Source of the DNA: Leptodesmis sichuanensis A121
GTDB lineage: Bacteria; Cyanobacteriota; Cyanobacteriia; Leptolyngbyales; Leptolyngbyaceae
Reading direction: 5' to 3'
Assembly: GCF_021379005.1 (NCBI RefSeq)
Contig: NZ_CP075171.1
Span: 3,286,001-3,350,000, forward strand
DNA length: 64,000 nucleotides
Made by a program: the position numbers and the translations under genes. The notes beneath the pieces are model-generated. The model had not been told where the DNA came from. It worked only from the letters and a program-made list of their open reading frames with translations, and did not search any database. This document shows, piece after piece, positions 1 through 64,000 of the stretch. Position 1 is the first letter of the stretch, and each line of letters starts with the position of its first letter.

Positions 1-2
1 GG

Positions 3-122
3 TTAATTGTCAGGAAACAGATAGCGAATTGAAACAAACCCTGAGAAGAACAGCAGGCTGACAATCGCAACAGCGATCGGAGCGGGGATGGCGGCCAAGA
101 GGATAGCAGGAAATAATGGCAT
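3..122 (-). CDS. Possible 39-residue single-span membrane protein
   Basis: A short minus-strand reading frame with ATG at 122 and TAA at 3-5 encodes 39 residues. The product begins MPLFPAIL, is almost wholly hydrophobic from residues 3 to 32, and ends in a short polar tail (RYLFPDN), as expected of one transmembrane helix. Tiny membrane proteins of this size are common as photosystem, cytochrome b6f and NDH-1 subunits in cyanobacteria, but I do not recognise this as any of PsbX, PsbY, PsbM, PetG, PetL, PetM, PetN, PsaI or PsaM. There is no clear Shine-Dalgarno sequence upstream. It could be chance coding. Confidence 0.3.
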   Translation of the reverse strand: MPLFPAILLAAIPAPIAVAIVSLLFFSGFVSIRYLFPDN

Positions 123-219
123 TGCCCAAAGAAATTATCAATTTCTGTTCTCAACTGATTGATGCTACCAGCCCCGTTTGACGCTCCTGTGAATCTTCCG
201 TCTCAGAGTGTTGACATCA

Positions 220-483
220 TTAAGCCAAATGCATCTGTAAAACGGCGCGGGGAGCCTTACGCACTCGGCAGCGGATCGTTTCATGGCCCAGACGGGTGCA
301 GGCTTCATAGCGATGACACCCGGAAAAACCATAATATTCGCCCTCCACTTCCAGGACATCGATCGGCTCCTGTAAGCCAATTGCTTGAATCGACTCCATC
401 AAGGCTGCAACCTTGGCCTGGTCATTTTGCCGGGGGAGAGGACGGCGGATTTTGTGCAACGGAATATTTTCAATTCGTACCAT
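220..483 (-). CDS. srx: Sulfiredoxin
   Basis: An 87-residue ParB/sulfiredoxin-fold protein of normal full length. The motif FSGCHRYEA (residues 53-61) contains the catalytic cysteine Cys56 and the ATP-binding arginine/histidine region. The rest (RRPLPRQND near the N-terminus, KAPRAVLQMHLA at the C-terminus) matches the cyanobacterial sulfiredoxin pattern. The family uses ATP and thiol to reduce the sulfinic acid form of the catalytic cysteine in 2-Cys peroxiredoxins, so it acts in cytosolic peroxide defence. The gene is divergent from the SpoIID-domain gene, with a 139-bp shared upstream region. A PrxQ peroxiredoxin lies at 24.5 kb, although the classical substrate is the 2-Cys type. Confidence 0.9.
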   Translation of the reverse strand: MVRIENIPLHKIRRPLPRQNDQAKVAALMESIQAIGLQEPIDVLEVEGEYYGFSGCHRYEACTRLGHETIRCRVRKAPRAVLQMHLA

Positions 484-622
484 CGGGATGCTCCATACGT
501 CTTCTTAAATCATAGTCATTACGACTACGGATTTCAAGTTTTGAGAAAGGGTGTGCCATCCTGACCAGGGACAAGTATCGTAGTATCTAACCTCAGAACC
601 TCTTCTCCTGTCTAAGTCTGCG

Positions 623-2293
623 ATGCTCACAATGCGCTTTTCTTCCCTCCTTGCCCTGCCAGGAACGATCGCTGCTGCTATCCTGGGGCTCAGTCTTGCT
701 CCACAACCGGGATGCGCTACCCCAGGTCAGGATATCGATTTACAGGTCGGCATTGTGCAACGGTTTGGTCGACAACCCTCGGATGTGTTGATGCTGCAGG
801 CCCAACCGGGCGATCGCCTGACGATTCGTTTCCAGACTGGGGACAAGGCTCAAGCCTGGAGCGGTGCAACGGCTCAGCTGGCGATCGTCCAGCAAGCCTT
901 ACCCACTCCCCAGATTGAAGAACGGGTGGTGCTGGCAACCCATCGCAGCTACGAAAGTGCCGAAGATGAAGCCAATCGCTGGCGGGCAGAAGGCATTCCC
1001 GTTGAAATTGCCCAACCGAAGCGCTGGCAGGTATGGGCAAAACGAGATGTCTACCACACCCCCCTATTGCGGCGATTGTTATTGCAAAGCTTACAGGGGC
1101 GAGGCATCCAAACCGCGTTTGTGGATACCCAGGTGTTGCAAAAGCGACCTAAGGTGGTACTGGAAATGAACGGGCAGCGGGTCGCTCAGGAGCAGCTGCA
1201 GATCTCGTCGGCTAAGGGAATCATCAAGGTTGTGAGTCAGCGCACGGATGATCCACCCAAGCCGAAGACTCCCCCAGAGCGAGTAGAACGGCTGTACTAT
1301 GGCAATTTGCGGCTGCAACCGAATGCTTATGGGACGTACACGCTGGTGAATCAGGTGCCGCTGGAAACTTATCTACGGGGTGTGGTGCCCCATGAAATTG
1401 GCTCTACGACTACGCCATCGGTGCTGGAAACACAGGCAATTCTGGCCCGGACGTATGCCCTGCGAAATCTGCGCCGCTTTGCCATTGATGATTACCAGCT
1501 TTGTGCCGATACCCAATGTCAGGTGTATTACGGATTAACGGGAATTACGCCGGCAACCGATCGGGCGATCGCGGCCACTCGTGGGAAAGTCCTCACCTAC
1601 CAGAACGAACTGGTGGATGCGGTTTATTCTGCGGCCACGGGAGGAGTCACAGCGGCCTTTAATGATGTCTGGCATGGCCCCAGTCGTCCCTATTTGCGCC
1701 CAATCATTGATTCGGTGGCCGCTAAGTGGGATCTGTCTCAGCAAAGTTTGGCCAATGAACAAAACTTCCGCCAGTTTGTCCAACAGAAGCAGGGCTTTAA
1801 TGAGGATGACCAGAAGTGGTTCCGTTGGCGGTATGACAGCAGTTTGAGCGAGTTAAATCAGGAGTTGCGAGAGTATCTCAAATCCTTAAAAAGTCCTCTG
1901 GCTAATTTCAAAACCATTCAGGGAATGGAAGTGCTGCAGCGATCGCCTGCTGGACGAGTGCAAATCTTACGAGTCACCACTGACCAGGGAGCCGTTGATC
2001 TGGAAAAAGATAATATCCTGATCGCCTTCTATGCTCCGGCCAGTCTGCTGTTTTACATGGATCCCCTGTACGATGCCCAGAAAAAGCTGACCGGGTATGC
2101 CTTTATCGGCGGCGGCCTGGGGCATGGCGTGGGACTCAGCCAGAGTGGTTCCTATCGCCTGGGTAAACTGGGCTGGAACAGCGATCGCATTCTCAGCTTT
2201 TACTACCCTGGTACTCAGGTGCAATCGGTGAATAACTCCCTGGTGTTCTGGCGGGATCCTGCCAATCTTCAGCCTCCTGAGCCTCAAATGTAA
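623..2293 (+). CDS. SpoIID/LytB domain protein, exported
   Basis: A 556-residue protein with an N-terminal hydrophobic signal segment (about residues 8-30) followed by a divergent SPOR-like or linker region and a SpoIID domain from about residue 225 (LYYGNLRL, then [15 protein letters not shown], then ARTYALRN). Downstream are the VYSAATGG and [10 protein letters not shown] motifs typical of the family. SpoIID is a peptidoglycan lytic transglycosylase in spore formers; cyanobacterial homologues are assumed to act on the periplasmic wall. A second ATG lies 9 bases in, so the start is uncertain by three codons. The 3' end overlaps the convergent GH100 gene by about 100 bases. Confidence 0.85.
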
Positions 2294-3722
2294 TCATTTT
2301 CAAATGGTCAGGATTGGCAATGAACTCCTTCGCCAGCAAATATCCGGCGATCGTCCAGGTTTGATACTTGCGGGCTTCCTTACCAATTAACCGGGCATCG
2401 GGGCCATCGTAGTATTCTGGCCACTGATCCTGGAGCAGGCGGCGTTCCGCAATGGCGATCGCATGGTGCCCCAATTCGGCCCGGTTCATCTTACGCGCCG
2501 CCGCCGTTAACATCCACAGCAATACAGGCCAACTGCCCCCATTGTGGTACGACCAGGGCCGATTTTTAGGATCTGCCCCCGTGACAATCTGCCAGTCCCG
2601 ATCTTCCAGGGCCGGATAACACAACTTCATCGGCATATTGCCGACCAGATCTGCCCACCGCAATTCAATCAAATTCAAAATCCAGTGGGATTGATGCTCA
2701 TTCGTCAGTCCAGCAATAATGGCCATCAAATTGCCGATCGCAAAAAAGCGACAATCCAACTGGGATGGCCCCAAATTCCCAGCCAGATAGCCTCCCGCCT
2801 CTGGCACCCATTTCGCCAACCGATAAAATGGAATGGAATCGGAGTAAATATTGAACTGATTCAGCGCTTCTTCGCCATACTCTTCGACTTGAAAACGATA
2901 AATCACATTCAAGCGATCGGTATCAATCCAGTAATTGTCTCGCAAGTGTTGTTGCAACGGCCCTAAGCGATTTCTGGCTGCTTGTAAAATAGTCTGATTT
3001 TCTGGAATGGGCAGCAGCAATTCCAAACTGGTTCGCAGCGCTGCATAAAACAGCGACTGAATATCCAGGGGGTGACCATACAATCCCATGCGGCGATCGA
3101 TCATGCTGGCTCCATCTGGCACCAATACCATCGGGTACATATCAAACCGTGTCACCAGACACAGTTCCAGCACCAGCCGAATACCTTCCTGGAAATCGCT
3201 ACGCTGCACTAAAGCCGTATCTTGAGTAGAAATGACATAAGCTCGTAGCAACAGCACCCACCAGAGACCCGCATCCGCTGGAGCCACCCGCCCGATCGCA
3301 TGATCACCAAAGTCTGGCTTGAGATACTCGCCGCCAATAATCGTGGCAATTTTGAAACTGGCAGGTAGCAGTCCCCGGCTGGGTTTTAAACACTCCAATT
3401 GCCCCGTCTTGGGCTGTAATTTCAGGGTTTCTTCCAGAAAATGGCGCACAATATCCGGTCGGCCTTCAATCAAAAATAACAGCGCCGAGGGAAAGAAATC
3501 GCGAATGAAGCACTGATCGTAATTCAGGGCCGCGATGTCAGGATCACGGGCCGCGATCGTGCCGATCGGTCGCCCGTTGTAGTACATGATGGTTTTTTCC
3601 AATTCATCCCAGGCTTGCTCGACCAGGGTGCGTGTGATGCGATCGCCCAACCTACTCCACCTCGCTACAGTTCGATTTTGGATTTTAGATTTTGGATTTA
3701 GGGATTTGCGATTAAATAGCAT
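2193..3722 (-). CDS. Glycoside hydrolase family 100 alkaline/neutral invertase
   Basis: The protein matches the plant and cyanobacterial alkaline/neutral invertase family, which splits sucrose into glucose and fructose in the cytosol. Visible family blocks are [19 protein letters not shown] (about residues 38-56), [11 protein letters not shown] (67-77), the [12 protein letters not shown] block and a C-terminal [12 protein letters not shown] block. Length is about 480-509 residues, normal for GH100. The ORF's first 20 residues ([13 protein letters not shown]) come from an intergenic-type heptad repeat, and no other Met occurs before MYYNGRP, so the native start may be a non-ATG codon around residue 20-30. 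The last 100 bases overlap the convergent SpoIID gene, which is unusual and would give antisense 3' ends. Confidence 0.88.
3673..3703. repeat. Heptad short tandem repeat at the GH100 5' end
   Basis: Imperfect repeats of an ATTTTGG/ATTTTAG unit. The same class of STRR occurs in other spacers of this window. Here it lies inside the annotated N-terminus of the invertase gene and supplies its odd first residues. Confidence 0.6.
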
Positions 3723-3790
3723 CCCATCTGTAGGATGGGTTACAGCTAACGTCTAACACATCCCAGGGATTTCATTTTCGCGCACAGCCC

Positions 3791-4273
3791 TTAATCCTTT
3801 AATTGACAGCGGCCTTCAGTTTGGCACAATCGTTGTTGGCGTTCGGTGACGATCGTGGCCAGATCCGGTCGCCCTGTGAGAGCCAGTCTCCAGTCCGCCC
3901 AGATTTCATAAATCCAGTCCACCAGGGGGCCAACGACGGGCCATTTGGTGACGGCGTAAATCCAACCCATCCCCAAAATTTCATACACCTGCCGAAACAC
4001 TTCCACGTTTTGAATCACCGTGCCATCCGGCAGAACCGCATGAATCCGCCCCATTGCCGTTTCAAAGTCTACCCCACCATTGGCCTCAGCACTATATTGA
4101 TCATCAGCAATATCGACAAAGGCCACCAATCCCCGTCCGGCATCCCGTTTTTTCAGGAAATTGACTTCTCGCACACACAGCGGACAGGCTCCGTCATACA
4201 ACAGTTTGATCTGCCAGGAAGCCGGAGGAGATGAAACATCAGCTGCAAAGGATTGAGTATCAGGCAAAACCAT
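3791..4273 (-). CDS. Thiol-disulfide oxidoreductase, DCC family (DUF393)
   Basis: A 160-residue protein with the hallmark LLYDGACPLC motif near residues 24-33, which gives the family its DxxCxxC name (Cys30 and Cys33). Further family features are an acidic FVDIADDQ segment, GRIHAVLPDG, a FRQVYEILG helix and a hydrophobic YAVTKWPVVGPLVDWIYE segment. DCC proteins have a thioredoxin-like fold and are thought to exchange thiols and disulfides; the substrate is unknown. The first 20 residues are non-conserved and the start could be slightly downstream. The gene is downstream of and divergent from nothing obvious, and ends 68 bases before the invertase start. Confidence 0.85.
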   Translation of the reverse strand: MVLPDTQSFAADVSSPPASWQIKLLYDGACPLCVREVNFLKKRDAGRGLVAFVDIADDQYSAEANGGVDFETAMGRIHAVLPDGTVIQNVEVFRQVYEILGMGWIYAVTKWPVVGPLVDWIYEIWADWRLALTGRPDLATIVTERQQRLCQTEGRCQLKD

Positions 4274-4617
4274 AGAACTTTAGCTCTGTGAAGCTGGATA
4301 AACGGGTGACAGGATTACCTTAAGAAATATAACAAGTCTGGTCAGACCTCGTGGGGGCGATCGTGAAGAGGTGGTCTTGGGGTTGCCCTTGCAGAACGAA
4401 TAGAGTAGGAGAAACTTGCTTCTCAAAGCCCCATTCTGCATCCGAGCAAATGCCGCTGCGACGGGTCAAGATATGGAAATTTTGAGGCTCTATGCCCGAT
4501 TGGAGCAAAGGCAAAACCTGCCCCTACCCAATCTATGCCAACTGAACCAATGGATGACCTCAGTTTAGTAATCCTATTCAGAATGATAGAATCGCACCAA
4601 TCCTCGAAGGATAAAAT
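4274..4617. other. 344-bp spacer without a supported gene
   Basis: Only a 64-codon minus-strand frame (4320-4514) is open here and it has no recognisable family features, so I do not call it. The right-hand 60 bases are AT-rich and carry an AAGGAT Shine-Dalgarno-like sequence just before the small gene at 4618. Confidence 0.5.
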
Positions 4618-4839
4618 ATGACATCACTGGCAGAAATCGAAGCGGCCATTACTCAGCTTCCCGAAGCCGAAGCACGCCAACTTGCAGTCTGGTTGCAAGA
4701 TTATCTTTATAAGAAGTGGGATCAGCAAATTGCATCTGATCTGGCAGCAGGCAAATTGGATAAACTCATTCAACAAGCGGAATCCGACATCACAGCAGGG
4801 CATGTGAGGGATCTGGATGAAGTCCTTCGCAACTCCTGA
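4618..4839 (+). CDS. Small antitoxin-like protein (pair with RelE/ParE-type toxin)
   Basis: A 73-residue protein rich in Ala, Gln and Asp with a predicted helical body (AEIEAAITQLPEAEARQLAVWL) and a polar tail (DITAGHVRDLDEVLRNS). The last part resembles the C-terminal tail of antitoxins that wrap around RelE/ParE toxins. No ribbon-helix-helix or HTH DNA-binding domain is obvious. It is preceded by a good Shine-Dalgarno sequence (AAGGAT) and overlaps the following toxin-like gene by 23 bases, so the two must be one operon and translationally coupled. Function is inferred from this arrangement. Confidence 0.7.
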   Translation: MTSLAEIEAAITQLPEAEARQLAVWLQDYLYKKWDQQIASDLAAGKLDKLIQQAESDITAGHVRDLDEVLRNS

Positions 4840-5074
4840 CTTTTGGAATGCTTATGCTACTCTTTCACCCGCAGTTAAGAAACAAGCCCGAAAAGCCTAT
4901 AGCCTCTGGAAACAGGATCAACTTCATCCATCGTTGCACTTTAAGAAGGTTGGAAGGAACCTTTGGTCAGCCAGAATATCCGGAGGGTATCGAGCACTTG
5001 CTCTAAAAAAGGGGAGCGACTATTACTGGTTCTGGATTGGTTCACATGACGAATATGAAATACTGATCAATTGA
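4817..5074 (+). CDS. RelE/ParE-superfamily toxin-like protein
   Basis: An 85-residue basic protein with the RelE/ParE layout: N-terminal helix (PDFWNAYATLSPAVKKQARKAY), then a beta-sheet core (LHFKKVGRNLWSARISGGYRALAL) and a final DYYWFWIGSHDEYEIL strand. The pattern of HFKK-VG-LWS-RI-GYRAL followed by WIG-HDEYE is typical of the HigB/RelE-like family, which either cleaves ribosome-bound mRNA or inhibits gyrase. The gene starts inside the upstream antitoxin-like gene. Toxicity and target are not shown by sequence; the family is well supported. Confidence 0.78.
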   Translation: MKSFATPDFWNAYATLSPAVKKQARKAYSLWKQDQLHPSLHFKKVGRNLWSARISGGYRALALKKGSDYYWFWIGSHDEYEILIN

Positions 5075-5143
5075 GAACAGGTTAGTCTCTAAAAGCAGTA
5101 ATTTCGATCTCATATTCATTTAACGAGAGTAAGCATCAATAGA

Positions 5144-6238
5144 GTGTCCCAGCAAGTAGAGATTGCCATTATTGGAGCCGGAATCACTGGGTTGACCTGC
5201 GCTCGGATTCTGCAGCAAGCGGGGTATCAGGTCGTTGTTCTGGAGAAGTCGCGGGGAGTGGGAGGACGGATGGCCACCCGACGACTACAGGGCACGATCG
5301 CCGATCATGGAACCTGCTATTTGTCGCCTAAAGGAGAGGCATTTCGCCACTTTATCCAGGATTTAGTAACAGCAGGCATCGTAGAGATCTGGACGGATGC
5401 GATTTACACCCTGGATGCTCATGGGCAATTGCATGCTCCTGCAGCGAGCGATCGCGCTCCCCGGTATGTGGCTCCGGCGGGAATGACTGCGATCGCAAAA
5501 TTCCTGGCTGCTGGCTTGGAGATTCGCTGCAACCAGCGGGTGATCCACTTGTCTCTCAAGCCAAACCAGCACTGGCAACTGACCCTGGAAAATACCTCAT
5601 CAGAAGCCGCCACTGAATCCATCCTGGAGGCTCAAGCCGTGATTGTGACTACTCCGGCTCCCCAGGCAGTTTTGCTACTCCAACCGTTGGTTGATCGAGA
5701 AATTTCAGAGGCATCATTCAACGCCTTAAACGCTGTGGAATTTTCGCCCTGTATTAGTGTGATGGCCGGGTATCCGGCGGAACGAGAAGCGGATTGGCTG
5801 AATCAGTATGCGGATGTGAAAGCGATCGCCTCCTCCCAGCATCCTGACCTGGCCTGGGTTGGCTTAGACAGCAGCAAGCGTCCTTCCGCTTCCCATCTCC
5901 TGCTGGTCATTCAGAGTACAGCCGCCTTTGCTAGACAGGTTCTGGAAGAAACAGATTTAATGCCGATCGGCCACAGATTGCTGCAACAGACAGCCTCATT
6001 GGCTCCCTGGATTCCCTCCCCAGACTGGTTGCAGGTACATCGTTGGCGCTATGCGTTTACCAATCAGCCCCTACAACAGCCCTACTGGATAGCAGGCACT
6101 CCTGCACCTCTCGTCTGTAGCGGGGATTGGTGCAGTGGCAGGCGAGTGGAAAATGCATTTCAAGCAGGTTGGGAAACGGCTTATTATCTCAACAGCCAGT
6201 TGCAAAATCATGAGCTAAAAAAACTCTCCAGGCTCTAG
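5144..6238 (+). CDS. Renalase-like FAD-dependent amine oxidase/oxidoreductase
   Basis: A 364-residue flavoprotein starting at GTG (5144) with a GAGA-rich region about 15 bases upstream. The N-terminus VEIAIIGAGITGLTCARIL is the dinucleotide-binding GxGxxG fold, followed by VVLEKSRGVGGRMATRR, the second FAD motif characteristic of the renalase-like family, and DHGTCYLS. The C-terminal block around CSGDWCSGRRVENAFQAGWETA closes the FAD site. Cyanobacterial members of this family are widespread and mostly uncharacterised; renalase itself oxidises anomeric or isomeric forms of NAD(P)H. Substrate here is unknown. Confidence 0.82.
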   Translation: MSQQVEIAIIGAGITGLTCARILQQAGYQVVVLEKSRGVGGRMATRRLQGTIADHGTCYLSPKGEAFRHFIQDLVTAGIVEIWTDAIYTLDAHGQLHAPAASDRAPRYVAPAGMTAIAKFLAAGLEIRCNQRVIHLSLKPNQHWQLTLENTSSEAATESILEAQAVIVTTPAPQAVLLLQPLVDREISEASFNALNAVEFSPCISVMAGYPAEREADWLNQYADVKAIASSQHPDLAWVGLDSSKRPSASHLLLVIQSTAAFARQVLEETDLMPIGHRLLQQTASLAPWIPSPDWLQVHRWRYAFTNQPLQQPYWIAGTPAPLVCSGDWCSGRRVENAFQAGWETAYYLNSQLQNHELKKLSRL

Positions 6239-6321
6239 TAGCCCAAAGAGTTAAAGCTTCTTATGGATTGATTGAACCTAGTTATGGATGAATCTAGTCT
6301 GGTTGATCCTGCAGCCTGAGC

Positions 6322-6507
6322 TTAGAGATCAACGGCTCCTGCTTCGCTTTGATCCATACCTTCTTGTTCTTGATCATCCTCTGCCCGATTGCCGCCAAAG
6401 GTGCGTCTTCTGCCCATACGGCCTGCATTTGTCCGTTTGCGGAACTTACGAGCATAAGCCTGATTACGCAGCGCTTTTTCTTTCTTTTGGTTGCGGCGTT
6501 TAGCCAT
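6322..6507 (-). CDS. Small basic conserved cyanobacterial protein
   Basis: A 61-residue protein whose first 37 residues are extremely basic (MAKRRNQKKEKALRNQ, then YARKFRKRTNAGRMGRRR), with a short acidic tail. I recall similar small Lys/Arg-rich proteins in many cyanobacterial genomes, with no assigned role. The charge pattern fits an RNA or ribosome-associated protein, but that is inference. It ends just after the convergent FAD oxidoreductase and is followed upstream by the cca gene on the same strand. Confidence 0.65.
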   Translation of the reverse strand: MAKRRNQKKEKALRNQAYARKFRKRTNAGRMGRRRTFGGNRAEDDQEQEGMDQSEAGAVDL

Positions 6508-6610
6508 GATTACCCCTTATGAAACGGCAAATAAGAAGAGCCAAAGCGAGTATCCAACCGTTCATCATTGGACAGATCGCCAGCCATCGTCAAATAGTCA
6601 GAAGATTACT

Positions 6611-8005
6611 TTAGCACATCCCGCTGATTATCTCCTTAGCAAGTTGCAACGCCTCCTCGATTGTCCTGATTTTGCCTTCTGCCCTGGCCAGTTGAATGGC
6701 GGCCAAAAGTTTGCCAATCACTGGCCCTGCTGGAATATGCAGATTTTTCATCAAATCCTGACCCGTTAGCAGGGGGATGGGGTGAGCGACTGGATCTTCT
6801 GGAGTGAGGAATCGCTCGATCAGAGGCGCGATCGCATCCAGGGGGACTCCGTGAGCGATCGCCACAACGGCAACCGCTGGAAAAACGGCTCCAACGCCCT
6901 GGAAAAAGAAATACTGTTCCCTGAGAGACAGCGCCAGTTGAGGGTGAGCAGGCTGTAGCAAGGGGGGATGTTCGCCAGATAGACCTGCCGCCGTTTCCAG
7001 AACTGGCAAAAACTTCAACACCGTACAAACCGCCTGAATCTCGACTCGACTGTATTTGAGTTTTCTCAAGCGCATCTCGGCGATATCGGGATCCGCTGCT
7101 TGTAAACAGGCCAGCTTTGCGGTCATTAACCAGTTGCGGGCCGAGCCAGATGCTTTTTGTTCGGCAGCGGCTGGGAGCGTAGTGCCCAAGCCGGGACGCA
7201 GGTGCTGGAATAGCCCCTGGGCAAAGGTCGGAGATGTTTCATTCAATAGCAGTGCCGCCCAATCTACCTTTTCGACTAATTCCAAACTGCGTGCTGTCGC
7301 ATCAGGCAGCCAGCTTTGCAGTAGACCATCCTGCCATGCCTGAGTCAGCCAGGGAGTACCTGCCTCGGTACTGAGTAGGTAATTCAGTTCTGACTGTACC
7401 CGTTCAGCGGCAATCCGGCGCAGGAGCGGGGCCAACTGACGAATCGCGGCTTGAGTTTCAGGTTCCAGGGAAAATCCCAGTTGGGCGGCCTGTCGATAGG
7501 CTCTGAGCAATCGCAGGGGGTCTTCTTCCAGGTTCTCGATCGACACCATTCGCAACTGCTGCTGCTGCAAATCCAGCCGACCCTGCAGCGGATCAAACAG
7601 GCGATCGCTCTGAGGATTGTAGGCGATCGCATTCACGGTAAAATCCCGTCGCAACAAATCGGCTTCCAGGGTTGGCCCGACCTGCTGGGCAAAATCCACG
7701 GTGCCTTGGGGAAACACAACTCGTGCAATCTGCCGTTCCTCATCCAGCAGGACAAATCCGGCTTTGTAGTGGCGGGCGATCGTCCGTGCCGTTTCCACCA
7801 CCTTCTCAGGCAATACAAAATCCAGATCTAAATACTCACTGTGCCGCCCCAACAAAGCATCCCGTACACTGCCCCCGACCAGATACGCAGACTCAGGTAG
7901 CCATTCCACGGAGAAGGGCCAGGTTTGGGGAGATAGTGCCGAAAGTCGAGTGCAAGTAATGGTTTGAATGTCCAACCCTTGATCTAAATGTGTCAAATCC
8001 AGCAA
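6611..8005 (-). CDS. cca: CCA tRNA nucleotidyltransferase / poly(A) polymerase family
   Basis: A 464-residue class II nucleotidyltransferase. The head domain has LVGGSVRDALLGR (residues 42-54), then the metal-binding DLD pair (Asp60, Asp62) and LLRRDFTVNAIAYN, followed by DPLQGRLDLQQQQLRMV and EEDPLRLLRAYRQAAQLGF, the standard order for tRNA CCA-adding enzymes and bacterial poly(A) polymerases. The C-terminal half is helical. The window's tRNA-Leu gene does not encode its own CCA end, so such an enzyme is needed to mature it. Some cyanobacteria split CC- and A-adding activities between two enzymes, and sequence alone does not decide which this is. Divergent from ycf34. Confidence 0.88.
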   Translation of the reverse strand: MLDLTHLDQGLDIQTITCTRLSALSPQTWPFSVEWLPESAYLVGGSVRDALLGRHSEYLDLDFVLPEKVVETARTIARHYKAGFVLLDEERQIARVVFPQGTVDFAQQVGPTLEADLLRRDFTVNAIAYNPQSDRLFDPLQGRLDLQQQQLRMVSIENLEEDPLRLLRAYRQAAQLGFSLEPETQAAIRQLAPLLRRIAAERVQSELNYLLSTEAGTPWLTQAWQDGLLQSWLPDATARSLELVEKVDWAALLLNETSPTFAQGLFQHLRPGLGTTLPAAAEQKASGSARNWLMTAKLACLQAADPDIAEMRLRKLKYSRVEIQAVCTVLKFLPVLETAAGLSGEHPPLLQPAHPQLALSLREQYFFFQGVGAVFPAVAVVAIAHGVPLDAIAPLIERFLTPEDPVAHPIPLLTGQDLMKNLHIPAGPVIGKLLAAIQLARAEGKIRTIEEALQLAKEIISGMC

Positions 8006-8192
8006 TGATCCGATCCTAACGATGCAACCAACAAAAGGACATTAAATCGATCTGTGCAATTCCTGAGAGTTTTAGCAAATTGTCACGAAAATCGACCCTG
8101 GTCAGGGTGAAGAATCCCTTCGCCTGAGCTAGAGTAACAGAAAAGCAACTCAAATCCTGAGATCAGATCTCCCGCGCTGAGAGATTAAAGCC

Positions 8193-8441
8193 ATGTGTAT
8201 CTGTGTAAATTGCCAGTATGTCGATCGCTGCACCACCTATTACGCGGTTGAGGAGCAGCATCAGCAACCCCATTTGACAGAAACTCCAGACTTTGAGGCG
8301 ACGGAACCCACGATCAACGTCAACATCCGCCACCAGGGAGAAATTATTGAAATGGAGTGGGATGTGGTTGGCTGTCTCAGCTTTAAGGAAGAAAAAGGCA
8401 AGTGGGCACGCCTGCGTCCCGGAGAACTGGTGCCGACCTGA
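8193..8441 (+). CDS. ycf34: Ycf34 family protein
   Basis: An 82-residue protein starting MCICVNCQYVDRC, with Cys2, Cys4, Cys7 and Cys13 clustered as in Ycf34, plus a later Cys in DVVGCLSF. Ycf34 is conserved in cyanobacteria and red-algal plastids; the Synechocystis protein has been reported to bind an iron-sulfur cluster and to affect photosynthetic electron flow. The stop codon overlaps the start codon of the next gene as TGATG, indicating coupled translation. Confidence 0.9.
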   Translation: MCICVNCQYVDRCTTYYAVEEQHQQPHLTETPDFEATEPTINVNIRHQGEIIEMEWDVVGCLSFKEEKGKWARLRPGELVPT

Positions 8442-8644
8442 TGGCTAAAGCGAAAATCCTTAAACCTGGGGAAACCTACACCTTCCGACGCTACTTTGAG
8501 CTGCGGTTTCCTCCAGCAGCGATTTTGCAGGAATTAGGGGCCAGTCTGACAATAGCCGAGATTGCTGCTCCGAAAGGCTCTGGCAGAGGTTTTGCACCTT
8601 CTGGTTGGAATGCTGAGTTATTAGGCGATTTCCCAAAAAGTTGA
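8441..8644 (+). CDS. Short protein coupled to ycf34, unrecognised
   Basis: A 67-residue frame beginning MAKAKILKPGETYTFRRYFEL with its ATG overlapping the ycf34 stop by one base. The N-terminal LKPGxTYTFxxYFEL pattern resembles the beginning of longer cyanobacterial proteins I have seen, so this may be a truncated copy. The C-terminus (GRGFAPSGWNAELLGDFPKS) shows no family features. I cannot assign a function. The tight junction to ycf34 supports it being translated. Confidence 0.45.
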   Translation: MAKAKILKPGETYTFRRYFELRFPPAAILQELGASLTIAEIAAPKGSGRGFAPSGWNAELLGDFPKS

Positions 8645-8887
8645 TCCCCGCCGATTGTAGAGGTCAAGGATTCGGCAGTTTCCCTTCGATGAAAGGCAGA
8701 AATTGTTGATCGCCAATTCATCTTGGTAGTGATATCTCTCGATCATCTGGGCACTCTGAGCAATGACAACCGCTGCATCAGGTAGAGCATACAGCATCTA
8801 CTTGAACAATCTCAGGGTGCCAGGAAAGCGGGGTCAAGCATCTAAATCAGCATTCAAACACTAACTTGTGTATCTCAGAGTTTTGTC

Positions 8888-9229
8888 ATGACCCATTCCC
8901 CAGAGTTCAGGCTCCTGAAACCAGAAGGTATCCTATCTGCTAGTGTCGCTAAACAATTGCTCCAGCAAGTCGAGGAGTGCCGTCAGGAAAATATCAGTAT
9001 CATCCTCATCGACCTCGAAAATGTTGCCATGATCGACAGTTTTGGTCTGGGCACCCTGATATCTATCCACACCAAACTTCGGATCGCTGGCGGTAAACTC
9101 TATCTCTGCAGTCTGCAAAAACAAGCCAACTTTCTGTTTGATATTTCAGCCATGGATCGGGTTTTAGATGTTCTCCCAAATCGGGAAGCCTTCTACGAGC
9201 AACTCCAGCAAACCTACTCAGCTTGCTAG
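8888..9229 (+). CDS. STAS-domain anti-sigma factor antagonist
   Basis: A 113-residue single-domain STAS protein. The core IILIDLENVAMIDSFGLGTLISI (residues 38-60, shown in parts: IDLENV, MIDSFGLG) contains Ser51, the serine that SpoIIAA-type proteins use for reversible phosphorylation by a cognate anti-sigma kinase. Partner-switching systems of this kind control sigma factors or signalling outputs; no kinase or phosphatase gene is adjacent, so the partner is elsewhere. The 243-bp upstream spacer shows no other gene. Confidence 0.88.
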   Translation: MTHSPEFRLLKPEGILSASVAKQLLQQVEECRQENISIILIDLENVAMIDSFGLGTLISIHTKLRIAGGKLYLCSLQKQANFLFDISAMDRVLDVLPNREAFYEQLQQTYSAC

Positions 9230-9281
9230 GCAAGGCATAGATGGTTCATGTTGAGTGCGACAGTCTGCTGATACTTAATCC

Positions 9282-9530
9282 TTATGAGGCGTGAGATCGC
9301 ACTGCGGCTACCCTCAGCAAACCATTAATCGAAAGGTCTTCATCGAGCGTTGGCCAATGAACTCCATAACCGGAAGGAGCAATCCGGTAGATTTTGCGGT
9401 CTACCTCGCTGGCTTGAGCGAGGCGATCGGAAACTTGTGCTAAAGACAAGCGGTAGACCTGACCATCAACTGCCAAAATCATCCATGCTCCATCAAAATC
9501 AATGCTCTCTATATTATGTTGTTTGTTCAT
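9282..9530 (-). CDS. DUF2442 domain protein (putative TA partner)
   Basis: An 82-residue protein (MNKQHNIESIDFDGAW onward) with the DUF2442 pattern: a short beta-rich core (MILAVDGQVYRLSLAQVSDRL), then PSGYGVHWPTLDEDLSINGLL at the C-terminus, where the HWPxLDEDLS motif is diagnostic. The first nine codons of the longer frame are inside the upstream gene, and the chosen ATG overlaps that gene's stop by 4 bases. DUF2442 genes regularly follow DUF4160 genes, and the pair has been proposed as a toxin-antitoxin-like module. Biochemical role is unknown. Confidence 0.85.
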   Translation of the reverse strand: MNKQHNIESIDFDGAWMILAVDGQVYRLSLAQVSDRLAQASEVDRKIYRIAPSGYGVHWPTLDEDLSINGLLRVAAVRSHAS

Positions 9531-9781
9531 GCTTGCTCTCCAAAAGCCTTCTCCCAAGCTTCTACAATCTCATCAAAATGTTGCAGAATAATTTTACGAA
9601 CCTCTCTGGTGTCCCGTGCTGACATATTGTAGGCGTAAGCTTCTCGGATTTCATAAGCATCTACATCTAGCCAGTACTTACAGTCGCTATCTCCTTTCTG
9701 AGCATGGATATGAATTGGTTCATTGCCTTCATTGGAATAGAAATGAAGCCGCCAACCTCGTAAATACAAAACAGTAGGCAT
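9527..9781 (-). CDS. DUF4160 domain protein (putative TA partner)
   Basis: An 84-residue protein with the DUF4160 signature: a strand LRGWRLHFYSNEGNEPIHIHA, where the HIHA motif is characteristic, then DCKYWLDVD and a C-terminal helix EVRKIILQHFDEIVEAW. The gene precedes and overlaps the DUF2442 gene by 4 bases (ATGA), so the two are co-translated. Pairs of this type are abundant and mobile in cyanobacteria. Confidence 0.88.
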   Translation of the reverse strand: MPTVLYLRGWRLHFYSNEGNEPIHIHAQKGDSDCKYWLDVDAYEIREAYAYNMSARDTREVRKIILQHFDEIVEAWEKAFGEQA

Positions 9782-9839
9782 GAACCCGATCTTTACCTAA
9801 ATTGCATTGGGAGAATGAGTTTTAGGACTGAAGAGAATT

Positions 9840-11024
9840 TTATACCCCTGCAGCAAAGCGAATTTTGAGATAGTCTTCTTCCATCTTGGCTCCAGCAGGT
9901 TGCAGGGCGGCCAGGGCTTGGGGGAGTACCAGATTGCGACGGTGATTGCCGATGCGGATATTGAGTTCATCGCCAGTCTTGCTGAGTTCAACCTGGTGCT
10001 TATCAATGCCGGGTAGGTAAAGTTCCAGGCTGTATTGCTGTTTGTCCTGCACCATCCGCAGCGTAGTTTCTTTGTAATACACTTGCGCCGGGTCTTCGCC
10101 TTCTGGGTAGAGTGTATCCTTCAGGCGATCGAGCGCTTCCAGACCACACATCTCCTGGGAGTACAGCGGCACTTCCTTCACGGGAAGCGGCGTAAAGTTG
10201 TTGTGAATTTCCTGGCGATACTGCTGTTGCTGAATTTTCCATTGCTGAAAGAAGGGATCGGTGACAGATTCAGGGATGATCCGATTCGCAATCACCAGAT
10301 CGGTACCCACGTTGTAAAGGCTGAGATAGGCATGGGCACGCAGGGATTCCTTAATCACCATCTTCTCCGGATTCATCACCAACCGCACTGAGGTCTGAGT
10401 GGGATCCGTCAGTACCTTTTCCAGGGCTTCAATCTGCTGATAAAACTCGTAGGGAGCATCCATCACTTCTTTGTCTGGCAGGGAGAAGCCTGCGATCGGG
10501 CGAAAGATCGGTTCCACGATCGGACGGAGAGCCACTGAAATGCCTTGAAACGGTTTGTAGAAGCGACGCATATACCAGCCGCCAACTTCTGGCAGGCTCA
10601 ACAGACGCAGGGCCGTTCCAGTGGGGGCAGAGTCAATAATCAGGACATCGTAATCGCCTTCGTCATAGTGGCGCTTCATTCTCACCAAGCCAAAGATTTC
10701 ATCCATGCCAGGGAGAATGGCCAGTTCTTCTGCCTGTACCCCTTCCAGTCCCCGCGCCTGCAACACCTGGGTAATGTAGCGCTTGACGGCTCCCCAATTG
10801 CCTTCCAGTTCCATCAAGGCATCCAGTTCTGCCCCCCAGAGATTGGGCCGTACAGGACGGGGATCATGGCCCAACTCCAGATCAAAGCTATCGGCCAGGG
10901 AGTGAGCCGGATCCGTACTCAGGACGAGGGTTTTATAGCCCAGTTCCGCACATCGCAGACCAGTGGCCGCGGCAACAGAGGTTTTCCCGACGCCTCCCTT
11001 ACCTGTCATCAAAATTACACGCAT
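9840..11024 (-). CDS. ArsA/GET3-type ATPase with C-terminal HSP20-like domain
   Basis: A 394-residue P-loop ATPase. Residues 8-16 are GKGGVGKTS, the deviant Walker A with signature lysine; [14 protein letters not shown] (switch I) and [14 protein letters not shown] (switch II) follow. The last 90 residues (from [19 protein letters not shown] to LKIRFAAGV) are a beta-sandwich like that found as the ArsA-HSP20 domain in cyanobacterial and plastid homologues. Family members either energise the ArsB arsenite pump or deliver tail-anchored membrane proteins (Get3). No ars genes are nearby and the typical arsenite-binding cysteines are not evident, so a Get3-like chaperone role is more likely. Confidence 0.85.
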
Positions 11025-11123
11025 GCGATCGTCCCTTCCTGAGAATTGGTTACATTCTTTTACTTTAGTGCAGTTACTGGCACCTTGGCAGGGAAGGTCT
11101 TGATCTCAATTTAATAGCCTTAT

Positions 11124-11999
11124 TCACAGCCCTGCCAGGAGTTCATACAGCGTGATCAGGGCGGAATTGTCCAGGTTGCCTTTACCCTGAGCCAGCATAG
11201 CATTCATTAATTCTGTGACTTGGGCAGTTCCCAGCAGGGGTAAATTTAGCTCCTTGGCTGTCTGCAGCACGATATTCATATCCTTCCGGTGCAACTCCAG
11301 CGTAAAGCCCGGTTGAAAGGAATGATCTAGCATTCGCTGACCGTGAACTTCTAGCACCCGGCTTTGGGCAAATCCTCCCAGCAGAGCAGATCGAACTTTA
11401 GCCGGATCCACACCCGATTTTTGGGCCAAAATGAGGGCTTCAGCCACAGCCTGAACAGCCATCGCCACGACAATCTGATTACAGGCTTTTGTCACCTGTC
11501 CGGCTCCAGCCGCCCCAACATACACAATGTTTTTACCCATTGCTTGCAGAATCGGCAGCGATCGCTGAAAGGCGGCCTCATCTCCCCCCACCATAATTGA
11601 CAGCGTACCCTGTTGAGCACCAATGTCACCTCCAGAAACAGGTGCATCTAGGGCTTCTACACCATTGGTCTGCAACCTGTCATAAATTCGACGGGCTGTA
11701 GCAGGGGCGATCGTGGAATGGTCGATATACAACATCTCAGGCCGAGCGCCAGCCAGAATACCGTTTTCACCCAAAACAACGGCTTCCACATCAGGGGAAT
11801 CGGGCAAGCAGGTCAGCACTACATCACTGTGTTGAGCAACCTGTGCAGGTGATTCAGCCAGCATTGCCCCAGCCACTGCCAACTCCTCCATTGCCCCCCG
11901 GCTGCGATTAAACACCGTGAGGGAATAGCCCGCTTTGAGCAAATTTTTTGCCATTGGCTTGCCCATAATCCCCAAACCGATGAATCCAAGCTGTTGCAT
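11124..11999 (-). CDS. Beta-hydroxyacid dehydrogenase (tartronate semialdehyde reductase-like)
   Basis: A 291-residue NAD(P)-dependent dehydrogenase. The N-terminus FIGLGIMGKPMAKNL is the dinucleotide-binding loop (GLGIMG at residues 8-13). The substrate-binding stretch DAPVSGGDIGAQQGTLS and the catalytic helix GAGQVTKACNQIVV, whose lysine is the catalytic base, follow in the usual order. Closest functional class is 2-hydroxy-3-oxopropionate reductase or glyoxylate/succinic semialdehyde reductase, relevant to photorespiratory glyoxylate handling. Substrate cannot be fixed from sequence. Confidence 0.82.
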   Translation of the reverse strand: MQQLGFIGLGIMGKPMAKNLLKAGYSLTVFNRSRGAMEELAVAGAMLAESPAQVAQHSDVVLTCLPDSPDVEAVVLGENGILAGARPEMLYIDHSTIAPATARRIYDRLQTNGVEALDAPVSGGDIGAQQGTLSIMVGGDEAAFQRSLPILQAMGKNIVYVGAAGAGQVTKACNQIVVAMAVQAVAEALILAQKSGVDPAKVRSALLGGFAQSRVLEVHGQRMLDHSFQPGFTLELHRKDMNIVLQTAKELNLPLLGTAQVTELMNAMLAQGKGNLDNSALITLYELLAGL

Positions 12000-12073
12000 G
12001 GGTGGTTAATCCTGAATCACCAAGTCTGACTGTAGCGCGATCGTGCTCTCATCTCATCTATACGCCAATTTAT

Positions 12074-12463
12074 TCAGTCCATCCTAAATTGCATTGATAC
12101 TCCACGCAGGCCAGGATTTGGATGCAATTTCAAATAATCCTGAATCAGCTTTTCACACACCTCAAAATAGGTGAATGCTGCTGCTAATTGCTCCCAAGTC
12201 GGAGTTTTCTGAAAATGAATTCCTTTTTGTTTCGCTGCATTCCGGCAGGCATGGTGAGATCCGTAGCGCTGTCTCAATTCTTCCTTATTCAGGGGGGTGG
12301 CAGGGGAAAGTGCCGCAATCCCAACAGAATCTCCAGTGGTCTGCTGCTCCAGTTGACTGACTGCCACCTGAGCCACCGTAAAAATTGCAGCCGCATTCTG
12401 CAAATCTGCCTCGTGATTAGCTTGCAGTTGATCCAGCAACTGAGTTATCCGTTTTCTACCCAT
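12074..12463 (-). CDS. Hypothetical protein, helical
   Basis: A 129-residue protein with no recognised domain. It is mainly helical by composition: an N-terminal helix (RITQLLDQLQANHEADLQNAAAIF), a central basic segment RQRYGSHHACRNAAKQKG and a C-terminal helix before a GLRGVSMQFRMD tail. It lies 6 bases downstream of the coiled-coil gene on the same strand, so the two are probably cotranscribed. Confidence 0.6.
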   Translation of the reverse strand: MGRKRITQLLDQLQANHEADLQNAAAIFTVAQVAVSQLEQQTTGDSVGIAALSPATPLNKEELRQRYGSHHACRNAAKQKGIHFQKTPTWEQLAAAFTYFEVCEKLIQDYLKLHPNPGLRGVSMQFRMD

Positions 12464-12469
12464 AACTTC

Positions 12470-13063
12470 TTACCAATCCCGCTCTGAGCGTTGAACAGAA
12501 GCCGGATCCGTATACATTTGAGGGTTGTTACGGCGATCTTCATCTGTAGGAGTATTGGGAGCAGCACCTGGCAACGTACTAGAATTTTCCGGCAGGTCGT
12601 CTCCGTATTCCTCTCGCCACCAAAGGATTAATGCCTTTAAGGCTTGCCAAAATCTACTAAAACGGCCAGGAATTGCCATGACTCCCATTGCATTATTCAC
12701 ATCCTCCACATCGGAGAATGCTTGAGAAAGTTGATCCATCCGATTAGTCATGACTTGCAGTTCGCGATTCAACTCAGTAATAACGGCTTGCTGGCTCTGA
12801 GCAAGTCGTTGTTTCTCCTGGTTTAACTGATTGATGGCTGCTTGTAACCGCGTCAGATCTGACTTGAGAGCAAGTGCCGTTTGCTTATGTTCTTCATTGC
12901 GACGAATGAGTTGCGATCGGCTGCGATTCGTGAAGATTAAGCAATCTCGCATCTCTACATAAATTTGTTCAGCTTCAGTTGGATTGAGAGAAGCAATAGT
13001 TTTAGGAAAATCGGTGGCAGACCGAAAGCGATCGCTGGAAGATTTTTGAGCAGCCATTTCCAT
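12470..13063 (-). CDS. Conserved cyanobacterial coiled-coil protein
   Basis: About 197 residues when started at MEMAAQKSSSDRF (13063); the open frame extends 22 codons further upstream but those residues look non-conserved. A globular N-terminal part (FPKTIASLNPTEAEQIYVEM, RDCLIFTNRSRSQLIRRNEEH) precedes a long coiled coil (LKSDLTRLQAAINQLNQEK to MTNRMDQLSQAF), then a short amphipathic or membrane-proximal segment (RFWQALKALILWWREE) and a polar tail. I recall related proteins in other cyanobacteria without a known role. It probably forms an operon with the following helical protein. Confidence 0.68.
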   Translation of the reverse strand: MEMAAQKSSSDRFRSATDFPKTIASLNPTEAEQIYVEMRDCLIFTNRSRSQLIRRNEEHKQTALALKSDLTRLQAAINQLNQEKQRLAQSQQAVITELNRELQVMTNRMDQLSQAFSDVEDVNNAMGVMAIPGRFSRFWQALKALILWWREEYGDDLPENSSTLPGAAPNTPTDEDRRNNPQMYTDPASVQRSERDW

Positions 13064-13196
13064 ATCCAAATCAGTGAATTTGTAGCTAGAGTGGGCAGCA
13101 AATCGTAGTGAGAAACAGCAAATACCCACATCTTTAGCTTGGCATGAGGCTCAATTTACGATCCGTCCTTCATCGATTCATTAATATTTTTATGAC

Positions 13197-13233
13197 AAAA
13201 GCACTCTTTCCCTATTCAGGAAAGAGCGCTTTT
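13197..13233 (-). terminator. Rho-independent terminator of psbA
   Basis: Inverted repeat with arms 13197-13211 and 13219-13233 (14 of 15 pairs) and a 7-nt loop, 23 bases after the psbA stop. Read on the minus strand it is followed by TTTTGTC and an AT-rich run. Confidence 0.85.
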
Positions 13234-13255
13234 GGGTTAACTTATGCGGCGGCAA

Positions 13256-14805
<1,550 letters not shown>

Positions 14806-16419
14806 ATGCCCCAATTTCCAATGCTGGAAACTTTGTCCGTCTTCCTGGTTACTGTGACGCAGGGATCTGATGAAGTTGCCGAGCTAGTCACTGTGCTGAT
14901 TATCTTGCTGCTAGTGGCAACTGCCGTAGCTTTACTGACCCGCTGGCTGAGAATTCCCTATGTTACTGGGCTGGTGATTGCTGGGTTAGCAATCGCTGAG
15001 TTTTTGCCTAAACGGGTTGGGCTAGATCCATCGCTAATTTTGAATTTGTTTCTGCCGATTCTGATTTTTGAGGCCGCAATTAATACCGATATCAGCCGCC
15101 TTCGCAGTACGGTGAAACCGATCGCTCTGCTCGCTGGCCCTGGTGTCTTGATCGCTGCCGGAATTACTGGCACTCTCATCAAAGCTGGTTTGGGATTTGG
15201 TTGGATTCCTGCCCTGTTTGCCGGGGTCATTCTGGCCATTACGGATACCGTGTCGGTGATTGCCGTCTTTAAGGAAGTAGCGGTTCCGGCCCGTCTGATT
15301 ACGATCGTGGAAGGAGAGAGTTTATTCAACGATGGGATGGCCCTAGTGCTGTTCAGCCTGATTGTGGCCTATTTAGGAGGCTCTCTTACCCCCATCGGTG
15401 CGATTCAGCAGTTGGCGATCGTGGTGCTGGGCGGAACCCTGGTGGGATTGGGATTGGGCTATCTCTGTGTCGGCTTGTTTCGCCAATCCGATGATGCCTT
15501 AACGAATATTCTGCTGACTGTTGCAGTGGCGCTGGGAGCGAATCAGTTGAGCTATTTGGTAGGAGTATCTGGGGCGGTAGCGGTGGTCGTAGCTGGCCTG
15601 GTGATTGGCAACATCGGACTGACTCGCAACGCTTCAGCAACAACCCAGGTCACGCTGCTGAGTTTTTGGGAATATGCCGGATTTGGAGTCAATACCTTTA
15701 TTTTCCTTCTGATCGGGTTAGAGGTCAGTCTCAGTACCCTCTGGCAAACGTTGCCTGCAGTGCTGCTAACGATCGTGATTTACCAGATTGGACGAGCCTT
15801 ATCGGTCTACCCCTTACTGGCCTTGCAGCGTTTATTCGATCGTCCCATTCCCTTACGGTGGCAGCACGTCTTGTTCCTGGGCAACATCAAAGGGTCGCTT
15901 TCGATGGCCCTGGCGTTGAGCATTCCCTGGAATCTCAAGGGACGGGAGGAAATTATTACCCTGGTATTTGGGGTGGTACTGGTGTCGTTGGTGGGTCAGG
16001 GGGTGAGTCTGCCTTGGCTGGTGAAACGGTTGAAGCTCACTGGGATATCAGAAGCCCATCAAAAGATGGAAGCGCTCCAGTTACAACTAATTGCCTCAAA
16101 AGCCGCTCAGGATGAACTGGAAAGTTTGCTGAAAACAGGCGTTTTACCCAAGTCAGTTTACGAGGAGATGCGGGCGGGATACCAGGCGCGGATTGCCGCC
16201 TCAGAACGGACGTTGCGGGACTTTTACAGTCAGCGATCGCCCCATACCTCCGGCGGGGGAACCAATCAAAGTAAGCTGGATGCGATCCGTCGCCGCCTCC
16301 TGTTGGCCGAAAAAAGCGCGGTTAATGAAGCACTCCGCAAACGGGTGCTATCGGAAGACCTGGTGCAGAGCTACGTCAAAGATCTCAATGAGAAACTTCT
16401 ATCGTTGGAAGATGACTAG
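14806..16419 (+). CDS. Na+/H+ antiporter, CPA1 (NhaP) family
   Basis: About 537 residues from the ATG at 14806 (the frame is open further upstream, but that part is polar and non-conserved). Twelve or so hydrophobic helices fill residues 20-410. The ion-translocation motifs LAITDTVSV and GESLFNDGMALVLF, with the Asn-Asp pair of electroneutral CPA1 exchangers, are present. The C-terminal 120 residues are cytosolic and helical (MEALQLQLIASKAAQDELE onward). It would extrude Na+ in exchange for H+. The 3' end overlaps by 35 bases the convergent TrkA-type gene, a juxtaposition that fits cation homeostasis. Confidence 0.88.
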   Translation: MPQFPMLETLSVFLVTVTQGSDEVAELVTVLIILLLVATAVALLTRWLRIPYVTGLVIAGLAIAEFLPKRVGLDPSLILNLFLPILIFEAAINTDISRLRSTVKPIALLAGPGVLIAAGITGTLIKAGLGFGWIPALFAGVILAITDTVSVIAVFKEVAVPARLITIVEGESLFNDGMALVLFSLIVAYLGGSLTPIGAIQQLAIVVLGGTLVGLGLGYLCVGLFRQSDDALTNILLTVAVALGANQLSYLVGVSGAVAVVVAGLVIGNIGLTRNASATTQVTLLSFWEYAGFGVNTFIFLLIGLEVSLSTLWQTLPAVLLTIVIYQIGRALSVYPLLALQRLFDRPIPLRWQHVLFLGNIKGSLSMALALSIPWNLKGREEIITLVFGVVLVSLVGQGVSLPWLVKRLKLTGISEAHQKMEALQLQLIASKAAQDELESLLKTGVLPKSVYEEMRAGYQARIAASERTLRDFYSQRSPHTSGGGTNQSKLDAIRRRLLLAEKSAVNEALRKRVLSEDLVQSYVKDLNEKLLSLEDD

Positions 16420-17092
16420 CGCACAGCCCCAGGAAATCAATCACCTGATGCATCAGGTCAGGCTTGGAGACCATCAGGATCGTAGAGCCAGCTTCCAACA
16501 CGGTGTTGCCATTGGGAATGATCAAATCCATGTGGGGATGGGGTTGATAGCCAATGATCAAAGAACCAGATGGAAATCGGGGATCCTGGGCAATTTGGGC
16601 CACGGTGCGACCTGCTACATAGCAATCTGCCGGAACGGATAGTTTCAAGACCTCGACCTGGCCCTGCTCAAAGTGCATGATCGATTCCACCTCCGGATAT
16701 TCGATCGCTGTGGCAATCGTGGAAACAGCCAGATCAATCGTGCTGATCAGGTGACTGGCTCCGGCAATGCGATAGGGTTCGGCATAGTCCCGATCGCTCA
16801 TACGTACCACAATATGCGGCACCCCGTAATGCTTGGATAGGGTTACTAAGGCCAGATTCAGGGCATCGTTGGTGAGCGTCGCAACCACGGAGTCCGCCTT
16901 GCGAATGCCAGCCTCTAGCAAAACTGTGGTACTGACAGCACTGCCTTCAAAGGCCATCACGCCAATCTTTTCACGGGCATACTGACAGGCTACTGGATCG
17001 CGATCGACTACAGCGACGGTATGGCCCATCTCTAGTAGACGCTGGGCCAGCCGCAAACCCATAATTCCAGCACCGCCAATTAAGACGTACAT
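16385..17092 (-). CDS. TrkA-type NAD-binding potassium regulator
   Basis: About 235 residues starting MYVLIGGAGIMGLRLAQRL at 17092; the open frame extends 21 codons upstream into a TGAGAAT-type repeat, which I exclude. Residues 1-130 are the RCK/TrkA-N Rossmann fold (GGAGIMG at 6-12, VVDRDP, VATLTNDALNL), followed by a TrkA-C domain (VEVLKLSVPADCYVAGRTVAQIA). Such subunits gate K+ uptake or efflux channels in response to NAD(H) or nucleotides. No membrane domain is fused, so it should work with a TrkH/KtrB-like partner elsewhere. Confidence 0.86.
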   Translation of the reverse strand: MYVLIGGAGIMGLRLAQRLLEMGHTVAVVDRDPVACQYAREKIGVMAFEGSAVSTTVLLEAGIRKADSVVATLTNDALNLALVTLSKHYGVPHIVVRMSDRDYAEPYRIAGASHLISTIDLAVSTIATAIEYPEVESIMHFEQGQVEVLKLSVPADCYVAGRTVAQIAQDPRFPSGSLIIGYQPHPHMDLIIPNGNTVLEAGSTILMVSKPDLMHQVIDFLGLCASHLPTIEVSH

Positions 17093-17100
17093 GAGGGAAG

Positions 17101-17127
17101 AATTAAGAATTGAGAATTGAGAATTAG
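17101..17127. repeat. Short tandem repeat (GAGAATT-type)
   Basis: Heptad-like repeats of AATTGAG/AATTAAG just upstream of the trkA-like ATG, of the same class as other STRRs in the window. Confidence 0.6.
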
Positions 17128-17171
17128 AGCTTGCATAGGTTGGTTTGCAGTACAAAATCCAACCTTTCTAG

Positions 17172-18545
17172 CTAAGATTTCCTGTCAGCTTGAGGGGATT
17201 GCTGGCGAGAGGCTTCAATGCGTTGTCCTAAGACTTCCAGGGCTTTGGCAAATTGGGGATCCTCTGGCGTGCCAACCTTGTCACGGTTGTTATTCAGGTC
17301 TTTACGCTGGGCTTCCGTCAACTGCACCACCACATCCGGGTCAATGCCATGTTTGTTGATGTCTCGCCCATTGGGGGTAAAGTATTTCGCGATCGTCACG
17401 GCCAGACCACAATCTCGACCGACCGATCGCACCGACTGCACCAGCCCCTTACCAAAGGTCTTAGTACCGACCAGGGTGGCTCTCTGATTGTCTTGCAGCG
17501 CACCAGAAAGAATTTCACTGGCACTGGCGGAGCCACCATCTACTAAGATAACCAGCGGTTTATTGGTGAGAACGCGACCATTGGCCTGTTCCCGATCCTG
17601 TTCACCCTGACGATTTTTGGTCGAGACGATTGCTCCCTTAGGCAACCACATCCGGGCAATATCCACACTGGTATAAAGCAGGCCGCCTGGGTTGCCCCGT
17701 AGATCCAGAATGTACCCCGCGACCTGTTGCTTCTCAAACTTTTTGATAGCCTCTTGCATCTCCGATGGGGCATTAGCGCTAAATTGCACTAAGCGGATAT
17801 AGCCAACTTTTCCTTGAGGAGCCGTTCGTTCACTGGCCCGCACCGGATGGATTTCAATTCGCGCCCGTTTGATATTGAATTCCAGTTGTTTGTCACCCCG
17901 CAGAACAGTTAGTTTTACCTGGGTTCCCACTGGCCCCCGAATCAGCGTCACAGCTTTGTTCACATCCATCCCCTCGGTACTCTTGTCGTCAATTTTGAGG
18001 ATGATGTCTTTGGCCTGGATGCCTGCTGCGAATGCTGGAGAATCTTCAATGGGAGCGATCACCGTCAGTTTTTTGGTTTTCTCATCAGCGGCTAACTGAA
18101 TTCCCACACCAGTCAATTCCCCAGATGTGTCGATCTGCATATTTCTGAATTCCTGGGGATCCATGAAGCGGGTGTAGGGGTCGCCCAGTTTTTTGAGCAT
18201 CTCCCGGATCGCTTTGTATGCCTCTGTAGAGTCCTTATACGATCGGCTCAGGTATTCCGTGCGAATCTTTTTCCAATCCTGCTGGTTAAAGGTTGCGTCT
18301 ACATAAGTCCGGTCAATAATTTGCCAGACTTCATCCACTAATTCCTTTGGGCTTTGGCGAAACAAAGACTGTAAAGACAGCATCGCCATTGGTTGCAATG
18401 ATCCTTCCTCTGCTGCAACCTCTTTCGATTGACTACGCAAAAATGCCTGCCCTTGATAGAAGTGCAATCCCGTTGCTGCAACCGCAACGGTCGAAACTGC
18501 AACGGCTGTTGCACTAAGGACAAGCCCGCGTTTTTTGATTGCCAT
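17172..18545 (-). CDS. C-terminal processing protease, S41 family
   Basis: A 457-residue exported serine protease: N-terminal signal/anchor (residues 8-30), a helical N-terminal domain, a PDZ domain (about 143-225, GVGIQLAADE to VLRGDKQ) and the S41 catalytic domain. The catalytic Ser341 in GGSASASEIL and Lys366 in TKTFGKGLVQ are visible, as is LDLRGNPGGLL. One of the cyanobacterial members, CtpA, removes the D1 C-terminal extension in the lumen; CtpB and CtpC are close paralogues, and I cannot tell which this is. It lies upstream of a TrkA-type gene and downstream of ispG on the same strand, separated from ispG by a terminator-like hairpin. Confidence 0.9.
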   Translation of the reverse strand: MAIKKRGLVLSATAVAVSTVAVAATGLHFYQGQAFLRSQSKEVAAEEGSLQPMAMLSLQSLFRQSPKELVDEVWQIIDRTYVDATFNQQDWKKIRTEYLSRSYKDSTEAYKAIREMLKKLGDPYTRFMDPQEFRNMQIDTSGELTGVGIQLAADEKTKKLTVIAPIEDSPAFAAGIQAKDIILKIDDKSTEGMDVNKAVTLIRGPVGTQVKLTVLRGDKQLEFNIKRARIEIHPVRASERTAPQGKVGYIRLVQFSANAPSEMQEAIKKFEKQQVAGYILDLRGNPGGLLYTSVDIARMWLPKGAIVSTKNRQGEQDREQANGRVLTNKPLVILVDGGSASASEILSGALQDNQRATLVGTKTFGKGLVQSVRSVGRDCGLAVTIAKYFTPNGRDINKHGIDPDVVVQLTEAQRKDLNNNRDKVGTPEDPQFAKALEVLGQRIEASRQQSPQADRKS

Positions 18546-18622
18546 GTCTTACAACTCAAGGAGCGACTACAGAGATTATGCCCAATCTAGCACAGCCAAA
18601 TGACCTGAACCAGGCAAATAAA

Positions 18623-18679
18623 GGCAGGTTTTGTGGTGTTTAATTGACCAGGCGGAAACACTTCCCTACAAAACCTGCC
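18623..18679 (-). terminator. Terminator-like hairpin after ispG
   Basis: Perfect 12-bp inverted repeat, GGCAGGTTTTGT (18623-18634) and ACAAAACCTGCC (18668-18679), beginning 22 bases after the ispG stop codon. The loop is long (33 nt), and the U-rich element is inside the stem. Confidence 0.55.
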
Positions 18680-18700
18680 CTACGGACATCTGTAGTTTTG

Positions 18701-19924
18701 TTAAGGATCTACCCAGCGGCCATCCGCCTTAATCAGATTGATTAATTCCTGCACCCCTTCTGCTTCGGGTACTCGTTTGATTTCTTCCCGTCCCCGATAG
18801 AGAGAGATGTAGCCAGCCTGCTTACCCACATATCCGTAGTCAGCATCCGCCATTTCTCCTGGCCCGTTGACAATACATCCCATCACAGCAATGTCTAAGC
18901 CAGTTAGGTGCTTGGTAGCTTCTCGAACTTTGTGCAAGACTTCTTCCAGGTTGAACAGCGTGCGCCCACAGGATGGACAGGCAACGTATTCCACCATTGT
19001 TTTGCGGAGTCCCAGAGCCTGCAGAATGCTGTAGCAGACGGGAATTTCCTTTTCTGGAGCTTCGGTCAGAGAAACCCGGATGGTGTCGCCAATGCCTTCC
19101 GCTAACAGAGTGGCAATTCCAGCGGTGGATTTGATCCGGCCATACTCACCATCTCCCGCTTCGGTTACGCCCAGGTGGAAGGGATAGTCCATCCCCAGTT
19201 CATCCATGCGTTGGGCCATGAGTCGGTAAGCAGCCAGCATCACTGGCACCCGCGAGGCTTTCATGGAAATGACTAGATTCCGAAAATCGAGGGATTCGCA
19301 GATGCGGATGAACTCCAGTGCTGATTCCACCATGCCTGCGGGGGTGTCGCCATAGGTAAACAGCATCCGTTCGGCGAGAGAACCGTGGTTAACCCCAATC
19401 CGCATACCTTTCCCCTGCTCCTTCAGGGACAAAACGAGCGGCTTCAAGGTCTGGCGAATTTTTTCCCCAATATCGTCGAACTCTTCCTGGGTGTATTCCG
19501 TGCGATCGCTCCTGGGTTTCTCAAACACATACAGTCCGGGATTAATCCGCACTTTATCAACGTGCTTAGCGACCTCCAGGGCAATTTTCATGCCGTTATG
19601 ATGCACATCTGCGACCAGGGGGACAGGCTGATAGGTTTGCAATAGCTTTTGCTTAATTTCAGCCATTGCTGCCGCATGAGCCATGCTGGGAACCGTGACG
19701 CGCACAATTTCACAGCCAATTTCATGCAGACGGCGGATCGCAGCGACAGAACCATCGATATCCAGCGTATCCTCGTTGATCATCGATTGCACAACCACTG
19801 GATGACCACCGCCGACGATGACATCCCCTACTCTGACTGGGCGAGTTTTGCGGCGATGAATGGTGCCATCGGTTGCATAGGCAGAGGCAGAGGCAGAAAG
19901 GGTAGGATTTGGCAGAGTTTGCAT
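18701..19924 (-). CDS. ispG: 4-hydroxy-3-methylbut-2-enyl diphosphate synthase
   Basis: A 407-residue enzyme of the MEP isoprenoid pathway that reductively dehydrates MEcPP to HMBPP; in cyanobacteria it is ferredoxin-dependent and supplies precursors of carotenoids, phytol and quinones. The N-terminal TIM-barrel part shows [21 protein letters not shown] and VADVHHNG; the C-terminal part carries the 4Fe-4S ligands CPSCGRT and [11 protein letters not shown] (the third cysteine). Length is normal for the short bacterial form. It precedes the processing protease on the same strand but a hairpin separates them. Confidence 0.95.
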
Positions 19925-20029
19925 GACCGTTGGAACCGTTTCCCGCTAAATATACAGAATCTTTAACAGTGCTGTTTCTCAGATTGCCATAGAAGGGGCA
20001 TCTTTGCGGTAAGAACGGTTTATTTAAAT

Positions 20030-20090
20030 ATTGTTCAAGTCCAGAATCTAGCTTTTCTTGTGAAAGCTGAAATTTTCTAGCTGGACTTGA
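20030..20090. repeat. Palindromic intergenic repeat, copy A
   Basis: Terminal arms CAAGTCCAG (20036-20044) and CTGGACTTG (20081-20089) enclose a second hairpin (AGCTTTTC..GAAAGCT). Related copies lie at 21798-21862 and 23257-23321. It ends 3 bases from the stop codon of the RRM gene, so it may act as its terminator. Confidence 0.75.
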
Positions 20091-20092
20091 AG

Positions 20093-20350
20093 TTAGCTGG
20101 CTTTAGCTTCTCGCGGTTTTGCCTTATTCACCTTGAGCTGACGGCCCATCCATTCGGCTCCATCCAGTTCGGCGATCGCGGCATCCTCCTGACTGTCTTC
20201 CTCCAGTTCCACGAAGGCAAAACCACGCATCCGTCCAGTTTCGCGATCCATCGGTAACGAGACCCGCTTAACGGTGCCGTATTCCGTAAATACCTCCGTT
20301 AAATCATCAACGGTTGCCTGATAAGACAAATTTCCAATGTAGATAGTCAT
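20093..20350 (-). CDS. RRM-type RNA-binding protein
   Basis: An 85-residue single RRM protein of the cyanobacterial Rbp family. RNP2 (IYIGNL, residues 3-8) and RNP1 (RGFAFVEL, about 42-49) are both present. There is no glycine-rich tail; the C-terminus is short and basic (VNKAKPREAKAS), as in the Rbp forms lacking the Gly-rich domain. These proteins are abundant, often cold-regulated, and bind RNA; some take part in localisation of photosynthesis mRNAs. Confidence 0.92.
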   Translation of the reverse strand: MTIYIGNLSYQATVDDLTEVFTEYGTVKRVSLPMDRETGRMRGFAFVELEEDSQEDAAIAELDGAEWMGRQLKVNKAKPREAKAS

Positions 20351-20473
20351 GAGAATATTCGTGAACTGGGGGATAAACCAGGCTGGTAAGTCATTTTCAG
20401 AAATCTACCAACCTCTATCATGGGCTTATCACACTCAGTTCTTCTAATTCTGAAACCATTGATACCAAAGGGT

Positions 20474-20686
20474 TTACTCAATGGAAATAGACTGGGGGCC
20501 ACTCTTCCCGTTTTGCACGGAAATTGAAGCAGAGTACGAGGGTTTTCCGGCTTGATTATCTAACCAGCTTTTTACAGGATCATCGGATAAATTGAGGCGA
20601 AGTAAACCGGAACACAGCCCCCCCATAAAGGCGATCGGGTGCTGAAAAACTTCCCTAACAATGGGCATTAGTTCATCCATAAACAT
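20474..20686 (-). CDS. Small conserved cyanobacterial protein
   Basis: A 70-residue protein with a hydrophobic, Gly-rich helix (REVFQHPIAFMGGLCSGLLRLNL), then DDPVKSWLDNQAG and a polar tail ending GPQSISIE. I recall near-identical short proteins in many cyanobacteria, with no assigned function. ATG choices at residues 1, 3 and 7 are all plausible. Confidence 0.7.
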   Translation of the reverse strand: MFMDELMPIVREVFQHPIAFMGGLCSGLLRLNLSDDPVKSWLDNQAGKPSYSASISVQNGKSGPQSISIE

Positions 20687-20879
20687 ACTGGCCTTGATTG
20701 GTAATTTTGAATGGATTGATGACGTATTCTTTCTGGTTTCTCTGGCGATTGTAGCTTAAGGGAATTGATTGTCATTGGTCATTTGTCCTCTGTCCTTGGC
20801 AATTAGGTATTCGGCTAAGTACCATTCATCTCAGTCAGTATATGGAAACTAAGGACAAAGGACGAATGATCAACAATCT

Positions 20880-21665
20880 CTAATTTCCTCGCGGAAAATG
20901 CTCGATTTGAGCATAACCGCTGAAGATCAATTGTTGTCCCTGAGTTTCCAGGCGATTAATCCGCATCAGCACTCCGTCGAGGTCGAACCGATCCAAATCC
21001 ACCATGTTGTTGAGAATGTCGATGAAGGCGATCGTCAAAATCTCGGAAATGCCGCGCAAATTTTCAGGAACCAGGTCTGGCTCAAATTGAGCATTCTGGA
21101 ACACAATCCGTCGCCGTCGCTCCACACCCAATGTAGAACTGAGACTGATCGGCACCACTCCATTTGGTAGATGGGCCTTGGCAAAGATCTTTAACCGATT
21201 TTCCGGCAATAGTTCTAAATGAACCTCTGAAAAAGAAACAGGTTCGCCGCCTGAAAGTTTTGCCAGATCAGGAGTATCGATATTCTGCAGGCGTTTTTTC
21301 ACCAGTTCCGCTGTAAACGCATGATTCAGGCCCGCTTCTGATAAAACGACCTGAGCCACAGCCTGAGTGGGTTGCCGTAGACGAATAGCACCACTCAAAA
21401 CAGAGCCAAAGTCGATCGCAACTGCATCGGTTTCAAAAGACATTTCTTGCACCTGAAAATCCCGACGAATGACCAGATTCCGGCCACTCATTCGGAAGCT
21501 ATCAATGCTGCCCTGCAAGAGTTTGCTGGACGGGTTGCAACGAATGGCAACCTCGACCGACTCACTTTCTGTAAACAAGTGTCGGATAGACTGACTAGCC
21601 ACTTTGTTGAGCATCCGCTCCCCAAAGTCTGTGCCAGCAGTGTTTGCCGTGAAGCTGCCAAACAT
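20880..21665 (-). CDS. DUF2993 (LmeA family) protein
   Basis: A 261-residue protein with the DUF2993 layout: an N-terminal stretch ASQSIRHLFTESESVEVAIR, the SFRMSGRNLVIR and EMSFETDAVAIDFGSVL strands, and a C-terminal beta region ending SGYAQIEHFPRGN. DUF2993 proteins belong to a lipid-binding tubular fold group; mycobacterial LmeA affects mannan elongation, and the cyanobacterial role is unknown. There is no obvious signal peptide in this start, so location is uncertain. Confidence 0.8.
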   Translation of the reverse strand: MFGSFTANTAGTDFGERMLNKVASQSIRHLFTESESVEVAIRCNPSSKLLQGSIDSFRMSGRNLVIRRDFQVQEMSFETDAVAIDFGSVLSGAIRLRQPTQAVAQVVLSEAGLNHAFTAELVKKRLQNIDTPDLAKLSGGEPVSFSEVHLELLPENRLKIFAKAHLPNGVVPISLSSTLGVERRRRIVFQNAQFEPDLVPENLRGISEILTIAFIDILNNMVDLDRFDLDGVLMRINRLETQGQQLIFSGYAQIEHFPRGN

Positions 21666-21797
21666 ATCTGTGCTTTACCCAGAGTTGTCCCCCCTATTTT
21701 GTAACAAAACATGAAGATGTCGCAACATTAGCGTGATTGAACATTCTGGGAAGGGAGGTAAAATCTTGCTTATATCTCTAAAAATTGTGTGCTTAAA

Positions 21798-21862
21798 CCT
21801 TGTCCAGGATCAGAACCGTAGCGTCTCTGATCGCAAAACGACCGCTTTCTAGCTGAACTTGG
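21798..21862. repeat. Palindromic intergenic repeat, copy B
   Basis: 65 bp, same length as copy C, with imperfect outer arms CCTTGTCCAG and CTGAACTTGG and an inner GATCAGA..TCTGATC hairpin. The outer ends match copies A and C while the inner arms differ but remain self-complementary. Confidence 0.7.
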
Positions 21863-21937
21863 TTTTGATTGATTTTTGAACAGCCTTTTTACTGCCATTC
21901 GCTCGTGACCTTGCTATGATGGTTAAGCTAGATTTTT

Positions 21938-22019
21938 GCGGATGTGGCGGAATTGGTAGACGCGCTAGATTTAGGTTCTAGTACCGCAAGGTGTGAAGGT
22001 TCAAGTCCTTTCATCCGCA
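21938..22019 (+). tRNA. trnL-UAG: tRNA-Leu (UAG)
   Basis: 82-nt tRNA. Acceptor arms GCGGATG (21938-21944) and CATCCGC (22012-22018) pair fully; the anticodon stem CTAGA/TCTAG encloses loop TTTAGGT with anticodon TAG; a variable arm and a GGTTCAAGTCC T-arm follow. Discriminator base is A and no CCA is encoded. A long open frame entering the TPR gene runs through this tRNA and is an artefact. Confidence 0.97.
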
Positions 22020-22030
22020 TCGTTAAGATA

Positions 22031-22888
22031 ATGAATATGATTCGCATCCTGATTGCTTTTCTGAGTGCTGTGATTGTCAGTTTTACAGGCTGGTCAACGG
22101 TGGCGATCGCGGCTGAAGCCTCAACATCTCCTGCTGCTCCTGAACCACCCGAAATCGAGCAGCCTGCATTGGCCGATCTGTTTAAAGATTTGGATGTGCT
22201 CTATCAAAAGGCTTTGGAGGCTACTAATCAGGGTGACTTTGCCACGGCAGAACAGTACTGGACGCAAATGCTGGAGCGATTCCCGCAAAATCCCGCCGTC
22301 TGGAGTAACCGGGGAAATTCCAGGGTTAGCCAGCATAAGCTAGAATCCGCGATCGCAGACTACAACAAGGCGATCGAACTGTTACCAGAAGCTCCCGATC
22401 CTTACCTGAATCGAGGCACGGCGCTGGAAGGTTTGGGCAAATGGGATGAGGCGATCGCAGACTATAACCACGTTTTAGAACTCGATCCGAAAGATCCGGT
22501 GGCCTACAACAATCGAGGAAATGCAAAAGCTGGCTTGGGCCAATGGGAAGCCGCGATCGCAGACTTTAAGCAGGCGATCGAGCTCGCTCCTGATTACGCC
22601 TTCGCCCGTGCCAACTATGCTTTGGCGCTTTACCAGACCGGACAATCTGATGATGCACTTCGCACCATGTACAGCCTGGTTCGCAAGTACCCTAAGTTTG
22701 CGGATATGAGAGCTGCGCTGACAGCCGCTTTATGGGTAGACGGTAAACAGGGCGAAGCTGAAAGCCAATGGGTCTCCGCGGTTGGGCTGGATTCTCGTTA
22801 CAAGGATTTGAATTGGATCAAAAACGTGCGCCGTTGGCCTCCCAAAATGGTCGCTGCAATGGAGAAGTTTTTGACCCTCAAGTCGTAG
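22031..22888 (+). CDS. Exported TPR protein
   Basis: A 285-residue protein when started at the ATG at 22031 (MNMIRILIAFLSAVIVSF), 11 bases after the tRNA-Leu. The N-terminus is a signal peptide with an AIAAEA-like cleavage region. Residues about 60-235 form at least four tetratricopeptide repeats of the type AVWSNRGNSRVSQHKLESAI and DPYLNRGTALEGLGKWDEAI. Such lumenal or periplasmic TPR proteins act as scaffolds, for instance in photosystem assembly; the partner is not evident. It may be cotranscribed with the tRNA because no terminator separates them. Confidence 0.85.
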   Translation: MNMIRILIAFLSAVIVSFTGWSTVAIAAEASTSPAAPEPPEIEQPALADLFKDLDVLYQKALEATNQGDFATAEQYWTQMLERFPQNPAVWSNRGNSRVSQHKLESAIADYNKAIELLPEAPDPYLNRGTALEGLGKWDEAIADYNHVLELDPKDPVAYNNRGNAKAGLGQWEAAIADFKQAIELAPDYAFARANYALALYQTGQSDDALRTMYSLVRKYPKFADMRAALTAALWVDGKQGEAESQWVSAVGLDSRYKDLNWIKNVRRWPPKMVAAMEKFLTLKS

Positions 22889-22904
22889 AAAAACTAAAAA
22901 CTGA

Positions 22905-22932
22905 GGGTGGAAGACTTCAATTCCTTCCACCC
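22905..22932. terminator. Bidirectional terminator hairpin
   Basis: GGGTGGAAG (22905-22913) and CTTCCACCC (22924-22932), a perfect 9-bp stem with 10-nt loop, between the 3' ends of two convergent genes. Confidence 0.75.
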
Positions 22933-22971
22933 CTGCTTCTACAAGTAATGCTCCATCAGCTCACTATCGAG

Positions 22972-23232
22972 CTAAGAATGCCGATTCACTTCCTGTTGGA
23001 GCCAGGGATCCACAGGTTGACCATCCTTACGCTGCAGTTCAATCTCCACGACCATCACTTCTCCTGAACCAGGGGGAGCAGGTTTTTGATGAAATTGAAT
23101 CGTGTAAGCATTGGGATCCTCATTCCGCTCCTTTAACCAATCCTGCACCTTCATCGTGGCAAACAAGGACTGACCTTGCTCGAACATACGAGTAATTTGC
23201 ATCTGCAAGGTGTAGGGATTGAAACGGGGCAT
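22972..23232 (-). CDS. Small conserved cyanobacterial protein
   Basis: An 86-residue protein beginning MPRFNPYTLQMQITRMFEQG, with a central YTIQFHQKPAPPGSG and a VVEIELQRKDG strand. It looks like a compact alpha/beta fold. I recall similar proteins in other cyanobacteria, without known function. It is preceded by palindromic repeat copy C. Confidence 0.65.
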   Translation of the reverse strand: MPRFNPYTLQMQITRMFEQGQSLFATMKVQDWLKERNEDPNAYTIQFHQKPAPPGSGEVMVVEIELQRKDGQPVDPWLQQEVNRHS

Positions 23233-23256
23233 AGGGAAATCTCCTGAAGTTTTAAA

Positions 23257-23321
23257 CCTTGTCCAAGTCCAGAACCAGAGTTTCTCTTCTGGGAAAACCC
23301 CAGTTCTCTAGCTGGACTTGG
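23257..23321. repeat. Palindromic intergenic repeat, copy C
   Basis: 65 bp with perfect 10-bp terminal arms CCAAGTCCAG (23263-23272) and CTGGACTTGG (23312-23321), preceded by CCTTGT as in copy B. An inner hairpin (CTGGG..CCCAG) occupies the centre. Confidence 0.78.
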
Positions 23322-23325
23322 TTGA

Positions 23326-23398
23326 AGTTCTAAGTTATGAGTTTTGAGTGAAGATGGCGAACTCAAAACTTAAAACTTAAAACTTAAAACTTACTGAT
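23326..23398. repeat. Heptad STRR with inverted arrangement
   Basis: AAGTTATGAGTTTTGAGT on the left and four units of AAAACTT on the right are complementary, so this spacer can form a hairpin made from tandem heptads. It lies just left of the IS982 insertion. Confidence 0.6.
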
Positions 23399-23422
23399 TA
23401 GGATCATAGATTTAATAACTTC

Positions 23423-24415
23423 ACGCGATGTGCGACTAAAACTACTGTGACACAAGCTGGTCGAACTGCAAGGGGTCAGCACTGTGACGGTTGAGCCATC
23501 GACAAACGGTATGAGCTAGAAGCTTGCGATTGATGCGACTGGTCAAATGCCATAAATCTCGTGCCCAGACCTTCTCAATTGAGAAGCGTTCGACTAATTG
23601 CCCAATCACCGTTTCAATCAGTCGTCTAATTCGTTGGAGTAACGCCACCCAAGCAGGCTCACGAGTATCCTGCATATTGGAGCGCAGGGCAGTTTCTAGT
23701 TCAATCCCCACAGCTCGAAGCTCTTGCTGGAGAGCGGCAGAGAGGTAACCTTTGTCGCCAATGAGCCAACCATGAATCGTCTGCACCATGTCCCACAATG
23801 CCTCGCGTTCACTGCCATTGGCTGGGGTGAGGCTAAACCCTGTAATCACCCCTGTCGCACTGATGAGCAAATGACCATGAAAGCCATAATAGAACTGCTT
23901 TTTAGCCGCGCAGTAACCGTAAGCAGCAATCCCCTTGAAACTGCGACACTCCGGGGCACGACTAAACCCACACAACGGGATAGGAATGCCATCGACCAGA
24001 TGCACCTCATCAGCAAAAGCCCCTAACTCAGTGGACAGGTGCTGCTGGAGTCGTTGCTTGTACTGCCAGAGGTTTGCAGCCTGACGGACAAAGGCAGAAC
24101 GACTGCCCAAGCCAGGAAACCACTCCAACCAGTGCCGACGGAAATAGCGCCAAATTGCCTGGTCTGTATCAATCCCTTGGTACTCTGCCACAATTTCCAT
24201 CGTCATTACCTCACTGTCGGACAAGGCAGGGGCAAATCCTTTGGCTCGGATGGGTTGCCCTTGAGTGATTGCCTTCAGCAAATCGTCCACACAGCAAAAA
24301 ACTGCAATGATAAACTCTTCGATAGTAAACATAAGTCCCACTCGCGCTAGATAGGTTGTACTTCTAGCATCGTTCAGTGGGGCTTTCCTTTGCCAAACTT
24401 AGTTGCACATCGCGT
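23423..24415 (-). mobile_element. IS982-family insertion sequence
   Basis: A 993-bp element with terminal inverted repeats ACGCGATGTGCGACTAA (left, 23423-) and, on the other strand, ACGCGATGTGCAACTAA (right, ending 24415), 16 of 17 identical. The 6-bp AACTTC flanks both ends (23417-23422 and 24416-24421), a target-site duplication. Complete ends plus an intact gene indicate a recent insertion. Confidence 0.92.
23442..24341 (-). CDS. IS982-family DDE transposase
   Basis: A 299-residue transposase that fills the element. The N-terminal part (FTIEEFIIAVFCCVDDLLKAI) and the DSEVMTMEIVAEYQG stretch are typical of IS982 transposases. The DDE catalytic acids are visible in VHLVDGIPIP, WLIGDKGYLS and the RLIETVIGQLVERF helix. 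No frameshift or stop is present, so it looks functional. Confidence 0.92.
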   Translation of the reverse strand: MGLMFTIEEFIIAVFCCVDDLLKAITQGQPIRAKGFAPALSDSEVMTMEIVAEYQGIDTDQAIWRYFRRHWLEWFPGLGSRSAFVRQAANLWQYKQRLQQHLSTELGAFADEVHLVDGIPIPLCGFSRAPECRSFKGIAAYGYCAAKKQFYYGFHGHLLISATGVITGFSLTPANGSEREALWDMVQTIHGWLIGDKGYLSAALQQELRAVGIELETALRSNMQDTREPAWVALLQRIRRLIETVIGQLVERFSIEKVWARDLWHLTSRINRKLLAHTVCRWLNRHSADPLQFDQLVSQ

Positions 24416-24463
24416 AACTTCGGTAATTGGATGTTTTTCCAAGCCCTCACCCCCAACCCCTGA

Positions 24464-24501
24464 CCCTGCCCCCTCTCCCAAACTTGGGAGAGGGGGCAGG
24501 G
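24464..24501. repeat. Long GC-rich palindrome
   Basis: Perfect 18-bp arms (24464-24481 and 24484-24501, outer CCCTGCC..GGCAGGG, inner CTCCCAA..TTGGGAG) around a 2-nt loop, with the complementarity continuing imperfectly outward to about 24443-24511. C-rich on the left, G-rich on the right. It lies downstream of prxQ on the minus strand and may end that transcript; similar palindromes recur in cyanobacterial genomes. Confidence 0.8.
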
Positions 24502-24552
24502 GGGTGAGGGCAGCACAAGTCTCCCAGGTTATTTAATTCCTGATCCTTAGGA

Positions 24553-25002
24553 TTAAGCGCCAATTCCAGCCAGGATATCTGCTGCGTGGGTTTCGGTATT
24601 AATCGTGGTATGAACCTGGCTAATTTTGCCGTCGGCTCCGATCACATAAGTTACCCGTTGAGCATAGGGAGTGCCATTGTAATCGCCCAGCACATCATAG
24701 GCTCTGGTAATCGTCCCATCGGTATCGGCCAGCAGCGGAAAGGGTAGGTTGAATTTGTTAGTGAATGCCTGGTGAGAGGCTTCGTCATCCATGCTTACCC
24801 CAAACACGGTAATCCCTTGACTCAGGTATTGCTGGTAGTTGTCACGGAAGCTGCAGGCTTCTTTGGTGCAACCGGGAGTATCATCTTTGGGGTAGAAGTA
24901 GAGGACGACGGGTTTACCGGCGTAGTCAGACAGGGTAACAGTGTTGCCGTTCGTATCTTTGACGGTGAAGTTGGGGGCGGTATCGCCGACGGATAAAGGC
25001 AT
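24553..25002 (-). CDS. prxQ: Peroxiredoxin Q / BCP
   Basis: A 149-residue atypical 2-Cys peroxiredoxin. The peroxidatic Cys45 and resolving Cys50 lie in DTPGCTKEAC, the five-residue spacing typical of PrxQ/BCP. FYPKDDTPGCT and FGVSMDD are family motifs. It reduces H2O2 and organic peroxides with thioredoxin as donor. It stands alone between an IS982 element and a NUDIX gene. One of several antioxidants in the window, with sulfiredoxin at 0.2 kb. Confidence 0.93.
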   Translation of the reverse strand: MPLSVGDTAPNFTVKDTNGNTVTLSDYAGKPVVLYFYPKDDTPGCTKEACSFRDNYQQYLSQGITVFGVSMDDEASHQAFTNKFNLPFPLLADTDGTITRAYDVLGDYNGTPYAQRVTYVIGADGKISQVHTTINTETHAADILAGIGA

Positions 25003-25137
25003 AGTACAAATTCCCTTGGTTGCGAAACTATTACGGATTGTAATATGGCTGTTGCTGTTTCTGAGCAGTGAGTGGGTGGGTGGGTGATAGCGTGAAGGAG
25101 GAAAAGAGTGGGGGATCTTTAGCTATGCAGGATTTGC

Positions 25138-25566
25138 TTAACTCAAATATTGATGCACTTCGGTCAGGACTCGTTGGGCACCTTCGAAAGTGAGGCGTTG
25201 GAGAGCCTGCGCGTAGGGGAGCCAGGTAAAATTGCGGATTTCTTCGGGCTGGCAGGTTACCGCGTCTGACTGCACAAAGGCTGGATAGTACAGCACGGTT
25301 TTTTCAAACTTTTGGTGATTTCGGGTGAAAGTGTATTGTTCAGAGAAGGTAATTCCGTCAATCAGGGTATAGTCAGTGATTCCAGTTTCTTCGACAAATT
25401 CCCGACAGGCCGCCTGTACAGCCGATTCTCCTGGGTCAGCATGGCCTTTAGGAAAGCCCCAATGTCCGGCATGATGTTGAATCAGCAGAAATTGATAACT
25501 GCCGTTCTGGTTCAAAATTGGGACGATACCAAACGCTTCATCCTTAGCGATCGATGAACCCGCCAT
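25138..25566 (-). CDS. NUDIX hydrolase, Ap4A-type
   Basis: A 142-residue protein with the Nudix box spread over HADPGESAVQAACREFVEE and TGI, preceded by GHWGFPKGH. The arrangement GAIPIL-like N-terminus, WGFPKGH and a short C-terminal helix matches bis(5'-nucleosyl)-tetraphosphatases of the MutT/NUDT2 type. It probably hydrolyses dinucleoside polyphosphates. Confidence 0.85.
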   Translation of the reverse strand: MAGSSIAKDEAFGIVPILNQNGSYQFLLIQHHAGHWGFPKGHADPGESAVQAACREFVEETGITDYTLIDGITFSEQYTFTRNHQKFEKTVLYYPAFVQSDAVTCQPEEIRNFTWLPYAQALQRLTFEGAQRVLTEVHQYLS

Positions 25567-25762
25567 GCTAAGTTGTCATGATCAATGGATATTGATGTTA
25601 GATCCGGTTAGGTGATCCTGCAACCTATCATGGCGAAATGTTACTGAATGACTAGGACGAGGTGGCGATCGCTCACCAGTCAGAGTAACAGCTTTAATCA
25701 ACGCTTCATGGTGAATTCGAGAGGATCCCGAATAAAGATAAAGTTGCATCAGCAACTACTTT

Positions 25763-26341
25763 TTATCGACTAATCCGGTTGAGCAACCAGAGGGCGCTGA
25801 CAATTCCGGCAAACTGAGCCAGGATCACATTAATACTGGCCTGCACCACAAACGTATCAGCGGGCTGAATAAATCGGGATGGATCCGTATTGACAAACCC
25901 GCCAATCCCCTGGCTGAGTGCCTTACCGACCAATAACCCAACGATCGTCTCAGCGCCCAGAATGGCCAACAGCATTCCCACCAGGCTGACCATTAACCCT
26001 AACCGAATCGATTGAATTGTGTCTGATTTCTTGGGGCGATTGGATTTACTGCCAGCTAACCGACGGCCCACAGCCACATAGCGGGTCAAGGCCCAGTACA
26101 TATTGAATACCAGGATGCCAATCCCGACGATCGTCAGCAAGCCGCCCACCCCAGTGCCTGGATTCGTACTCACGCCAGTGGGAGTCCGGCCTGCAGCAAC
26201 CGCAAAGATCAAAGTAATGCCAGACACCACGGTTAAAACAAGCTGCGTCCAGAAGCTAATCCAGCCTGTAAGGCGAAAGGATTTGGCAATCTGCTGAATA
26301 TTAGGTGGGGCATCGTCACGGGCGATCGGATTACGCATCAT
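25763..26341 (-). CDS. DUF3611 family membrane protein
   Basis: A 192-residue protein with four hydrophobic segments (about residues 27-50, 65-85, 110-130 and 160-188) and basic loops (AGSKSNRPKKSD). The sequence FRLTGWISFWTQLVLTVVSG and the C-terminal NVILAQFAGIVSALWLLNRI match the DUF3611 family of cyanobacteria and plastids. Function is unknown; a thylakoid or envelope location is likely. Confidence 0.82.
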   Translation of the reverse strand: MMRNPIARDDAPPNIQQIAKSFRLTGWISFWTQLVLTVVSGITLIFAVAAGRTPTGVSTNPGTGVGGLLTIVGIGILVFNMYWALTRYVAVGRRLAGSKSNRPKKSDTIQSIRLGLMVSLVGMLLAILGAETIVGLLVGKALSQGIGGFVNTDPSRFIQPADTFVVQASINVILAQFAGIVSALWLLNRISR

Positions 26342-26530
26342 GTCTGGTCAGAAGCTGGCTTAACAGTCACCTGGCTCCATCTTACAAAGTTGTCAGAGTA
26401 GGCGGCTGAAATCATGCTTTAGTTTCGCACGGATCGCAGCACTCCGTTGGTGGATCAAGCCAGGATTAGTAGGGTTTGAAGTCAAAGCACTTTGCATTAG
26501 GATCTGAGTCAAATATTCTTATGGTGGCCC

Positions 26531-27205
26531 ATGTCAAATTCCACTTCTACTGAATCTGTTTCCGGCGAACTGCCACTCGTCAAAATTTTGATTGTGGAAG
26601 ATGACCCCATGATGCAGTTAGGGCTAGAACAAACCCTGGGGGATCATGGGCACTTTCAGATTGTAGGTCAGGCCGCAGACGGTCATACTGCTGTAGAAAT
26701 GGCTCAGCAACTGCAACCGGATGTGATTGTGATGGACATCGGGCTACCTCGGCAAGATGGCATTGCTGCGACTCAACAAATTAAAGCCGTGCTGCCTAAT
26801 GTGCGCATTGTGATGCTCACCTCTCATACCACTGAAACTGAAGTGATAGCGGCTCTGTCCAGTGGAGCAGACGCTTACTGTATCAAAGGTACGAATGTCG
26901 ATCGCCTGTTGGCCGCGATCGCCGCCGCCCAGGAAGGAGCCACCTATCTGGATCCCCAAATCGCCCGTCGGGTGATTGACCATCTCAAACTGCCATTATC
27001 AACTGCACCAGTAGGCCAACTGTCACAACGAGAGTTAGACGTATTGAAGCTGATTGTGGAAGGGTATAGCAATCAAGAAATTGCCGCCGCACTTTACCTC
27101 AGCCCGAATACGATCAAGACTCACATCCGGGGGATCATGAACAAATTAGCTGTAGATGACCGAGTTCAAGCGGCTGTGGTAGCTCTGCGTACCGGTTTGA
27201 TTTAA
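26531..27205 (+). CDS. NarL-family response regulator, Rre1-like
   Basis: A 224-residue regulator: receiver domain (acidic pocket Glu23-Asp24-Asp25, phospho-acceptor Asp69 in VIVMDIGLPRQDG, later VMLTSH and YCIKG) and a LuxR-type HTH (LSQRELDVLKLIVEGYSN, then LSPNTIKTHIRGIMNKL). The VEDDPMMQLGLEQ start and the C-terminal VDDRVQAAVVALRTGL are, from memory, those of cyanobacterial Rre1/Ycf29-type regulators, which act downstream of the kinases Hik2 and Hik34 in stress and redox gene control. A Hik2-like kinase is encoded 2 kb downstream. The first 15 residues are variable, so the start could be slightly later. Confidence 0.88.
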   Translation: MSNSTSTESVSGELPLVKILIVEDDPMMQLGLEQTLGDHGHFQIVGQAADGHTAVEMAQQLQPDVIVMDIGLPRQDGIAATQQIKAVLPNVRIVMLTSHTTETEVIAALSSGADAYCIKGTNVDRLLAAIAAAQEGATYLDPQIARRVIDHLKLPLSTAPVGQLSQRELDVLKLIVEGYSNQEIAAALYLSPNTIKTHIRGIMNKLAVDDRVQAAVVALRTGLI

Positions 27206-27698
27206 CTGGTTCGGTTTTATACCCATGCAGCTAACAACGAACTAAGAATGCGAAATCATTATAAAATTCAGTGCTTTCTCGATTGTCAAAGCTGGTTGTA
27301 AACGCTCTAGATGAATACCTTTCAGGAAACTTACTCTGGCAAGCAGAGCCTTATTAATTATTAATATTTTACTGTCACAATGTTTGTAAGTGTTACAGAT
27401 TTTGTTCTCTACAATGAAAGAGGCTGGGGTTTTTCTAACCGCCAGATGCCCGACTACTGCTGATCTGTCATCTGCATGGTTCCGGGAACCCCAAAATGTT
27501 TACCTCGTCTTAGCGCAGACTGACGCAGGTTTGCAATGGCTCAATCTATACCAAATCTGTATTTACCTTCTCAGGTAAATTTATTGCTTTAGATTGAGTT
27601 GAGTATCTGGAATCCCTTGTTAAGTTAAGGTATTCCTGTAAAAGTGAGCACATCAAGCTCACAGTTGCTAATTGAATGATTGTTGCTGGATGGGAAAG
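27206..27698. other. Long spacer before padR with nested hairpin
   Basis: A 493-bp region with no convincing gene. At 27540-27598 an outer 9-bp stem (CTCAATCTA / TAGATTGAG) encloses an inner 7-bp stem (ATTTACC 27561-27567 / GGTAAAT 27574-27580), 100 bases upstream of the padR start; it could be an RNA leader structure or an operator. A small palindrome GGTTCC-G-GGAACC lies near 27478. Confidence 0.45.
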
Positions 27699-28085
27699 AT
27701 GAAATTTGACGACATTTACAAATTTTTCGAAGCTCCGCCACCGTTCTATCTGAACAAGGAACTGGCTGTTTGCTACGTTCTGGCGGTTTTAACTCGTGGC
27801 GATTCCTACGGAACTGAATTGATTCAACTGCTAGAAACTGAATACCCGGCTTATCGGCTTTCGGATACGGTTTTGTACAGTGCCTTAAAATTCCTGGAGG
27901 AAGAGGGCATGATTACAGGCTACTGGAAGAAGGTTGAAGGGCGGGGACGGCCTCGTCGGATGTACCAGATCCAGGCTGATGCAGCCCAGCGTGCTCAAGA
28001 TTTGGCACAGTTGTGGCTGAACTATGTAAAAAAGTACCGCACGGCTCCCCAAGCTCCGGGATTAGCCCATAGTGGTACGCTCTAG
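27699..28085 (+). CDS. PadR-family transcriptional regulator
   Basis: About 128 residues from ATG at 27699 (MKFDDIYKFFEAPPP), preferred over an upstream ATG because GGGAAAG lies just before it. The winged-helix domain shows ELAVCYVLAVLTRGDSYG, LSDTVLYSALKFLEEEGMI and GRGRPRRMYQIQADA, all standard for PadR. The gene sits 12 bases before the CCB-type gene, so the two form an operon; the regulator may respond to a photosynthetic or stress cue. Confidence 0.9.
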   Translation: MKFDDIYKFFEAPPPFYLNKELAVCYVLAVLTRGDSYGTELIQLLETEYPAYRLSDTVLYSALKFLEEEGMITGYWKKVEGRGRPRRMYQIQADAAQRAQDLAQLWLNYVKKYRTAPQAPGLAHSGTL

Positions 28086-28097
28086 TTTCTGCAGTTC

Positions 28098-28637
28098 ATG
28101 GACATTCCTGTTCTATCTTCAACGTTTCTGTTGACGATGCTGCTGGGTGTGGGGCTGTTCTTCTTTATCCGGGCTTCGGTTAAAGATCGGACTCAATCTA
28201 TCCGATACGGGTCTGATTTGTCAGAAGAGTCCCTCATACCCCAATTACAGCGATACTTTGCAGAACGCTCCTATCAACTGCAAAACACAGAAGCAGTCCC
28301 TCAGCACTTTGTGTTCGAGGGGATTGTTCGACCCAGTGTTTTTCTGGCTGTGTTTTTAACCTTACTGGCTACTATTGGGCTGCTTTGTTTGGCTCTGGTC
28401 TTGGCGATCGCCTTTCCTCATCTGTCCGGCGTACCTTATGGACTGGTTTTGCTCTCTCCACTTGCTGGTTTTTTTTACTGGCAACGAGCAAAACGTCCTG
28501 AGCAAGTTCTACTAAGACTTGAATCTGACCATGATGAATTGCCCCAATCATCATTTCAATCCTTCATTACAATCACAGCCCATCGGGATGAATTAATTGA
28601 GCTAGAGCGTGCGCTACCCCTTAAACAAGCCTCGTAA
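28098..28637 (+). CDS. CCB2/CCB4-type cytochrome b6 haem assembly factor
   Basis: A 179-residue membrane protein with an N-terminal helix (FLLTMLLGVGLFFFIRASVKDR), a soluble stretch (LIPQLQRYFAERSYQL, FEGIVRPSVFLAVFL) and two adjacent helices (about residues 85-130). It matches proteins annotated as cofactor assembly of complex C subunit B, the bacterial counterpart of plastid CCB2/CCB4, which attach haem c-i covalently to cytochrome b6. It would work in the thylakoid membrane on the b6f complex. It is cotranscribed with padR. Confidence 0.8.
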   Translation: MDIPVLSSTFLLTMLLGVGLFFFIRASVKDRTQSIRYGSDLSEESLIPQLQRYFAERSYQLQNTEAVPQHFVFEGIVRPSVFLAVFLTLLATIGLLCLALVLAIAFPHLSGVPYGLVLLSPLAGFFYWQRAKRPEQVLLRLESDHDELPQSSFQSFITITAHRDELIELERALPLKQAS

Positions 28638-28657
28638 GAGTCGCTGATGAATATGGG

Positions 28658-28701
28658 ATAAGCCCTACTCAGAAGTTGAAAAACCTTTGAGCAGGGCTTA
28701 T
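28658..28701. terminator. Bidirectional terminator hairpin
   Basis: ATAAGCCCTACTCA (28658-28671) pairs with TGAGCAGGGCTTAT (28688-28701), 13 of 14 bases, between two convergent genes. Confidence 0.8.
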
Positions 28702-28739
28702 TGATTGAAATCATGAAACTGGTTCAGACTGATTCAGAC

Positions 28740-29051
28740 CTAACGAAGTGAAACCGCCATCTCGGCTGTTTCTTCCTCTGAGGGTCTCAAACTAGGGAAC
28801 AGAAAATGATTTTCTTCGACGTATTGAGCGCCGAACAATCCTTTCTCTGCCCAGAAGTACCGATCCGTGGTATGCTCATTACGCTTAACCAGTAATAGCG
28901 CCGGAGGAACAATCCCTTCTGCATGAATGAACTTCCGAGCGGCTGTTACAGGTTTGTCTTCCCCGCACTCAATGCTAAATTGAGGTACGTTCTCCAGAAT
29001 CCGACGACCCTCCTGCCGACGACGGCTTTTACGCTTGCGTCTCCTAGCCAA
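28740..29051 (-). CDS. Conserved cyanobacterial protein with basic N-terminus
   Basis: A 103-residue protein that starts MARRRKRKSRRRQEGRRI and continues with FSIECGEDKPVTAARKFI, PPALLLVKRNEHTTDRYFWAEKG and ENHFLFPSLR. I recall near-identical proteins across cyanobacteria, all uncharacterised. The Arg/Lys-rich head suggests RNA or nucleic-acid binding. Strong conservation makes the gene call secure. Confidence 0.78.
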   Translation of the reverse strand: MARRRKRKSRRRQEGRRILENVPQFSIECGEDKPVTAARKFIHAEGIVPPALLLVKRNEHTTDRYFWAEKGLFGAQYVEENHFLFPSLRPSEEETAEMAVSLR

Positions 29052-29258
29052 TCCTGCTACCCCCTTACTAGATGGACAAGTGTAGTGATGGTTACAAAAT
29101 ACGACGCTAAGTATATCGATTTGAAGCTAAGATTTCAATTTGTCTTAACCCTTTGATACAAACATTAAATTATTATAAATCAAAAAATTATCTTTCCTGA
29201 TCTATAAGGAAGTCTGAAAATGGAGAATAGGATTAGCGACCCCTAGCTCAGGATTATT

Positions 29259-30734
29259 TTGTTTCAAGATAGTTTCGCGATCGCTAATGGCATGTTGATG
29301 CCCGCCAGTTCTGAATTTGTTGCCCTCTGTCGCGCCCAAATTGGCATTCTCACCCAGGCCTTGGGAGCGTCGATCGCAGTGGTCTACCTCACACAAGAAC
29401 TGGTAGAGGGGTCTCAAGCTCCCCTGGTGCCCGTGGTTGTCTATCCAGAGGGAGGATTGGGAAGAGATGCATATCAAGGGGTATCCCTGCCACCAGTGAC
29501 ATTGCCCAAGGATGAGATCGCTCAGTTACCCGCCAACGCCCAGCCCCCTGCTCCATCACCAAAACCTTCAGCCCTGACTCCAAAGCCCCTGTTGCCAGAG
29601 GGAAATAGGGCGTTACCCAGTGCTCAGAGCAATCCGGAGATCGATCTGCCAAACCTGGTATTGCCAGGAAAAGCCCTGGTAGAACAACGACAAATTGCCC
29701 TGCCCCTGGTGCATGAAGAGATCATGATGGGAGTGCTGGTGGCTCGACGAGACGATCGCGCCTGGCAGAAACGGGAACAAGAGCAGATTGAAGAAATTGC
29801 CAAAACCCTGTCGATCGCCTGTGTGATGGATCAACGTTACCAGTGGCTGGCCCAGGAACATCAGCAAGAGCATCTGATGCAGCGGCAGCAGCATGACTTG
29901 ATGGATAACCTGCTGCATCAATTTCGTAACTCTCTGACCGCTTTGCAAACCTTTGGCAAATTGATCCTCAAGCGGCTGCAACCGGGGAATCCCAACCGCG
30001 ACATCGCCGTCAATCTGACACGGGAAACCGAACGATTACGAGAGCTTTCCCAGCAGTTAGAGTTTGTCTTGAAGGCAGGCTATTCTCCCGCCTTGCTCCC
30101 GCCGGCCAGTTTATCTCTTGAGCAACCTGCCGATCTGGGAAATGCGGCCCTGGAAGCCCCACTCCCTGCTTCCCTACAAAATACTGGGTTCCTACCAGGA
30201 AGGCCGTTGCCTGTGGAGCGATGTCTGGTAGAGGACATCTTAGAACCCTTACTGTCGGCGACCCAGACGATCGCTCAGGAGAAGTCTCTCAGCCTGCATG
30301 CGATTCTGTCAGATGACCTTCCCCCCGTGTGGGCCAATCCTCAGGCATTACGAGAAGTACTGAATAACCTGCTGGAAAATGCTGTCAAGTATACTCCCGC
30401 TGGCGGATTGATCCTCGTTCAGACTGAAGCGACAGAGACTCAACCCTGGTTTACGATCTCTGTTACCGATACTGGGCCAGGAATTCCAGAACAGGATTTA
30501 CCCCATATTTTTGAACGGCACTTTCGCGGTGTTCAGGCTCAAGGAGAGATTGCCGGCAGTGGCCTGGGATTAGCGATCGCCCAAACTCTGGTGACTCAAA
30601 TGCACGGCACTATTCAGGTCTTCAGTCCTGCGTTACCGGAGTACCTGAACCTTCCCGGCACTGTTCTCCCATCCGATCGGGGTCAAGGAACCAGCTTTGT
30701 AGTCAAGCTACCTGTCGCGTTGGAGGGAGAATGA
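29259..30734 (+). CDS. GAF sensor histidine kinase, Hik2/CSK-like
   Basis: A 491-residue soluble kinase (TTG start at 29259, or 480 residues from ATG at 29292). The N-terminal GAF domain contains FVALCRAQ, whose cysteine corresponds in position to the redox cysteine described for Hik2. Residues 84-136 are a Pro-rich insert (PANAQPPAPSPKPSALTPK). His220 in LLHQFRNSLTALQTFGKLIL is the phospho-acceptor; the catalytic domain has NLLENAVKYTPAGG (N box), VTDTGPGIP (G1), IFERHFRG (F) and GSGLGLAIA (G2). Hik2 is the cyanobacterial counterpart of chloroplast sensor kinase and signals redox and salt state, with Rre1 as a partner. Assignment to Hik2 is from recalled similarity. Confidence 0.85.
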   Translation: MFQDSFAIANGMLMPASSEFVALCRAQIGILTQALGASIAVVYLTQELVEGSQAPLVPVVVYPEGGLGRDAYQGVSLPPVTLPKDEIAQLPANAQPPAPSPKPSALTPKPLLPEGNRALPSAQSNPEIDLPNLVLPGKALVEQRQIALPLVHEEIMMGVLVARRDDRAWQKREQEQIEEIAKTLSIACVMDQRYQWLAQEHQQEHLMQRQQHDLMDNLLHQFRNSLTALQTFGKLILKRLQPGNPNRDIAVNLTRETERLRELSQQLEFVLKAGYSPALLPPASLSLEQPADLGNAALEAPLPASLQNTGFLPGRPLPVERCLVEDILEPLLSATQTIAQEKSLSLHAILSDDLPPVWANPQALREVLNNLLENAVKYTPAGGLILVQTEATETQPWFTISVTDTGPGIPEQDLPHIFERHFRGVQAQGEIAGSGLGLAIAQTLVTQMHGTIQVFSPALPEYLNLPGTVLPSDRGQGTSFVVKLPVALEGE

Positions 30735-30783
30735 GTGGTGAGTGGGTAGATACTAGCTGTCTACGCACCTACCCATCCCCCGT

Positions 30784-32013
30784 TTACTGAATCACCAAAT
30801 CCGAGTTCAATGTCAGGTTCAGGTCTGTATTGGGATTGACAGTGAAGAGGTCAATTCGATCAGCAAACAAAAGGCTTAATCCAGCACCTACCACCGCTCC
30901 GGGGATGACTTCCCAGCCCTCAATTTTGCGATCGCCCGTGACAGCTGCAATCCCTAATGCCGCACCCGCACCGACCAGAGTTCCAGCCACGATCTTGCCA
31001 GTGGAAACGCCCTTGCGGATCTGTTCAGTGGTGGTAATCAGGTTAGACGCAGCATCGATCGGATACCGTCTGCCATTGGGTAGCACCAGTTCACCCGCGA
31101 CAAATTGCACCCCCTGGGGAGTAGTTCTCAGTTGACCGACCACATCACTGCCTGCAGGAATCAATACCTGCCCCTGGGAAGTGACCACGTTCTGAGCCAC
31201 CTTCATGGTCAGAGGAATGGGTGGCTCGTTCTTCGCCAACAACAGCCTATCTACCCCTGGATATCGAATGGGAATGACGGTGCCTGCGGGAATCCTGATC
31301 CCCACGAGGCCTCCCACAATGTAGGGGGATCGCACGGGCGGCAGTTGTCCGGTACTGACCAACGCCTGATACACAAAAGCCGCAACATCGGCACGGCTGG
31401 CGGTCTGGTTGGGGTTCAGGTAGCGAATATCGGGATAATTGACCACCATCCGGCGTTCTGTGGCAGCGGCGATCGCAGTACGAGCATAGGGAGGGATGGT
31501 ACTGGCATCCGCGAAGATGGATAGAGTGGTATCAATGGGTGCCGTAGGGAGATACCGCAGTCCACTAGCTAGAGATACCAATACCTGAGCGCGGGGAATA
31601 TTTTCTTCGGGCCGGAAGTTGCCACCGGGGTAGCCGGACATGAAGCCCATTGTATAGGCTCGCTCGATTCCTCCCCGGTTCCAGAAATTCGGCGGTACAT
31701 CTCGAAATTCGATCGGCTCTCGAATTTTGGGCATATTGAAAGCCCGATTAATCATGGCCGCAAATTCAGCCCGGGTGACGGGTTGCTCTGGGCGAAAGGT
31801 GCCATCGGGAAATCCCACTATAATCCCACGTGCCGCTAATCCATAAATAAACGGAGCTGCCCAATAATCCCTCGATACATCCGGGAAAGCTGTTTGAGCA
31901 GCAGTTTGGGCAGAGGTTGGGGCAGCCATGACAAACGGTGCAACTGTCCCTGTTGTAAGAGTCAGGGCAACTAGCAGAGCCGTCCCTGATTTCAAAGTAC
32001 TGGATTTCACCAT
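30784..32013 (-). CDS. SLH-domain outer-envelope protein
   Basis: About 409 residues from the ATG at 32013; the longer frame adds 30 unlikely residues. A signal peptide (ALLVALTLTTGTVAPFVMA) is followed by three S-layer homology repeats: FPDVSRDYWAAPFIYGLAARGI with GFPDGTFRPEQPVTRAEFA, RDVPPNFW with GYPGGNFRPEENIPRAQ, and ADASTIPPYARTAI with YLNPNQTASRADVAAF. The C-terminal half has a Gly/Val-rich beta segment and a Gly-rich hydrophobic helix (GKIVAGTLVGAGAALGIAA). SLH domains tether proteins to peptidoglycan-linked polysaccharide. Confidence 0.88.
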   Translation of the reverse strand: MVKSSTLKSGTALLVALTLTTGTVAPFVMAAPTSAQTAAQTAFPDVSRDYWAAPFIYGLAARGIIVGFPDGTFRPEQPVTRAEFAAMINRAFNMPKIREPIEFRDVPPNFWNRGGIERAYTMGFMSGYPGGNFRPEENIPRAQVLVSLASGLRYLPTAPIDTTLSIFADASTIPPYARTAIAAATERRMVVNYPDIRYLNPNQTASRADVAAFVYQALVSTGQLPPVRSPYIVGGLVGIRIPAGTVIPIRYPGVDRLLLAKNEPPIPLTMKVAQNVVTSQGQVLIPAGSDVVGQLRTTPQGVQFVAGELVLPNGRRYPIDAASNLITTTEQIRKGVSTGKIVAGTLVGAGAALGIAAVTGDRKIEGWEVIPGAVVGAGLSLLFADRIDLFTVNPNTDLNLTLNSDLVIQ

Positions 32014-32225
32014 GGGTGGATTCTCCGAAAATGGGCGATTAGCAGCGTCTTTAGGGGGAGCGCTCCTGCCATACTGAAAATATTCAGTACGGTAAAATAA
32101 CAAGACCGCTATCCCAAACGGGTTGTTATGGAACTTTCTGAATCGGGGACATAGACCGGGAAATACCTTAAATTCCCCTGCTAGACTGAGCTATTCCAGA
32201 AAGCATATTGAGGATGCAAATGCAT

Positions 32226-32280
32226 GATACTCCCAGAAACGTTTACTGAACGATTAATCGACGTTCACTTTGGGAGTATC
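32226..32280 (-). terminator. Nested palindrome after the debranching enzyme gene
   Basis: GATACTCCCA (32226-32235) and TGGGAGTATC (32271-32280) form a perfect 10-bp stem; an inner GAACG..CGTTC stem lies within. It is 36 bases after the stop of the upstream minus-strand gene, consistent with a terminator. Confidence 0.65.
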
Positions 32281-32315
32281 AAAGTTCTCCTGCCCCCAGA
32301 GGCTGCTTTTTATGC

Positions 32316-34643
32316 TTAAGCCTCAATAATCACCCGCAAATTGCCGCGTTTTTTAGAAACCCGGCAGGCCGTTGCACCGTTGGCTCGCTCAAATTCCAGG
32401 TCTAACAGGGTAGGGCCAACCCGGAGATTATGCAGGGACAGGGAGGAAATCGAGGCAGGCAGTGTTGGGTCAATAATGCGTAGGGTATTACTGGGAGCAT
32501 CGGGCACAAGGTTGACCATCATGTGCAGTAATTGGAAGATGCTGCCCGTAGCCCACGCTTGCGGGGTGCAGGCGACTGGATATTGCACCGGATCGCTATC
32601 GTCGGTACGCTCAAACCCGCAAAAGAGTTCGGGTGGACGTTGATAAGGCTGGCGCTTGGTCATATCCAGAATTCCTTCAGCCAGTTCCAGGGCCTGATCA
32701 ATCAGCCCCAGAGAACGTAATCCCATGGCAGTTAACGCATTGTCATGGGGCCAGACGGAACCGATATGGTAGCCCATCGGGTTATAGGCTGGAGATAGGC
32801 TGCTGAGTGTGCGAATTCCCCAACCATTGAACATATCGGGTGCCCGCAACCGTTCAGCGACACTATAGGCTTTTTCCGGCGTGAAAATTCCCAGGCTCAG
32901 GCAATGACCCGGATTAGAGGTAATGCTGTCTACGGGATTACCATCCCCATCCAGTGCCAGGGCACAGTAATCCTGGTCTTCCATCCAAAAATCCCGGTTG
33001 AAGCGGAATTTCAGGTCGCGGGCTTCTTCTTCCCAGCGATCGGCCAGGTCAATTCGTTTCTTCATCCGGGCAATTTGGGCTAACCGAATCTTGGCCGCAT
33101 ACACATAACCCTGCACCTCACAGAGGGAAATCGCCCCCTGAGCCAGTTGCCCGCGACGGTTGACAATACAATCTCCGGAGTCTTTCCAGCCCTGGTTATC
33201 CAGCCCCCGCCGAGATTTACGGAAGTAGCTCAGGTAACCAGTTTGCTTCATGGTGCGATCGATCCAGTCCATCGCTGCCAGGGCATTGGGCCACAGAGCC
33301 TCCAGAGTTTCGTGGTCAGCCGTCCAGGCGAAATGCTCGGTATACAGCATGATCCAGAGCGGGGTCGCATCCACGGTGCCGTAGTAGGGCGTATGGGGAA
33401 TTTCCTGACAACGGGCCATCTCACCAAAGCGAATTTCGTGCAAGATTTTACCCGGTTGCTCATCTCGCCACTCGTCATCTTCTTGCCCCTGGTAATAAGC
33501 CAGAATTTTCAGCGTTTCACGGGCAATTTGCGGATCCAACATCAATACTTGAGAAGCCGCAATGATAGAATCCCGACCAAATAGCGTGGAAAACCAGGGA
33601 ACTCCAGCAGAAAGCGCTTTGCCCTGGCTAAAGGTTTGCCGCAGGAGATAAATATCTTGCTCTGCCCGCTCAATAATTTGATTAAAGGTATTTTTGTCGG
33701 CGCGAATTTGTGTCACCTGTTGCCGCCAGGTTTGTTCTTCCATGACCTCAGCGGCTTTGGCCTGTCCCAGAGTCACGGGAGTGCTGACGGTAGAAGCCGA
33801 TCGCCCATTAATCAGCATTTGTAGCCGATAGCCGAGAAGTTGCTTCTCGTGGGACTGCAGTTCTAACCGCCAGATCGCTGTATTGCCTTTCAAGTAATCA
33901 GGGCAACGATTCACAAAGGAAATTTGAGACTCCATGAGAGAACCATCTAGCCCCTGATAGGCGAGGATCAGTTCAGAGGGGGAGGAAGGGGCAGAGGGGG
34001 AGAGGGAGGGGAAGGAAATGAACTGAGAGGCTGGAGTCGTTGCTTGAGGGTCGTCTGCGATCGGGGGATCTTCTAGCTGCGGGTCTTCAGGCGGCTGGGG
34101 GGGAAGAATGCGCAGCAGTTGTCCCCGGCGTTCTCGATTGAAGCCACGAATTTCAAACAGGTCAATAAAGTCAGCATCGAAGCTGAGGCTGATTTCAAAA
34201 CTAACAGGGGTCGTGCTGTAGTTGGCAATTTCAATTTCTTCAAATAGGCCGCCATTCAAAACCATTTCGCGCTTAATACCAATCGATTCGGCTCGAATGG
34301 TTTCGCCAATGTAAGGGTTAGTACACAGCACTGAAATGGCAAATCCTTTATCGGCTGTACTGCTGAGTAAAATCGGCGATCGCCCCTCAATCTGCAACTC
34401 CAGGCGACTGAGAAAGCGAGAATCTTTGCAGAACAGTCCCATGCCAGCACTGCGATCGGCTTCTACGCAGCCGCCAATATTGCCCAGCGTATCTGTCAGC
34501 AGGAATAGGTCATCATCTTTGAGAGTGAGCGTCGGTTGAGGACGTTCACTAAGTACACAAGGCCATTCCGGAATCATAAACTGGTCGGCTCGTACAAAAG
34601 TCCGACCATCAATTTCAATTGTCTCTAGTGTCATGCTATCCAT
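32316..34643 (-). CDS. Amylo-alpha-1,6-glucosidase-type debranching enzyme
   Basis: A 775-residue protein with an N-terminal beta-sandwich (glycogen debranching N-terminal domain, GMGLFCKDSRFLSRLELQIEG) and a C-terminal (alpha/alpha)6 barrel (GVPWFSTLFGRDSIIAA, DATPLWIMLYTEHF, SVWPHDNALTAMGLRSLG, QPYQRPPELFCGFER). The catalytic domain resembles bacterial amylo-1,6-glucosidases, which remove branch stubs from glycogen. An Asp/Pro/Ser-rich segment of about 45 residues (DPPIADDPQATTPASQF to APSSPSEL) interrupts the N-terminal domain and is encoded by GGGGAGAG-type low-complexity DNA (about 33972-34085). Confidence 0.85.
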   Translation of the reverse strand: MDSMTLETIEIDGRTFVRADQFMIPEWPCVLSERPQPTLTLKDDDLFLLTDTLGNIGGCVEADRSAGMGLFCKDSRFLSRLELQIEGRSPILLSSTADKGFAISVLCTNPYIGETIRAESIGIKREMVLNGGLFEEIEIANYSTTPVSFEISLSFDADFIDLFEIRGFNRERRGQLLRILPPQPPEDPQLEDPPIADDPQATTPASQFISFPSLSPSAPSSPSELILAYQGLDGSLMESQISFVNRCPDYLKGNTAIWRLELQSHEKQLLGYRLQMLINGRSASTVSTPVTLGQAKAAEVMEEQTWRQQVTQIRADKNTFNQIIERAEQDIYLLRQTFSQGKALSAGVPWFSTLFGRDSIIAASQVLMLDPQIARETLKILAYYQGQEDDEWRDEQPGKILHEIRFGEMARCQEIPHTPYYGTVDATPLWIMLYTEHFAWTADHETLEALWPNALAAMDWIDRTMKQTGYLSYFRKSRRGLDNQGWKDSGDCIVNRRGQLAQGAISLCEVQGYVYAAKIRLAQIARMKKRIDLADRWEEEARDLKFRFNRDFWMEDQDYCALALDGDGNPVDSITSNPGHCLSLGIFTPEKAYSVAERLRAPDMFNGWGIRTLSSLSPAYNPMGYHIGSVWPHDNALTAMGLRSLGLIDQALELAEGILDMTKRQPYQRPPELFCGFERTDDSDPVQYPVACTPQAWATGSIFQLLHMMVNLVPDAPSNTLRIIDPTLPASISSLSLHNLRVGPTLLDLEFERANGATACRVSKKRGNLRVIIEA

Positions 34644-34749
34644 TCAATTTAATCGACCGCCTTTCTTAGCGTAGTCGATCGATTCAGAATGGCGGGCGAT
34701 TCACAGAAGGTTTGAAATTACCTGACAAGAAATTTGAAATGCCTTGAAT

Positions 34750-35142
34750 TTAGGTGACGTAAAAGCGCGGATGGCTCTTTAAAATCTCAGGCTGAAAAGT
34801 TTGTACCCACTTCACCAATTGGTCAGAAATTTCCTCGTTTTTCTGACGCAGTAACAGGGCGATGTACAGGTTCTTTTGTTTCACTACGATCGCGCAATAT
34901 TCCTCTCCTTGCACCGCTGCGTGGTGAAATCCCTCAAGCTGTAGGAATGCCATCAGCAGCGATCGCAACCCTAGAGCCTGAAAAATAGTCTGTACCCAGA
35001 TCATGCTGGTTTCATCCGCCGTTGCAAAATATTCTTTCGGCAATCCATTCAAGTCAAAAATGGCTGCACCCAGAATGTCATCAATGGGTGTAGAGGAAAC
35101 AGATACAGGTGAAAAGAAGTCGGTGTTAGGGAGGGAAAGCAT
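34750..35142 (-). CDS. Roadblock/LC7-like small protein
   Basis: A 130-residue protein with the alternating pattern ILGAAIFDLNGLPKEYFATAD, WVQTIFQALGLRSLLMAF and EYCAIVVKQKNLYIALLLRQ, which resembles the Roadblock/LC7 fold used in signalling with small GTPases and in gliding or motility clusters. I have no stronger evidence of function. It is alone between two minus-strand genes with its own spacer. Confidence 0.62.
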   Translation of the reverse strand: MLSLPNTDFFSPVSVSSTPIDDILGAAIFDLNGLPKEYFATADETSMIWVQTIFQALGLRSLLMAFLQLEGFHHAAVQGEEYCAIVVKQKNLYIALLLRQKNEEISDQLVKWVQTFQPEILKSHPRFYVT

Positions 35143-35293
35143 TTTGATGACCCTGCTGTCCGATGGGAACGCTGCTCAAGCTTTTCTGGATTGAAGCACC
35201 ATCTTGAAGATCGGTACCTGCAAACTACCCTTAACGTACCCTATTTAAGACTTTGTACTCGTCACCTGACCTTAAAAATTTGCAACAAACCCA

Positions 35294-36568
35294 TCATTGA
35301 TTCCGAAATTCTCTGGCTCGTTCCAGCAGATTCCCCCAGCGCTTCTGTACTTGTTTGACGGTGATCTTGAGAGCCACCGCAATTTGCTGGTCGTCCTGGT
35401 GTTCTTGCTTCAGGTGCAGCAGGTTAATCTGCTCCTGAGTCAGTTGCCTCAGGAACGCCTCCCATTGCTGAGTAGATAGTCCCAAATTTTGATCCAGGTC
35501 GGCTCCTAGCCACTGGTGAACGAGTTTCCAGTTATGGGAACGGGCGAACTTCTCAACGTGATACTTAAAGCGCTGTTGTAGATAGTCCCGTTTGCGTGGG
35601 GTCAGTTGCAGAATGTCATCAATTTCGGGTGCAGAGTGGTCTTTCAATTTGAGGACTAAATAGTCGATGCAATCATCCTGCCCTTCTGACTTGAGATATT
35701 GGATGAGTTCAGAAATCACCCGATCGCGTAGCACACTTTCTGAAGAATCGACAGCATCAGTGACCATGTGTTCCCGCAGTTGCTGCACAATCGGTGCCCG
35801 ATTATGCGCTTCTGCCTCTTCTCCCTTAGCTGACTCCAGAGCCTGTTCAATGTCCACCGACACTTCGATCGGTTGCCGCTGACCAAACCGTTGAGCACGC
35901 AGCACAATTAACTGCTGATTCTGACCACCCGGTAAACCAATCCGCCGCTTGGCATATTGTTCAGTAAAAGCCATATACTCGGCCAACTCTAAGCGAGTGC
36001 GGGGTTGATAAGTTTCTGCCAGATCATTTTCCCGGCGAAATGCTTTGAGAGACTCACTATAAAACCCCTGGAGAAAATCTTCAATTAAGTTATATCGGGC
36101 TTGAAAACCCAACTGCAGGCGGGCAGGGGCCACATAGCGATAGACGATCGATCCCAAGGTACTGTGCAGTTCTACGCGACCCCGCTGGGAACCCAACTGG
36201 TAATAGGTCAGACACTTTTGCAGGCGATGTCTGGCCAGGGAAATTTGCCAGGATTGAGCATCTTCTGAAATCTGGATCCGGCCACTTTTTTGACAAACTC
36301 GCTCTACTTCTGCGGCGATTCGGGCGGCTAAAAGTTCTGCATTGCCGTTAATATTTTTGACTTCCGCTCTTAATTCTTGGGCCAGCAATTCGGTGAGTGT
36401 TTTCTGATCCAGAAATTGACTGGACGGGGGCAGTGCCACTAGCAGCGGTCGTGGCTCTACACGCAGCCACCGCTTGTTTTGAGAAGTGTCGGCGGACGAT
36501 CGCTTCCCCTTACTAGCAGGCTGACCAGAAACCGATCCAGAACAAGTTACGAGAGATTCAATATTCAT
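35294..36568 (-). CDS. HetZ-like DNA-binding regulator
   Basis: About 424 residues from ATG at 36568 (MNIESLVTCSG); the longer frame is less likely. Segments RHRLQKCLTYYQLGSQRGRVELHS, IEDFLQGFYSESLKAFRREN and RLELAEYMAFTEQYAKRRI match, from memory, the HetZ family, which takes part in heterocyst differentiation in Nostoc and also occurs in non-heterocystous cyanobacteria. The C-terminus (WEAFLRQLTQEQINLLHLK, DQQIAVALKITVKQVQKRW) is a helix-turn-helix like sigma-70 region 4. If the organism lacks heterocysts, the role would be a different developmental or regulatory one. Confidence 0.65.
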   Translation of the reverse strand: MNIESLVTCSGSVSGQPASKGKRSSADTSQNKRWLRVEPRPLLVALPPSSQFLDQKTLTELLAQELRAEVKNINGNAELLAARIAAEVERVCQKSGRIQISEDAQSWQISLARHRLQKCLTYYQLGSQRGRVELHSTLGSIVYRYVAPARLQLGFQARYNLIEDFLQGFYSESLKAFRRENDLAETYQPRTRLELAEYMAFTEQYAKRRIGLPGGQNQQLIVLRAQRFGQRQPIEVSVDIEQALESAKGEEAEAHNRAPIVQQLREHMVTDAVDSSESVLRDRVISELIQYLKSEGQDDCIDYLVLKLKDHSAPEIDDILQLTPRKRDYLQQRFKYHVEKFARSHNWKLVHQWLGADLDQNLGLSTQQWEAFLRQLTQEQINLLHLKQEHQDDQQIAVALKITVKQVQKRWGNLLERAREFRNQ

Positions 36569-36823
36569 AATCCGGTAGTGCACATATACAGGGAGCGTCA
36601 GGACAGAAGGAGCAGCGACATTCAGTAATGCGCTTGACTGGCCCAATTGGGTGCTGGCCAACTGTCATCACTAGCTACACAGGCAAATGAAGCGGCTACG
36701 GTCATCCTCCCGTGTAGTGTGGCACTTCTTAAAGTGGACAGCTACAGGCTAGTGAACCCTATTAACCATTAACTATGGGATGGGCAGTTATCCGGATAAC
36801 TTGGAAAAATTGTCTGAAGAAAT

Positions 36824-37483
36824 TCAAGTCACTTCTGCAACCCATGCTTCTATGGCTTCCCACCCCAGACCTTTGCGCACCACGACCGGTTCCCCACTGG
36901 TCATATCCAGAATGGTAGAAACCTGATATCCCGGATCTCGCCCGTCATCCACAATTACGTCCACCAGTTTCTCTAAACTGTCAAACAATTCAAAGCGGGA
37001 GGGAAACAAAGTTTCTGGCTTATGAGAATTTCCCTCTTCCAGCACATGAGCTGAGGCAGAAATGATGGGATGATCCAGACGACTCAACAGAGCCTGACAG
37101 ATGGGATGATCGGGCACCCGAATTCCCGTTGTGCGTCGCTTGGGATTCATCACCAGTTTGGGGACTAATTTAGTGGCAGGCAGCAAAAAGGTGTAAGGCC
37201 CCGGAATCAGTCGCCGCATCAAACGATAAGCTTCATCACTGACAACCGCGTATTGTGCAATGTTCGAGAGCGAAGGGCACAAAAACGTCAATGGCTTATC
37301 GTTCGAGAGTTGCTTAATTTGCCGCACCCGTTGAATGGCACTTTTGGAGTTGAGATCGCACCCGATCGCATACACCGTATCGGTTGGATACAACATGACC
37401 GCGCCATTCTGCAAATCATTCACAATAGAGGTCACGGTTCGAGTTTGCGGATTGTCTGGGTGGAGAGTATAAACAGTTGCCAT
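36824..37483 (-). CDS. Threonylcarbamoyl-AMP synthase (YrdC/Sua5 domain)
   Basis: A 219-residue YrdC-domain protein. AVMLYPTDTVYAIGCDL, KQLSNDKPLTFLCPSL and RTTGIRVPDHP are the conserved blocks around the nucleotide pocket. The family makes threonylcarbamoyl-AMP for the t6A37 modification of ANN-decoding tRNAs. It lacks the Sua5 C-terminal domain, as in TsaC. It is divergent from larC, 78 bases apart. Confidence 0.9.
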   Translation of the reverse strand: MATVYTLHPDNPQTRTVTSIVNDLQNGAVMLYPTDTVYAIGCDLNSKSAIQRVRQIKQLSNDKPLTFLCPSLSNIAQYAVVSDEAYRLMRRLIPGPYTFLLPATKLVPKLVMNPKRRTTGIRVPDHPICQALLSRLDHPIISASAHVLEEGNSHKPETLFPSRFELFDSLEKLVDVIVDDGRDPGYQVSTILDMTSGEPVVVRKGLGWEAIEAWVAEVT

Positions 37484-37561
37484 GAATTAAACAGGGTAGG
37501 AGGTTAGGGGTAAGAATGGAAGGATGAACGAGAAACACTGTGATGGGGAAGGACGACATCA

Positions 37562-39127
37562 ATGGTTAAAGTTGCCTATCTGGACTGCCCAACGGGAATT
37601 GCTGGAGATATGTGCCTGGGTGCCCTCATCGATTTGGGTGTTCCTCTAGAATATTTAATCGACCAGCTAGGACGGTTGGGAATCGCCCAGGAGTACAAAC
37701 TGTGGACGGAAACAGTTCATCGCAACAGTCAGCGGGCCACCAAATTTCATGTCGATCTCGTCCTTAACGCTACAGAAATCACCCATTCCGATGCCTTCAC
37801 GACTTTCGATCACGAAGCTCATCAAGGCCACGTCCATTCTGCTACAGAAGGGGTAGCTTCCAACACCCTTGGCCATCCCCACCCCGCTCATTCTCACTCT
37901 CATTCCCACTCTCCTCACTCCTCCCCCCACCCTCACCCTCCCGTCCGCCACCTCTCTGACATTGAGCAACTCATCCTCAACGCCCAACTCCCTTCACGGG
38001 CAGAAGTCTGGAGTCTGGCGGTATTTCGCAAGCTGGCTGAGGCCGAAGGTGCCGTTCATGGGGTGCCTCCGGAACAGGTTCACTTTCATGAAGTCGGTGC
38101 AACAGATGCCCTGGTAGACATTATTGGCACCTGCCTGGGCCTGGACTGGTTGGGAATCGATCGCCTCTACTGTTCAGCCTTGCCTACGGGGGGAGGCAGC
38201 ATTCGGGCCGCACATGGCCGCTTACCCGTCCCTACACCTGCTGTGTTGAAACTGTTTGAAATGGGGCAGGTGCCGATTTACAGCAATGGGATTGAGAAAG
38301 AGCTAGTCACGCCTACGGGTGCCGCGATCGCCACCACCCTGGCTACCCAATTCGGCTCTCCCCCACCCATGATTCTGCACAAAGTCGGATTAGGAGCCGG
38401 AAGTCGGGATTTGTCCCTACCGAATATTTTGCGGCTGTGGATTGGGGCGGAGCAGGTAGCAGGAGGAAGGCACAAGACAGAAGGCAGAAGGTTGGAAGTG
38501 GAGGGGTGGAGAAGTGGAGGAGTGGGGGGAGACGAGGAAGGTGGGGGAGAAATTCAACATTCAACATTCAACATTCAAAACTCTACTGCCCCAGTCCAAA
38601 CTCCAAACTCCAAACTCCAAACTCTCACTCCTCCTAATCCCCAATCCCTAATCCCTAATAATCCCTCCACTCAAACTATCGCTGTGCTGGAAACCCAAAT
38701 TGACGATCTGAATCCGCAGGCGATCGCCTATGTGCTGGAAGTTCTCCTGGAAGCGGGGGCACTGGATGTGTTTACGCAGGCGATCGGCATGAAGAAGTCA
38801 CGGCCTGGCGTGCTACTGACGGTGATTTGCCAGCCAGAGGACGTGGCCCGTTGTGAAGGAATTCTGTTTCGGGAAACGACGACGCTGGGCATTCGCCGAT
38901 CGCTTCAGGAGCGCCAGACTTTGCCGCGTGAGTTGCAATCCGTGGAGACAGCGTATGGGCCAGTGCGGGTGAAGGTGGCCTGGGCAGCGGGGCGCGATCG
39001 GCCTCCTACGAATGTTCAGCCAGAATACGAGGACTGCGCTCAATTAGCCCGCTCCTACAATCACCCCTGGCGAGAGATCCAGCGGGCAGCGTTAGCAAGC
39101 TGGTATCGGCAAAATGGTATGGAGTGA
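37562..39127 (+). CDS. larC: Nickel-pincer cofactor biosynthesis protein LarC
   Basis: A 521-residue Lar[23 protein letters not shown] at the N-terminus, [35 protein letters not shown], and the C-terminal [17 protein letters not shown] and KVAWAAGRD. LarC inserts nickel into the pincer cofactor of lactate racemase and related enzymes in a CTP-dependent step. A His-rich loop (residues about 95-125, e.g. [17 protein letters not shown]) is a plausible metal-binding insert. Between about 38455 and 38680 lies a second, Ser/Asn/Pro-rich insert of about 70 residues made of heptad STRRs, which keeps the frame open. No larB or larE is adjacent. Confidence 0.88.
38551..38670. repeat. In-frame heptad STRR inside larC
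   Basis: Three and a half units of ATTCAAC (38552-38580), four units of CCAAACT (about 38595-38624), then CCCTAAT units. These are the same kind of arrays found between genes elsewhere in the window, but here they are translated. Confidence 0.85.
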
Positions 39128-39135
39128 AGAGTTTT

Positions 39136-39180
39136 GAGGTTTAAGTTTTAAGTTTTGAGTTGAACTGAGAACTGAACACT
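39136..39180. repeat. Heptad STRR between larC and pyrE
   Basis: Repeats of the TTTTGAG / TTTAAGT type, then TGAACTGAGAACTGAACACTG, in the 70-bp spacer between convergent larC and pyrE. Confidence 0.6.
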
Positions 39181-39197
39181 GAAAATTTAGAACTTTT

Positions 39198-39791
39198 TTA
39201 GTGCAGTTCTGCCCAACGCTGCTGCAGATCCTGGATAGAGAATACGGCCTGGAAGGGAATTCCAGCCTGTTGATACACTTCCGCTCCCCCCTGCTGGCGA
39301 TCGACCAGGGCCAGAACTCCATTTACGACATAACCTGCCGCCTTTAACCGTTCTACCGCTTTCAGGGCAGATTGTCCGGTGGTTACGACATCTTCCAATA
39401 CGGTAACTGGCGTGCCGGGAGGTAAGGTTGGCCCTTCAATGTAAGCCTGCGTACCATGGCCTTTGGCTTCTTTACGAACGATCAAGGCTGTCAGCGATCG
39501 CCCTTCGTAAGCGGCCACGACACTGGTAGCTGTAACCATTGGATCGGCTCCTAAAGTCAATCCCGCCACGGCCTGAGTTTCTTTAGGCAACAGGGATAGC
39601 AGCATCCGACCCACGGCTACCCCCCCTTCAGGATGAAGCGTCACCTGTTTGCCGTTGATGTAGTAAGTACTTCGCTGTCCCGAAGAGAGGACAAAATCGC
39701 CTTCTTTATAAGCCACTGCACAAAACAGATCCAGGAGTTTCTGCCGGAGGGTAACGAGATCAACGGTGGCAAGCGGTAAGGAAGTCATCAT
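39198..39791 (-). CDS. pyrE: Orotate phosphoribosyltransferase
   Basis: A 197-residue enzyme that makes OMP from orotate and PRPP in pyrimidine synthesis. The PRPP loop TVLEDVVTTGQSALKAVE (about residues 130-147) is present, as are YYINGKQVTLHPEG and VRKEAKGHG, which carries the catalytic lysines. The gene has two ATG codons in tandem at the start. It follows the RNase R/II gene with a 105-bp gap. Confidence 0.92.
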   Translation of the reverse strand: MMTSLPLATVDLVTLRQKLLDLFCAVAYKEGDFVLSSGQRSTYYINGKQVTLHPEGGVAVGRMLLSLLPKETQAVAGLTLGADPMVTATSVVAAYEGRSLTALIVRKEAKGHGTQAYIEGPTLPPGTPVTVLEDVVTTGQSALKAVERLKAAGYVVNGVLALVDRQQGGAEVYQQAGIPFQAVFSIQDLQQRWAELH

Positions 39792-39895
39792 GAATGCTGC
39801 ACAGGATGGAGGTATGGATTGATTGATGCGTTACGTTGGCCCTAGCGCATCCTACATTGAATTCGGTGTATTGCTTGGCTGCCAATCTTCTGCAA

Positions 39896-41926
39896 TCAAG
39901 CCGTAACTTCTTCAAAGTGAATAATGTCTTGTCGGGGATCGGCGTGGCTCACTCGCAGTTGCAGGTGGTCGCCAGGGTAGACCGAGCGAGTAAACCGCAT
40001 GGCCAATTCCAGCCCCAAATCTTCCAGCAATACCAGGCCCAGGTTGTCCTGTTCTCGCAGCCAGCGCAACATTAAAGCGTGCCAGATCTCGTTGGGCGAT
40101 CGCCGCAGAAACTCCAGTCCCCAATAACGGTTGGTTTGCCGCTCTACTAGCACTGCTTCCTGAACGGTAGTGCTGACGCTTAAGGTTAACTCCTGCATTT
40201 CCTCTGCTGAGAAGGGCAAAGGTGCACCCCGCAAATGGGCTTTGATCTGGAAGTGAGCCAACAGGTCACTGTAACGACGAATCGGAGAAGTCACCTGAGT
40301 ATAGGTTTCCAGCCCCAAACTGGCGTGACGGGCTGGGGTAATGCTCATCTCGCTGCGGGGCATACAACGACGAATCGCACACGATCGTACCGGGCCTGCC
40401 GGAAGCAACAACAATTCTTCTTCCGACGGCAATTCGGGCTGGGGCTGATTGCGGAATGGAATGGGGATGTTATGGGTTTGGCCATACCGGGCTGCGGCTT
40501 CTCCCGCCAGAATCATCATTTCTGCAACTACTTGGCGAGCCAGGGAATTGTGCAGCACATCAATGGTAATCTCGCCGTCTTTCACCTTAATCGAGGATTC
40601 CGGCATATTGATGCTGATCGCACCCTGGGACTGCCGCCACTGTTGCCGCAGTTTAGCCCATTCCGCGATCGCTTCCAGTTCCGATTCTCCCTGCACGCCT
40701 CCCAATTCCAGCATCTCATCCACATCCTCGTAGGTGAGGCGGTAGGTGGCTTTAATGTGGCTGGTATGAATCGAATAGTCGGCGATCGCTCCCGTTTCAT
40801 CCAGAATGATGCCAAAGCTGAGAGCGCAACAGATCTGTCCCTGTCTCAGACTCATGGGGCCAGTTGCCAGTTCTGAGGGGAACATGGGAACCATACCCGT
40901 CGGCAGGTAAACCGTTGTACTGCGGCGACGGGCTTCTAAATCCAGTTCATCTCCTGGCAATACCCAGCGAGTGGGATCCGCAATATGAACCCACAACCGT
41001 TGTTTGCCGTCTGGTAAATATTCCAGGCTGAGACCATCATCAATTTCGCACGTACTTTCATCATCGATCGTATAGACCTTGAGGTGAGTCAGGTCCAGGC
41101 GATCGGGATGCAGATCAGCAGGGGGAGAAGCTAAGCGGTTTTGCACCACTTCCAATACCTTTGGTGGAAATTGAATCGGAATTTGACTGCGACGCAAAAA
41201 TAAATTCTCATGGGGATCCCAGAGGCCCAGATCAACCAGAAGTTGAAAAGCAGCTTGCGGCGTTTCAGGTCGTTTCAAGTGTAACAGGGTTTCCAGGGCG
41301 GGTGCCCGGTGGGTTGCCTCCTCACCCAATACGGCAAACCGTTCTAAGGCTTCTAAGCGAGGCCGATCGCCCGCCTGCCACTCTACCGATTCTCCTGCTA
41401 ATCGCTGCTGCAGACGATCGATAAAGCCCTGCCACTCCCGTTGCCGCTGAGCCTCCATCGTCATCTGGTGCTTCAGTTCGGCCACCTGAGTTTTAGAGCG
41501 AGGTTCGTACCGGTTTCCCTTCAGCTTGAAGTACAGCTTGTCTTCAGAGAGGAGCCAATGAGCGGCGTAACTGAGGGGTGGACTTTGATCGGAGAACAGC
41601 AACAGCGCCATTTCCGATGGATTGACAGTTTCCCCGTCTTCCACCAGCAATTCCCAGGCGACTTCCAGGCTGGATGGATCCAGATAAGGCTCCACCTGCT
41701 GGATAAACCCCTTAATCTCGGCAGGCTTGTAGGAACCCTCCACCTCATAAGTAATTTCGCGAGGATGCAGGGTATGAGATTGGCCGCGATCGTCTATGGC
41801 AATCCAGTGCTTTTTGCCCTCTGGACGCTCTAAAACAGCAAGGCGACGGTGACGAAGCCACTCTGCCGCAGGATTCTCGCTGTTGGTTCTAAATTCGACA
41901 AGGGTTCCCTTCTCCATTGAATTCAA
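39896..41926 (-). CDS. rnb: RNase II/R-family exoribonuclease
   Basis: A 676-residue 3'-5' exoribonuclease. The RNB catalytic domain starts with LKVYTIDDESTCEIDDGLSLE, whose aspartates bind magnesium, followed by WVHIADPTRWVLPGD, STTVYLPTGMVPMFP and SPIRRYSDLLAHFQI. The S1 domain at the C-terminus is short. It degrades mRNA and takes part in RNA maturation. It is the last gene of the rpmG-rpsR-rnb cluster common in cyanobacteria; rpsR ends 37 bases upstream. Confidence 0.92.
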   Translation of the reverse strand: MNSMEKGTLVEFRTNSENPAAEWLRHRRLAVLERPEGKKHWIAIDDRGQSHTLHPREITYEVEGSYKPAEIKGFIQQVEPYLDPSSLEVAWELLVEDGETVNPSEMALLLFSDQSPPLSYAAHWLLSEDKLYFKLKGNRYEPRSKTQVAELKHQMTMEAQRQREWQGFIDRLQQRLAGESVEWQAGDRPRLEALERFAVLGEEATHRAPALETLLHLKRPETPQAAFQLLVDLGLWDPHENLFLRRSQIPIQFPPKVLEVVQNRLASPPADLHPDRLDLTHLKVYTIDDESTCEIDDGLSLEYLPDGKQRLWVHIADPTRWVLPGDELDLEARRRSTTVYLPTGMVPMFPSELATGPMSLRQGQICCALSFGIILDETGAIADYSIHTSHIKATYRLTYEDVDEMLELGGVQGESELEAIAEWAKLRQQWRQSQGAISINMPESSIKVKDGEITIDVLHNSLARQVVAEMMILAGEAAARYGQTHNIPIPFRNQPQPELPSEEELLLLPAGPVRSCAIRRCMPRSEMSITPARHASLGLETYTQVTSPIRRYSDLLAHFQIKAHLRGAPLPFSAEEMQELTLSVSTTVQEAVLVERQTNRYWGLEFLRRSPNEIWHALMLRWLREQDNLGLVLLEDLGLELAMRFTRSVYPGDHLQLRVSHADPRQDIIHFEEVTA

Positions 41927-41962
41927 CCGCTAAGGAGGTAGAGAGGCCCGACCTGAGACAAA

Positions 41963-42178
41963 TTAACCTTCTTTGTTGATGAAGGGTAATAGAGCCAGAA
42001 TACGTGCCCGCTTAATCGCCTGGGTCAGATCCCGTTGTTGTTTAGCGGTTAATCCCGTAATCCGGCGAGGCAAAATCTTTCCCCGCTCGGTAATAAACTT
42101 ACGCAGCAGATCGACATCTTTGTAGTCGATCGGTTCATCAGGCTTGATCGGAGATACGCGGCGACGAAGATAGGTCAT
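41963..42178 (-). CDS. rpsR: 30S ribosomal protein S18
   Basis: 71 residues, normal length. [43 protein letters not shown] and [13 protein letters not shown] match S18, which binds the platform of the small subunit next to S6. Cotranscribed with rpmG upstream and rnb downstream. Confidence 0.97.
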
Positions 42179-42208
42179 GGTTCCAGCAGTGTTTAGAGTT
42201 TAACAATC

Positions 42209-42312
42209 AATCAGTTTTAAGGTTTAAGTTGCGAGTTTTAAGTTAAATTCCGAGCCAGACAGAAATGCAATAGTCGCGCTTCTTGTAACTTAAAACTTAG
42301 AACTCAAAACTC
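42209..42312. repeat. Heptad STRR with inverted arms between rpmG and rpsR
   Basis: GTTTTAAGTT-type repeats on the left and AACTTAAAACTT plus AACTCAAAACTC on the right are complementary over about 20 bases, so the spacer of this ribosomal operon can fold into a long hairpin. Confidence 0.6.
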
Positions 42313-42313
42313 A

Positions 42314-42508
42314 TCACTTAATTTCTTTATGCAGGGTGTGTTTGTTGCAGTGAGGACAGAACTTTTTCAGTTCTAACCGGGCAGTGGTGTTCCGCCGATT
42401 CTTTTTGGTGGTGTACCGGGAAACCCCTGGAGAACGCTTGTCGGGGTTGGTGCGACACTCGGTACATTCGAGTGTGACAATAATACGAACATCTTTAGCC
42501 TTAGCCAT
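42314..42508 (-). CDS. rpmG: 50S ribosomal protein L33
   Basis: 64 residues. [38 protein letters not shown] and [16 protein letters not shown], with two Cys pairs (CTEC and CPHC) as in the zinc-binding form of L33. First gene of the L33-S18-RNase cluster. Confidence 0.97.
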
Positions 42509-42597
42509 AGTCCTACAAGCTCGATCGCGAGACAGAATTTAGACACAATCGTCTATTATTTCACAGGATGCCAACCTTCTGCAATGAGGAAACGGAG

Positions 42598-43881
42598 ATG
42601 ATTCCGGTCAGCGAAGCGGAACAACGAATTCTCAGCCTGGTACAGCCTCTGGATCGCGATCGCGATACGGAACAGGTGCCCTTGCTGAACGCTGCAGGCC
42701 GCGTTCTCGCAGAACCTGTGATCAGTTCTCTGGACTTTCCTCACTGGGATAATTCAGCCATGGATGGTTATGCCGTTCGCTACGCTGATGTGCAGAACTG
42801 TGCTCCCGATCGCCCTGTGACATTAACGATCGTTGAAGAAATTCCTGCCGGATACCAACCGCAAAAAGTTGTGCAATCTGGGCAGGCAGCCCGAATTCTC
42901 ACAGGTTCCATGCTTCCCGCTGGGGCGGATACGGTGGTGATGCAGGAAGACACCCAGCGGCAGGGCGATCGGGTGACAATTCTGACAGATCCTCAACCGC
43001 AAGCCTTTGTCCGCCAGCGGGGCAGTTATTATCAGGCCGGAACTCCTCTGCTCCCTGCTGGATACAACTTGCAGGCAACCGAAATTGCAGTTCTAGCCGC
43101 TGCTCAACAAGCCAGCGTGAAGGTTTATCGTCGTCCTCGCGTGGCCATTCTGTCTACTGGCAGTGAGTTGGTTGACCTCGATCGTCCCCTGCAACCTGGC
43201 CAACTGGTGGACTCCAACCAATATGCCCTCGCCACTCTAGTTGCCCAGGCTGGAGCAGAACCTGTACCAATGGGCATTGTTCCGGACGACCCGGAGATGT
43301 TGCGGAAGGCGATCGCCCAGGCCATTGCCACTGCCGATCTGGTTCTCTCCTCTGGTGGAGTCTCTGTTGGTGACTACGACTATGTAGATCAGATTCTGGC
43401 TGAACTGGGCGCAGACATTCACATCCGTTCTGTTGCCATCAAACCGGGCAAACCTCTCACCGTCGCCACTTTTCCTACCCCCCCCATCACCCCATCTCCT
43501 CATCACCCCATCTCCTCTCCCCTCCTCCCCTCCCCCACCCTCTACTTCGGACTCCCTGGCAATCCCGCCTCTGCCCTCGTCTGCTGCTGGCGTTTTGTGC
43601 AACCCGCCTTGAAAAAACTATCCGGCTTACCTGAACCATGGAAAGTGAGCTACGTCAACGCCATCACAGTTCAGCCGCTAAACTCCGATCGCAAACGAGA
43701 AGCCTATGTATGGGGTCAGCTACAACTCGTGAATGGTTCCTATCAATTTAAACCCGCTGGTGGTAGCCATAGCTCTGGCAATTTGATTAATTTAATCGGC
43801 ACGAATGGATTAGCTGTCATCCCTGCGGGCGAAGCCGCGATCGCCCCCGGAGAACTCATTCACGTCCTACCTATTCCCTAA
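42598..43881 (+). CDS. moeA: Molybdopterin molybdotransferase MoeA
   Basis: About 427 residues from ATG at 42598 (MIPVSEAEQRILSLV), preceded by GAGG at a good distance; the longer frame adds ten residues. Motifs PHWDNSAMDGYAVRYAD, RILTGSMLPAGADTVVMQED, RVAILSTGSELVD, SSGGVSVGDYDYV and YFGLPGNPASALV are diagnostic of MoeA, which inserts molybdenum into adenylated molybdopterin. A Pro/Ser/His-rich insert (PPITPSPHHPISSPLLPSP) interrupts the conserved stretch between KPGKPLTVATFP and LYFGLPGNP; its DNA (about 43480-43545) is CCCCATC/CCTCC low-complexity repeat. Confidence 0.92.
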   Translation: MIPVSEAEQRILSLVQPLDRDRDTEQVPLLNAAGRVLAEPVISSLDFPHWDNSAMDGYAVRYADVQNCAPDRPVTLTIVEEIPAGYQPQKVVQSGQAARILTGSMLPAGADTVVMQEDTQRQGDRVTILTDPQPQAFVRQRGSYYQAGTPLLPAGYNLQATEIAVLAAAQQASVKVYRRPRVAILSTGSELVDLDRPLQPGQLVDSNQYALATLVAQAGAEPVPMGIVPDDPEMLRKAIAQAIATADLVLSSGGVSVGDYDYVDQILAELGADIHIRSVAIKPGKPLTVATFPTPPITPSPHHPISSPLLPSPTLYFGLPGNPASALVCCWRFVQPALKKLSGLPEPWKVSYVNAITVQPLNSDRKREAYVWGQLQLVNGSYQFKPAGGSHSSGNLINLIGTNGLAVIPAGEAAIAPGELIHVLPIP

Positions 43882-43915
43882 TTCATAATTCATAACTCAT
43901 AATTCATAACTCTTG
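43882..43915. repeat. Heptad STRR between moeA and the GT2 fusion gene
   Basis: TTCATAA/CTCATAA units repeated four to five times in the 42-bp spacer. Confidence 0.65.
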
Positions 43916-43923
43916 ACTCTCCC

Positions 43924-45789
43924 ATGCTTTCCTCATTTTCTGTGATCGTGCCAGTTCTGAATAAGGAGAAGGAAATCATCCGCACTTTGGAAAGTGTGGA
44001 AGATAGTATTCAGTACTTTTTTCAGCACTATGATGGAGAGCATCCTGTCACTGCAGAAATTGTGGTTGTCAATGAGGCATCCAGCGATCGCACCCTGGAA
44101 CGAATTCTAGAATTTGCCCAGGATAAGCCTTATTGCAAAGTTGTCAATCATGGAAGACGAGTGGGAGCAGGGGCAGCTAGAAATACCGGAGTCAAAATCT
44201 CTCAAGGAGAAGTTTTATTTTTCTGTGATGGAGATGATTTGTACTTTAAGAGACACATTTATCTCTGCTTTCAACTTCTCAACCACAATCCAACAGTGGG
44301 CACAAAAACCTCATTGACTCTGCCAACCGATCAGGGGTCGCAGGTCATTGATTTACCCAATCAGCCTGTGGGAGTGATTCGGACTGGAGTATTTATGAAA
44401 GAGGCGATTCATCCTTTTTGGAAAGGAGCGATCGAAAACACTCTGCCACAAAACCTTTGTATCCGTCGGGAGTGTCATGAATTTATCGAAGGATTTCCTG
44501 AAGCAGCAATTCCGTATCATCAAACTGGCTGTGAAGATATTAGTTATGTTCTATGGCTGGCCAAATTCTTTAAGGTCTTGAAAGTGAATCTGGAAACGGT
44601 TGAATACGTCCGTTACCCAGGCAATAATTTTGACAAGCAACTGAAGAAATTTCAAACATCACCTGAGCAATATCAGGATGATACCCCTGCTGATATTCAG
44701 GAGTTACATAAAATCCGACACAAAATTGAACAGGATAAATTGGCTTATTTAGTAGAAAAGCTAGGACACATTGAGAAGACAAGAAACTTTGTATCCCTAT
44801 TGAACTGGCAGCAACTTGGGGGCGAGTTTTTAGCTCAAAACAAGTTGCAAGAGGCGATTGCATTACTGGAACCAGGCGTGGAACTGGAACCAACCAATTC
44901 CGCAGCTAAGACACTGCTAGCGGCGGCTTACAATAACCTGGGTTCCACCTTACAAGGGCAGGGAAAACCAGATGCAGCCATGCCTTATTTCCAACAGGCG
45001 ATCGCGCTCAATCCAACTCTTGCCCATAGCGATTTAGCTAGAATTCACTTGAATTTAGTCGCAGCCCTACGAGATCAAAAACAGTACAGCCAGGCCTACG
45101 CTGAGGTTCAAAAAGTTCTGCAACTGGATCCAACGCTTGTAGAGGCACAAACTGAAGCGGTTAAGCTCAAATATTACGTGGAAGTGATTCACAAAGGCTA
45201 TCAGTTTTCCCAAGATTGGTTCAGTATTAACCTGCCCATTTGGGAACATTACTTACAGCGGTTGGCCAATCAACCTGAATTGATGGCAGTGGAAATTGGC
45301 AGTTGGGAAGGTCGCTCAACTTGCTGGCTGCTTGACCATATTTTGACCCATCCCACTGCCCAAATTACCTGTATCGATACCTTTACTGGTGGAGCAGAAC
45401 ACCAGGCTTTATGGCAGGGCAGCTTTTTGCAAACAATTGAGCAAAGATTTGATTTCAATGTGGCTCAAACGGGTACTCCGGAAAAGGTGAAAAAGATTGT
45501 CGGTAAATCTCAAATTGCCCTACGATCGTTGCCACTTAATTCCTATCATCTGGCTTATATTGATGGCTCCCACATTGCCAGTGATGTCCTGGAGGATGCT
45601 TTATTGACCTGGGGATTGATCAAGGTAGGAGGCATCATTATTTTTGATGATTATCAATATGTATTTCCGCCAGAAGTGACCGAAGCTCCTCCAAAAACTG
45701 CGATCGATGCCTTCCTAACTACCTTCAGTAAAAAGATTGTTGTGATTCATCAGGGCTATCAAGTTTTGGTGGAAAAGATCGTGCCCTGA
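43924..45789 (+). CDS. GT2-TPR-methyltransferase fusion protein
   Basis: A 621-residue three-module protein. Residues 1-280: GT2 glycosyltransferase (FSVIVPVLNKEKEIIRTLESV, NEASSDRTLERIL, GAGAARNTGVKISQG, LFFCDGDDLYF as the DxD region). Residues about 290-420: TPR repeats (AIALLEPGVELEPTNSAAK, LAAAYNNLGSTLQGQGKPDAA). Residues about 430-621: class I SAM methyltransferase of the Methyltransf_24 type (AVEIGSWEGRSTCWLL, ITCIDTFTGG, YIDGSHIASDVLEDAL). Such fusions decorate surface glycans or glycopeptides in cyanobacteria; substrate is unknown. The TPR part could hold the modified protein. Confidence 0.85.
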   Translation: MLSSFSVIVPVLNKEKEIIRTLESVEDSIQYFFQHYDGEHPVTAEIVVVNEASSDRTLERILEFAQDKPYCKVVNHGRRVGAGAARNTGVKISQGEVLFFCDGDDLYFKRHIYLCFQLLNHNPTVGTKTSLTLPTDQGSQVIDLPNQPVGVIRTGVFMKEAIHPFWKGAIENTLPQNLCIRRECHEFIEGFPEAAIPYHQTGCEDISYVLWLAKFFKVLKVNLETVEYVRYPGNNFDKQLKKFQTSPEQYQDDTPADIQELHKIRHKIEQDKLAYLVEKLGHIEKTRNFVSLLNWQQLGGEFLAQNKLQEAIALLEPGVELEPTNSAAKTLLAAAYNNLGSTLQGQGKPDAAMPYFQQAIALNPTLAHSDLARIHLNLVAALRDQKQYSQAYAEVQKVLQLDPTLVEAQTEAVKLKYYVEVIHKGYQFSQDWFSINLPIWEHYLQRLANQPELMAVEIGSWEGRSTCWLLDHILTHPTAQITCIDTFTGGAEHQALWQGSFLQTIEQRFDFNVAQTGTPEKVKKIVGKSQIALRSLPLNSYHLAYIDGSHIASDVLEDALLTWGLIKVGGIIIFDDYQYVFPPEVTEAPPKTAIDAFLTTFSKKIVVIHQGYQVLVEKIVP

Positions 45790-45804
45790 TGTAGCTTTTA
45801 GCTG

Positions 45805-46046
45805 TATTGACACACAAGGTTTTATAACTGGCCTTCACCTCAATGGCTGGGTTGATCAACCTGGCTCCCAGTTCATAGCCCCGCAGTTCCTTTAAGCGTG
45901 GCAGCGGTTGCAGCACTACTGGCCACAGGAGCCGGACTACTTGCCGTTGTCGATGGACTGGGGGCACACGCCTTCAGCAAAATACTGCCCACAGCGACAA
46001 CGAACGCATCCGTCAAAAATTCCCGCCGTTTGTACCGTCTACCCAT
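45805..46046 (-). pseudogene. Remnant of a BMP-family ABC transporter lipoprotein
   Basis: The minus strand encodes a start MGRRYKRREFLTDAFVVAVG with a Tat-like RRxFL motif and a lipobox (LLKAC), then a Ser/Ala-rich linker, in one frame to a stop near 45875. In the next frame, overlapping, RGYELGARLINPAIEVKASY (about 45815-45885) resembles the internal stretch of BMP/PnrA-type substrate-binding proteins (GxxxGAxxVNPxxxV). So only the signal peptide and a small internal piece survive, joined by a frameshift and a deletion. I see no intact transporter genes beside it. Confidence 0.6.
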
Positions 46047-46223
46047 CTGATTGCAACTCTTGCTCAACGTTGACTGCCAGTCTACATCAACTGCCAATCT
46101 ACAGCGATCGTGATTCGCGATCTGCTAAGTAGATTGCCACAATTCCACCCAATATTGTCCTGCTCCCACCTGCTAACGTTCCATGTTACTCTGAGGACGC
46201 TGACCCCAAAGGACGGTTTTACA

Positions 46224-46787
46224 ATGGCACTGACGGCTTCAACCATGCTGGAATTGGGTACCCCTGCCCCTGATTTTGCCCTGGTGGATGTGGTGTCTGG
46301 ACAAACGATTTCCCTGGCAACTTTCGCTGATCAACCTGCTCTGCTCGTTATGTTCATCTGTCGGCATTGTCCCTTTGTCAAGCATGTGCAGAATGAACTG
46401 GCCGCCCTCGGTAGGGATTATCAGGGCAGAGGACTGGGAATTGTAGCAATTAGTGCGAACGATGTTGTCAATTACCCGGAAGATGCACCTGAAAAACTCA
46501 AGGACATGGCAAATACCCTGGGCTTCACCTTTCCCTTCTGCTATGACGAAACCCAGGAAACTGCAAAAGCCTATACAGCCGCCTGTACTCCAGATTTTTT
46601 CCTGTTTAATCACGATCGCCATCTGGTCTACCGAGGACAACTGGACGATAGCCGCCCCAGTAATGGACTGCCAGTAACAGGAGCCGATTTGAGAGCGGCG
46701 ATCGAGGCCACCTTAACCAACCAACCCATCTCTCCCGATCAGAAGCCCAGCATTGGCTGCAATATCAAATGGAAACCAGGGAGATGA
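46224..46787 (+). CDS. Thioredoxin-like redoxin protein
   Basis: 187 residues from ATG at 46224 (MALTASTMLELGTPAPDFAL); the longer upstream frame is not conserved. It is an AhpC/TSA-like fold with a CxxC active site in MFICRHCPFVKHVQNEL. The ISANDVVNYPEDAPEKL and CTPDFFLFNHDRHLVYRGQLDDS motifs match the thioredoxin family proteins common in cyanobacteria and plastids. Probably a thiol reductase or peroxidase with an unknown partner. Confidence 0.88.
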   Translation: MALTASTMLELGTPAPDFALVDVVSGQTISLATFADQPALLVMFICRHCPFVKHVQNELAALGRDYQGRGLGIVAISANDVVNYPEDAPEKLKDMANTLGFTFPFCYDETQETAKAYTAACTPDFFLFNHDRHLVYRGQLDDSRPSNGLPVTGADLRAAIEATLTNQPISPDQKPSIGCNIKWKPGR

Positions 46788-46825
46788 TTCAACAAAAGAA
46801 GGCCAACGAGGGGAGCGATCGAGGA

Positions 46826-46900
46826 ATTAGGAATTGAGAATTAGGAATTACGAACCGATATCTCTTAACTCCTAATTCCTAACTCCTAATTCCTAACTCC
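46826..46900. repeat. Heptad STRR forming an inverted repeat
   Basis: GGAATTAGGAATT..AGGAATTA on the left and CTAATTCCTAACTCCTAATTCC on the right (short pieces given), complementary for over 20 bases, between the convergent redoxin and PEP-CTERM genes. It may also work as a terminator. Confidence 0.7.
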
Positions 46901-47572
46901 CTACCCTTTCGCTGCCTGGCGACGACGAGCTGCGGTAATCAGGCCCCCCGCTGCCAGTGCACCCAGAATGGTGGTAGGTTCAGGAACGGCCTCACCGTTA
47001 ATGCTGGCAGCACCAATTTCGGCCCCAATCAGTGCAGGATTTTCCAGCACTCCAGCCAGTTCTGGGGAAACCAGCAGATTGGCCACCAGATCCAGCTTCA
47101 ACGTTTTGTCATCAAAGGACAGGCTGCTGGGAGCGGCCACATCAAACAGAATCGCTCCTGTAGTGATGGTGTCCTTGACAAAGAAGCCGCTAGCGATCGC
47201 GCTAACTCGACCTGGATCAAATCCGATCGAGAAGTTGCCCAGTTTCAGCACATCGTTAAAGGTGACGGAGCCAATATGCTCGATCGTGCCACTCACAGGG
47301 GCAAATCCTGTTTGATCAAAACTGAACTTGAAATCCGTAGCTGGAGTAATGGGAAACCCAACCAGATAAGCGCTGGATACCGGAGGAACGGTATCATTAG
47401 CTCCCGTTAAGGTCAGCCCGACACTCTCCAGGGTTGGCAAGTCAAGAAACACACTGGTAACTCCTGAAGCCAGTTGAAAGGTTGCAGCCTTTGCTGGCGC
47501 AGGCATGACCACCGTAGAAACTACGGTCGCGGTCGTTAAACCCAGGACGACAGAAAGCGGACTGAATTTCAT
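46901..47572 (-). CDS. PEP-CTERM exported protein
   Basis: A 223-residue protein with a signal peptide (SVVLGLTTATVVSTVVMPAP, AKAA) and a C-terminal sorting signal: VPEPTT, a hydrophobic helix ILGALAAGGLITAA, then RRRQ. PEP-CTERM signals are recognised by exosortase and archived in exopolysaccharide-producing bacteria. The middle is a beta-rich domain of unknown type (LTLTGANDTVPPVSSAYLVG). Its partner exosortase is not in the window. Confidence 0.9.
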   Translation of the reverse strand: MKFSPLSVVLGLTTATVVSTVVMPAPAKAATFQLASGVTSVFLDLPTLESVGLTLTGANDTVPPVSSAYLVGFPITPATDFKFSFDQTGFAPVSGTIEHIGSVTFNDVLKLGNFSIGFDPGRVSAIASGFFVKDTITTGAILFDVAAPSSLSFDDKTLKLDLVANLLVSPELAGVLENPALIGAEIGAASINGEAVPEPTTILGALAAGGLITAARRRQAAKG

Positions 47573-47782
47573 GGAAGGCTCCTAATGATTGCGTGAGAAC
47601 AACGAATCCGAATAAACACTGGAAGCTTCATCGAGTTTTTAAGCAATCCAGGTGACTTCTTCATAAAACTATAAACTTCCTGGCTGGAGAAATGCCTCTC
47701 TCCGTGTCTTTACGGAATCTTTAAACTAGTGAGATCCTTAGGGTAGGCCGATTTTGAGACATTCTTCTGTGATACCGGAATC

Positions 47783-48250
47783 TCAATTATTTTCAGCGGT
47801 TTCTTGTTGTTTCAACTCCCGACATTTCCCTTCAGCCGCTTGATAGGCCGCTTGATACTCTTCTCCACCCAGCATCGCATCTCCGTAGTATGCATAAGGC
47901 GCGGTGCCATAAATGGGTAAGGGAGGATCTTCGGGATAGTCTTCCTTAGCTTCTTCGACAGCAGCTTTGAGTTGCTTCACACTCAGTCGCTGGGCCGGGA
48001 AATAATACAAATCCTGACTACGGCGATTCAAGTAGGGCAGGGAGGGATCAATCAGGCAATCGTCCAGTTCCAACCAGGCGTGTTCTAGAGGTTGCCGTCT
48101 CCCTGGAATCACTAAAAAGCCCTGAACATACATCGCTGTTTTAGTTGCTAAGGCTCCTCGATAGGCATTGTCAAAAGCGGCCCTGGTTTTGCTTTTAACG
48201 TGCTGGGCTAATTCCTGCGATCGCGCTTCATCCAGTGGTTTATTCATCAC
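47783..48250 (-). CDS. Hypothetical protein, conserved in cyanobacteria
   Basis: A 155-residue soluble protein without recognised domain. HVKSKTRAAFDNAYRGAL, FLVIPGRRQPLEHAWLEL and FPAQRLSVKQLKAAVEEAK look like an alpha/beta fold, and PLEHAWLELDDCLIDPSLP recalls small proteins annotated only as conserved in cyanobacteria. Two ATG codons in tandem at the start. Confidence 0.6.
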   Translation of the reverse strand: MMNKPLDEARSQELAQHVKSKTRAAFDNAYRGALATKTAMYVQGFLVIPGRRQPLEHAWLELDDCLIDPSLPYLNRRSQDLYYFPAQRLSVKQLKAAVEEAKEDYPEDPPLPIYGTAPYAYYGDAMLGGEEYQAAYQAAEGKCRELKQQETAENN

Positions 48251-48671
48251 ACTCTGTCAACCGGGAAAATACACCGACCCCATAGTTGTAGCATCTTCGC
48301 GATCGCCCCCCACTGGCCTCCCAATCCAAAATTCCAAATTCCCAATCCATCCACCAGCCACTTGCAGATCTGTCCCAAGGCGTATGGGCAAACCCTGAAA
48401 CCAGGACGATGATGAGAAATGTGAGGAGTGAACAGCAAAAAACAAAAGCCCCTGAGGTCGAAACACGGACAGACTCTCAGGGGCTTTTGCTTGGGATGAT
48501 TACTAGGTTCGCCGCAGCCCCGTCCGGTTCACAAAAATAACCTGTCAGTCCGGGAGCGATCGCCAGTCTGCTGATTGGGTACGAGCTAATCTCAGATTTC
48601 TACCATCCAAAATCCAAAATCCTCAAACTCTACTACGCTAGAGCTATTCCATCGAGTGTCAGAGGTGTTGT
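48251..48671. other. 421-bp spacer, possible small RNA
   Basis: No protein gene is supported. Contents: a CCAAAAT/CCAAATT STRR around 48326-48352 and 48606-48632, a HIP1-bearing middle, and the orphan terminator hairpin. A non-coding RNA on the minus strand between about 48490 and 48600 ending at that hairpin is the simplest explanation. Confidence 0.4.
48443..48489 (-). terminator. Strong orphan terminator-like hairpin
   Basis: Perfect 14-bp arms CAAAAGCCCCTGAG (48443-48456) and CTCAGGGGCTTTTG (48476-48489) with a 19-nt loop. Read on the minus strand the stem is followed by TTTTGTTTTTT, the expected U tract. No annotated gene ends here on the minus strand, so the transcript it would terminate starts between about 48490 and 48670. 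Confidence 0.7.
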
Positions 48672-50396
48672 ATGGCTAAGGAATCCCTGCCTCGTCTAAC
48701 TCAAGCACAAATTCGGGAACTGGCTACAGAGCAAAGTTTTGAACGGGGCGAACTCTACTATCGTCAAGGAGCCATTTTTAACGCCATGCGACAGGGACTG
48801 GAACTGCGAGCCGATTGCCAGGGTTCCACCATCTATCATGTGCAGGCCAAACTGAATCAGCAGGGATTAGAGTCCTCCCGGTGTACCTGCCCCTATGACT
48901 GGGGCGGACTGTGCAAACATCAAGTAGCCTTACTGCTCACCTACATCCACGATCCGCAACAGTTTCAGGTGATACCGCCGATGAGCGAGCTGTTGGCGGC
49001 TCATAGTCGAGAGGATTTAGTAGCACTGATTGGGCGCATGATTCAGCGACATCCAGAGTTGCTATATCTGGTGGAATTGTCCGCCCCCCATCCGGCTAAT
49101 CAACCGATGGAGATGTCAACCTATCGGCGCAAAGCCCAACAAGCTTTAAGACGGGAGGATCCAGAAGAAATTGCCGAAGGGCTGCAGGGGCTTATGGAAG
49201 CAGCTAAACACCTGCTGGAACGGGGAGATTGGTTGAATGCTGGGGCGCTATATCACCTGTTGTTGGAGGAACTGACAGTATCCTATGACTACGAAATGTT
49301 TGAAATTGACTATGACGGTGATGTCGCTTGTATTACTCAGGATGCCATTGCAGGATTGAATCAGTGTTTGAGCAAAGCCCAGGATCTGGATGCGCAGGTT
49401 CGCAGAGACTGGCTAACAGCCCTGTTCGAGGCAGAGTTAAAAGATCTGGAATTGGGTGGCATTGACTTTGCAGCGGGAGCTAGCGAGGCATTATTAGCGT
49501 GGGCAACGGATGAGGACTGGGAATGGTTGGAACCCCAAATTCGGGATGCGATCGCCAAGCACGATCGCTGGGCGAAGGAACAACTGGTCAACTTGCTGGC
49601 TCAACGACAGCAGCAATCAGGTAGGGGGCAAGCCGCCAGCGATCTGATCCACGAGTTGGGAACGCCAGAACAGCGGGCCTTTTTGTTGGTAGAAGAAGGC
49701 AAGTTTGAGGACGCGATCGCGATCGCCGAAGAAAGCTTCAGCCACTTGCCTGGATTAGTCACTCAGTTCGCCGACGCACTGCTGAAGGCGAACCGCTCAG
49801 ATCTGGCGTTGCAATGGATCAGCCAGCAACAAACCCAGAATCCTCGTTACGGATATAAGGACTGGCTCTCTCAATTTCACCGTACTCACGGTCATCCTGA
49901 ATTAGCCTTAACGATGGACTACGAAGAGTTTCAGGCGCATCCTTCCTTTCCGCGTTATTTGGAACTGCGAAAGTTCGCTCAAAGCCTGGGTGCCTGGGAC
50001 GAGTTGCACAGCAAAATTATCCAGCAACTGGAACAGTCCAAACAGACCAGTCTATTGATCGACATTGCTGTGGAAGAAGGGGAGGGCGATCGCGCCTGGC
50101 AACTCCTGCGTTCTGATCCGAGATCTCAATTCACCCGCGCGGAAGTAGTGGCGAAAGCGATCGAAGCGACTCATCCCCAGGATGCGATCGCGCTATACAA
50201 CCAGTTAGCCAACCGTTTCATCGAACAACGAAATCGGGGAGCCTATCAATCGGCGGCAAGCTATTTGAAGCGAGTGAAAGCCTTACACGAAGCCACCCAA
50301 ACTCAAGAGGATTGGCGATCGACGATTCAACAAATTCGTACCAAATACGCTCGACTGCCTGCTTTGCAGGATGAGTTGAACAGGGCAGGGCTTTAA
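48672..50396 (+). CDS. SWIM zinc-finger protein with long helical domain
   Basis: A 574-residue protein. The SWIM motif SRCTCPYDWGGLCKHQVALL (about residues 75-94) has the CxC..CxH ligands. The remaining 450 residues are helical repeats (RREDPEEIAEGLQGLMEAAK, EGKFEDAIAIAEESFSHLP, HPQDAIALYNQLANRF), similar to TPR-like solenoids. SWIM domains bind DNA or proteins; a role in chromatin or repair has been proposed for relatives, unproven here. The frame is clean and codon use is like that of its neighbours. Confidence 0.85.
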   Translation: MAKESLPRLTQAQIRELATEQSFERGELYYRQGAIFNAMRQGLELRADCQGSTIYHVQAKLNQQGLESSRCTCPYDWGGLCKHQVALLLTYIHDPQQFQVIPPMSELLAAHSREDLVALIGRMIQRHPELLYLVELSAPHPANQPMEMSTYRRKAQQALRREDPEEIAEGLQGLMEAAKHLLERGDWLNAGALYHLLLEELTVSYDYEMFEIDYDGDVACITQDAIAGLNQCLSKAQDLDAQVRRDWLTALFEAELKDLELGGIDFAAGASEALLAWATDEDWEWLEPQIRDAIAKHDRWAKEQLVNLLAQRQQQSGRGQAASDLIHELGTPEQRAFLLVEEGKFEDAIAIAEESFSHLPGLVTQFADALLKANRSDLALQWISQQQTQNPRYGYKDWLSQFHRTHGHPELALTMDYEEFQAHPSFPRYLELRKFAQSLGAWDELHSKIIQQLEQSKQTSLLIDIAVEEGEGDRAWQLLRSDPRSQFTRAEVVAKAIEATHPQDAIALYNQLANRFIEQRNRGAYQSAASYLKRVKALHEATQTQEDWRSTIQQIRTKYARLPALQDELNRAGL

Positions 50397-50513
50397 GGAG
50401 TAATGCTATTGAATCATCAGTACCCAAAGTCGCTCCTGTAAAACGAGAGCGTCGATTCTGCCTCGCAAAATTTGTTCCTGTTCAGTGATTGCCAGAGTTT
50501 GTACCATGAGCGT

Positions 50514-53498
50514 TTAGAATTTGCCCTCCAATGCCGGAATGCAGCGATCGCAGAGCAGCGGATGGTCTTTGGACTGACCCACAAAGGTGGAGTAATTCCA
50601 GCAGCGATCGCACTTCTCGCCCTCTGCTTTCACCACCCCAATGCCCACGGTTTCCGTTTGAGCGCTATACTTTGCATCCGCCAATTTTTCAGCCGCATCC
50701 AGTACTTCCACCTGGGAAGTGAGGAAGAGATAGCGGAGTTCATCGACGTGATCGAGTGCTGAGTGCTGAGTGCTGAGTGCTGAGTTGGGTTTCGGATTGA
50801 GTGCTTGGAGGGTTGCTCGCAAGGTAGGATCCGACACAGACAACAGCAGTTTGGCTTCTAAAGAAGAGCCGATCGCCTTATCTGCCCGCGCTTTTTCCAT
50901 TACTTTGTTGACTTCGGTGCGGATGTCGCGCAGTTGTTCCCATTTGGTAGCCAGTTCAGGTTGATGCCACTGGTCTTCCAGCTTCACCCAACCCGCTTCA
51001 AAGACAGATTTGTACGGGGTGGAGTAGGGCAAGAATTGCCAGATGTCTTCGGCCAGGTGGGAGAGAACGGGGGCAATTGCTCGCGCCAGGTTCTCCAATG
51101 CAATCCACATCACGGTCTGGCAACTGCGGCGACGAGGAGAATTCGGCGCACTGATATAGAGCCGATCCTTGGCAATATCCAGATAGAAATTGGACAGATC
51201 CACCACACAGAAATTCTGCACCGTCTGGAAAAAGCGGTAGAACTGGAAGCTGTCAAACGCCTCGGTCACATCCTGAAAGACTTCGGTGATTCGGTGCAGC
51301 ATATAGCGATCGAGTTCTGGCAGTTGCTCATAAGGCACCGCGTCTTGAGCCGGATCAAAGTCATGCAAATTACCCAGCAGGAACCGAGCCGTGTTGCGAA
51401 TTTTGCCGCGCACATCGCCCAACTGTTTCAGGATATTTTTGCCAATCAGTACATCGGAAGTGTAATCGACGGAGGACACCCACAACCGCAACACATCGGC
51501 TCCATAGGGCGGTTCTTCTTTCTGATTCTTGCCGCCGTTGATGATGATCGCCGGATCTACTACATTGCCCAGCGACTTGCTCATCTTGCGGCCCTGTTCA
51601 TCCAGCGCAAAACCATGAGTCAGAACGGTCTTATAGGGCGCATGACCATTCACCGCCACACTGGTCAGCAAACTGGATTGGAACCAACCCCGGTGTTGAT
51701 CCGATCCTTCTAAATACATATCGGCAGGATATTTAAGCTTTGAGGTTTGAGGTTTGAGGTTTGAGGTTTCTGCCAACTGAGAACTTAAAACTGAGAACTC
51801 AGCACTGTCCAAAACGGCTGCCCAGGAGGAACCGGAGTCGAACCAGACATCCATGGTATCAGTGCCTTTGCGGTAGGTTTTGCCGTTGCTACGGTAGGGT
51901 TCCGGGAGCAGGTCGGCGACGGAGAGTTCCCACCAGGCATCCGAGCCTTGTTCAGCGATGATGGCCTGCACATGGGCGATCGTTGCCTCGTTCATCAGGG
52001 GTTCGTTCGTGTCCTCGTCATAAAACACGGGAATGGGAACGCCCCAACTGCGCTGCCGGGAAATGCACCAGTCCGATCGCTCGGCCACCATTGGGGTGAT
52101 CCGGTTTTCGCCCTGAGCTGGAATCCAGGTCACCTCTGCGATCGCCTTCAGGGCCTTATCCCGGAAGCCTTCCACGGAAGCAAACCATTGTTCGGTAGCC
52201 CGGAAGATCGTTGGTTTTTTGGTGCGCCAGTCGTAGGGATATTTATGCACGTAAGGTTCTTCTTTCAAGAGAGAACCCGCTTCCTGCAGGGCGACCACCA
52301 CCGCTCCATTGCCCTCTCCCAGCACATTCAGGCCAGCAAAAGGGCCAGCTTCTTCGGTAAAGTTGCCATCGTCGTCTACGGGGGAAAAGATCGGCAGTCC
52401 ATAGCGCAAGCCCACATGATAGTCTTCCTGACCATGCCCAGGAGCGGTGTGGACCAATCCGGTTCCAGATTCGGTTGTCACATAATCCCCACCGATCACG
52501 ACTTCACTTTCCCGATCGTACAGGGGATGGCGGTAGGTAATGTGTTCCAGCAACTTGCCCATTACCGTTGCCTGCACCGTCAGGCTGGTGCCCAGGGTTT
52601 CAGAGAGACGATCGACCAGATCCTTGGCCACGATCAGGTAGCGCATGGGGCCGATTCTGGTTTTCAGGGTTGCCAGTTCAGGGCCAACTTCCACCACGGC
52701 GTAGACCAATTCTGGATTGACGCTAACGGCTAAATTGGCGGGAATGGTCCAGGGTGTCGTTGTCCAGATCGCGACTCCCAGTTCACCCAGAAACGGATCC
52801 AGGGGAGCCTGTAATGCAGGAGGCAGGTTGGTGACTTCAAAGGCGGCATAGAGCGATCGCGAGGTGTGGCCTTCCGGATACTCCAGTTCTGCTTCTGCCA
52901 GTGCCGTTTTAGAACTGGGACTCCAGTGAACGGGTTTGCGGCCCCGGTAGATGTAGCCCTTGGTCACCATCTGCCCAAACACGCCGATTTGTGCCGCTTC
53001 ATAGGCAGGATTCAGGGTCAGGTAGGGATGATCCCAATCGCCCCATACGCCATACCGCTTGAAACTGGCCCGTTGCTCATCCACCGTCTTGAGGGCAAAT
53101 TCTTTGGCTTTCTGGCGCAGGCTTAACGGGGTCAGTTCGCGTCGCTGCTCTGGCTTCATGGCTTGCAGCACCTTCAATTCAATGGGCAATCCATGACAAT
53201 CCCAACCGGGTACATAGCGCACTTTTCGCCCTTGCAACAGCCGATATTTATTAATGATGTCCTTGAGAATTTTGTTCATGGCATGGCCCATGTGCAGGGA
53301 GCCATTGGCGTAGGGCGGCCCATCGTGCAGCACGAACACCTCACCGGGATTATGCTGCGACAGGCGATCGTAAATTTGATACTCTTCCCAAAACTTTTGA
53401 ATCTCTGGTTCCCGTTTGACGGCATTCGCCCGCATATCAAACTGGGTCTTGGGAAGGTTAACAGTGTCTTTGTACGATCCGGGTTCTGTTGCAGCCAT
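50514..53498 (-). CDS. ileS: Isoleucyl-tRNA synthetase
   Basis: About 994 residues from ATG at 53498 (MAATEPGSYKDTVNLPKT). The HIGH motif variant LHMGHA (in PPYANGSLHMGHA), the editing domain (TTPWTIPANLAVSVNPE), the KMSKS loop (GRKMSKSLGN) and the C-terminal zinc finger (CDRCWNYS, CDRC) are present. The enzyme charges tRNA-Ile and edits valine. Two heptad arrays are translated: one adds about 22 residues (SAEFSVLSSQLAETSNLKPQ) between DSGSSWAAV and YPADMYLEGSDQ, the other adds about 12 (NSALSTQHSALD) in the C-terminal part. Otherwise the gene looks intact; length exceeds the usual 955-965. Confidence 0.95.
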   Translation of the reverse strand: MAATEPGSYKDTVNLPKTQFDMRANAVKREPEIQKFWEEYQIYDRLSQHNPGEVFVLHDGPPYANGSLHMGHAMNKILKDIINKYRLLQGRKVRYVPGWDCHGLPIELKVLQAMKPEQRRELTPLSLRQKAKEFALKTVDEQRASFKRYGVWGDWDHPYLTLNPAYEAAQIGVFGQMVTKGYIYRGRKPVHWSPSSKTALAEAELEYPEGHTSRSLYAAFEVTNLPPALQAPLDPFLGELGVAIWTTTPWTIPANLAVSVNPELVYAVVEVGPELATLKTRIGPMRYLIVAKDLVDRLSETLGTSLTVQATVMGKLLEHITYRHPLYDRESEVVIGGDYVTTESGTGLVHTAPGHGQEDYHVGLRYGLPIFSPVDDDGNFTEEAGPFAGLNVLGEGNGAVVVALQEAGSLLKEEPYVHKYPYDWRTKKPTIFRATEQWFASVEGFRDKALKAIAEVTWIPAQGENRITPMVAERSDWCISRQRSWGVPIPVFYDEDTNEPLMNEATIAHVQAIIAEQGSDAWWELSVADLLPEPYRSNGKTYRKGTDTMDVWFDSGSSWAAVLDSAEFSVLSSQLAETSNLKPQTSKLKYPADMYLEGSDQHRGWFQSSLLTSVAVNGHAPYKTVLTHGFALDEQGRKMSKSLGNVVDPAIIINGGKNQKEEPPYGADVLRLWVSSVDYTSDVLIGKNILKQLGDVRGKIRNTARFLLGNLHDFDPAQDAVPYEQLPELDRYMLHRITEVFQDVTEAFDSFQFYRFFQTVQNFCVVDLSNFYLDIAKDRLYISAPNSPRRRSCQTVMWIALENLARAIAPVLSHLAEDIWQFLPYSTPYKSVFEAGWVKLEDQWHQPELATKWEQLRDIRTEVNKVMEKARADKAIGSSLEAKLLLSVSDPTLRATLQALNPKPNSALSTQHSALDHVDELRYLFLTSQVEVLDAAEKLADAKYSAQTETVGIGVVKAEGEKCDRCWNYSTFVGQSKDHPLLCDRCIPALEGKF
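50754..50785. repeat. In-frame heptad STRR in ileS, C-terminal copy
   Basis: Exactly four units of GAGTGCT (50754-50781) plus GAGT, translated on the minus strand as part of an Ala/Ser/His linker. Confidence 0.9.
51740..51767. repeat. In-frame heptad STRR in ileS, catalytic-domain copy
   Basis: Four units of TTGAGGT followed by a second, less regular stretch (AACTGAG/AACTTAAAACT, to about 51806). Together they encode the 22-residue insert. Confidence 0.9.
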
Positions 53499-53686
53499 GT
53501 TAGGAGATTTGTTTTCTAGGGAATACAGGCGGTTGTAGTATTTGTAGTATAGCAAAATCCTGCAAGCCTGCCAGTGTGTAGACATTATCTTGGACAATGC
53601 CTACAAGCTTCAAGTTTACCAATCTGGCCTCAAATCATTTTGGATGGTCGATTTTCGATTGCAAGACATTCGTTAGAGGATAGACC

Positions 53687-53869
53687 ATGAAGCGGTATGC
53701 AGTTGTGATTGAGCAGGCTGAAGGGAATTACTCCGCTTATGTTCCTGATTTGCCAGGGTGTGTAGCTGTCGGGGATATGCTGGAAGAAGTTAAGGAGATG
53801 ATTCGAGAAGCGATCGCTTTCCACTTAGAAGGTCTGCAGCTGAGCAGTTCATTGAATGGGGCTGTCTAA
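53687..53869 (+). CDS. Solitary HicB-type antitoxin, shortened
   Basis: A 60-residue protein with the HicB pattern KRYAVVIEQAEGNYSAYVPDLPGC, VGDMLEEVKEMIREAI and FHLEGLQ. The usual C-terminal tail (HLEGL followed by an acidic or Pro-rich extension) is replaced by LSSSLNGAV, and no hicA lies beside it. The frame ends 48 bases before a dispersed repeat that the neighbouring IS110 element has split, so the tail may have been lost in rearrangement. A complete hicAB pair lies just beyond the IS110. Confidence 0.8.
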   Translation: MKRYAVVIEQAEGNYSAYVPDLPGCVAVGDMLEEVKEMIREAIAFHLEGLQLSSSLNGAV

Positions 53870-53964
53870 CCCGTCTGCCTGACGTTGCCCATCACCCGCC
53901 GCTAATAACCTAGAACGCCAACAGATAACCTTTCGACGATCGGGGGCATGGGTGTTATGGAGGG

Positions 53965-54110
53965 ACGAGACTGAGTTTGAGGAGTACACTCAACTTCAGA
54001 ACTCGGAGGAGGCGAGTGACGACTTTGCATGGGCGCGACACCTGATGTCTCTAACAATATCGCACGCACTCGCCTCTTGTCCCTGCTTCAACTAACGAAT
54101 CCTCAGGGCT
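53965..54110 (+). ncRNA. Candidate bridge RNA of the IS110 element
   Basis: In the 5' non-coding end, a 10-bp stem GAGGCGAGTG (54009-54018) with CACTCGCCTC (54067-54076) encloses a 48-nt loop; a smaller TTGAG/CTCAA stem lies just upstream. IS110-group elements (for example IS621) transcribe a bridge RNA from this end that pairs with donor and target. Extents are guessed. Confidence 0.35.
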
Positions 54111-54200
54111 TGGCGTTAACGAACCTTGCCATAACACTTTCGGCTGAAGATCAGGGCATTCCAGCTTCGTTTCAATCAATAGTTTTTCAAGGGTGTGAGT

Positions 54201-55493
54201 ATGAACCAGTCTACCGCCTTGCCAACTGCTGAATCATCCCTTTACGCTGCCTACATTGGCGTTGATTGGGCTGACCGCAAACATGATATCTGCTTGTATG
54301 ATTCAACCACTCAACAAATTGAATCTTGCATCATTAGTGCTCAACCAGAAGCGATCGCTGCTTGGGTAGAAGGATTAAGAAAACGATTTCCGCAAGGAAA
54401 GATTGCCATCTGTACAGAGCAAAAACGAGGATCATTGATCTATGCTCTGTGCAAGTACGAGTTCTTGGTGCTTTACCCAGTCAACACCCTCCTTGTTGCG
54501 AACTATCGCCAAGCGTTCGCGCCCTCTCGGGCTAAATCAGACCCCACCGATGCTCAAATTCTGGTTGAACTGTTGCTCAAGCACTGGGATAAGCTGAAAG
54601 CTTGGCAACCGGGCAGTGCCACACTGCGTTCCCTGCAGCAGTTAGTGGAGAATCGACGGATGCTCGTGGCAGAGAAGGTGCGCCTGACCAATCGGATCAC
54701 GGCTGCGCTTAAAGGCTATTTCCCTCAAGTACTGGAATGGTTTGAGGATAAGGATACCCAGGTGTTCTGTGAGTTCCTCACTTGCTATCCCAGTCTCAAA
54801 GCTGCCCAAGCTGCCTCTAAAGAAGAGTTAGAGAAGTTTTTCAAGTCGCATCACGTTGTGCAGGCAAAGACCATTGAACATAGGCTTGAGCAAATTCAAC
54901 AGGGAGTTGCTTTGACAGAGGATGCAGGTATTGTAGAACCGCTGCAACTCTTAGTTGCAGCCTTAATCGCCCAATTGCAGGTGCTCTTACCCAGTATTAC
55001 AACCTTCGATACCAAGATAGAGAAGCTGTTTGAATCCCATCCCGATGCTGAGTTATTTGCCGCACTACCAGGAGCCGGACCCCATTTAGCACCCAGACTT
55101 CTCGTGGCCTTTGGGGAAGAACGAGATCGCTACCAAACTGCCCAAGACCTGTTGCGCTATGCCGGAATTGCTCCGGTGAAGGAGAGCAGTGGACAGAAGT
55201 CGTGGGTACATTGGCGCTGGAGTTGTCCCAGGTTTCTCCGACAGACCTTTGTGGAATGGGCCTTACAAACTCGCAAATACTCATTCTGGGCAGAAGCGTT
55301 TTATCAGATGCAACGACAGAAGGGGAAAACGCACCAGGCTGCGATTCGGGCTTTGGCATTCAAGTGGATTCGAATTGTTTTCCGCTGCTGGCAGGATAGA
55401 CAGCCCTATGATGAAGTGAAATATCTGATGGCTTTGAAGCGCAAAGGTTCACCCCTCGTACAAAATTTGGCACTCTTGGCAGAAGCCGAATAA
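54201..55493 (+). CDS. IS110-family transposase (bridge recombinase)
   Basis: A 430-residue protein from ATG at 54201; a GTG two codons earlier is also open. The N-terminal DEDD RuvC-like domain shows YIGVDWADRKHDICLYD and SDPTDAQILVELL; the C-terminal Tnp domain shows LPGAGPHLAPRLLVAFG and YAGIAPVKESSGQK, the region that holds the catalytic serine. The frame is intact, so the enzyme is probably active. Read towards hicBA on the other strand. Confidence 0.92.
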   Translation: MNQSTALPTAESSLYAAYIGVDWADRKHDICLYDSTTQQIESCIISAQPEAIAAWVEGLRKRFPQGKIAICTEQKRGSLIYALCKYEFLVLYPVNTLLVANYRQAFAPSRAKSDPTDAQILVELLLKHWDKLKAWQPGSATLRSLQQLVENRRMLVAEKVRLTNRITAALKGYFPQVLEWFEDKDTQVFCEFLTCYPSLKAAQAASKEELEKFFKSHHVVQAKTIEHRLEQIQQGVALTEDAGIVEPLQLLVAALIAQLQVLLPSITTFDTKIEKLFESHPDAELFAALPGAGPHLAPRLLVAFGEERDRYQTAQDLLRYAGIAPVKESSGQKSWVHWRWSCPRFLRQTFVEWALQTRKYSFWAEAFYQMQRQKGKTHQAAIRALAFKWIRIVFRCWQDRQPYDEVKYLMALKRKGSPLVQNLALLAEAE

Positions 55494-55702
55494 ATCTCAA
55501 AACAGACAGTACAAAAAATGAGAGTAAGAACAGCATCGAAAAAATAGAATCAATGCTGAAGCATCGTCCTGGAATTCAATTGAAGTAAACATCAAGGGAT
55601 AGAGAATGGAAAACAGGAAATAAAAAACAAATTCCCACCAAGCCTCTTGACTCCGTAGGACTCAGGGCATATTGTTATGCTGCGCCGCGACCGCTACGAC
55701 TT

Positions 55703-55921
55703 TCAAGCTACTTGAAGTGTTCTAGGTTCAGGGATAGATTCACCTTCTGCTTTCCAGGCTTCCAAGTACATTTCAATTACTTCTTCACCATTATGAAGTG
55801 CTTCTTCACGAGTTTCACCGTGAGTACAAGGCATTACCACTAAATCGGAAAACTCTGGGATGGTGACTAGGAAAAGCTGATCTTCATCAGACCATTGAAT
55901 AATCATGCTATATCGACTCAT
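55703..55921 (-). CDS. hicB: HicB antitoxin
   Basis: A 72-residue HicB with SRYSMIIQWSDEDQLFLVTIPEF, HGETREEALHNGEEVIEMYLEAW and the normal tail EGESIPEPRTLQVA. It neutralises HicA and usually autoregulates the operon. Its start overlaps the hicA stop by 4 bases. The stop is immediately followed by the right end of the split dispersed repeat. Confidence 0.9.
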   Translation of the reverse strand: MSRYSMIIQWSDEDQLFLVTIPEFSDLVVMPCTHGETREEALHNGEEVIEMYLEAWKAEGESIPEPRTLQVA

Positions 55922-56145
55922 GAATCCTTGTCCTCCTTCCTTAACTTTTCTAATTCAGCGAGTAACTCTTCTAGTTGTTTTTCTAAGTAGCGTGGCACAT
56001 CATCTCCATCCTTGCCTGAAATTGTCAGTGTTTTTTTAAGCAGCGAATGCCGCCAACGCTCATGACTGCCCTTGCCGCGCTTGGGTAAATAAACAAAGCC
56101 TTCACATGCAATCTGGGCTTTCAATTCTCGAATCTTCCTGGGCAT
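55918..56145 (-). CDS. hicA: HicA toxin
   Basis: A 75-residue protein with the HicA dsRBD-like fold: LKAQIACEGFVYLPKRGKGSHERWRH, with the catalytic histidine in GKGSHERW, and LTISGKDGDDVPRYLEKQL. HicA cleaves mRNA independently of the ribosome. The C-terminus has a short charged extension (LLAELEKLRKEDKDS). Operon order is hicA then hicB. Confidence 0.9.
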   Translation of the reverse strand: MPRKIRELKAQIACEGFVYLPKRGKGSHERWRHSLLKKTLTISGKDGDDVPRYLEKQLEELLAELEKLRKEDKDS

Positions 56146-56216
56146 GGATGTTGTCTTGGCACTCCCCTCTATTTTCGCATCTTCCCTTACTATTGGCGAC
56201 AGTTATGCAGCGATCG

Positions 56217-56591
56217 CTAGTCATCATCGTCCCCAGGTGCCCAAACAGAACCCAATGAACCTTCTGAACCAATCATATCCAGATAGTCTGCCGTAGTGAT
56301 AGTAGTGTCGTAATCTGGATCACCAACGTAGGCTCCAATGGTGTTACGAATGAAACGATTGCCTAACCATGTAGATAGTTTTGGAAAATCACGATTGCAA
56401 TCAATGAAAATTACCCCAACAACTGCCTCAAACATTTCAGCCCAGCGGCGCGGTTCTTCGGTAGGGAGCTTTTGATTCTTTTTATTCCAGGAAGAACTGA
56501 ATTTCGGTAGTCCTAAATCAATCGCAAACTCAGTTAAAGACTCTTTAGATGCAATTTTTTGTCTCCAATCATCAAGATCTTTCTTAGGGGT
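56217..56591 (-). pseudogene. C-terminal half of an interrupted RNase III-like gene
   Basis: TPKKDLDDWRQKIASKESLT, FAIDLGLPKFSSSW and RRWAEMFEAVVGVIFIDCNR are the second half of an RNase III domain; the last stretch corresponds to the ADxxEAxxGAxxxD motif, with Glu in the place of the first Asp. Its N-terminal half lies at 57903-58146 beyond an inserted element. The C-terminus ends in an acidic tail (PGDDDD). The gene as it stands has no start codon of its own. Confidence 0.8.
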
Positions 56592-56597
56592 TTGCAA

Positions 56598-57896
56598 TTA
56601 AATAATATCCCAATCAATCGGGGAGAATAGTAATATCCCATTTGGGCAGAGCTTCAGACCGTTGCCAGAAAGGGAGATAATCTGCTAGCTCCTCAGCCAA
56701 TACCTTGACCCCTTTTTCATAAATGCCTTCAACCAGATAAACGACTGGATTCATTGCTTTCCAGGTCATGTGACTGGCCCATTGAACTGCCGCTTCTACC
56801 GAATCCAAGATGGCTCCATTCCAATACTGCTCAAGCGCTGCCCAGCATCGTTCAATGGCATTGTATTTACTGTGATAAGGCGGGTAGTAAATCAATCGAA
56901 TCGGGAGCATGATCGTTTGGGCGAGTTCAACCATGCGTTTGATGAACTGAGTGCGGTCACTGCGAGTGGCGGGTCCTCCATCTAAATTGATCACCCATTC
57001 CTCAATCTCCGGGTAATGGTCTTGATTGTCCTGCCACCACCACTCCAAACAATCGGCTATAAAATCGCTGGTTTCAGCCGATTGACCGAAGTAAATCGAC
57101 AACTCGTCGTTGTCGAGATTGAGAATGCCAAAGGCACTAACACCGACTGCCACTCACTATCGTGGTCGTCGGCTTTTCTGGCTTCTAGAGTGCGATCCTT
57201 GCCATTACGCGATAGATTGCCGATCTTAACTTTGGCTTTGGTGTCAATCGAGAGCCTCAAGGACTTCGGATTGGCATCAGCCCGTTGATTCTCTTGAGCA
57301 ACATTGTCAAAGATGGCATCGGTTTGAGCGATCTTCTTCAACGGTTTGACTTTTTGTGTTTTTTTAGGCGATATCCCATGCGATTGAGAATTGCCCCAAT
57401 GGTCTGACGCGAAGGCAGTTGTTCCTCGTCGTAGCCCTTCTGCTCACTTAAGGCATCTCGGACGGCTTGGGCACTGATACGAGCATATAAGAAGGTCGAT
57501 TGAAATTTCGGATCAGCTTGGGCTTGCCTGTCCACTAAACTGGCAATATCGGCTTCCAAATTGACCAACACCACTTCGCTTTTATGCCGCCCTCTAGCTC
57601 GATAGTTATCAACACAGGTGATTCCACTGCGGCGTTCATGCAGACCCAGTTGCACACTGGCGCGATTCCACCCTAAAACCGTTTCCGTTTTCCGGGCTGA
57701 ACCGTCAAAATAGTCCTCTGCAACTTTTGCGATAAAATCTCGCTTACGGTGTCCAGTCAGCTTTCGAGCAGCATCTTTCAGGCTTGCTTTAATCTTGTCG
57801 TCGAGCATGGTAAGGAGAGTGTTGTTCTAGAGATTCTCAGCCAGGAGAGGGATATTTCCGCTCTGCTCCCGCTAAAATGACTGGTATTTTATTTAT
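56598..57896 (-). mobile_element. ISAzo13-type insertion in the RNase III-like gene
   Basis: About 1.3 kb. The ends resemble inverted repeats: from 56598 TTAAATAATATCCCAATCA and, on the other strand from 57896, ATAAATAAAATACCAGTCA (15 of 19 alike). Both are flanked by TTGCAA (56592-56597 and 57897-57902), either a target duplication or part of palindromic ends. Joining the flanks across one TTGCAA does not restore the reading frame exactly, so the exact junction is unresolved. Confidence 0.72.
56614..57808 (-). pseudogene. ISAzo13-family transposase with two frameshifts
   Basis: Three minus-strand frames make one transposase: 57808-57338 (KASLKDAARKLTGHRKRDF, ISAQAVRDALSEQKGYDEEQL), 57341-57057 (QTDAIFDNVAQENQRADANP, LRLSIDTKAKVKIGN with the first catalytic Asp) and 57153-56614 (NDELSIYFGQSAETSDFIAD, VINLDGGPATRSDRTQF, PPYHSKYNAIERCW with the other acids). 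The first junction is a run of seven A in the coding strand (57359-57365); a -1 shift there reads TQKVKPLKKI and continues. The second, at TTT near 57130-57132, also needs a -1 shift. Probably decayed. Confidence 0.82.
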
Positions 57897-57902
57897 TTGC
57901 AA

Positions 57903-58146
57903 GCTCCTTAGTTAGGTCTTGATTGATACTTAAAAGATAGTCCGCTAACACGGAGTCGAATAGAGCATCACCTAAAAATGCTAACCGTCGATAAACGCTT
58001 TCTAAATGCTTTCGCTCAGTTTTAGAAATTTCAGGATGATTGAGATCCGAAGGATCTGTCAATGCAATTGTAAGCAAATCATCGTGCTTAAAGTTTGGAA
58101 TGGCAATCGCCTTTTTTGCTTCTTCGAGCTTGATATCAAACTTCAT
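57903..58146 (-). pseudogene. N-terminal half of the interrupted RNase III-like gene
   Basis: Starts MKFDIKLEEAKKAIAIPNF and continues DDLLTIALTDPSDLNH, then ERKHLESVYRRLAFLGDALF and DSVLADYLLSINQDLTKE, the first half of an RNase III domain. The ERLEFLGD signature reads YRRLAFLGD, with the second Glu replaced by Ala, so catalysis may differ from canonical RNase III. The frame runs into the inserted element and stops at once. Confidence 0.8.
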
Positions 58147-58190
58147 ATTTCTGCTCTATCAACTACCTCAAAGTAACTGAAACTGCCATC

Positions 58191-58336
58191 CCAACAGATA
58201 ACCTTTCGGTGATGCCCCCACCGATAACTCAGCGGCATACGGTAAAGTTGTGCGGCGGCAGATAACCTCGAACACTCACCAATAACTTCTGTTCCATCCG
58301 CACCAACGCAGTGTTAGCCTGCGCCGCTACTACGAC
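58191..58336. repeat. Dispersed repeat, intact copy
   Basis: About 145 bp between the RNase III-like gene and xisI. It begins CCAACAGATAACCTTTCG and ends CCTGCGCCGCTACTACGAC, the two sequences also found flanking the IS110. Inside are a small stem (CGGTGATGCCCCCACCG) and a longer one pairing GTTGTGCGGCGG with the CCGCACCAAC region. The right end overlaps the xisI stop codon. Confidence 0.65.
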
Positions 58337-58674
58337 GCAACAGCAAACTCCGTATACTGCCTCATCTTAGGCTCATGGAATGCCAGTACAATATCCTCTT
58401 TGGGAACACCTTCGCGAATTAAATCAGTCGCAATACCGTTTTCAGTCCAATCCTCTTCGATCCAGAATTTACCATCCCGAATCCGAACATAGACTGTCAT
58501 CTCAGTAATACGTTCCCCATTCTGCCAACCAAGGTTCATCCAGATATAGTGGGCTTTAGCCTCATCTACAATCAAAAACGTTTCAATGTCTGGGTTAGGG
58601 TGACGTTTACTCAGCTCCACGTATTCAGTCAAAATGCGCTGAATAAGCTTTGGATACTCCGTTAATTTATCCAT
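58330..58674 (-). CDS. xisI: XisI-family protein
   Basis: A 114-residue protein with the XisI pattern: LIQRILTEYVELSKRHPNPD, ETFLIVDEAKAHYIWMNLGW, RDGKFWIEEDWTENGIATDL and VPKEDIVLAFHEPKMRQYTEFA. Named after a factor for excision of the Anabaena fdxN element; the very many cyanobacterial copies are thought to be a toxin-antitoxin-like or accessory pair with XisH. It overlaps the xisH 3' end by 13 bases. Confidence 0.92.
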   Translation of the reverse strand: MDKLTEYPKLIQRILTEYVELSKRHPNPDIETFLIVDEAKAHYIWMNLGWQNGERITEMTVYVRIRDGKFWIEEDWTENGIATDLIREGVPKEDIVLAFHEPKMRQYTEFAVAS

Positions 58675-59077
58675 TGCAAAATTTCCTCCATCTCTATATC
58701 TACAACAATGATGGGAAGTCGATGTTTATTGAGAATGAGTTGAGTCACATCCTGAGTAAAAAAGTATTGTATGCAACTTTGTTGACGGCAACGTACAACT
58801 TACGGTCTGGGGCTATTTCCTCTAAAAGATAGGGGTATATGTCATACTGACCGAGAGCCTCTTTCAAATCTTGTATCTTGAATACTCCAACAAAGCTGTT
58901 TACCTCCACAACTAGCTTCTGCCCATTTCGTTCAACCGCAATCGGACGTTCAGCACCCAGATCAGCATACAGCACGGTTCTGCGGTATTGAATGACGTAA
59001 GGATCATCTGTAACCAACCAGCCATCCTTAATCAGTGCATTTTTTACGGCATTATGGATGATATCTGGTTTGGGCAT
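58662..59077 (-). pseudogene. xisH: xisH with a single-base frameshift
   Basis: The first 110 residues (PKPDIIHNAVKNALIKDGWL, VEVNSFVGVFKIQDLKEALG, YVAVNKVAYNTF) are XisH. The frame then ends LLRM, but one additional T in the run of six (58758-58763) would give FFTQDVTQLILNKHRLPIIV and VDIEMEEILQWIN, the normal XisH C-terminus, stopping at 58662. The repaired gene is 138 codons, the usual family length. XisH has a PD-(D/E)xK-like fold (VEVNSF). Either a real mutation or a homopolymer sequencing error. Confidence 0.88.
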
Positions 59078-59179
59078 AAATCAAGTATATGTCAGGCTCT
59101 TATTGGTCAGGATACGACTCTAGGTTGGTTTGCAAACTATCCAGCCTAGGAGTGACCCACCTTTTGTGTCAGTAACTCA

Positions 59180-59884
59180 CTAAATCCCTCTGGCTAAAGC
59201 TTTTCTGATTGATGTGATAGCAGCCTCAGCTTCCTCGCTTGCAGACCACCACCCGTCTAGAAGGGCCTTGTCATTCTGAGCCAAGCATTGGAGTTTTGAC
59301 AATGCCTCCTCGGTTTTGAGGCTGCCTGCAGCAAAGCAGGCCCAAAACCTAATTTCAGCTTCCGAGTCGTCAAGTGCTGCTACTATCGCACCCACTGCTT
59401 CCTGATGTAAAGTTAGCGACTCCTGGGAAAGGTGATTCGCCAGTCCTTCTAAAGCTTGTGCTCGAACAGAAGGAGCCTCAGCCTGATTAATGGCCACCTC
59501 AGTCAATACCTGAATCACTTGTGGGGCTATTTGGCTATCTGGCTGAAAAGCGAGCGCATACACGGCACTTTCTCGCTGTACTGGATCAGAACTCGTCTCG
59601 AGAATCGAGAGTAAGGAGCTTAAATGCCTCTGAGTCATGATCGAACTTAGGGATGTCGCTGCCTGCATCCATAACTCAGGATGATGACCTGCCAGCACAC
59701 CGATAAGCGCATCTGCATCTCGATCATCCCCTATCTTTCCAAGCAACCAACAAGCTGTTATTGCCTTGTCCAGGTCTAGATCATCGATCCAGCCAAATTG
59801 GCGAGTTGCAAGCCCCAAGTTTTCAAGAGCTTCGATGTCGCTGGCTGACTCTGGAAATTGTTGTTTGATAGCTTCAAGATCCAT
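59180..59884 (-). CDS. HEAT-repeat protein
   Basis: A 234-residue protein made of HEAT-like helical repeats: ITACWLLGKIGDDRDADALIG, DPVQRESAVYALAFQPDSQ, APSVRAQALEGLANHLSQE and SEAEIRFWACFAAGSLKTEE. Such solenoids bind proteins; the cyanobacterial phycobilin lyase E/F families have the same fold but no Cys- or bilin-specific motif is seen here. Function unknown. Confidence 0.8.
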   Translation of the reverse strand: MDLEAIKQQFPESASDIEALENLGLATRQFGWIDDLDLDKAITACWLLGKIGDDRDADALIGVLAGHHPELWMQAATSLSSIMTQRHLSSLLSILETSSDPVQRESAVYALAFQPDSQIAPQVIQVLTEVAINQAEAPSVRAQALEGLANHLSQESLTLHQEAVGAIVAALDDSEAEIRFWACFAAGSLKTEEALSKLQCLAQNDKALLDGWWSASEEAEAAITSIRKALARGI

Positions 59885-60053
59885 AGAGCATAGCTGTGTT
59901 GATGTGCTTGACGGTTCTCACCAGAGCGACTGATGGGGAATTGCCCGGAGTAAGAGTATAGATTCGTCGATTGCTGCGATCGCCCAATCAACTCAAGCCA
60001 AAATCTTGCTTCCTCAACTCCTCTATCAGTCATACCTCAATCACGCAATTTTT

Positions 60054-60461
60054 CTAACGCGGTACGGGGTATGCGTGAGCATCTACTCCCCAGGAATGTA
60101 GGCGACCAGTATTGCAGTTTCCAATCCAGCCTTCCGCCCCAATCAGCACACTCTGGGAACCACGGGCATAGTTGTTGCCCAAGAAAACATAACTTGATTC
60201 CCCTGCATTCAAGAAAGTAGTGCGACCCAACAAGCGGCGCTGACCATCATTGGAGTACACCAGGTATCTCACGGCTGAACAATGGGTTGACGGAGCCTTG
60301 AGCGTAACGGCATACTCTATCCCTGGCCCATCCGAGGTAAAGTTCAGCGTCGCCGTACGATCACAAAGTTGGCTAGTAGAGGTGCATTCAACCGTAAAGG
60401 TCGCAGCAGAGACAGCCGTAGCGAATCCCAAAATGCTCATAGTACCGAGAGCGAAGGCCAT
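60054..60461 (-). CDS. Small secreted protein joined to the CRISPR array
   Basis: 135 residues from ATG at 60461 (MAFALGTMSILGFATAVSA), a signal peptide with an AxA cleavage site. The mature part has four cysteines (VECTSTSQLCDR, STHCSAV, IGNCNTG) that may form disulfides, and is beta-rich (VTLKAPSTHCSAVRYLVYS). I do not recognise the family. Upstream the frame stays open through the last CRISPR repeat, which encodes VPKPLMPQGVEH, so translation could start in the repeat. There are only 9 bases between repeat and ATG. Confidence 0.65.
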   Translation of the reverse strand: MAFALGTMSILGFATAVSAATFTVECTSTSQLCDRTATLNFTSDGPGIEYAVTLKAPSTHCSAVRYLVYSNDGQRRLLGRTTFLNAGESSYVFLGNNYARGSQSVLIGAEGWIGNCNTGRLHSWGVDAHAYPVPR

Positions 60462-60470
60462 GATGTGCTT

Positions 60471-61090
60471 GTGCTCAACGCCTTGTGGCATCAGAGGTTT
60501 AGGAACCCCCATTGATTACTTGTAGTGAGCGTCGTGTCAGAGGTTCGCAGTGCTCAACGCCTTGTGGCATCAGAGGTTTAGGAACGGGCAGAGGCGCACC
60601 CCGACGCTGTTCTGAAGTTGGATCAGGTGCTCAACGCCTTGTGGCATCAGAGGTTTAGGAACTGGCTCATCAGTGGTCTAAAACCTTTATCAAAGGCGAC
60701 TGTGCTCAACGCCTTGTGGCATCAGAGGTTTAGGAACGGGAGTCGATCGCTGCCGATAGTGCCCGCTGTTGAGGTGCTCAACGCCTTGTGGCATCAGAGG
60801 TTTAGGAACCCAGCAGGGTTACTGGGGTTGTCCCCTTCTCATAGTGCTCAACGCCTTGTGGCATCAGAGGTTTAGGAACCCACGATCTCGATAAATGCAT
60901 TTCCAGACTTTTCGGGTGCTCAACGCCTTGTGGCATCAGAGGTTTAGGAACGTGCAACAGGACTTTCCGTTGGTTGGCGTGGGTGGTGCTCAACGCCTTG
61001 TGGCATCAGAGGTTTAGGAAGCGGGCGGGAGGAGCTTTGGAGTCGACTCATCCAGTGCTCAACGCCTTGTGGCATCAGAGGTTTAGGAAG
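60471..61090 (-). CRISPR. CRISPR array, nine 36-bp repeats, eight spacers
   Basis: Repeats start at 60471, 60550, 60627, 60702, 60774, 60844, 60916, 60986 and 61055. On the plus strand each begins GTGCTCAACGCCTTGTGG and ends GGTTTAGGAAC; the transcribed strand, judging from the cas genes, is the minus strand, beginning GTTCCTAAACC. The two cas-proximal repeats (60986, 61055) have G instead of C as last plus-strand base. Spacers are, from the cas side, 33, 34, 36, 34, 36, 39, 41 and 43 bp. A short GCC-TTGT-GGC stem is present in the repeat. The distal repeat is perfect. Confidence 0.97.
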
Positions 61091-61338
61091 GCGGTGGCTG
61101 AAATGACTGAGGAGTGAGGCTCCTCGGGCACTTTTGCAAGCTATTCCAGTAATTAGGGTTAAAAGTTCCATAGTTTTAATTTTACCTGAAGTTTGGTGAG
61201 GTTGAAAGCTAAGACCAGAAGTAGATACACCCTTTGCAAGCACCGGAAAGCCTTGAAGATCTGCTGCAAACCTTTACTTGGCAAGCAGTTGAAGGCATTA
61301 ATCCACCGTTTTTACGGTGACATCCAGCTATGCTTGCA
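61091..61338 (-). promoter_or_regulatory. CRISPR leader region
   Basis: A 248-bp non-coding segment between the first repeat and cas2. It is AT-rich in its middle (61145-61185), includes a small GAGGAGTGAGGCTCCTC hairpin next to the array, and has the position expected of a leader for minus-strand transcription. No promoter boxes are assigned. Confidence 0.65.
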
Positions 61339-61632
61339 TCAAAAAATGCGAAACTTTTCCTCCTCAACTGTCCAGGTTTCAGGACGATTACACGCCTGGA
61401 TACGTTCTACACAGCGATCGCATAATCCAGCAATTAGCAGACTATCCTCTGCCTCCAGGATTTTTTCCAGTTCCCAGCGTAACTTCTCGCGATCGCGCTG
61501 ACTTAATCGACAGCGAAAGATGGAGTACTGCAGGCTTTCGCCATAACCCTTGAGCAATTTGAATGCCTTACGCCACCGTTTGGGGTCACGGATGTCGTAG
61601 CAGATCATGTAGAAATTCTTACTTTCTGCCAT
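61339..61632 (-). CDS. cas2: CRISPR-associated Cas2
   Basis: A 97-residue Cas2: FYMICYDIRDPKRWRKAFKLL with the first-strand Asp, then YGESLQYSIFRCRLSQRD, and a LLIAGLCDRCVERIQ strand. Cas2 dimerises between two Cas1 dimers in the spacer integration complex. It starts 8 bases after the fused cas4-cas1. Confidence 0.95.
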   Translation of the reverse strand: MAESKNFYMICYDIRDPKRWRKAFKLLKGYGESLQYSIFRCRLSQRDREKLRWELEKILEAEDSLLIAGLCDRCVERIQACNRPETWTVEEEKFRIF

Positions 61633-61640
61633 ACAGCCTC

Positions 61641-63299
61641 CTAGCGAATCACCAATTGCCCGAATAATCCGCCCTCACCCATCCACTCCTTTTCCAATAG
61701 CCGGACTTCCAGTTCCAGCAGCCGTCGGTAGGTGAGTGAATAATTCAGCACTGGATGCTTCCAGCTTTCCTCCTTACGGCGTTCGTAAAGGCTGATGAAC
61801 TTACGCCGTCCACTCTCACTCAGCCAGACTTGGCCGCCTCTGATCTCAAAATCGGCTTGAGCCTCCCACTGGCCTCGATTGATTGATCCCATTACAGGCA
61901 GATCCACCAGGGGCACCCGAAAGATTTCCATCAAATCCAGAGCTAAGGGGGGTGCCTGAGTCCGGGGTTGATGATAGAAGCCAAGAGCAGGTTCCAGACC
62001 TACAACCAAGATGGCATTCATCACATCCTTGAGCAGGAGAGAGTAGCCAAAGCTCAACAGGGCATTAAAGCGGTCTTGCGGAGGACGACGATTCCGTCCG
62101 GAGAACTGGAATTCTGGTGCTACTCCCGGTGACAGCAACTGAGGCAAAGCCTTGAAATAGAGAGCCGCTAAATTGCCTTCTAACCCCAATAAGGAAGCGA
62201 GAGATTCTGCCTGGGGAACTTGCTTCAGGATGCGTTGCATCTGAGCGATCGCCGACTCTAGCTCTGGCAGAGTTTCCGAGCCGCGCTGCCCCCGCATCAA
62301 AAATTTGCGCTGACTCTGCCCCCGACAGATGACCAGTTGCCGTGCCAGTTGCAGGCAGGTGTCGGGTTGACTGAGTGCCTGATACTGGCGAACTCGTCGT
62401 TGAATACTCCCGGCACGAGGTTCAAAGCTCCCCAGATAACGCCCACCTCCAGAGATGAAATGCACACCAATTTCCTGTTCCGCACAGAAGTACAATGCCT
62501 GGGTCGAAATTTGGGCAAAGCTGTGGAGCACGAGTTGCCCTACCTGTCGTGCAGGTAACGCTTGAGTAGATTTGTCCCGCTTGGTAATCTTCAGTTGTTC
62601 ACCATTTTTACCAACCGAAGTACCCGCCTCCAGAACGTGAATGACCTCCCGCTCGTCATCTTCGGGAAACAGCCGAATCGGTTGTTCAGTAACCCCTTGA
62701 GCCAATCTTACTTCTTCTGGCAGACACACCGGAGCCAGAGAACACCGGGCGCAGAGCCGCTCATTGGTGGTAATAGGAGGACGTTCCGTAGTCAGCCGCA
62801 ATTGTCGCGCTTGCTCGATCGCCTCTCGCACTTCTTGACGACCCTGAGCATCCAGCGGTACATGCACCAGGACGTTATCCGCATGGTAGCGAATCCGGCC
62901 TTCGAGAACTGTAATCCCCAATGCCGCTTCAATTAAGCAGGCATAGGCCAGAATTTGCAGGCGATCGCTCTCCCAAGCCTGGGGCTTATTGGTGCGATCG
63001 CGGTAACACTGCCCGCGTTTATGTTCATAGGGAATGGTTTGACCGCTGCGAGTCCGCAGAGCATCCACTCTGCCCCGCAGTCCCAATTCACTGTTTTCTA
63101 AAATCAGTTCTTGCCATTCGTCCTCCTCATCTTTTTCAATTTCAACGTGCAGCCTCCGTCCGGCAAACACCGAAGCGTCCTGAGTATACAGTTCCTCCAC
63201 TTCTTCGAGATAAAACAATCGGGGGCAGTAGGCTAATGCATGCAGGGCATTCACGCGCAAGGTATCCTGCTCCTGGGCAGGAGTTGTGGTTGTGTTCAT
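61641..63299 (-). CDS. cas4-cas1: Fused CRISPR adaptation protein Cas4-Cas1
   Basis: A 552-residue fusion. Residues 1-210 are Cas4: YCPRLFYLEEVEE gives the first Fe-S cysteine, RGRVDALR and PYEHKRG the nuclease Asp and Glu-x-Lys, QILAYACLIEA the QxxxY motif, and CARCSLAPVC the other three cysteines. Residues about 215-552 are Cas1, with metal ligands in LLGLEGNLAALYF, GLEPALGFYHQ and LALDLMEIFR. Cas4 trims prespacers and selects the PAM side; fusion ensures this is coupled to integration. Fused forms are known from I-G (I-U), V-B and the MYXAN/Dev-type systems. Confidence 0.95.
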   Translation of the reverse strand: MNTTTTPAQEQDTLRVNALHALAYCPRLFYLEEVEELYTQDASVFAGRRLHVEIEKDEEDEWQELILENSELGLRGRVDALRTRSGQTIPYEHKRGQCYRDRTNKPQAWESDRLQILAYACLIEAALGITVLEGRIRYHADNVLVHVPLDAQGRQEVREAIEQARQLRLTTERPPITTNERLCARCSLAPVCLPEEVRLAQGVTEQPIRLFPEDDEREVIHVLEAGTSVGKNGEQLKITKRDKSTQALPARQVGQLVLHSFAQISTQALYFCAEQEIGVHFISGGGRYLGSFEPRAGSIQRRVRQYQALSQPDTCLQLARQLVICRGQSQRKFLMRGQRGSETLPELESAIAQMQRILKQVPQAESLASLLGLEGNLAALYFKALPQLLSPGVAPEFQFSGRNRRPPQDRFNALLSFGYSLLLKDVMNAILVVGLEPALGFYHQPRTQAPPLALDLMEIFRVPLVDLPVMGSINRGQWEAQADFEIRGGQVWLSESGRRKFISLYERRKEESWKHPVLNYSLTYRRLLELEVRLLEKEWMGEGGLFGQLVIR

Positions 63300-63440
63300 C
63301 GTTTGAAAAACCTCTAAACCCGTGGTCAGGGTACTGTGTGGTGATGTCCCCTTTGACTACAAGCGAAAACTCAGCGTTCAGCTAAAAGAAAACACGGCAT
63401 TTTACTGACTCAATACACCTGTTTCTCTGTAGCATTGCGG

Positions 63441-63602
63441 TTATTTGGAGGATTGCTTGGAAAACTTGAGCAGAGCGGTTAAGTTGACGGCAATATCATT
63501 GTGCGGCAGAGTGCTACCTGTCATGGCATACACTTCACCGTTCAAGTACTCATCCTTGTAGGGGTGCTGGGCTTCCCACTGCAGGTAGGTTGCTGGTGTC
63601 AT
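63441..63602 (-). pseudogene. Truncated Uma2-family gene
   Basis: A 53-residue remnant: MTPATYLQWEAQHPYKDEYL, NGEVYAMTGSTLPHNDIAVN, then LTALLKFSKQSSK. This is the start of an Uma2 PD-(D/E)xK protein (normally about 190 residues); the YEYLNGEVYAMTG-HN pattern is diagnostic. Everything past the second strand is missing. It lies between the cas4-cas1 gene and the probable cas5. Confidence 0.8.
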
Positions 63603-63716
63603 GAAAGGGCGATCGCTGCTGTCAATTAGGCTTGTCTACCGTTTCGCTATTGGGTTTAGAATCGCGCGATCGAGGGGATGGGAAAAAACGCCTGACGGCA
63701 TCTGAGGTGGGCGAAA

Positions 63717-64000
63717 TTAAACAGCAACAGGTTCTTTAGGTGTCCATGTCCAGGCGTTCAAGGGTGGCTCTATAGTTGGAGTTTCTATAGGAGCATAGAG
63801 ATAGCTAGTAGTTTTACTATTGTCAGCCCGATCAATGCCTACTGTAAGACGGTAAGAACCGCGCATAGGGGGATCATCGGGTTGCATTTTGACATACCAG
63901 TAGGTGACTGGCGGTTGATTGAGAATATCAATGCGATCGAACAGAAAGTTATTGTCACCAGCAAATGGTAAACCATAACGAGATTGATTGAATTCTCCTC
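63717..64000 (-). CDS. 3' end of a probable Cas5 (DevS/Cmx5-type), cut by the window edge
   Basis: The minus strand is open from the window edge to TAA at 63717-63719, giving about 94 residues: RYGLPFAGDNNFLFDRIDIL, PPVTYWYVKMQPDD, RLTVGIDRADNSKTTSYLYA, then WTWTPKEPVAV. The position directly upstream of cas4-cas1-cas2, and the GLPFxGDNNF and IDRADxS patterns, recall Cas5/Cmx5/DevS of MYXAN-type type I systems, where a Cas4-Cas1 fusion is also found. This is from memory and needs a profile search. The start lies outside the window. Confidence 0.45.
   Translation of the reverse strand, partial: GEFNQSRYGLPFAGDNNFLFDRIDILNQPPVTYWYVKMQPDDPPMRGSYRLTVGIDRADNSKTTSYLYAPIETPTIEPPLNAWTWTPKEPVAV

Follow-up and report, generated by a model that had tools for sequence, protein, structure and literature searches.

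The window, the whole 64,000-nucleotide stretch of Leptodesmis sichuanensis A121 DNA analyzed here, raises the question of how tandem heptamers come to lie in frame within ileS, the gene for isoleucyl-tRNA synthetase. The gene is one uninterrupted ORF of 994 codons (50514-53498, minus strand, ATG at 53498), and this ORF matches the NCBIfam ileS model TIGR00392 with 994 bits (cut-off 621). It is the sole copy, as a second IleS was not found in the genome, which is assembled as one contig of 5.35 Mb and is 99.9% complete. TRF detected GAGTGCT ×4.6 at 50754-50785 and TTTGAGG/TTGAGGT ×4.4 at 51739-51769, both with a 100% match and with four whole units, as well as a 14-bp repeat equal to two heptamers at 51775-51801. 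The preliminary description of this DNA had placed four-unit GAGTGCT and TTGAGGT arrays in frame within ileS; TRF and the ORF confirm these positions, and we add that the gene runs on the minus strand, the arrays as written lying on the template strand.

The extent of the two inserts was read from an alignment of 102 cyanobacterial IleS sequences (that of this genome and 101 others). Between DSGSSWAAV and YPADMYLEG, this IleS has 27 residues (563-589, LDSAEFSVLSSQLAETSNLKPQTSKLK) where its nearest relatives have 8 (AEQRSELR, AKQRPELR), a gain of 19. This insert A (51732-51812, minus strand) is an in-frame heptamer inverted-repeat element in place of the native AEQRSELR-type loop. Composed of a left arm, a spacer, and a right arm, it is more than four TTGAGGT units. 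The left arm (51775-51801, minus strand), which holds the 14-bp repeat, is AGTTCTCAGTTTTAAGTTCTCAGTT and encodes FSVLSSQL, and the right arm (51739-51769, minus strand) reads (ACCTCAA)×4.4 on the coding strand and encodes TSNLKPQTS. Insert B (50752-50787, minus strand; NPKPNSALSTQHSALDHVDEL) reads (AGCACTC)×4.6 on the coding strand and lies in a C-terminal loop; where this IleS has NPKPNSALSTQHSALDHVDELR, relatives have NPGDQNLSLNHVDELR or NPADSLSGNQVDELR, which are shorter by 6 or 7 residues. The earlier figures of about 12 and 22 added residues were thus too high. On the solved bacterial IleRS 8c9e, the alignment puts insert A between VLEERE and DLQRPADLYLEGSDQ, a site that varies in length among IleS sequences even without repeats. 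The best reading is that one insertion sits in a catalytic-domain loop and the other in a C-terminal loop, and the enzyme is predicted from its gene to contain the translated insert peptide LSSQLAETSNLKPQTSK. An AlphaFold2 model of IleS (40 cyanobacterial sequences; mean pLDDT 58, pTM 0.35) was unusable for placing the loops.

Insert A has many relatives in its own genome. A search with 96 bp around it gave more than 50 matches, ~25 of which span both arms, at 73 to 86% identity over 57 to 82 bp and with E values down to 1e-15. In their common form, AGTTCTCAGTTTTAAGTTCTCAGTT is followed by a short spacer and then by AACTCAA or AACTTAA about four times, so that the arms are inverted heptamers and the whole is an imperfect inverted repeat of 60 to 80 bp. 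Dispersed intergenic copies, one of them just downstream of larC (39129-39194, minus strand), uphold the view that the ileS arrays are of the same class as repeats in the intergenic spacers. Other copies lie within genes, whose ORFs were assigned to magnesium chelatase H (ChlH), PurL, ValS, EgtB, and LigA and, as judged by eye, to an alpha-2-macroglobulin-like protein; their peptides resemble EFSVLSSQL...NSKLKTQNSK and include KFSGLSSQLESETQTSNLKTQTLK, EFSDVSSQLQNSENSKLTTQSSK, SQFSVLSSQFPDTTQNS, and KFSVLSSQLEVPLKTQNLK. The ileS, chlH, purL, valS, egtB, and ligA copies use the identical reading frame in every case compared. Each of the six in-gene copies tested can be read through on the coding strand, and five of the six in just one frame, while 10 of 15 intergenic copies have no open frame at all. 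Most of the same 15 intergenic copies fold into stable hairpins (z values chiefly between −3 and −8); folding of the in-gene copies is variable and often weaker. A hairpin in ileS mRNA was rejected as a function, since insert A forms none on the coding strand, which folds worse than its shuffles (z +1.9). Neither target duplications nor exact empty sites were seen in the relatives, which are too diverged for base-exact boundaries, and no link of the element to a transposase was seen.

Heptamer arrays are frequent throughout the genome, beyond what chance would give. In 1.6 Mb of contiguous blocks we counted 76 period-7 arrays, 45 of them inside ORFs, as against 6, 0, 2, and 0 arrays for periods 8, 10, 11, and 13 (0 to 6 when periods 4 and 5 are added). 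With a further 0.4 Mb picked around element copies, and hence biased, the sample comes to 2.0 Mb (37% of the genome) and 117 period-7 arrays (control periods, 0 to 6), of which 70 lie in 47 ORFs of at least 200 amino acids. Density per base is still higher outside ORFs, ~80% of the DNA being ORF. ORFs were called by a simple greedy method that by construction leaves stop-bearing arrays out of the in-gene count; therefore, the absence of stops is by itself no proof of selection. NCBIfam identified array-bearing genes for Mfd (three arrays), SMC, IleS, ValS, PurL, MutS2, RecG, PriA, DnaG, HtpG, NAD+ synthase, Lnt, LarC, HemW, PyrB, RsmG, GlmS, nicotinate phosphoribosyltransferase, and LigA. Repeats in essential enzymes, which the preliminary description had considered unusual, are therefore not so in this genome. 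Within genes, the units AAAATCC (IQNPKSK), AAAATTC (IQNSKFK), ACACCCC (TPHTPHP), AAAACTC (KTQNSKL), and AATCCCC (NPQSPIP) predominate. Sizes are narrow, with exact runs seldom above 36 nt, and exactly four whole perfect units make up the commonest class (31 of the 70 in-gene arrays).

The A+C-rich strand is the coding strand in 60 in-gene arrays and the opposite one in 10, and where both strands are open, the more hydrophilic one is coding in 42 of 44 arrays. We do not take this bias to prove selection at the protein level, because intergenic arrays between codirectional genes lean the same way, if less strongly (17:5; P = 0.34 against the in-gene arrays at a strict threshold, P = 0.01 at a looser one). 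Part of the 60:10 preference may reflect insertion polarity rather than selection on the protein. In the 2.0-Mb sample, in-gene arrays are also the more perfectly periodic, 38 of 70 having at least four whole units compared with 5 of the 47 others. A younger age of the in-gene arrays would give this difference, which is the least explained point. The second array-bearing gene of the window, larC (37562-39127, plus strand), has in-frame arrays near 38497-38525, 38552-38578, 38595-38624, and 38633-38659, and ~60 heptamer-encoded residues separate its LarC1 and LarC2 parts.

The same loops are occupied in some relatives. At the site of insert A, the IleS proteins of L009, L016 to L019, and L033 have in-frame inserts of 13 to 41 residues in the alignment, made from differing repeats, and the IleS insert of Leptolyngbya sp. 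FACHB-321 is also of another type than that of this genome. Within genus g18 alone, the IleS tree holds four states of the loop: the native one (L027) and three repeat types in other genomes; the native L027 and insert-bearing L033 proteins are 96% identical. PurL, ChlH, ValS, PyrB, LigA, and Mfd (8 to 18 relatives each) give the same picture of one site with different repeats or a short native loop and with frames open, and in the relatives' copies examined the frame was never seen to be broken where an insert lies. Relatives do not share the ileS inserts as conserved, nonrepetitive residues but have either the short native loop or repeats of another kind. At these loci, arrays are numerous in the genomes of g9, g10, and g18, and none was found in those of g3, g11, g12, and g14; g1 is a further group of high array density. 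A wider set of 101 IleS-centered loci (762 kb), drawn from cyanobacteria in general, gave 5 in-ORF arrays, two of them apparently in a leader ahead of the native start, and 28 other arrays, so this genome and some of its relatives are outliers.

Further inserts were noted in these synthetases. In L017, an insert of the L033 type is interrupted by two more in-frame pieces (around CTAGTGCAGCGGCGCAAAGCACAC and TATTCCCTTCGGGAACGCTACGCGAACA), and a nested TTCCCTTCGGGAACGCTACGCGAACA-like piece in the L017 insert is absent from L033; this piece was noted with regard to the small dispersed repeats (SDRs) of Nostoc, which are sequence families of 21 to 27 nt with conserved secondary structure. A different IleS loop, YAVVEV...YLIV, has in-frame inserts made of other repeats that look dispersed (CCCCACCCCCCAACCCCCTCCCC and CGCAGAGACGCGGAG types) in L044, L053, L054, L069, L073, L077, L085, L087, and L091, mainly Nostocales. 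The ValS proteins of G016 and G017 (L258 and L259) have an insert of ~115 to 130 residues with two hydrophobic stretches, absent from the ValS of this genome, which looks like CAAD, a known cyanobacterial membrane anchor of tRNA synthetases (PMC4893482).

Sequence comparison with relatives indicates turnover of the arrays. Fourfold-degenerate sites of this genome (G000 in cross-genome comparisons) are 33 to 48% identical to those of relatives, near saturation. For G000 and L033 the value is 43%, while their insert A DNAs are 78% identical without gaps, with ACCTCAA ×4 in the former and AACTCAA ×4 in the latter. The ValS inserts of G000 and G040 (LGD...TQNSLQLADR) do not differ in length, and the left arm forms a perfect (AGTTCTC)4 in G000 and is degenerate in G040; unlike ileS, then, valS has a nonrepetitive relative of equal length, as postinsertion decay would give. 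Perfect arrays at a saturated synonymous distance imply new insertions, transfers, or rehomogenized copies.

We consider it probable that the genome hosts proliferating short heptamer repeats that also enter genes, where in-frame, stop-free inserts in tolerant loops would survive and be translated as hydrophilic linkers. What we observed in support of this are the in-frame arrays, the dispersed copies of a two-armed element, the recurrence of sites in relatives, the patchy presence, and perfect arrays beside saturated synonymous sites. Spacer-type repeat DNA thus appears to have been turned into extra protein loops genome-wide, in frame and at flexible positions. In the proposed sequence of events, heptamer arrays of about four units, often two of opposite arms forming a 60- to 80-bp imperfect hairpin element, would enter DNA at or near random, genes included, by slippage, templated repair, or mobilization as candidate routes. 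Purifying selection would remove inserts that break the frame, carry stops, or hit structured parts, so that in-gene survival would require a length divisible by three, a stop-free coding strand, and a length-tolerant loop. Survivors would be translated as hydrophilic linkers and later be replaced, be rehomogenized, or decay. The peptides would presumably be present in the enzyme and be neutral or mildly harmful to it, and the repeats themselves are best read as selfish or mutational DNA that enters genes continually. Selection on length and fixation of each array as a unit, posed earlier as alternatives, each hold in part: insert A is unit sized, with ~25 dispersed relatives, and only frame-keeping versions were seen.

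Arrays might instead have grown in place, by replication slippage in three-unit steps from heptamer-like seeds in variable loops, with no insertion at all. The claim that a slip of one unit would kill ileS is sound for a single unit, which breaks the frame, but a change of three units (21 nt) keeps it. Insert B suits such growth: it consists of a single pure array and lacks an opposite arm, and compared with L006 (AACTTATCACTCAATCA) it resembles the native AACTCAGCACTC plus three CAGCACT units (21 nt), minus one codon. However, slippage at each site separately would not produce the two-armed insert A together with in-gene relatives of similar size and dispersed copies, and both the narrow array sizes, with few exact runs beyond 36 nt, and the prevalence of four whole units in genes count against it. 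We therefore regard slippage in place as an unlikely account of the inserts as a whole. An artefact of assembly or sequencing deserves mention, since tandem repeats are prone to misassembly, but it is hardly credible for dozens of arrays that all keep frame, in a one-contig genome of 99.9% completeness, when independent assemblies of relatives have the same class of insert at the same codons.

Two other explanations accept the insertions and differ in what becomes of them. Were the inserts cut from the mRNA or bypassed by the ribosome, like introns or bypassing elements, the protein would be normal. Bypassed hairpins are known in other systems, and the strong hairpins among intergenic members of the insert A family would fit, but removal would free the inserts from any need for a frame or open codons; yet the in-gene copies are open in the frame of their gene, they often fold worse than intergenic copies, and in the relatives' copies examined the frame stayed intact at the insert sites. 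Removal or bypass is accordingly most improbable. Slightly less so, although still improbable, is adaptive use, in which the arrays would be retained for a role as linkers, as regulatory features of the mRNA, or as phase-variable switches. The higher perfection of arrays in genes would suit such a role, but relatives have unrelated repeats or nothing at the same sites, array-bearing genes share no theme beyond conservation, and phase switching of single-copy essential genes would be lethal. Entry of proliferating repeats into genes, with survival of those that keep frame in tolerant loops, is the explanation that we prefer.

The closest parallel is with Rickettsia palindromic elements (RPEs), dispersed palindromes found in frame in many unrelated and often conserved genes as well as in intergenic DNA, of which an insert in Gmk is tolerated (PMC2229807, PMC10969869). 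RPEs insert into genes in frame, keeping frame and orientation from one host gene to the next, and the ileS, chlH, purL, valS, egtB, and ligA copies likewise encode one peptide frame. As for the palindromic trait of RPEs, hairpin folding is seen in most intergenic copies here, varies among in-gene copies, and is lacking in that of ileS. In contrast to the 60- to 80-bp two-armed elements and single arrays of many heptamers found here, RPEs measure 105 to 150 bp and are not described as heptamer arrays; with hosts that are Leptolyngbyaceae-type cyanobacteria, the present inserts are set apart by size, sequence, and host and likened by description. By analogy, the heptamer inserts appear to work like RPEs, but they are not members of that group. 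Intragenic MITEs with open frames (ERIC, Correia, RU) are likewise small and mobile and form in-frame fusions with genes (PMC2229807), but they are longer and have terminal inverted repeats, and no target duplication or transposase link was seen here. A stronger version of our reading seems possible but somewhat doubtful: that an active genome-wide process rewrites four-unit heptamer modules in loops of essential proteins, which would be swapped within a genus with frame and often length fixed and would evolve in concert with intergenic repeats, as an RPE counterpart outside Rickettsia that uses tandem heptamers.

By unit length and four-unit preference, the arrays belong with the heptamer repeats of Nostoc, Calothrix, and Xanthomonas, which the passages seen of one report describe as mainly intergenic and underrepresented in coding regions, with about one-third of GGGGATT-type repeats of Nostoc PCC 7120 being intragenic (PMC4692102). 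Like the cyanobacterial short tandemly repeated repetitive (STRR) heptamers, they are dispersed tandem 7-bp units with a strong preference for period 7 in a cyanobacterial host, but they are not mainly intergenic, 70 of 117 lying in ORFs of at least 200 amino acids. A four-unit preference is also common to the GGGNATC G-quadruplex heptamers of Nostoc and Xanthomonas; the ileS units GAGTGCT and TTGAGGT have no GGG tract and are not G-quadruplex motifs, although some other arrays here fit. Those same Nostoc and Xanthomonas passages do not mention translation in frame, recurrence at loop sites, or essential enzymes, and in the open-licence literature we found no paper on heptamers inserted in frame into cyanobacterial proteins or essential enzymes, which is weak evidence of absence.

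If the inserts are translated as predicted, dozens of core enzymes in one organism bear recent repeat-derived loops. As relatives have versions of these enzymes that lack the loop or bear a different one, the tolerance of a foreign peptide in an essential enzyme becomes testable, and both the origin of loops and the copying of cyanobacterial heptamer repeats, long known and unexplained, become approachable. Annotation and phylogenies of these proteins meanwhile include repeat-derived columns. Elsewhere in the window, the next large ORF upstream of ileS (54195-55493) reads like a putative IS110-type transposase (YIGVDWADRKHDICLYDS), and in a CRISPR-like array at 60602-61110, GTGCTCAACGCCTTGTGGCATCAGAGGTTTAGGAA(C) occurs about eight times, separated by spacers of ~35 bp.
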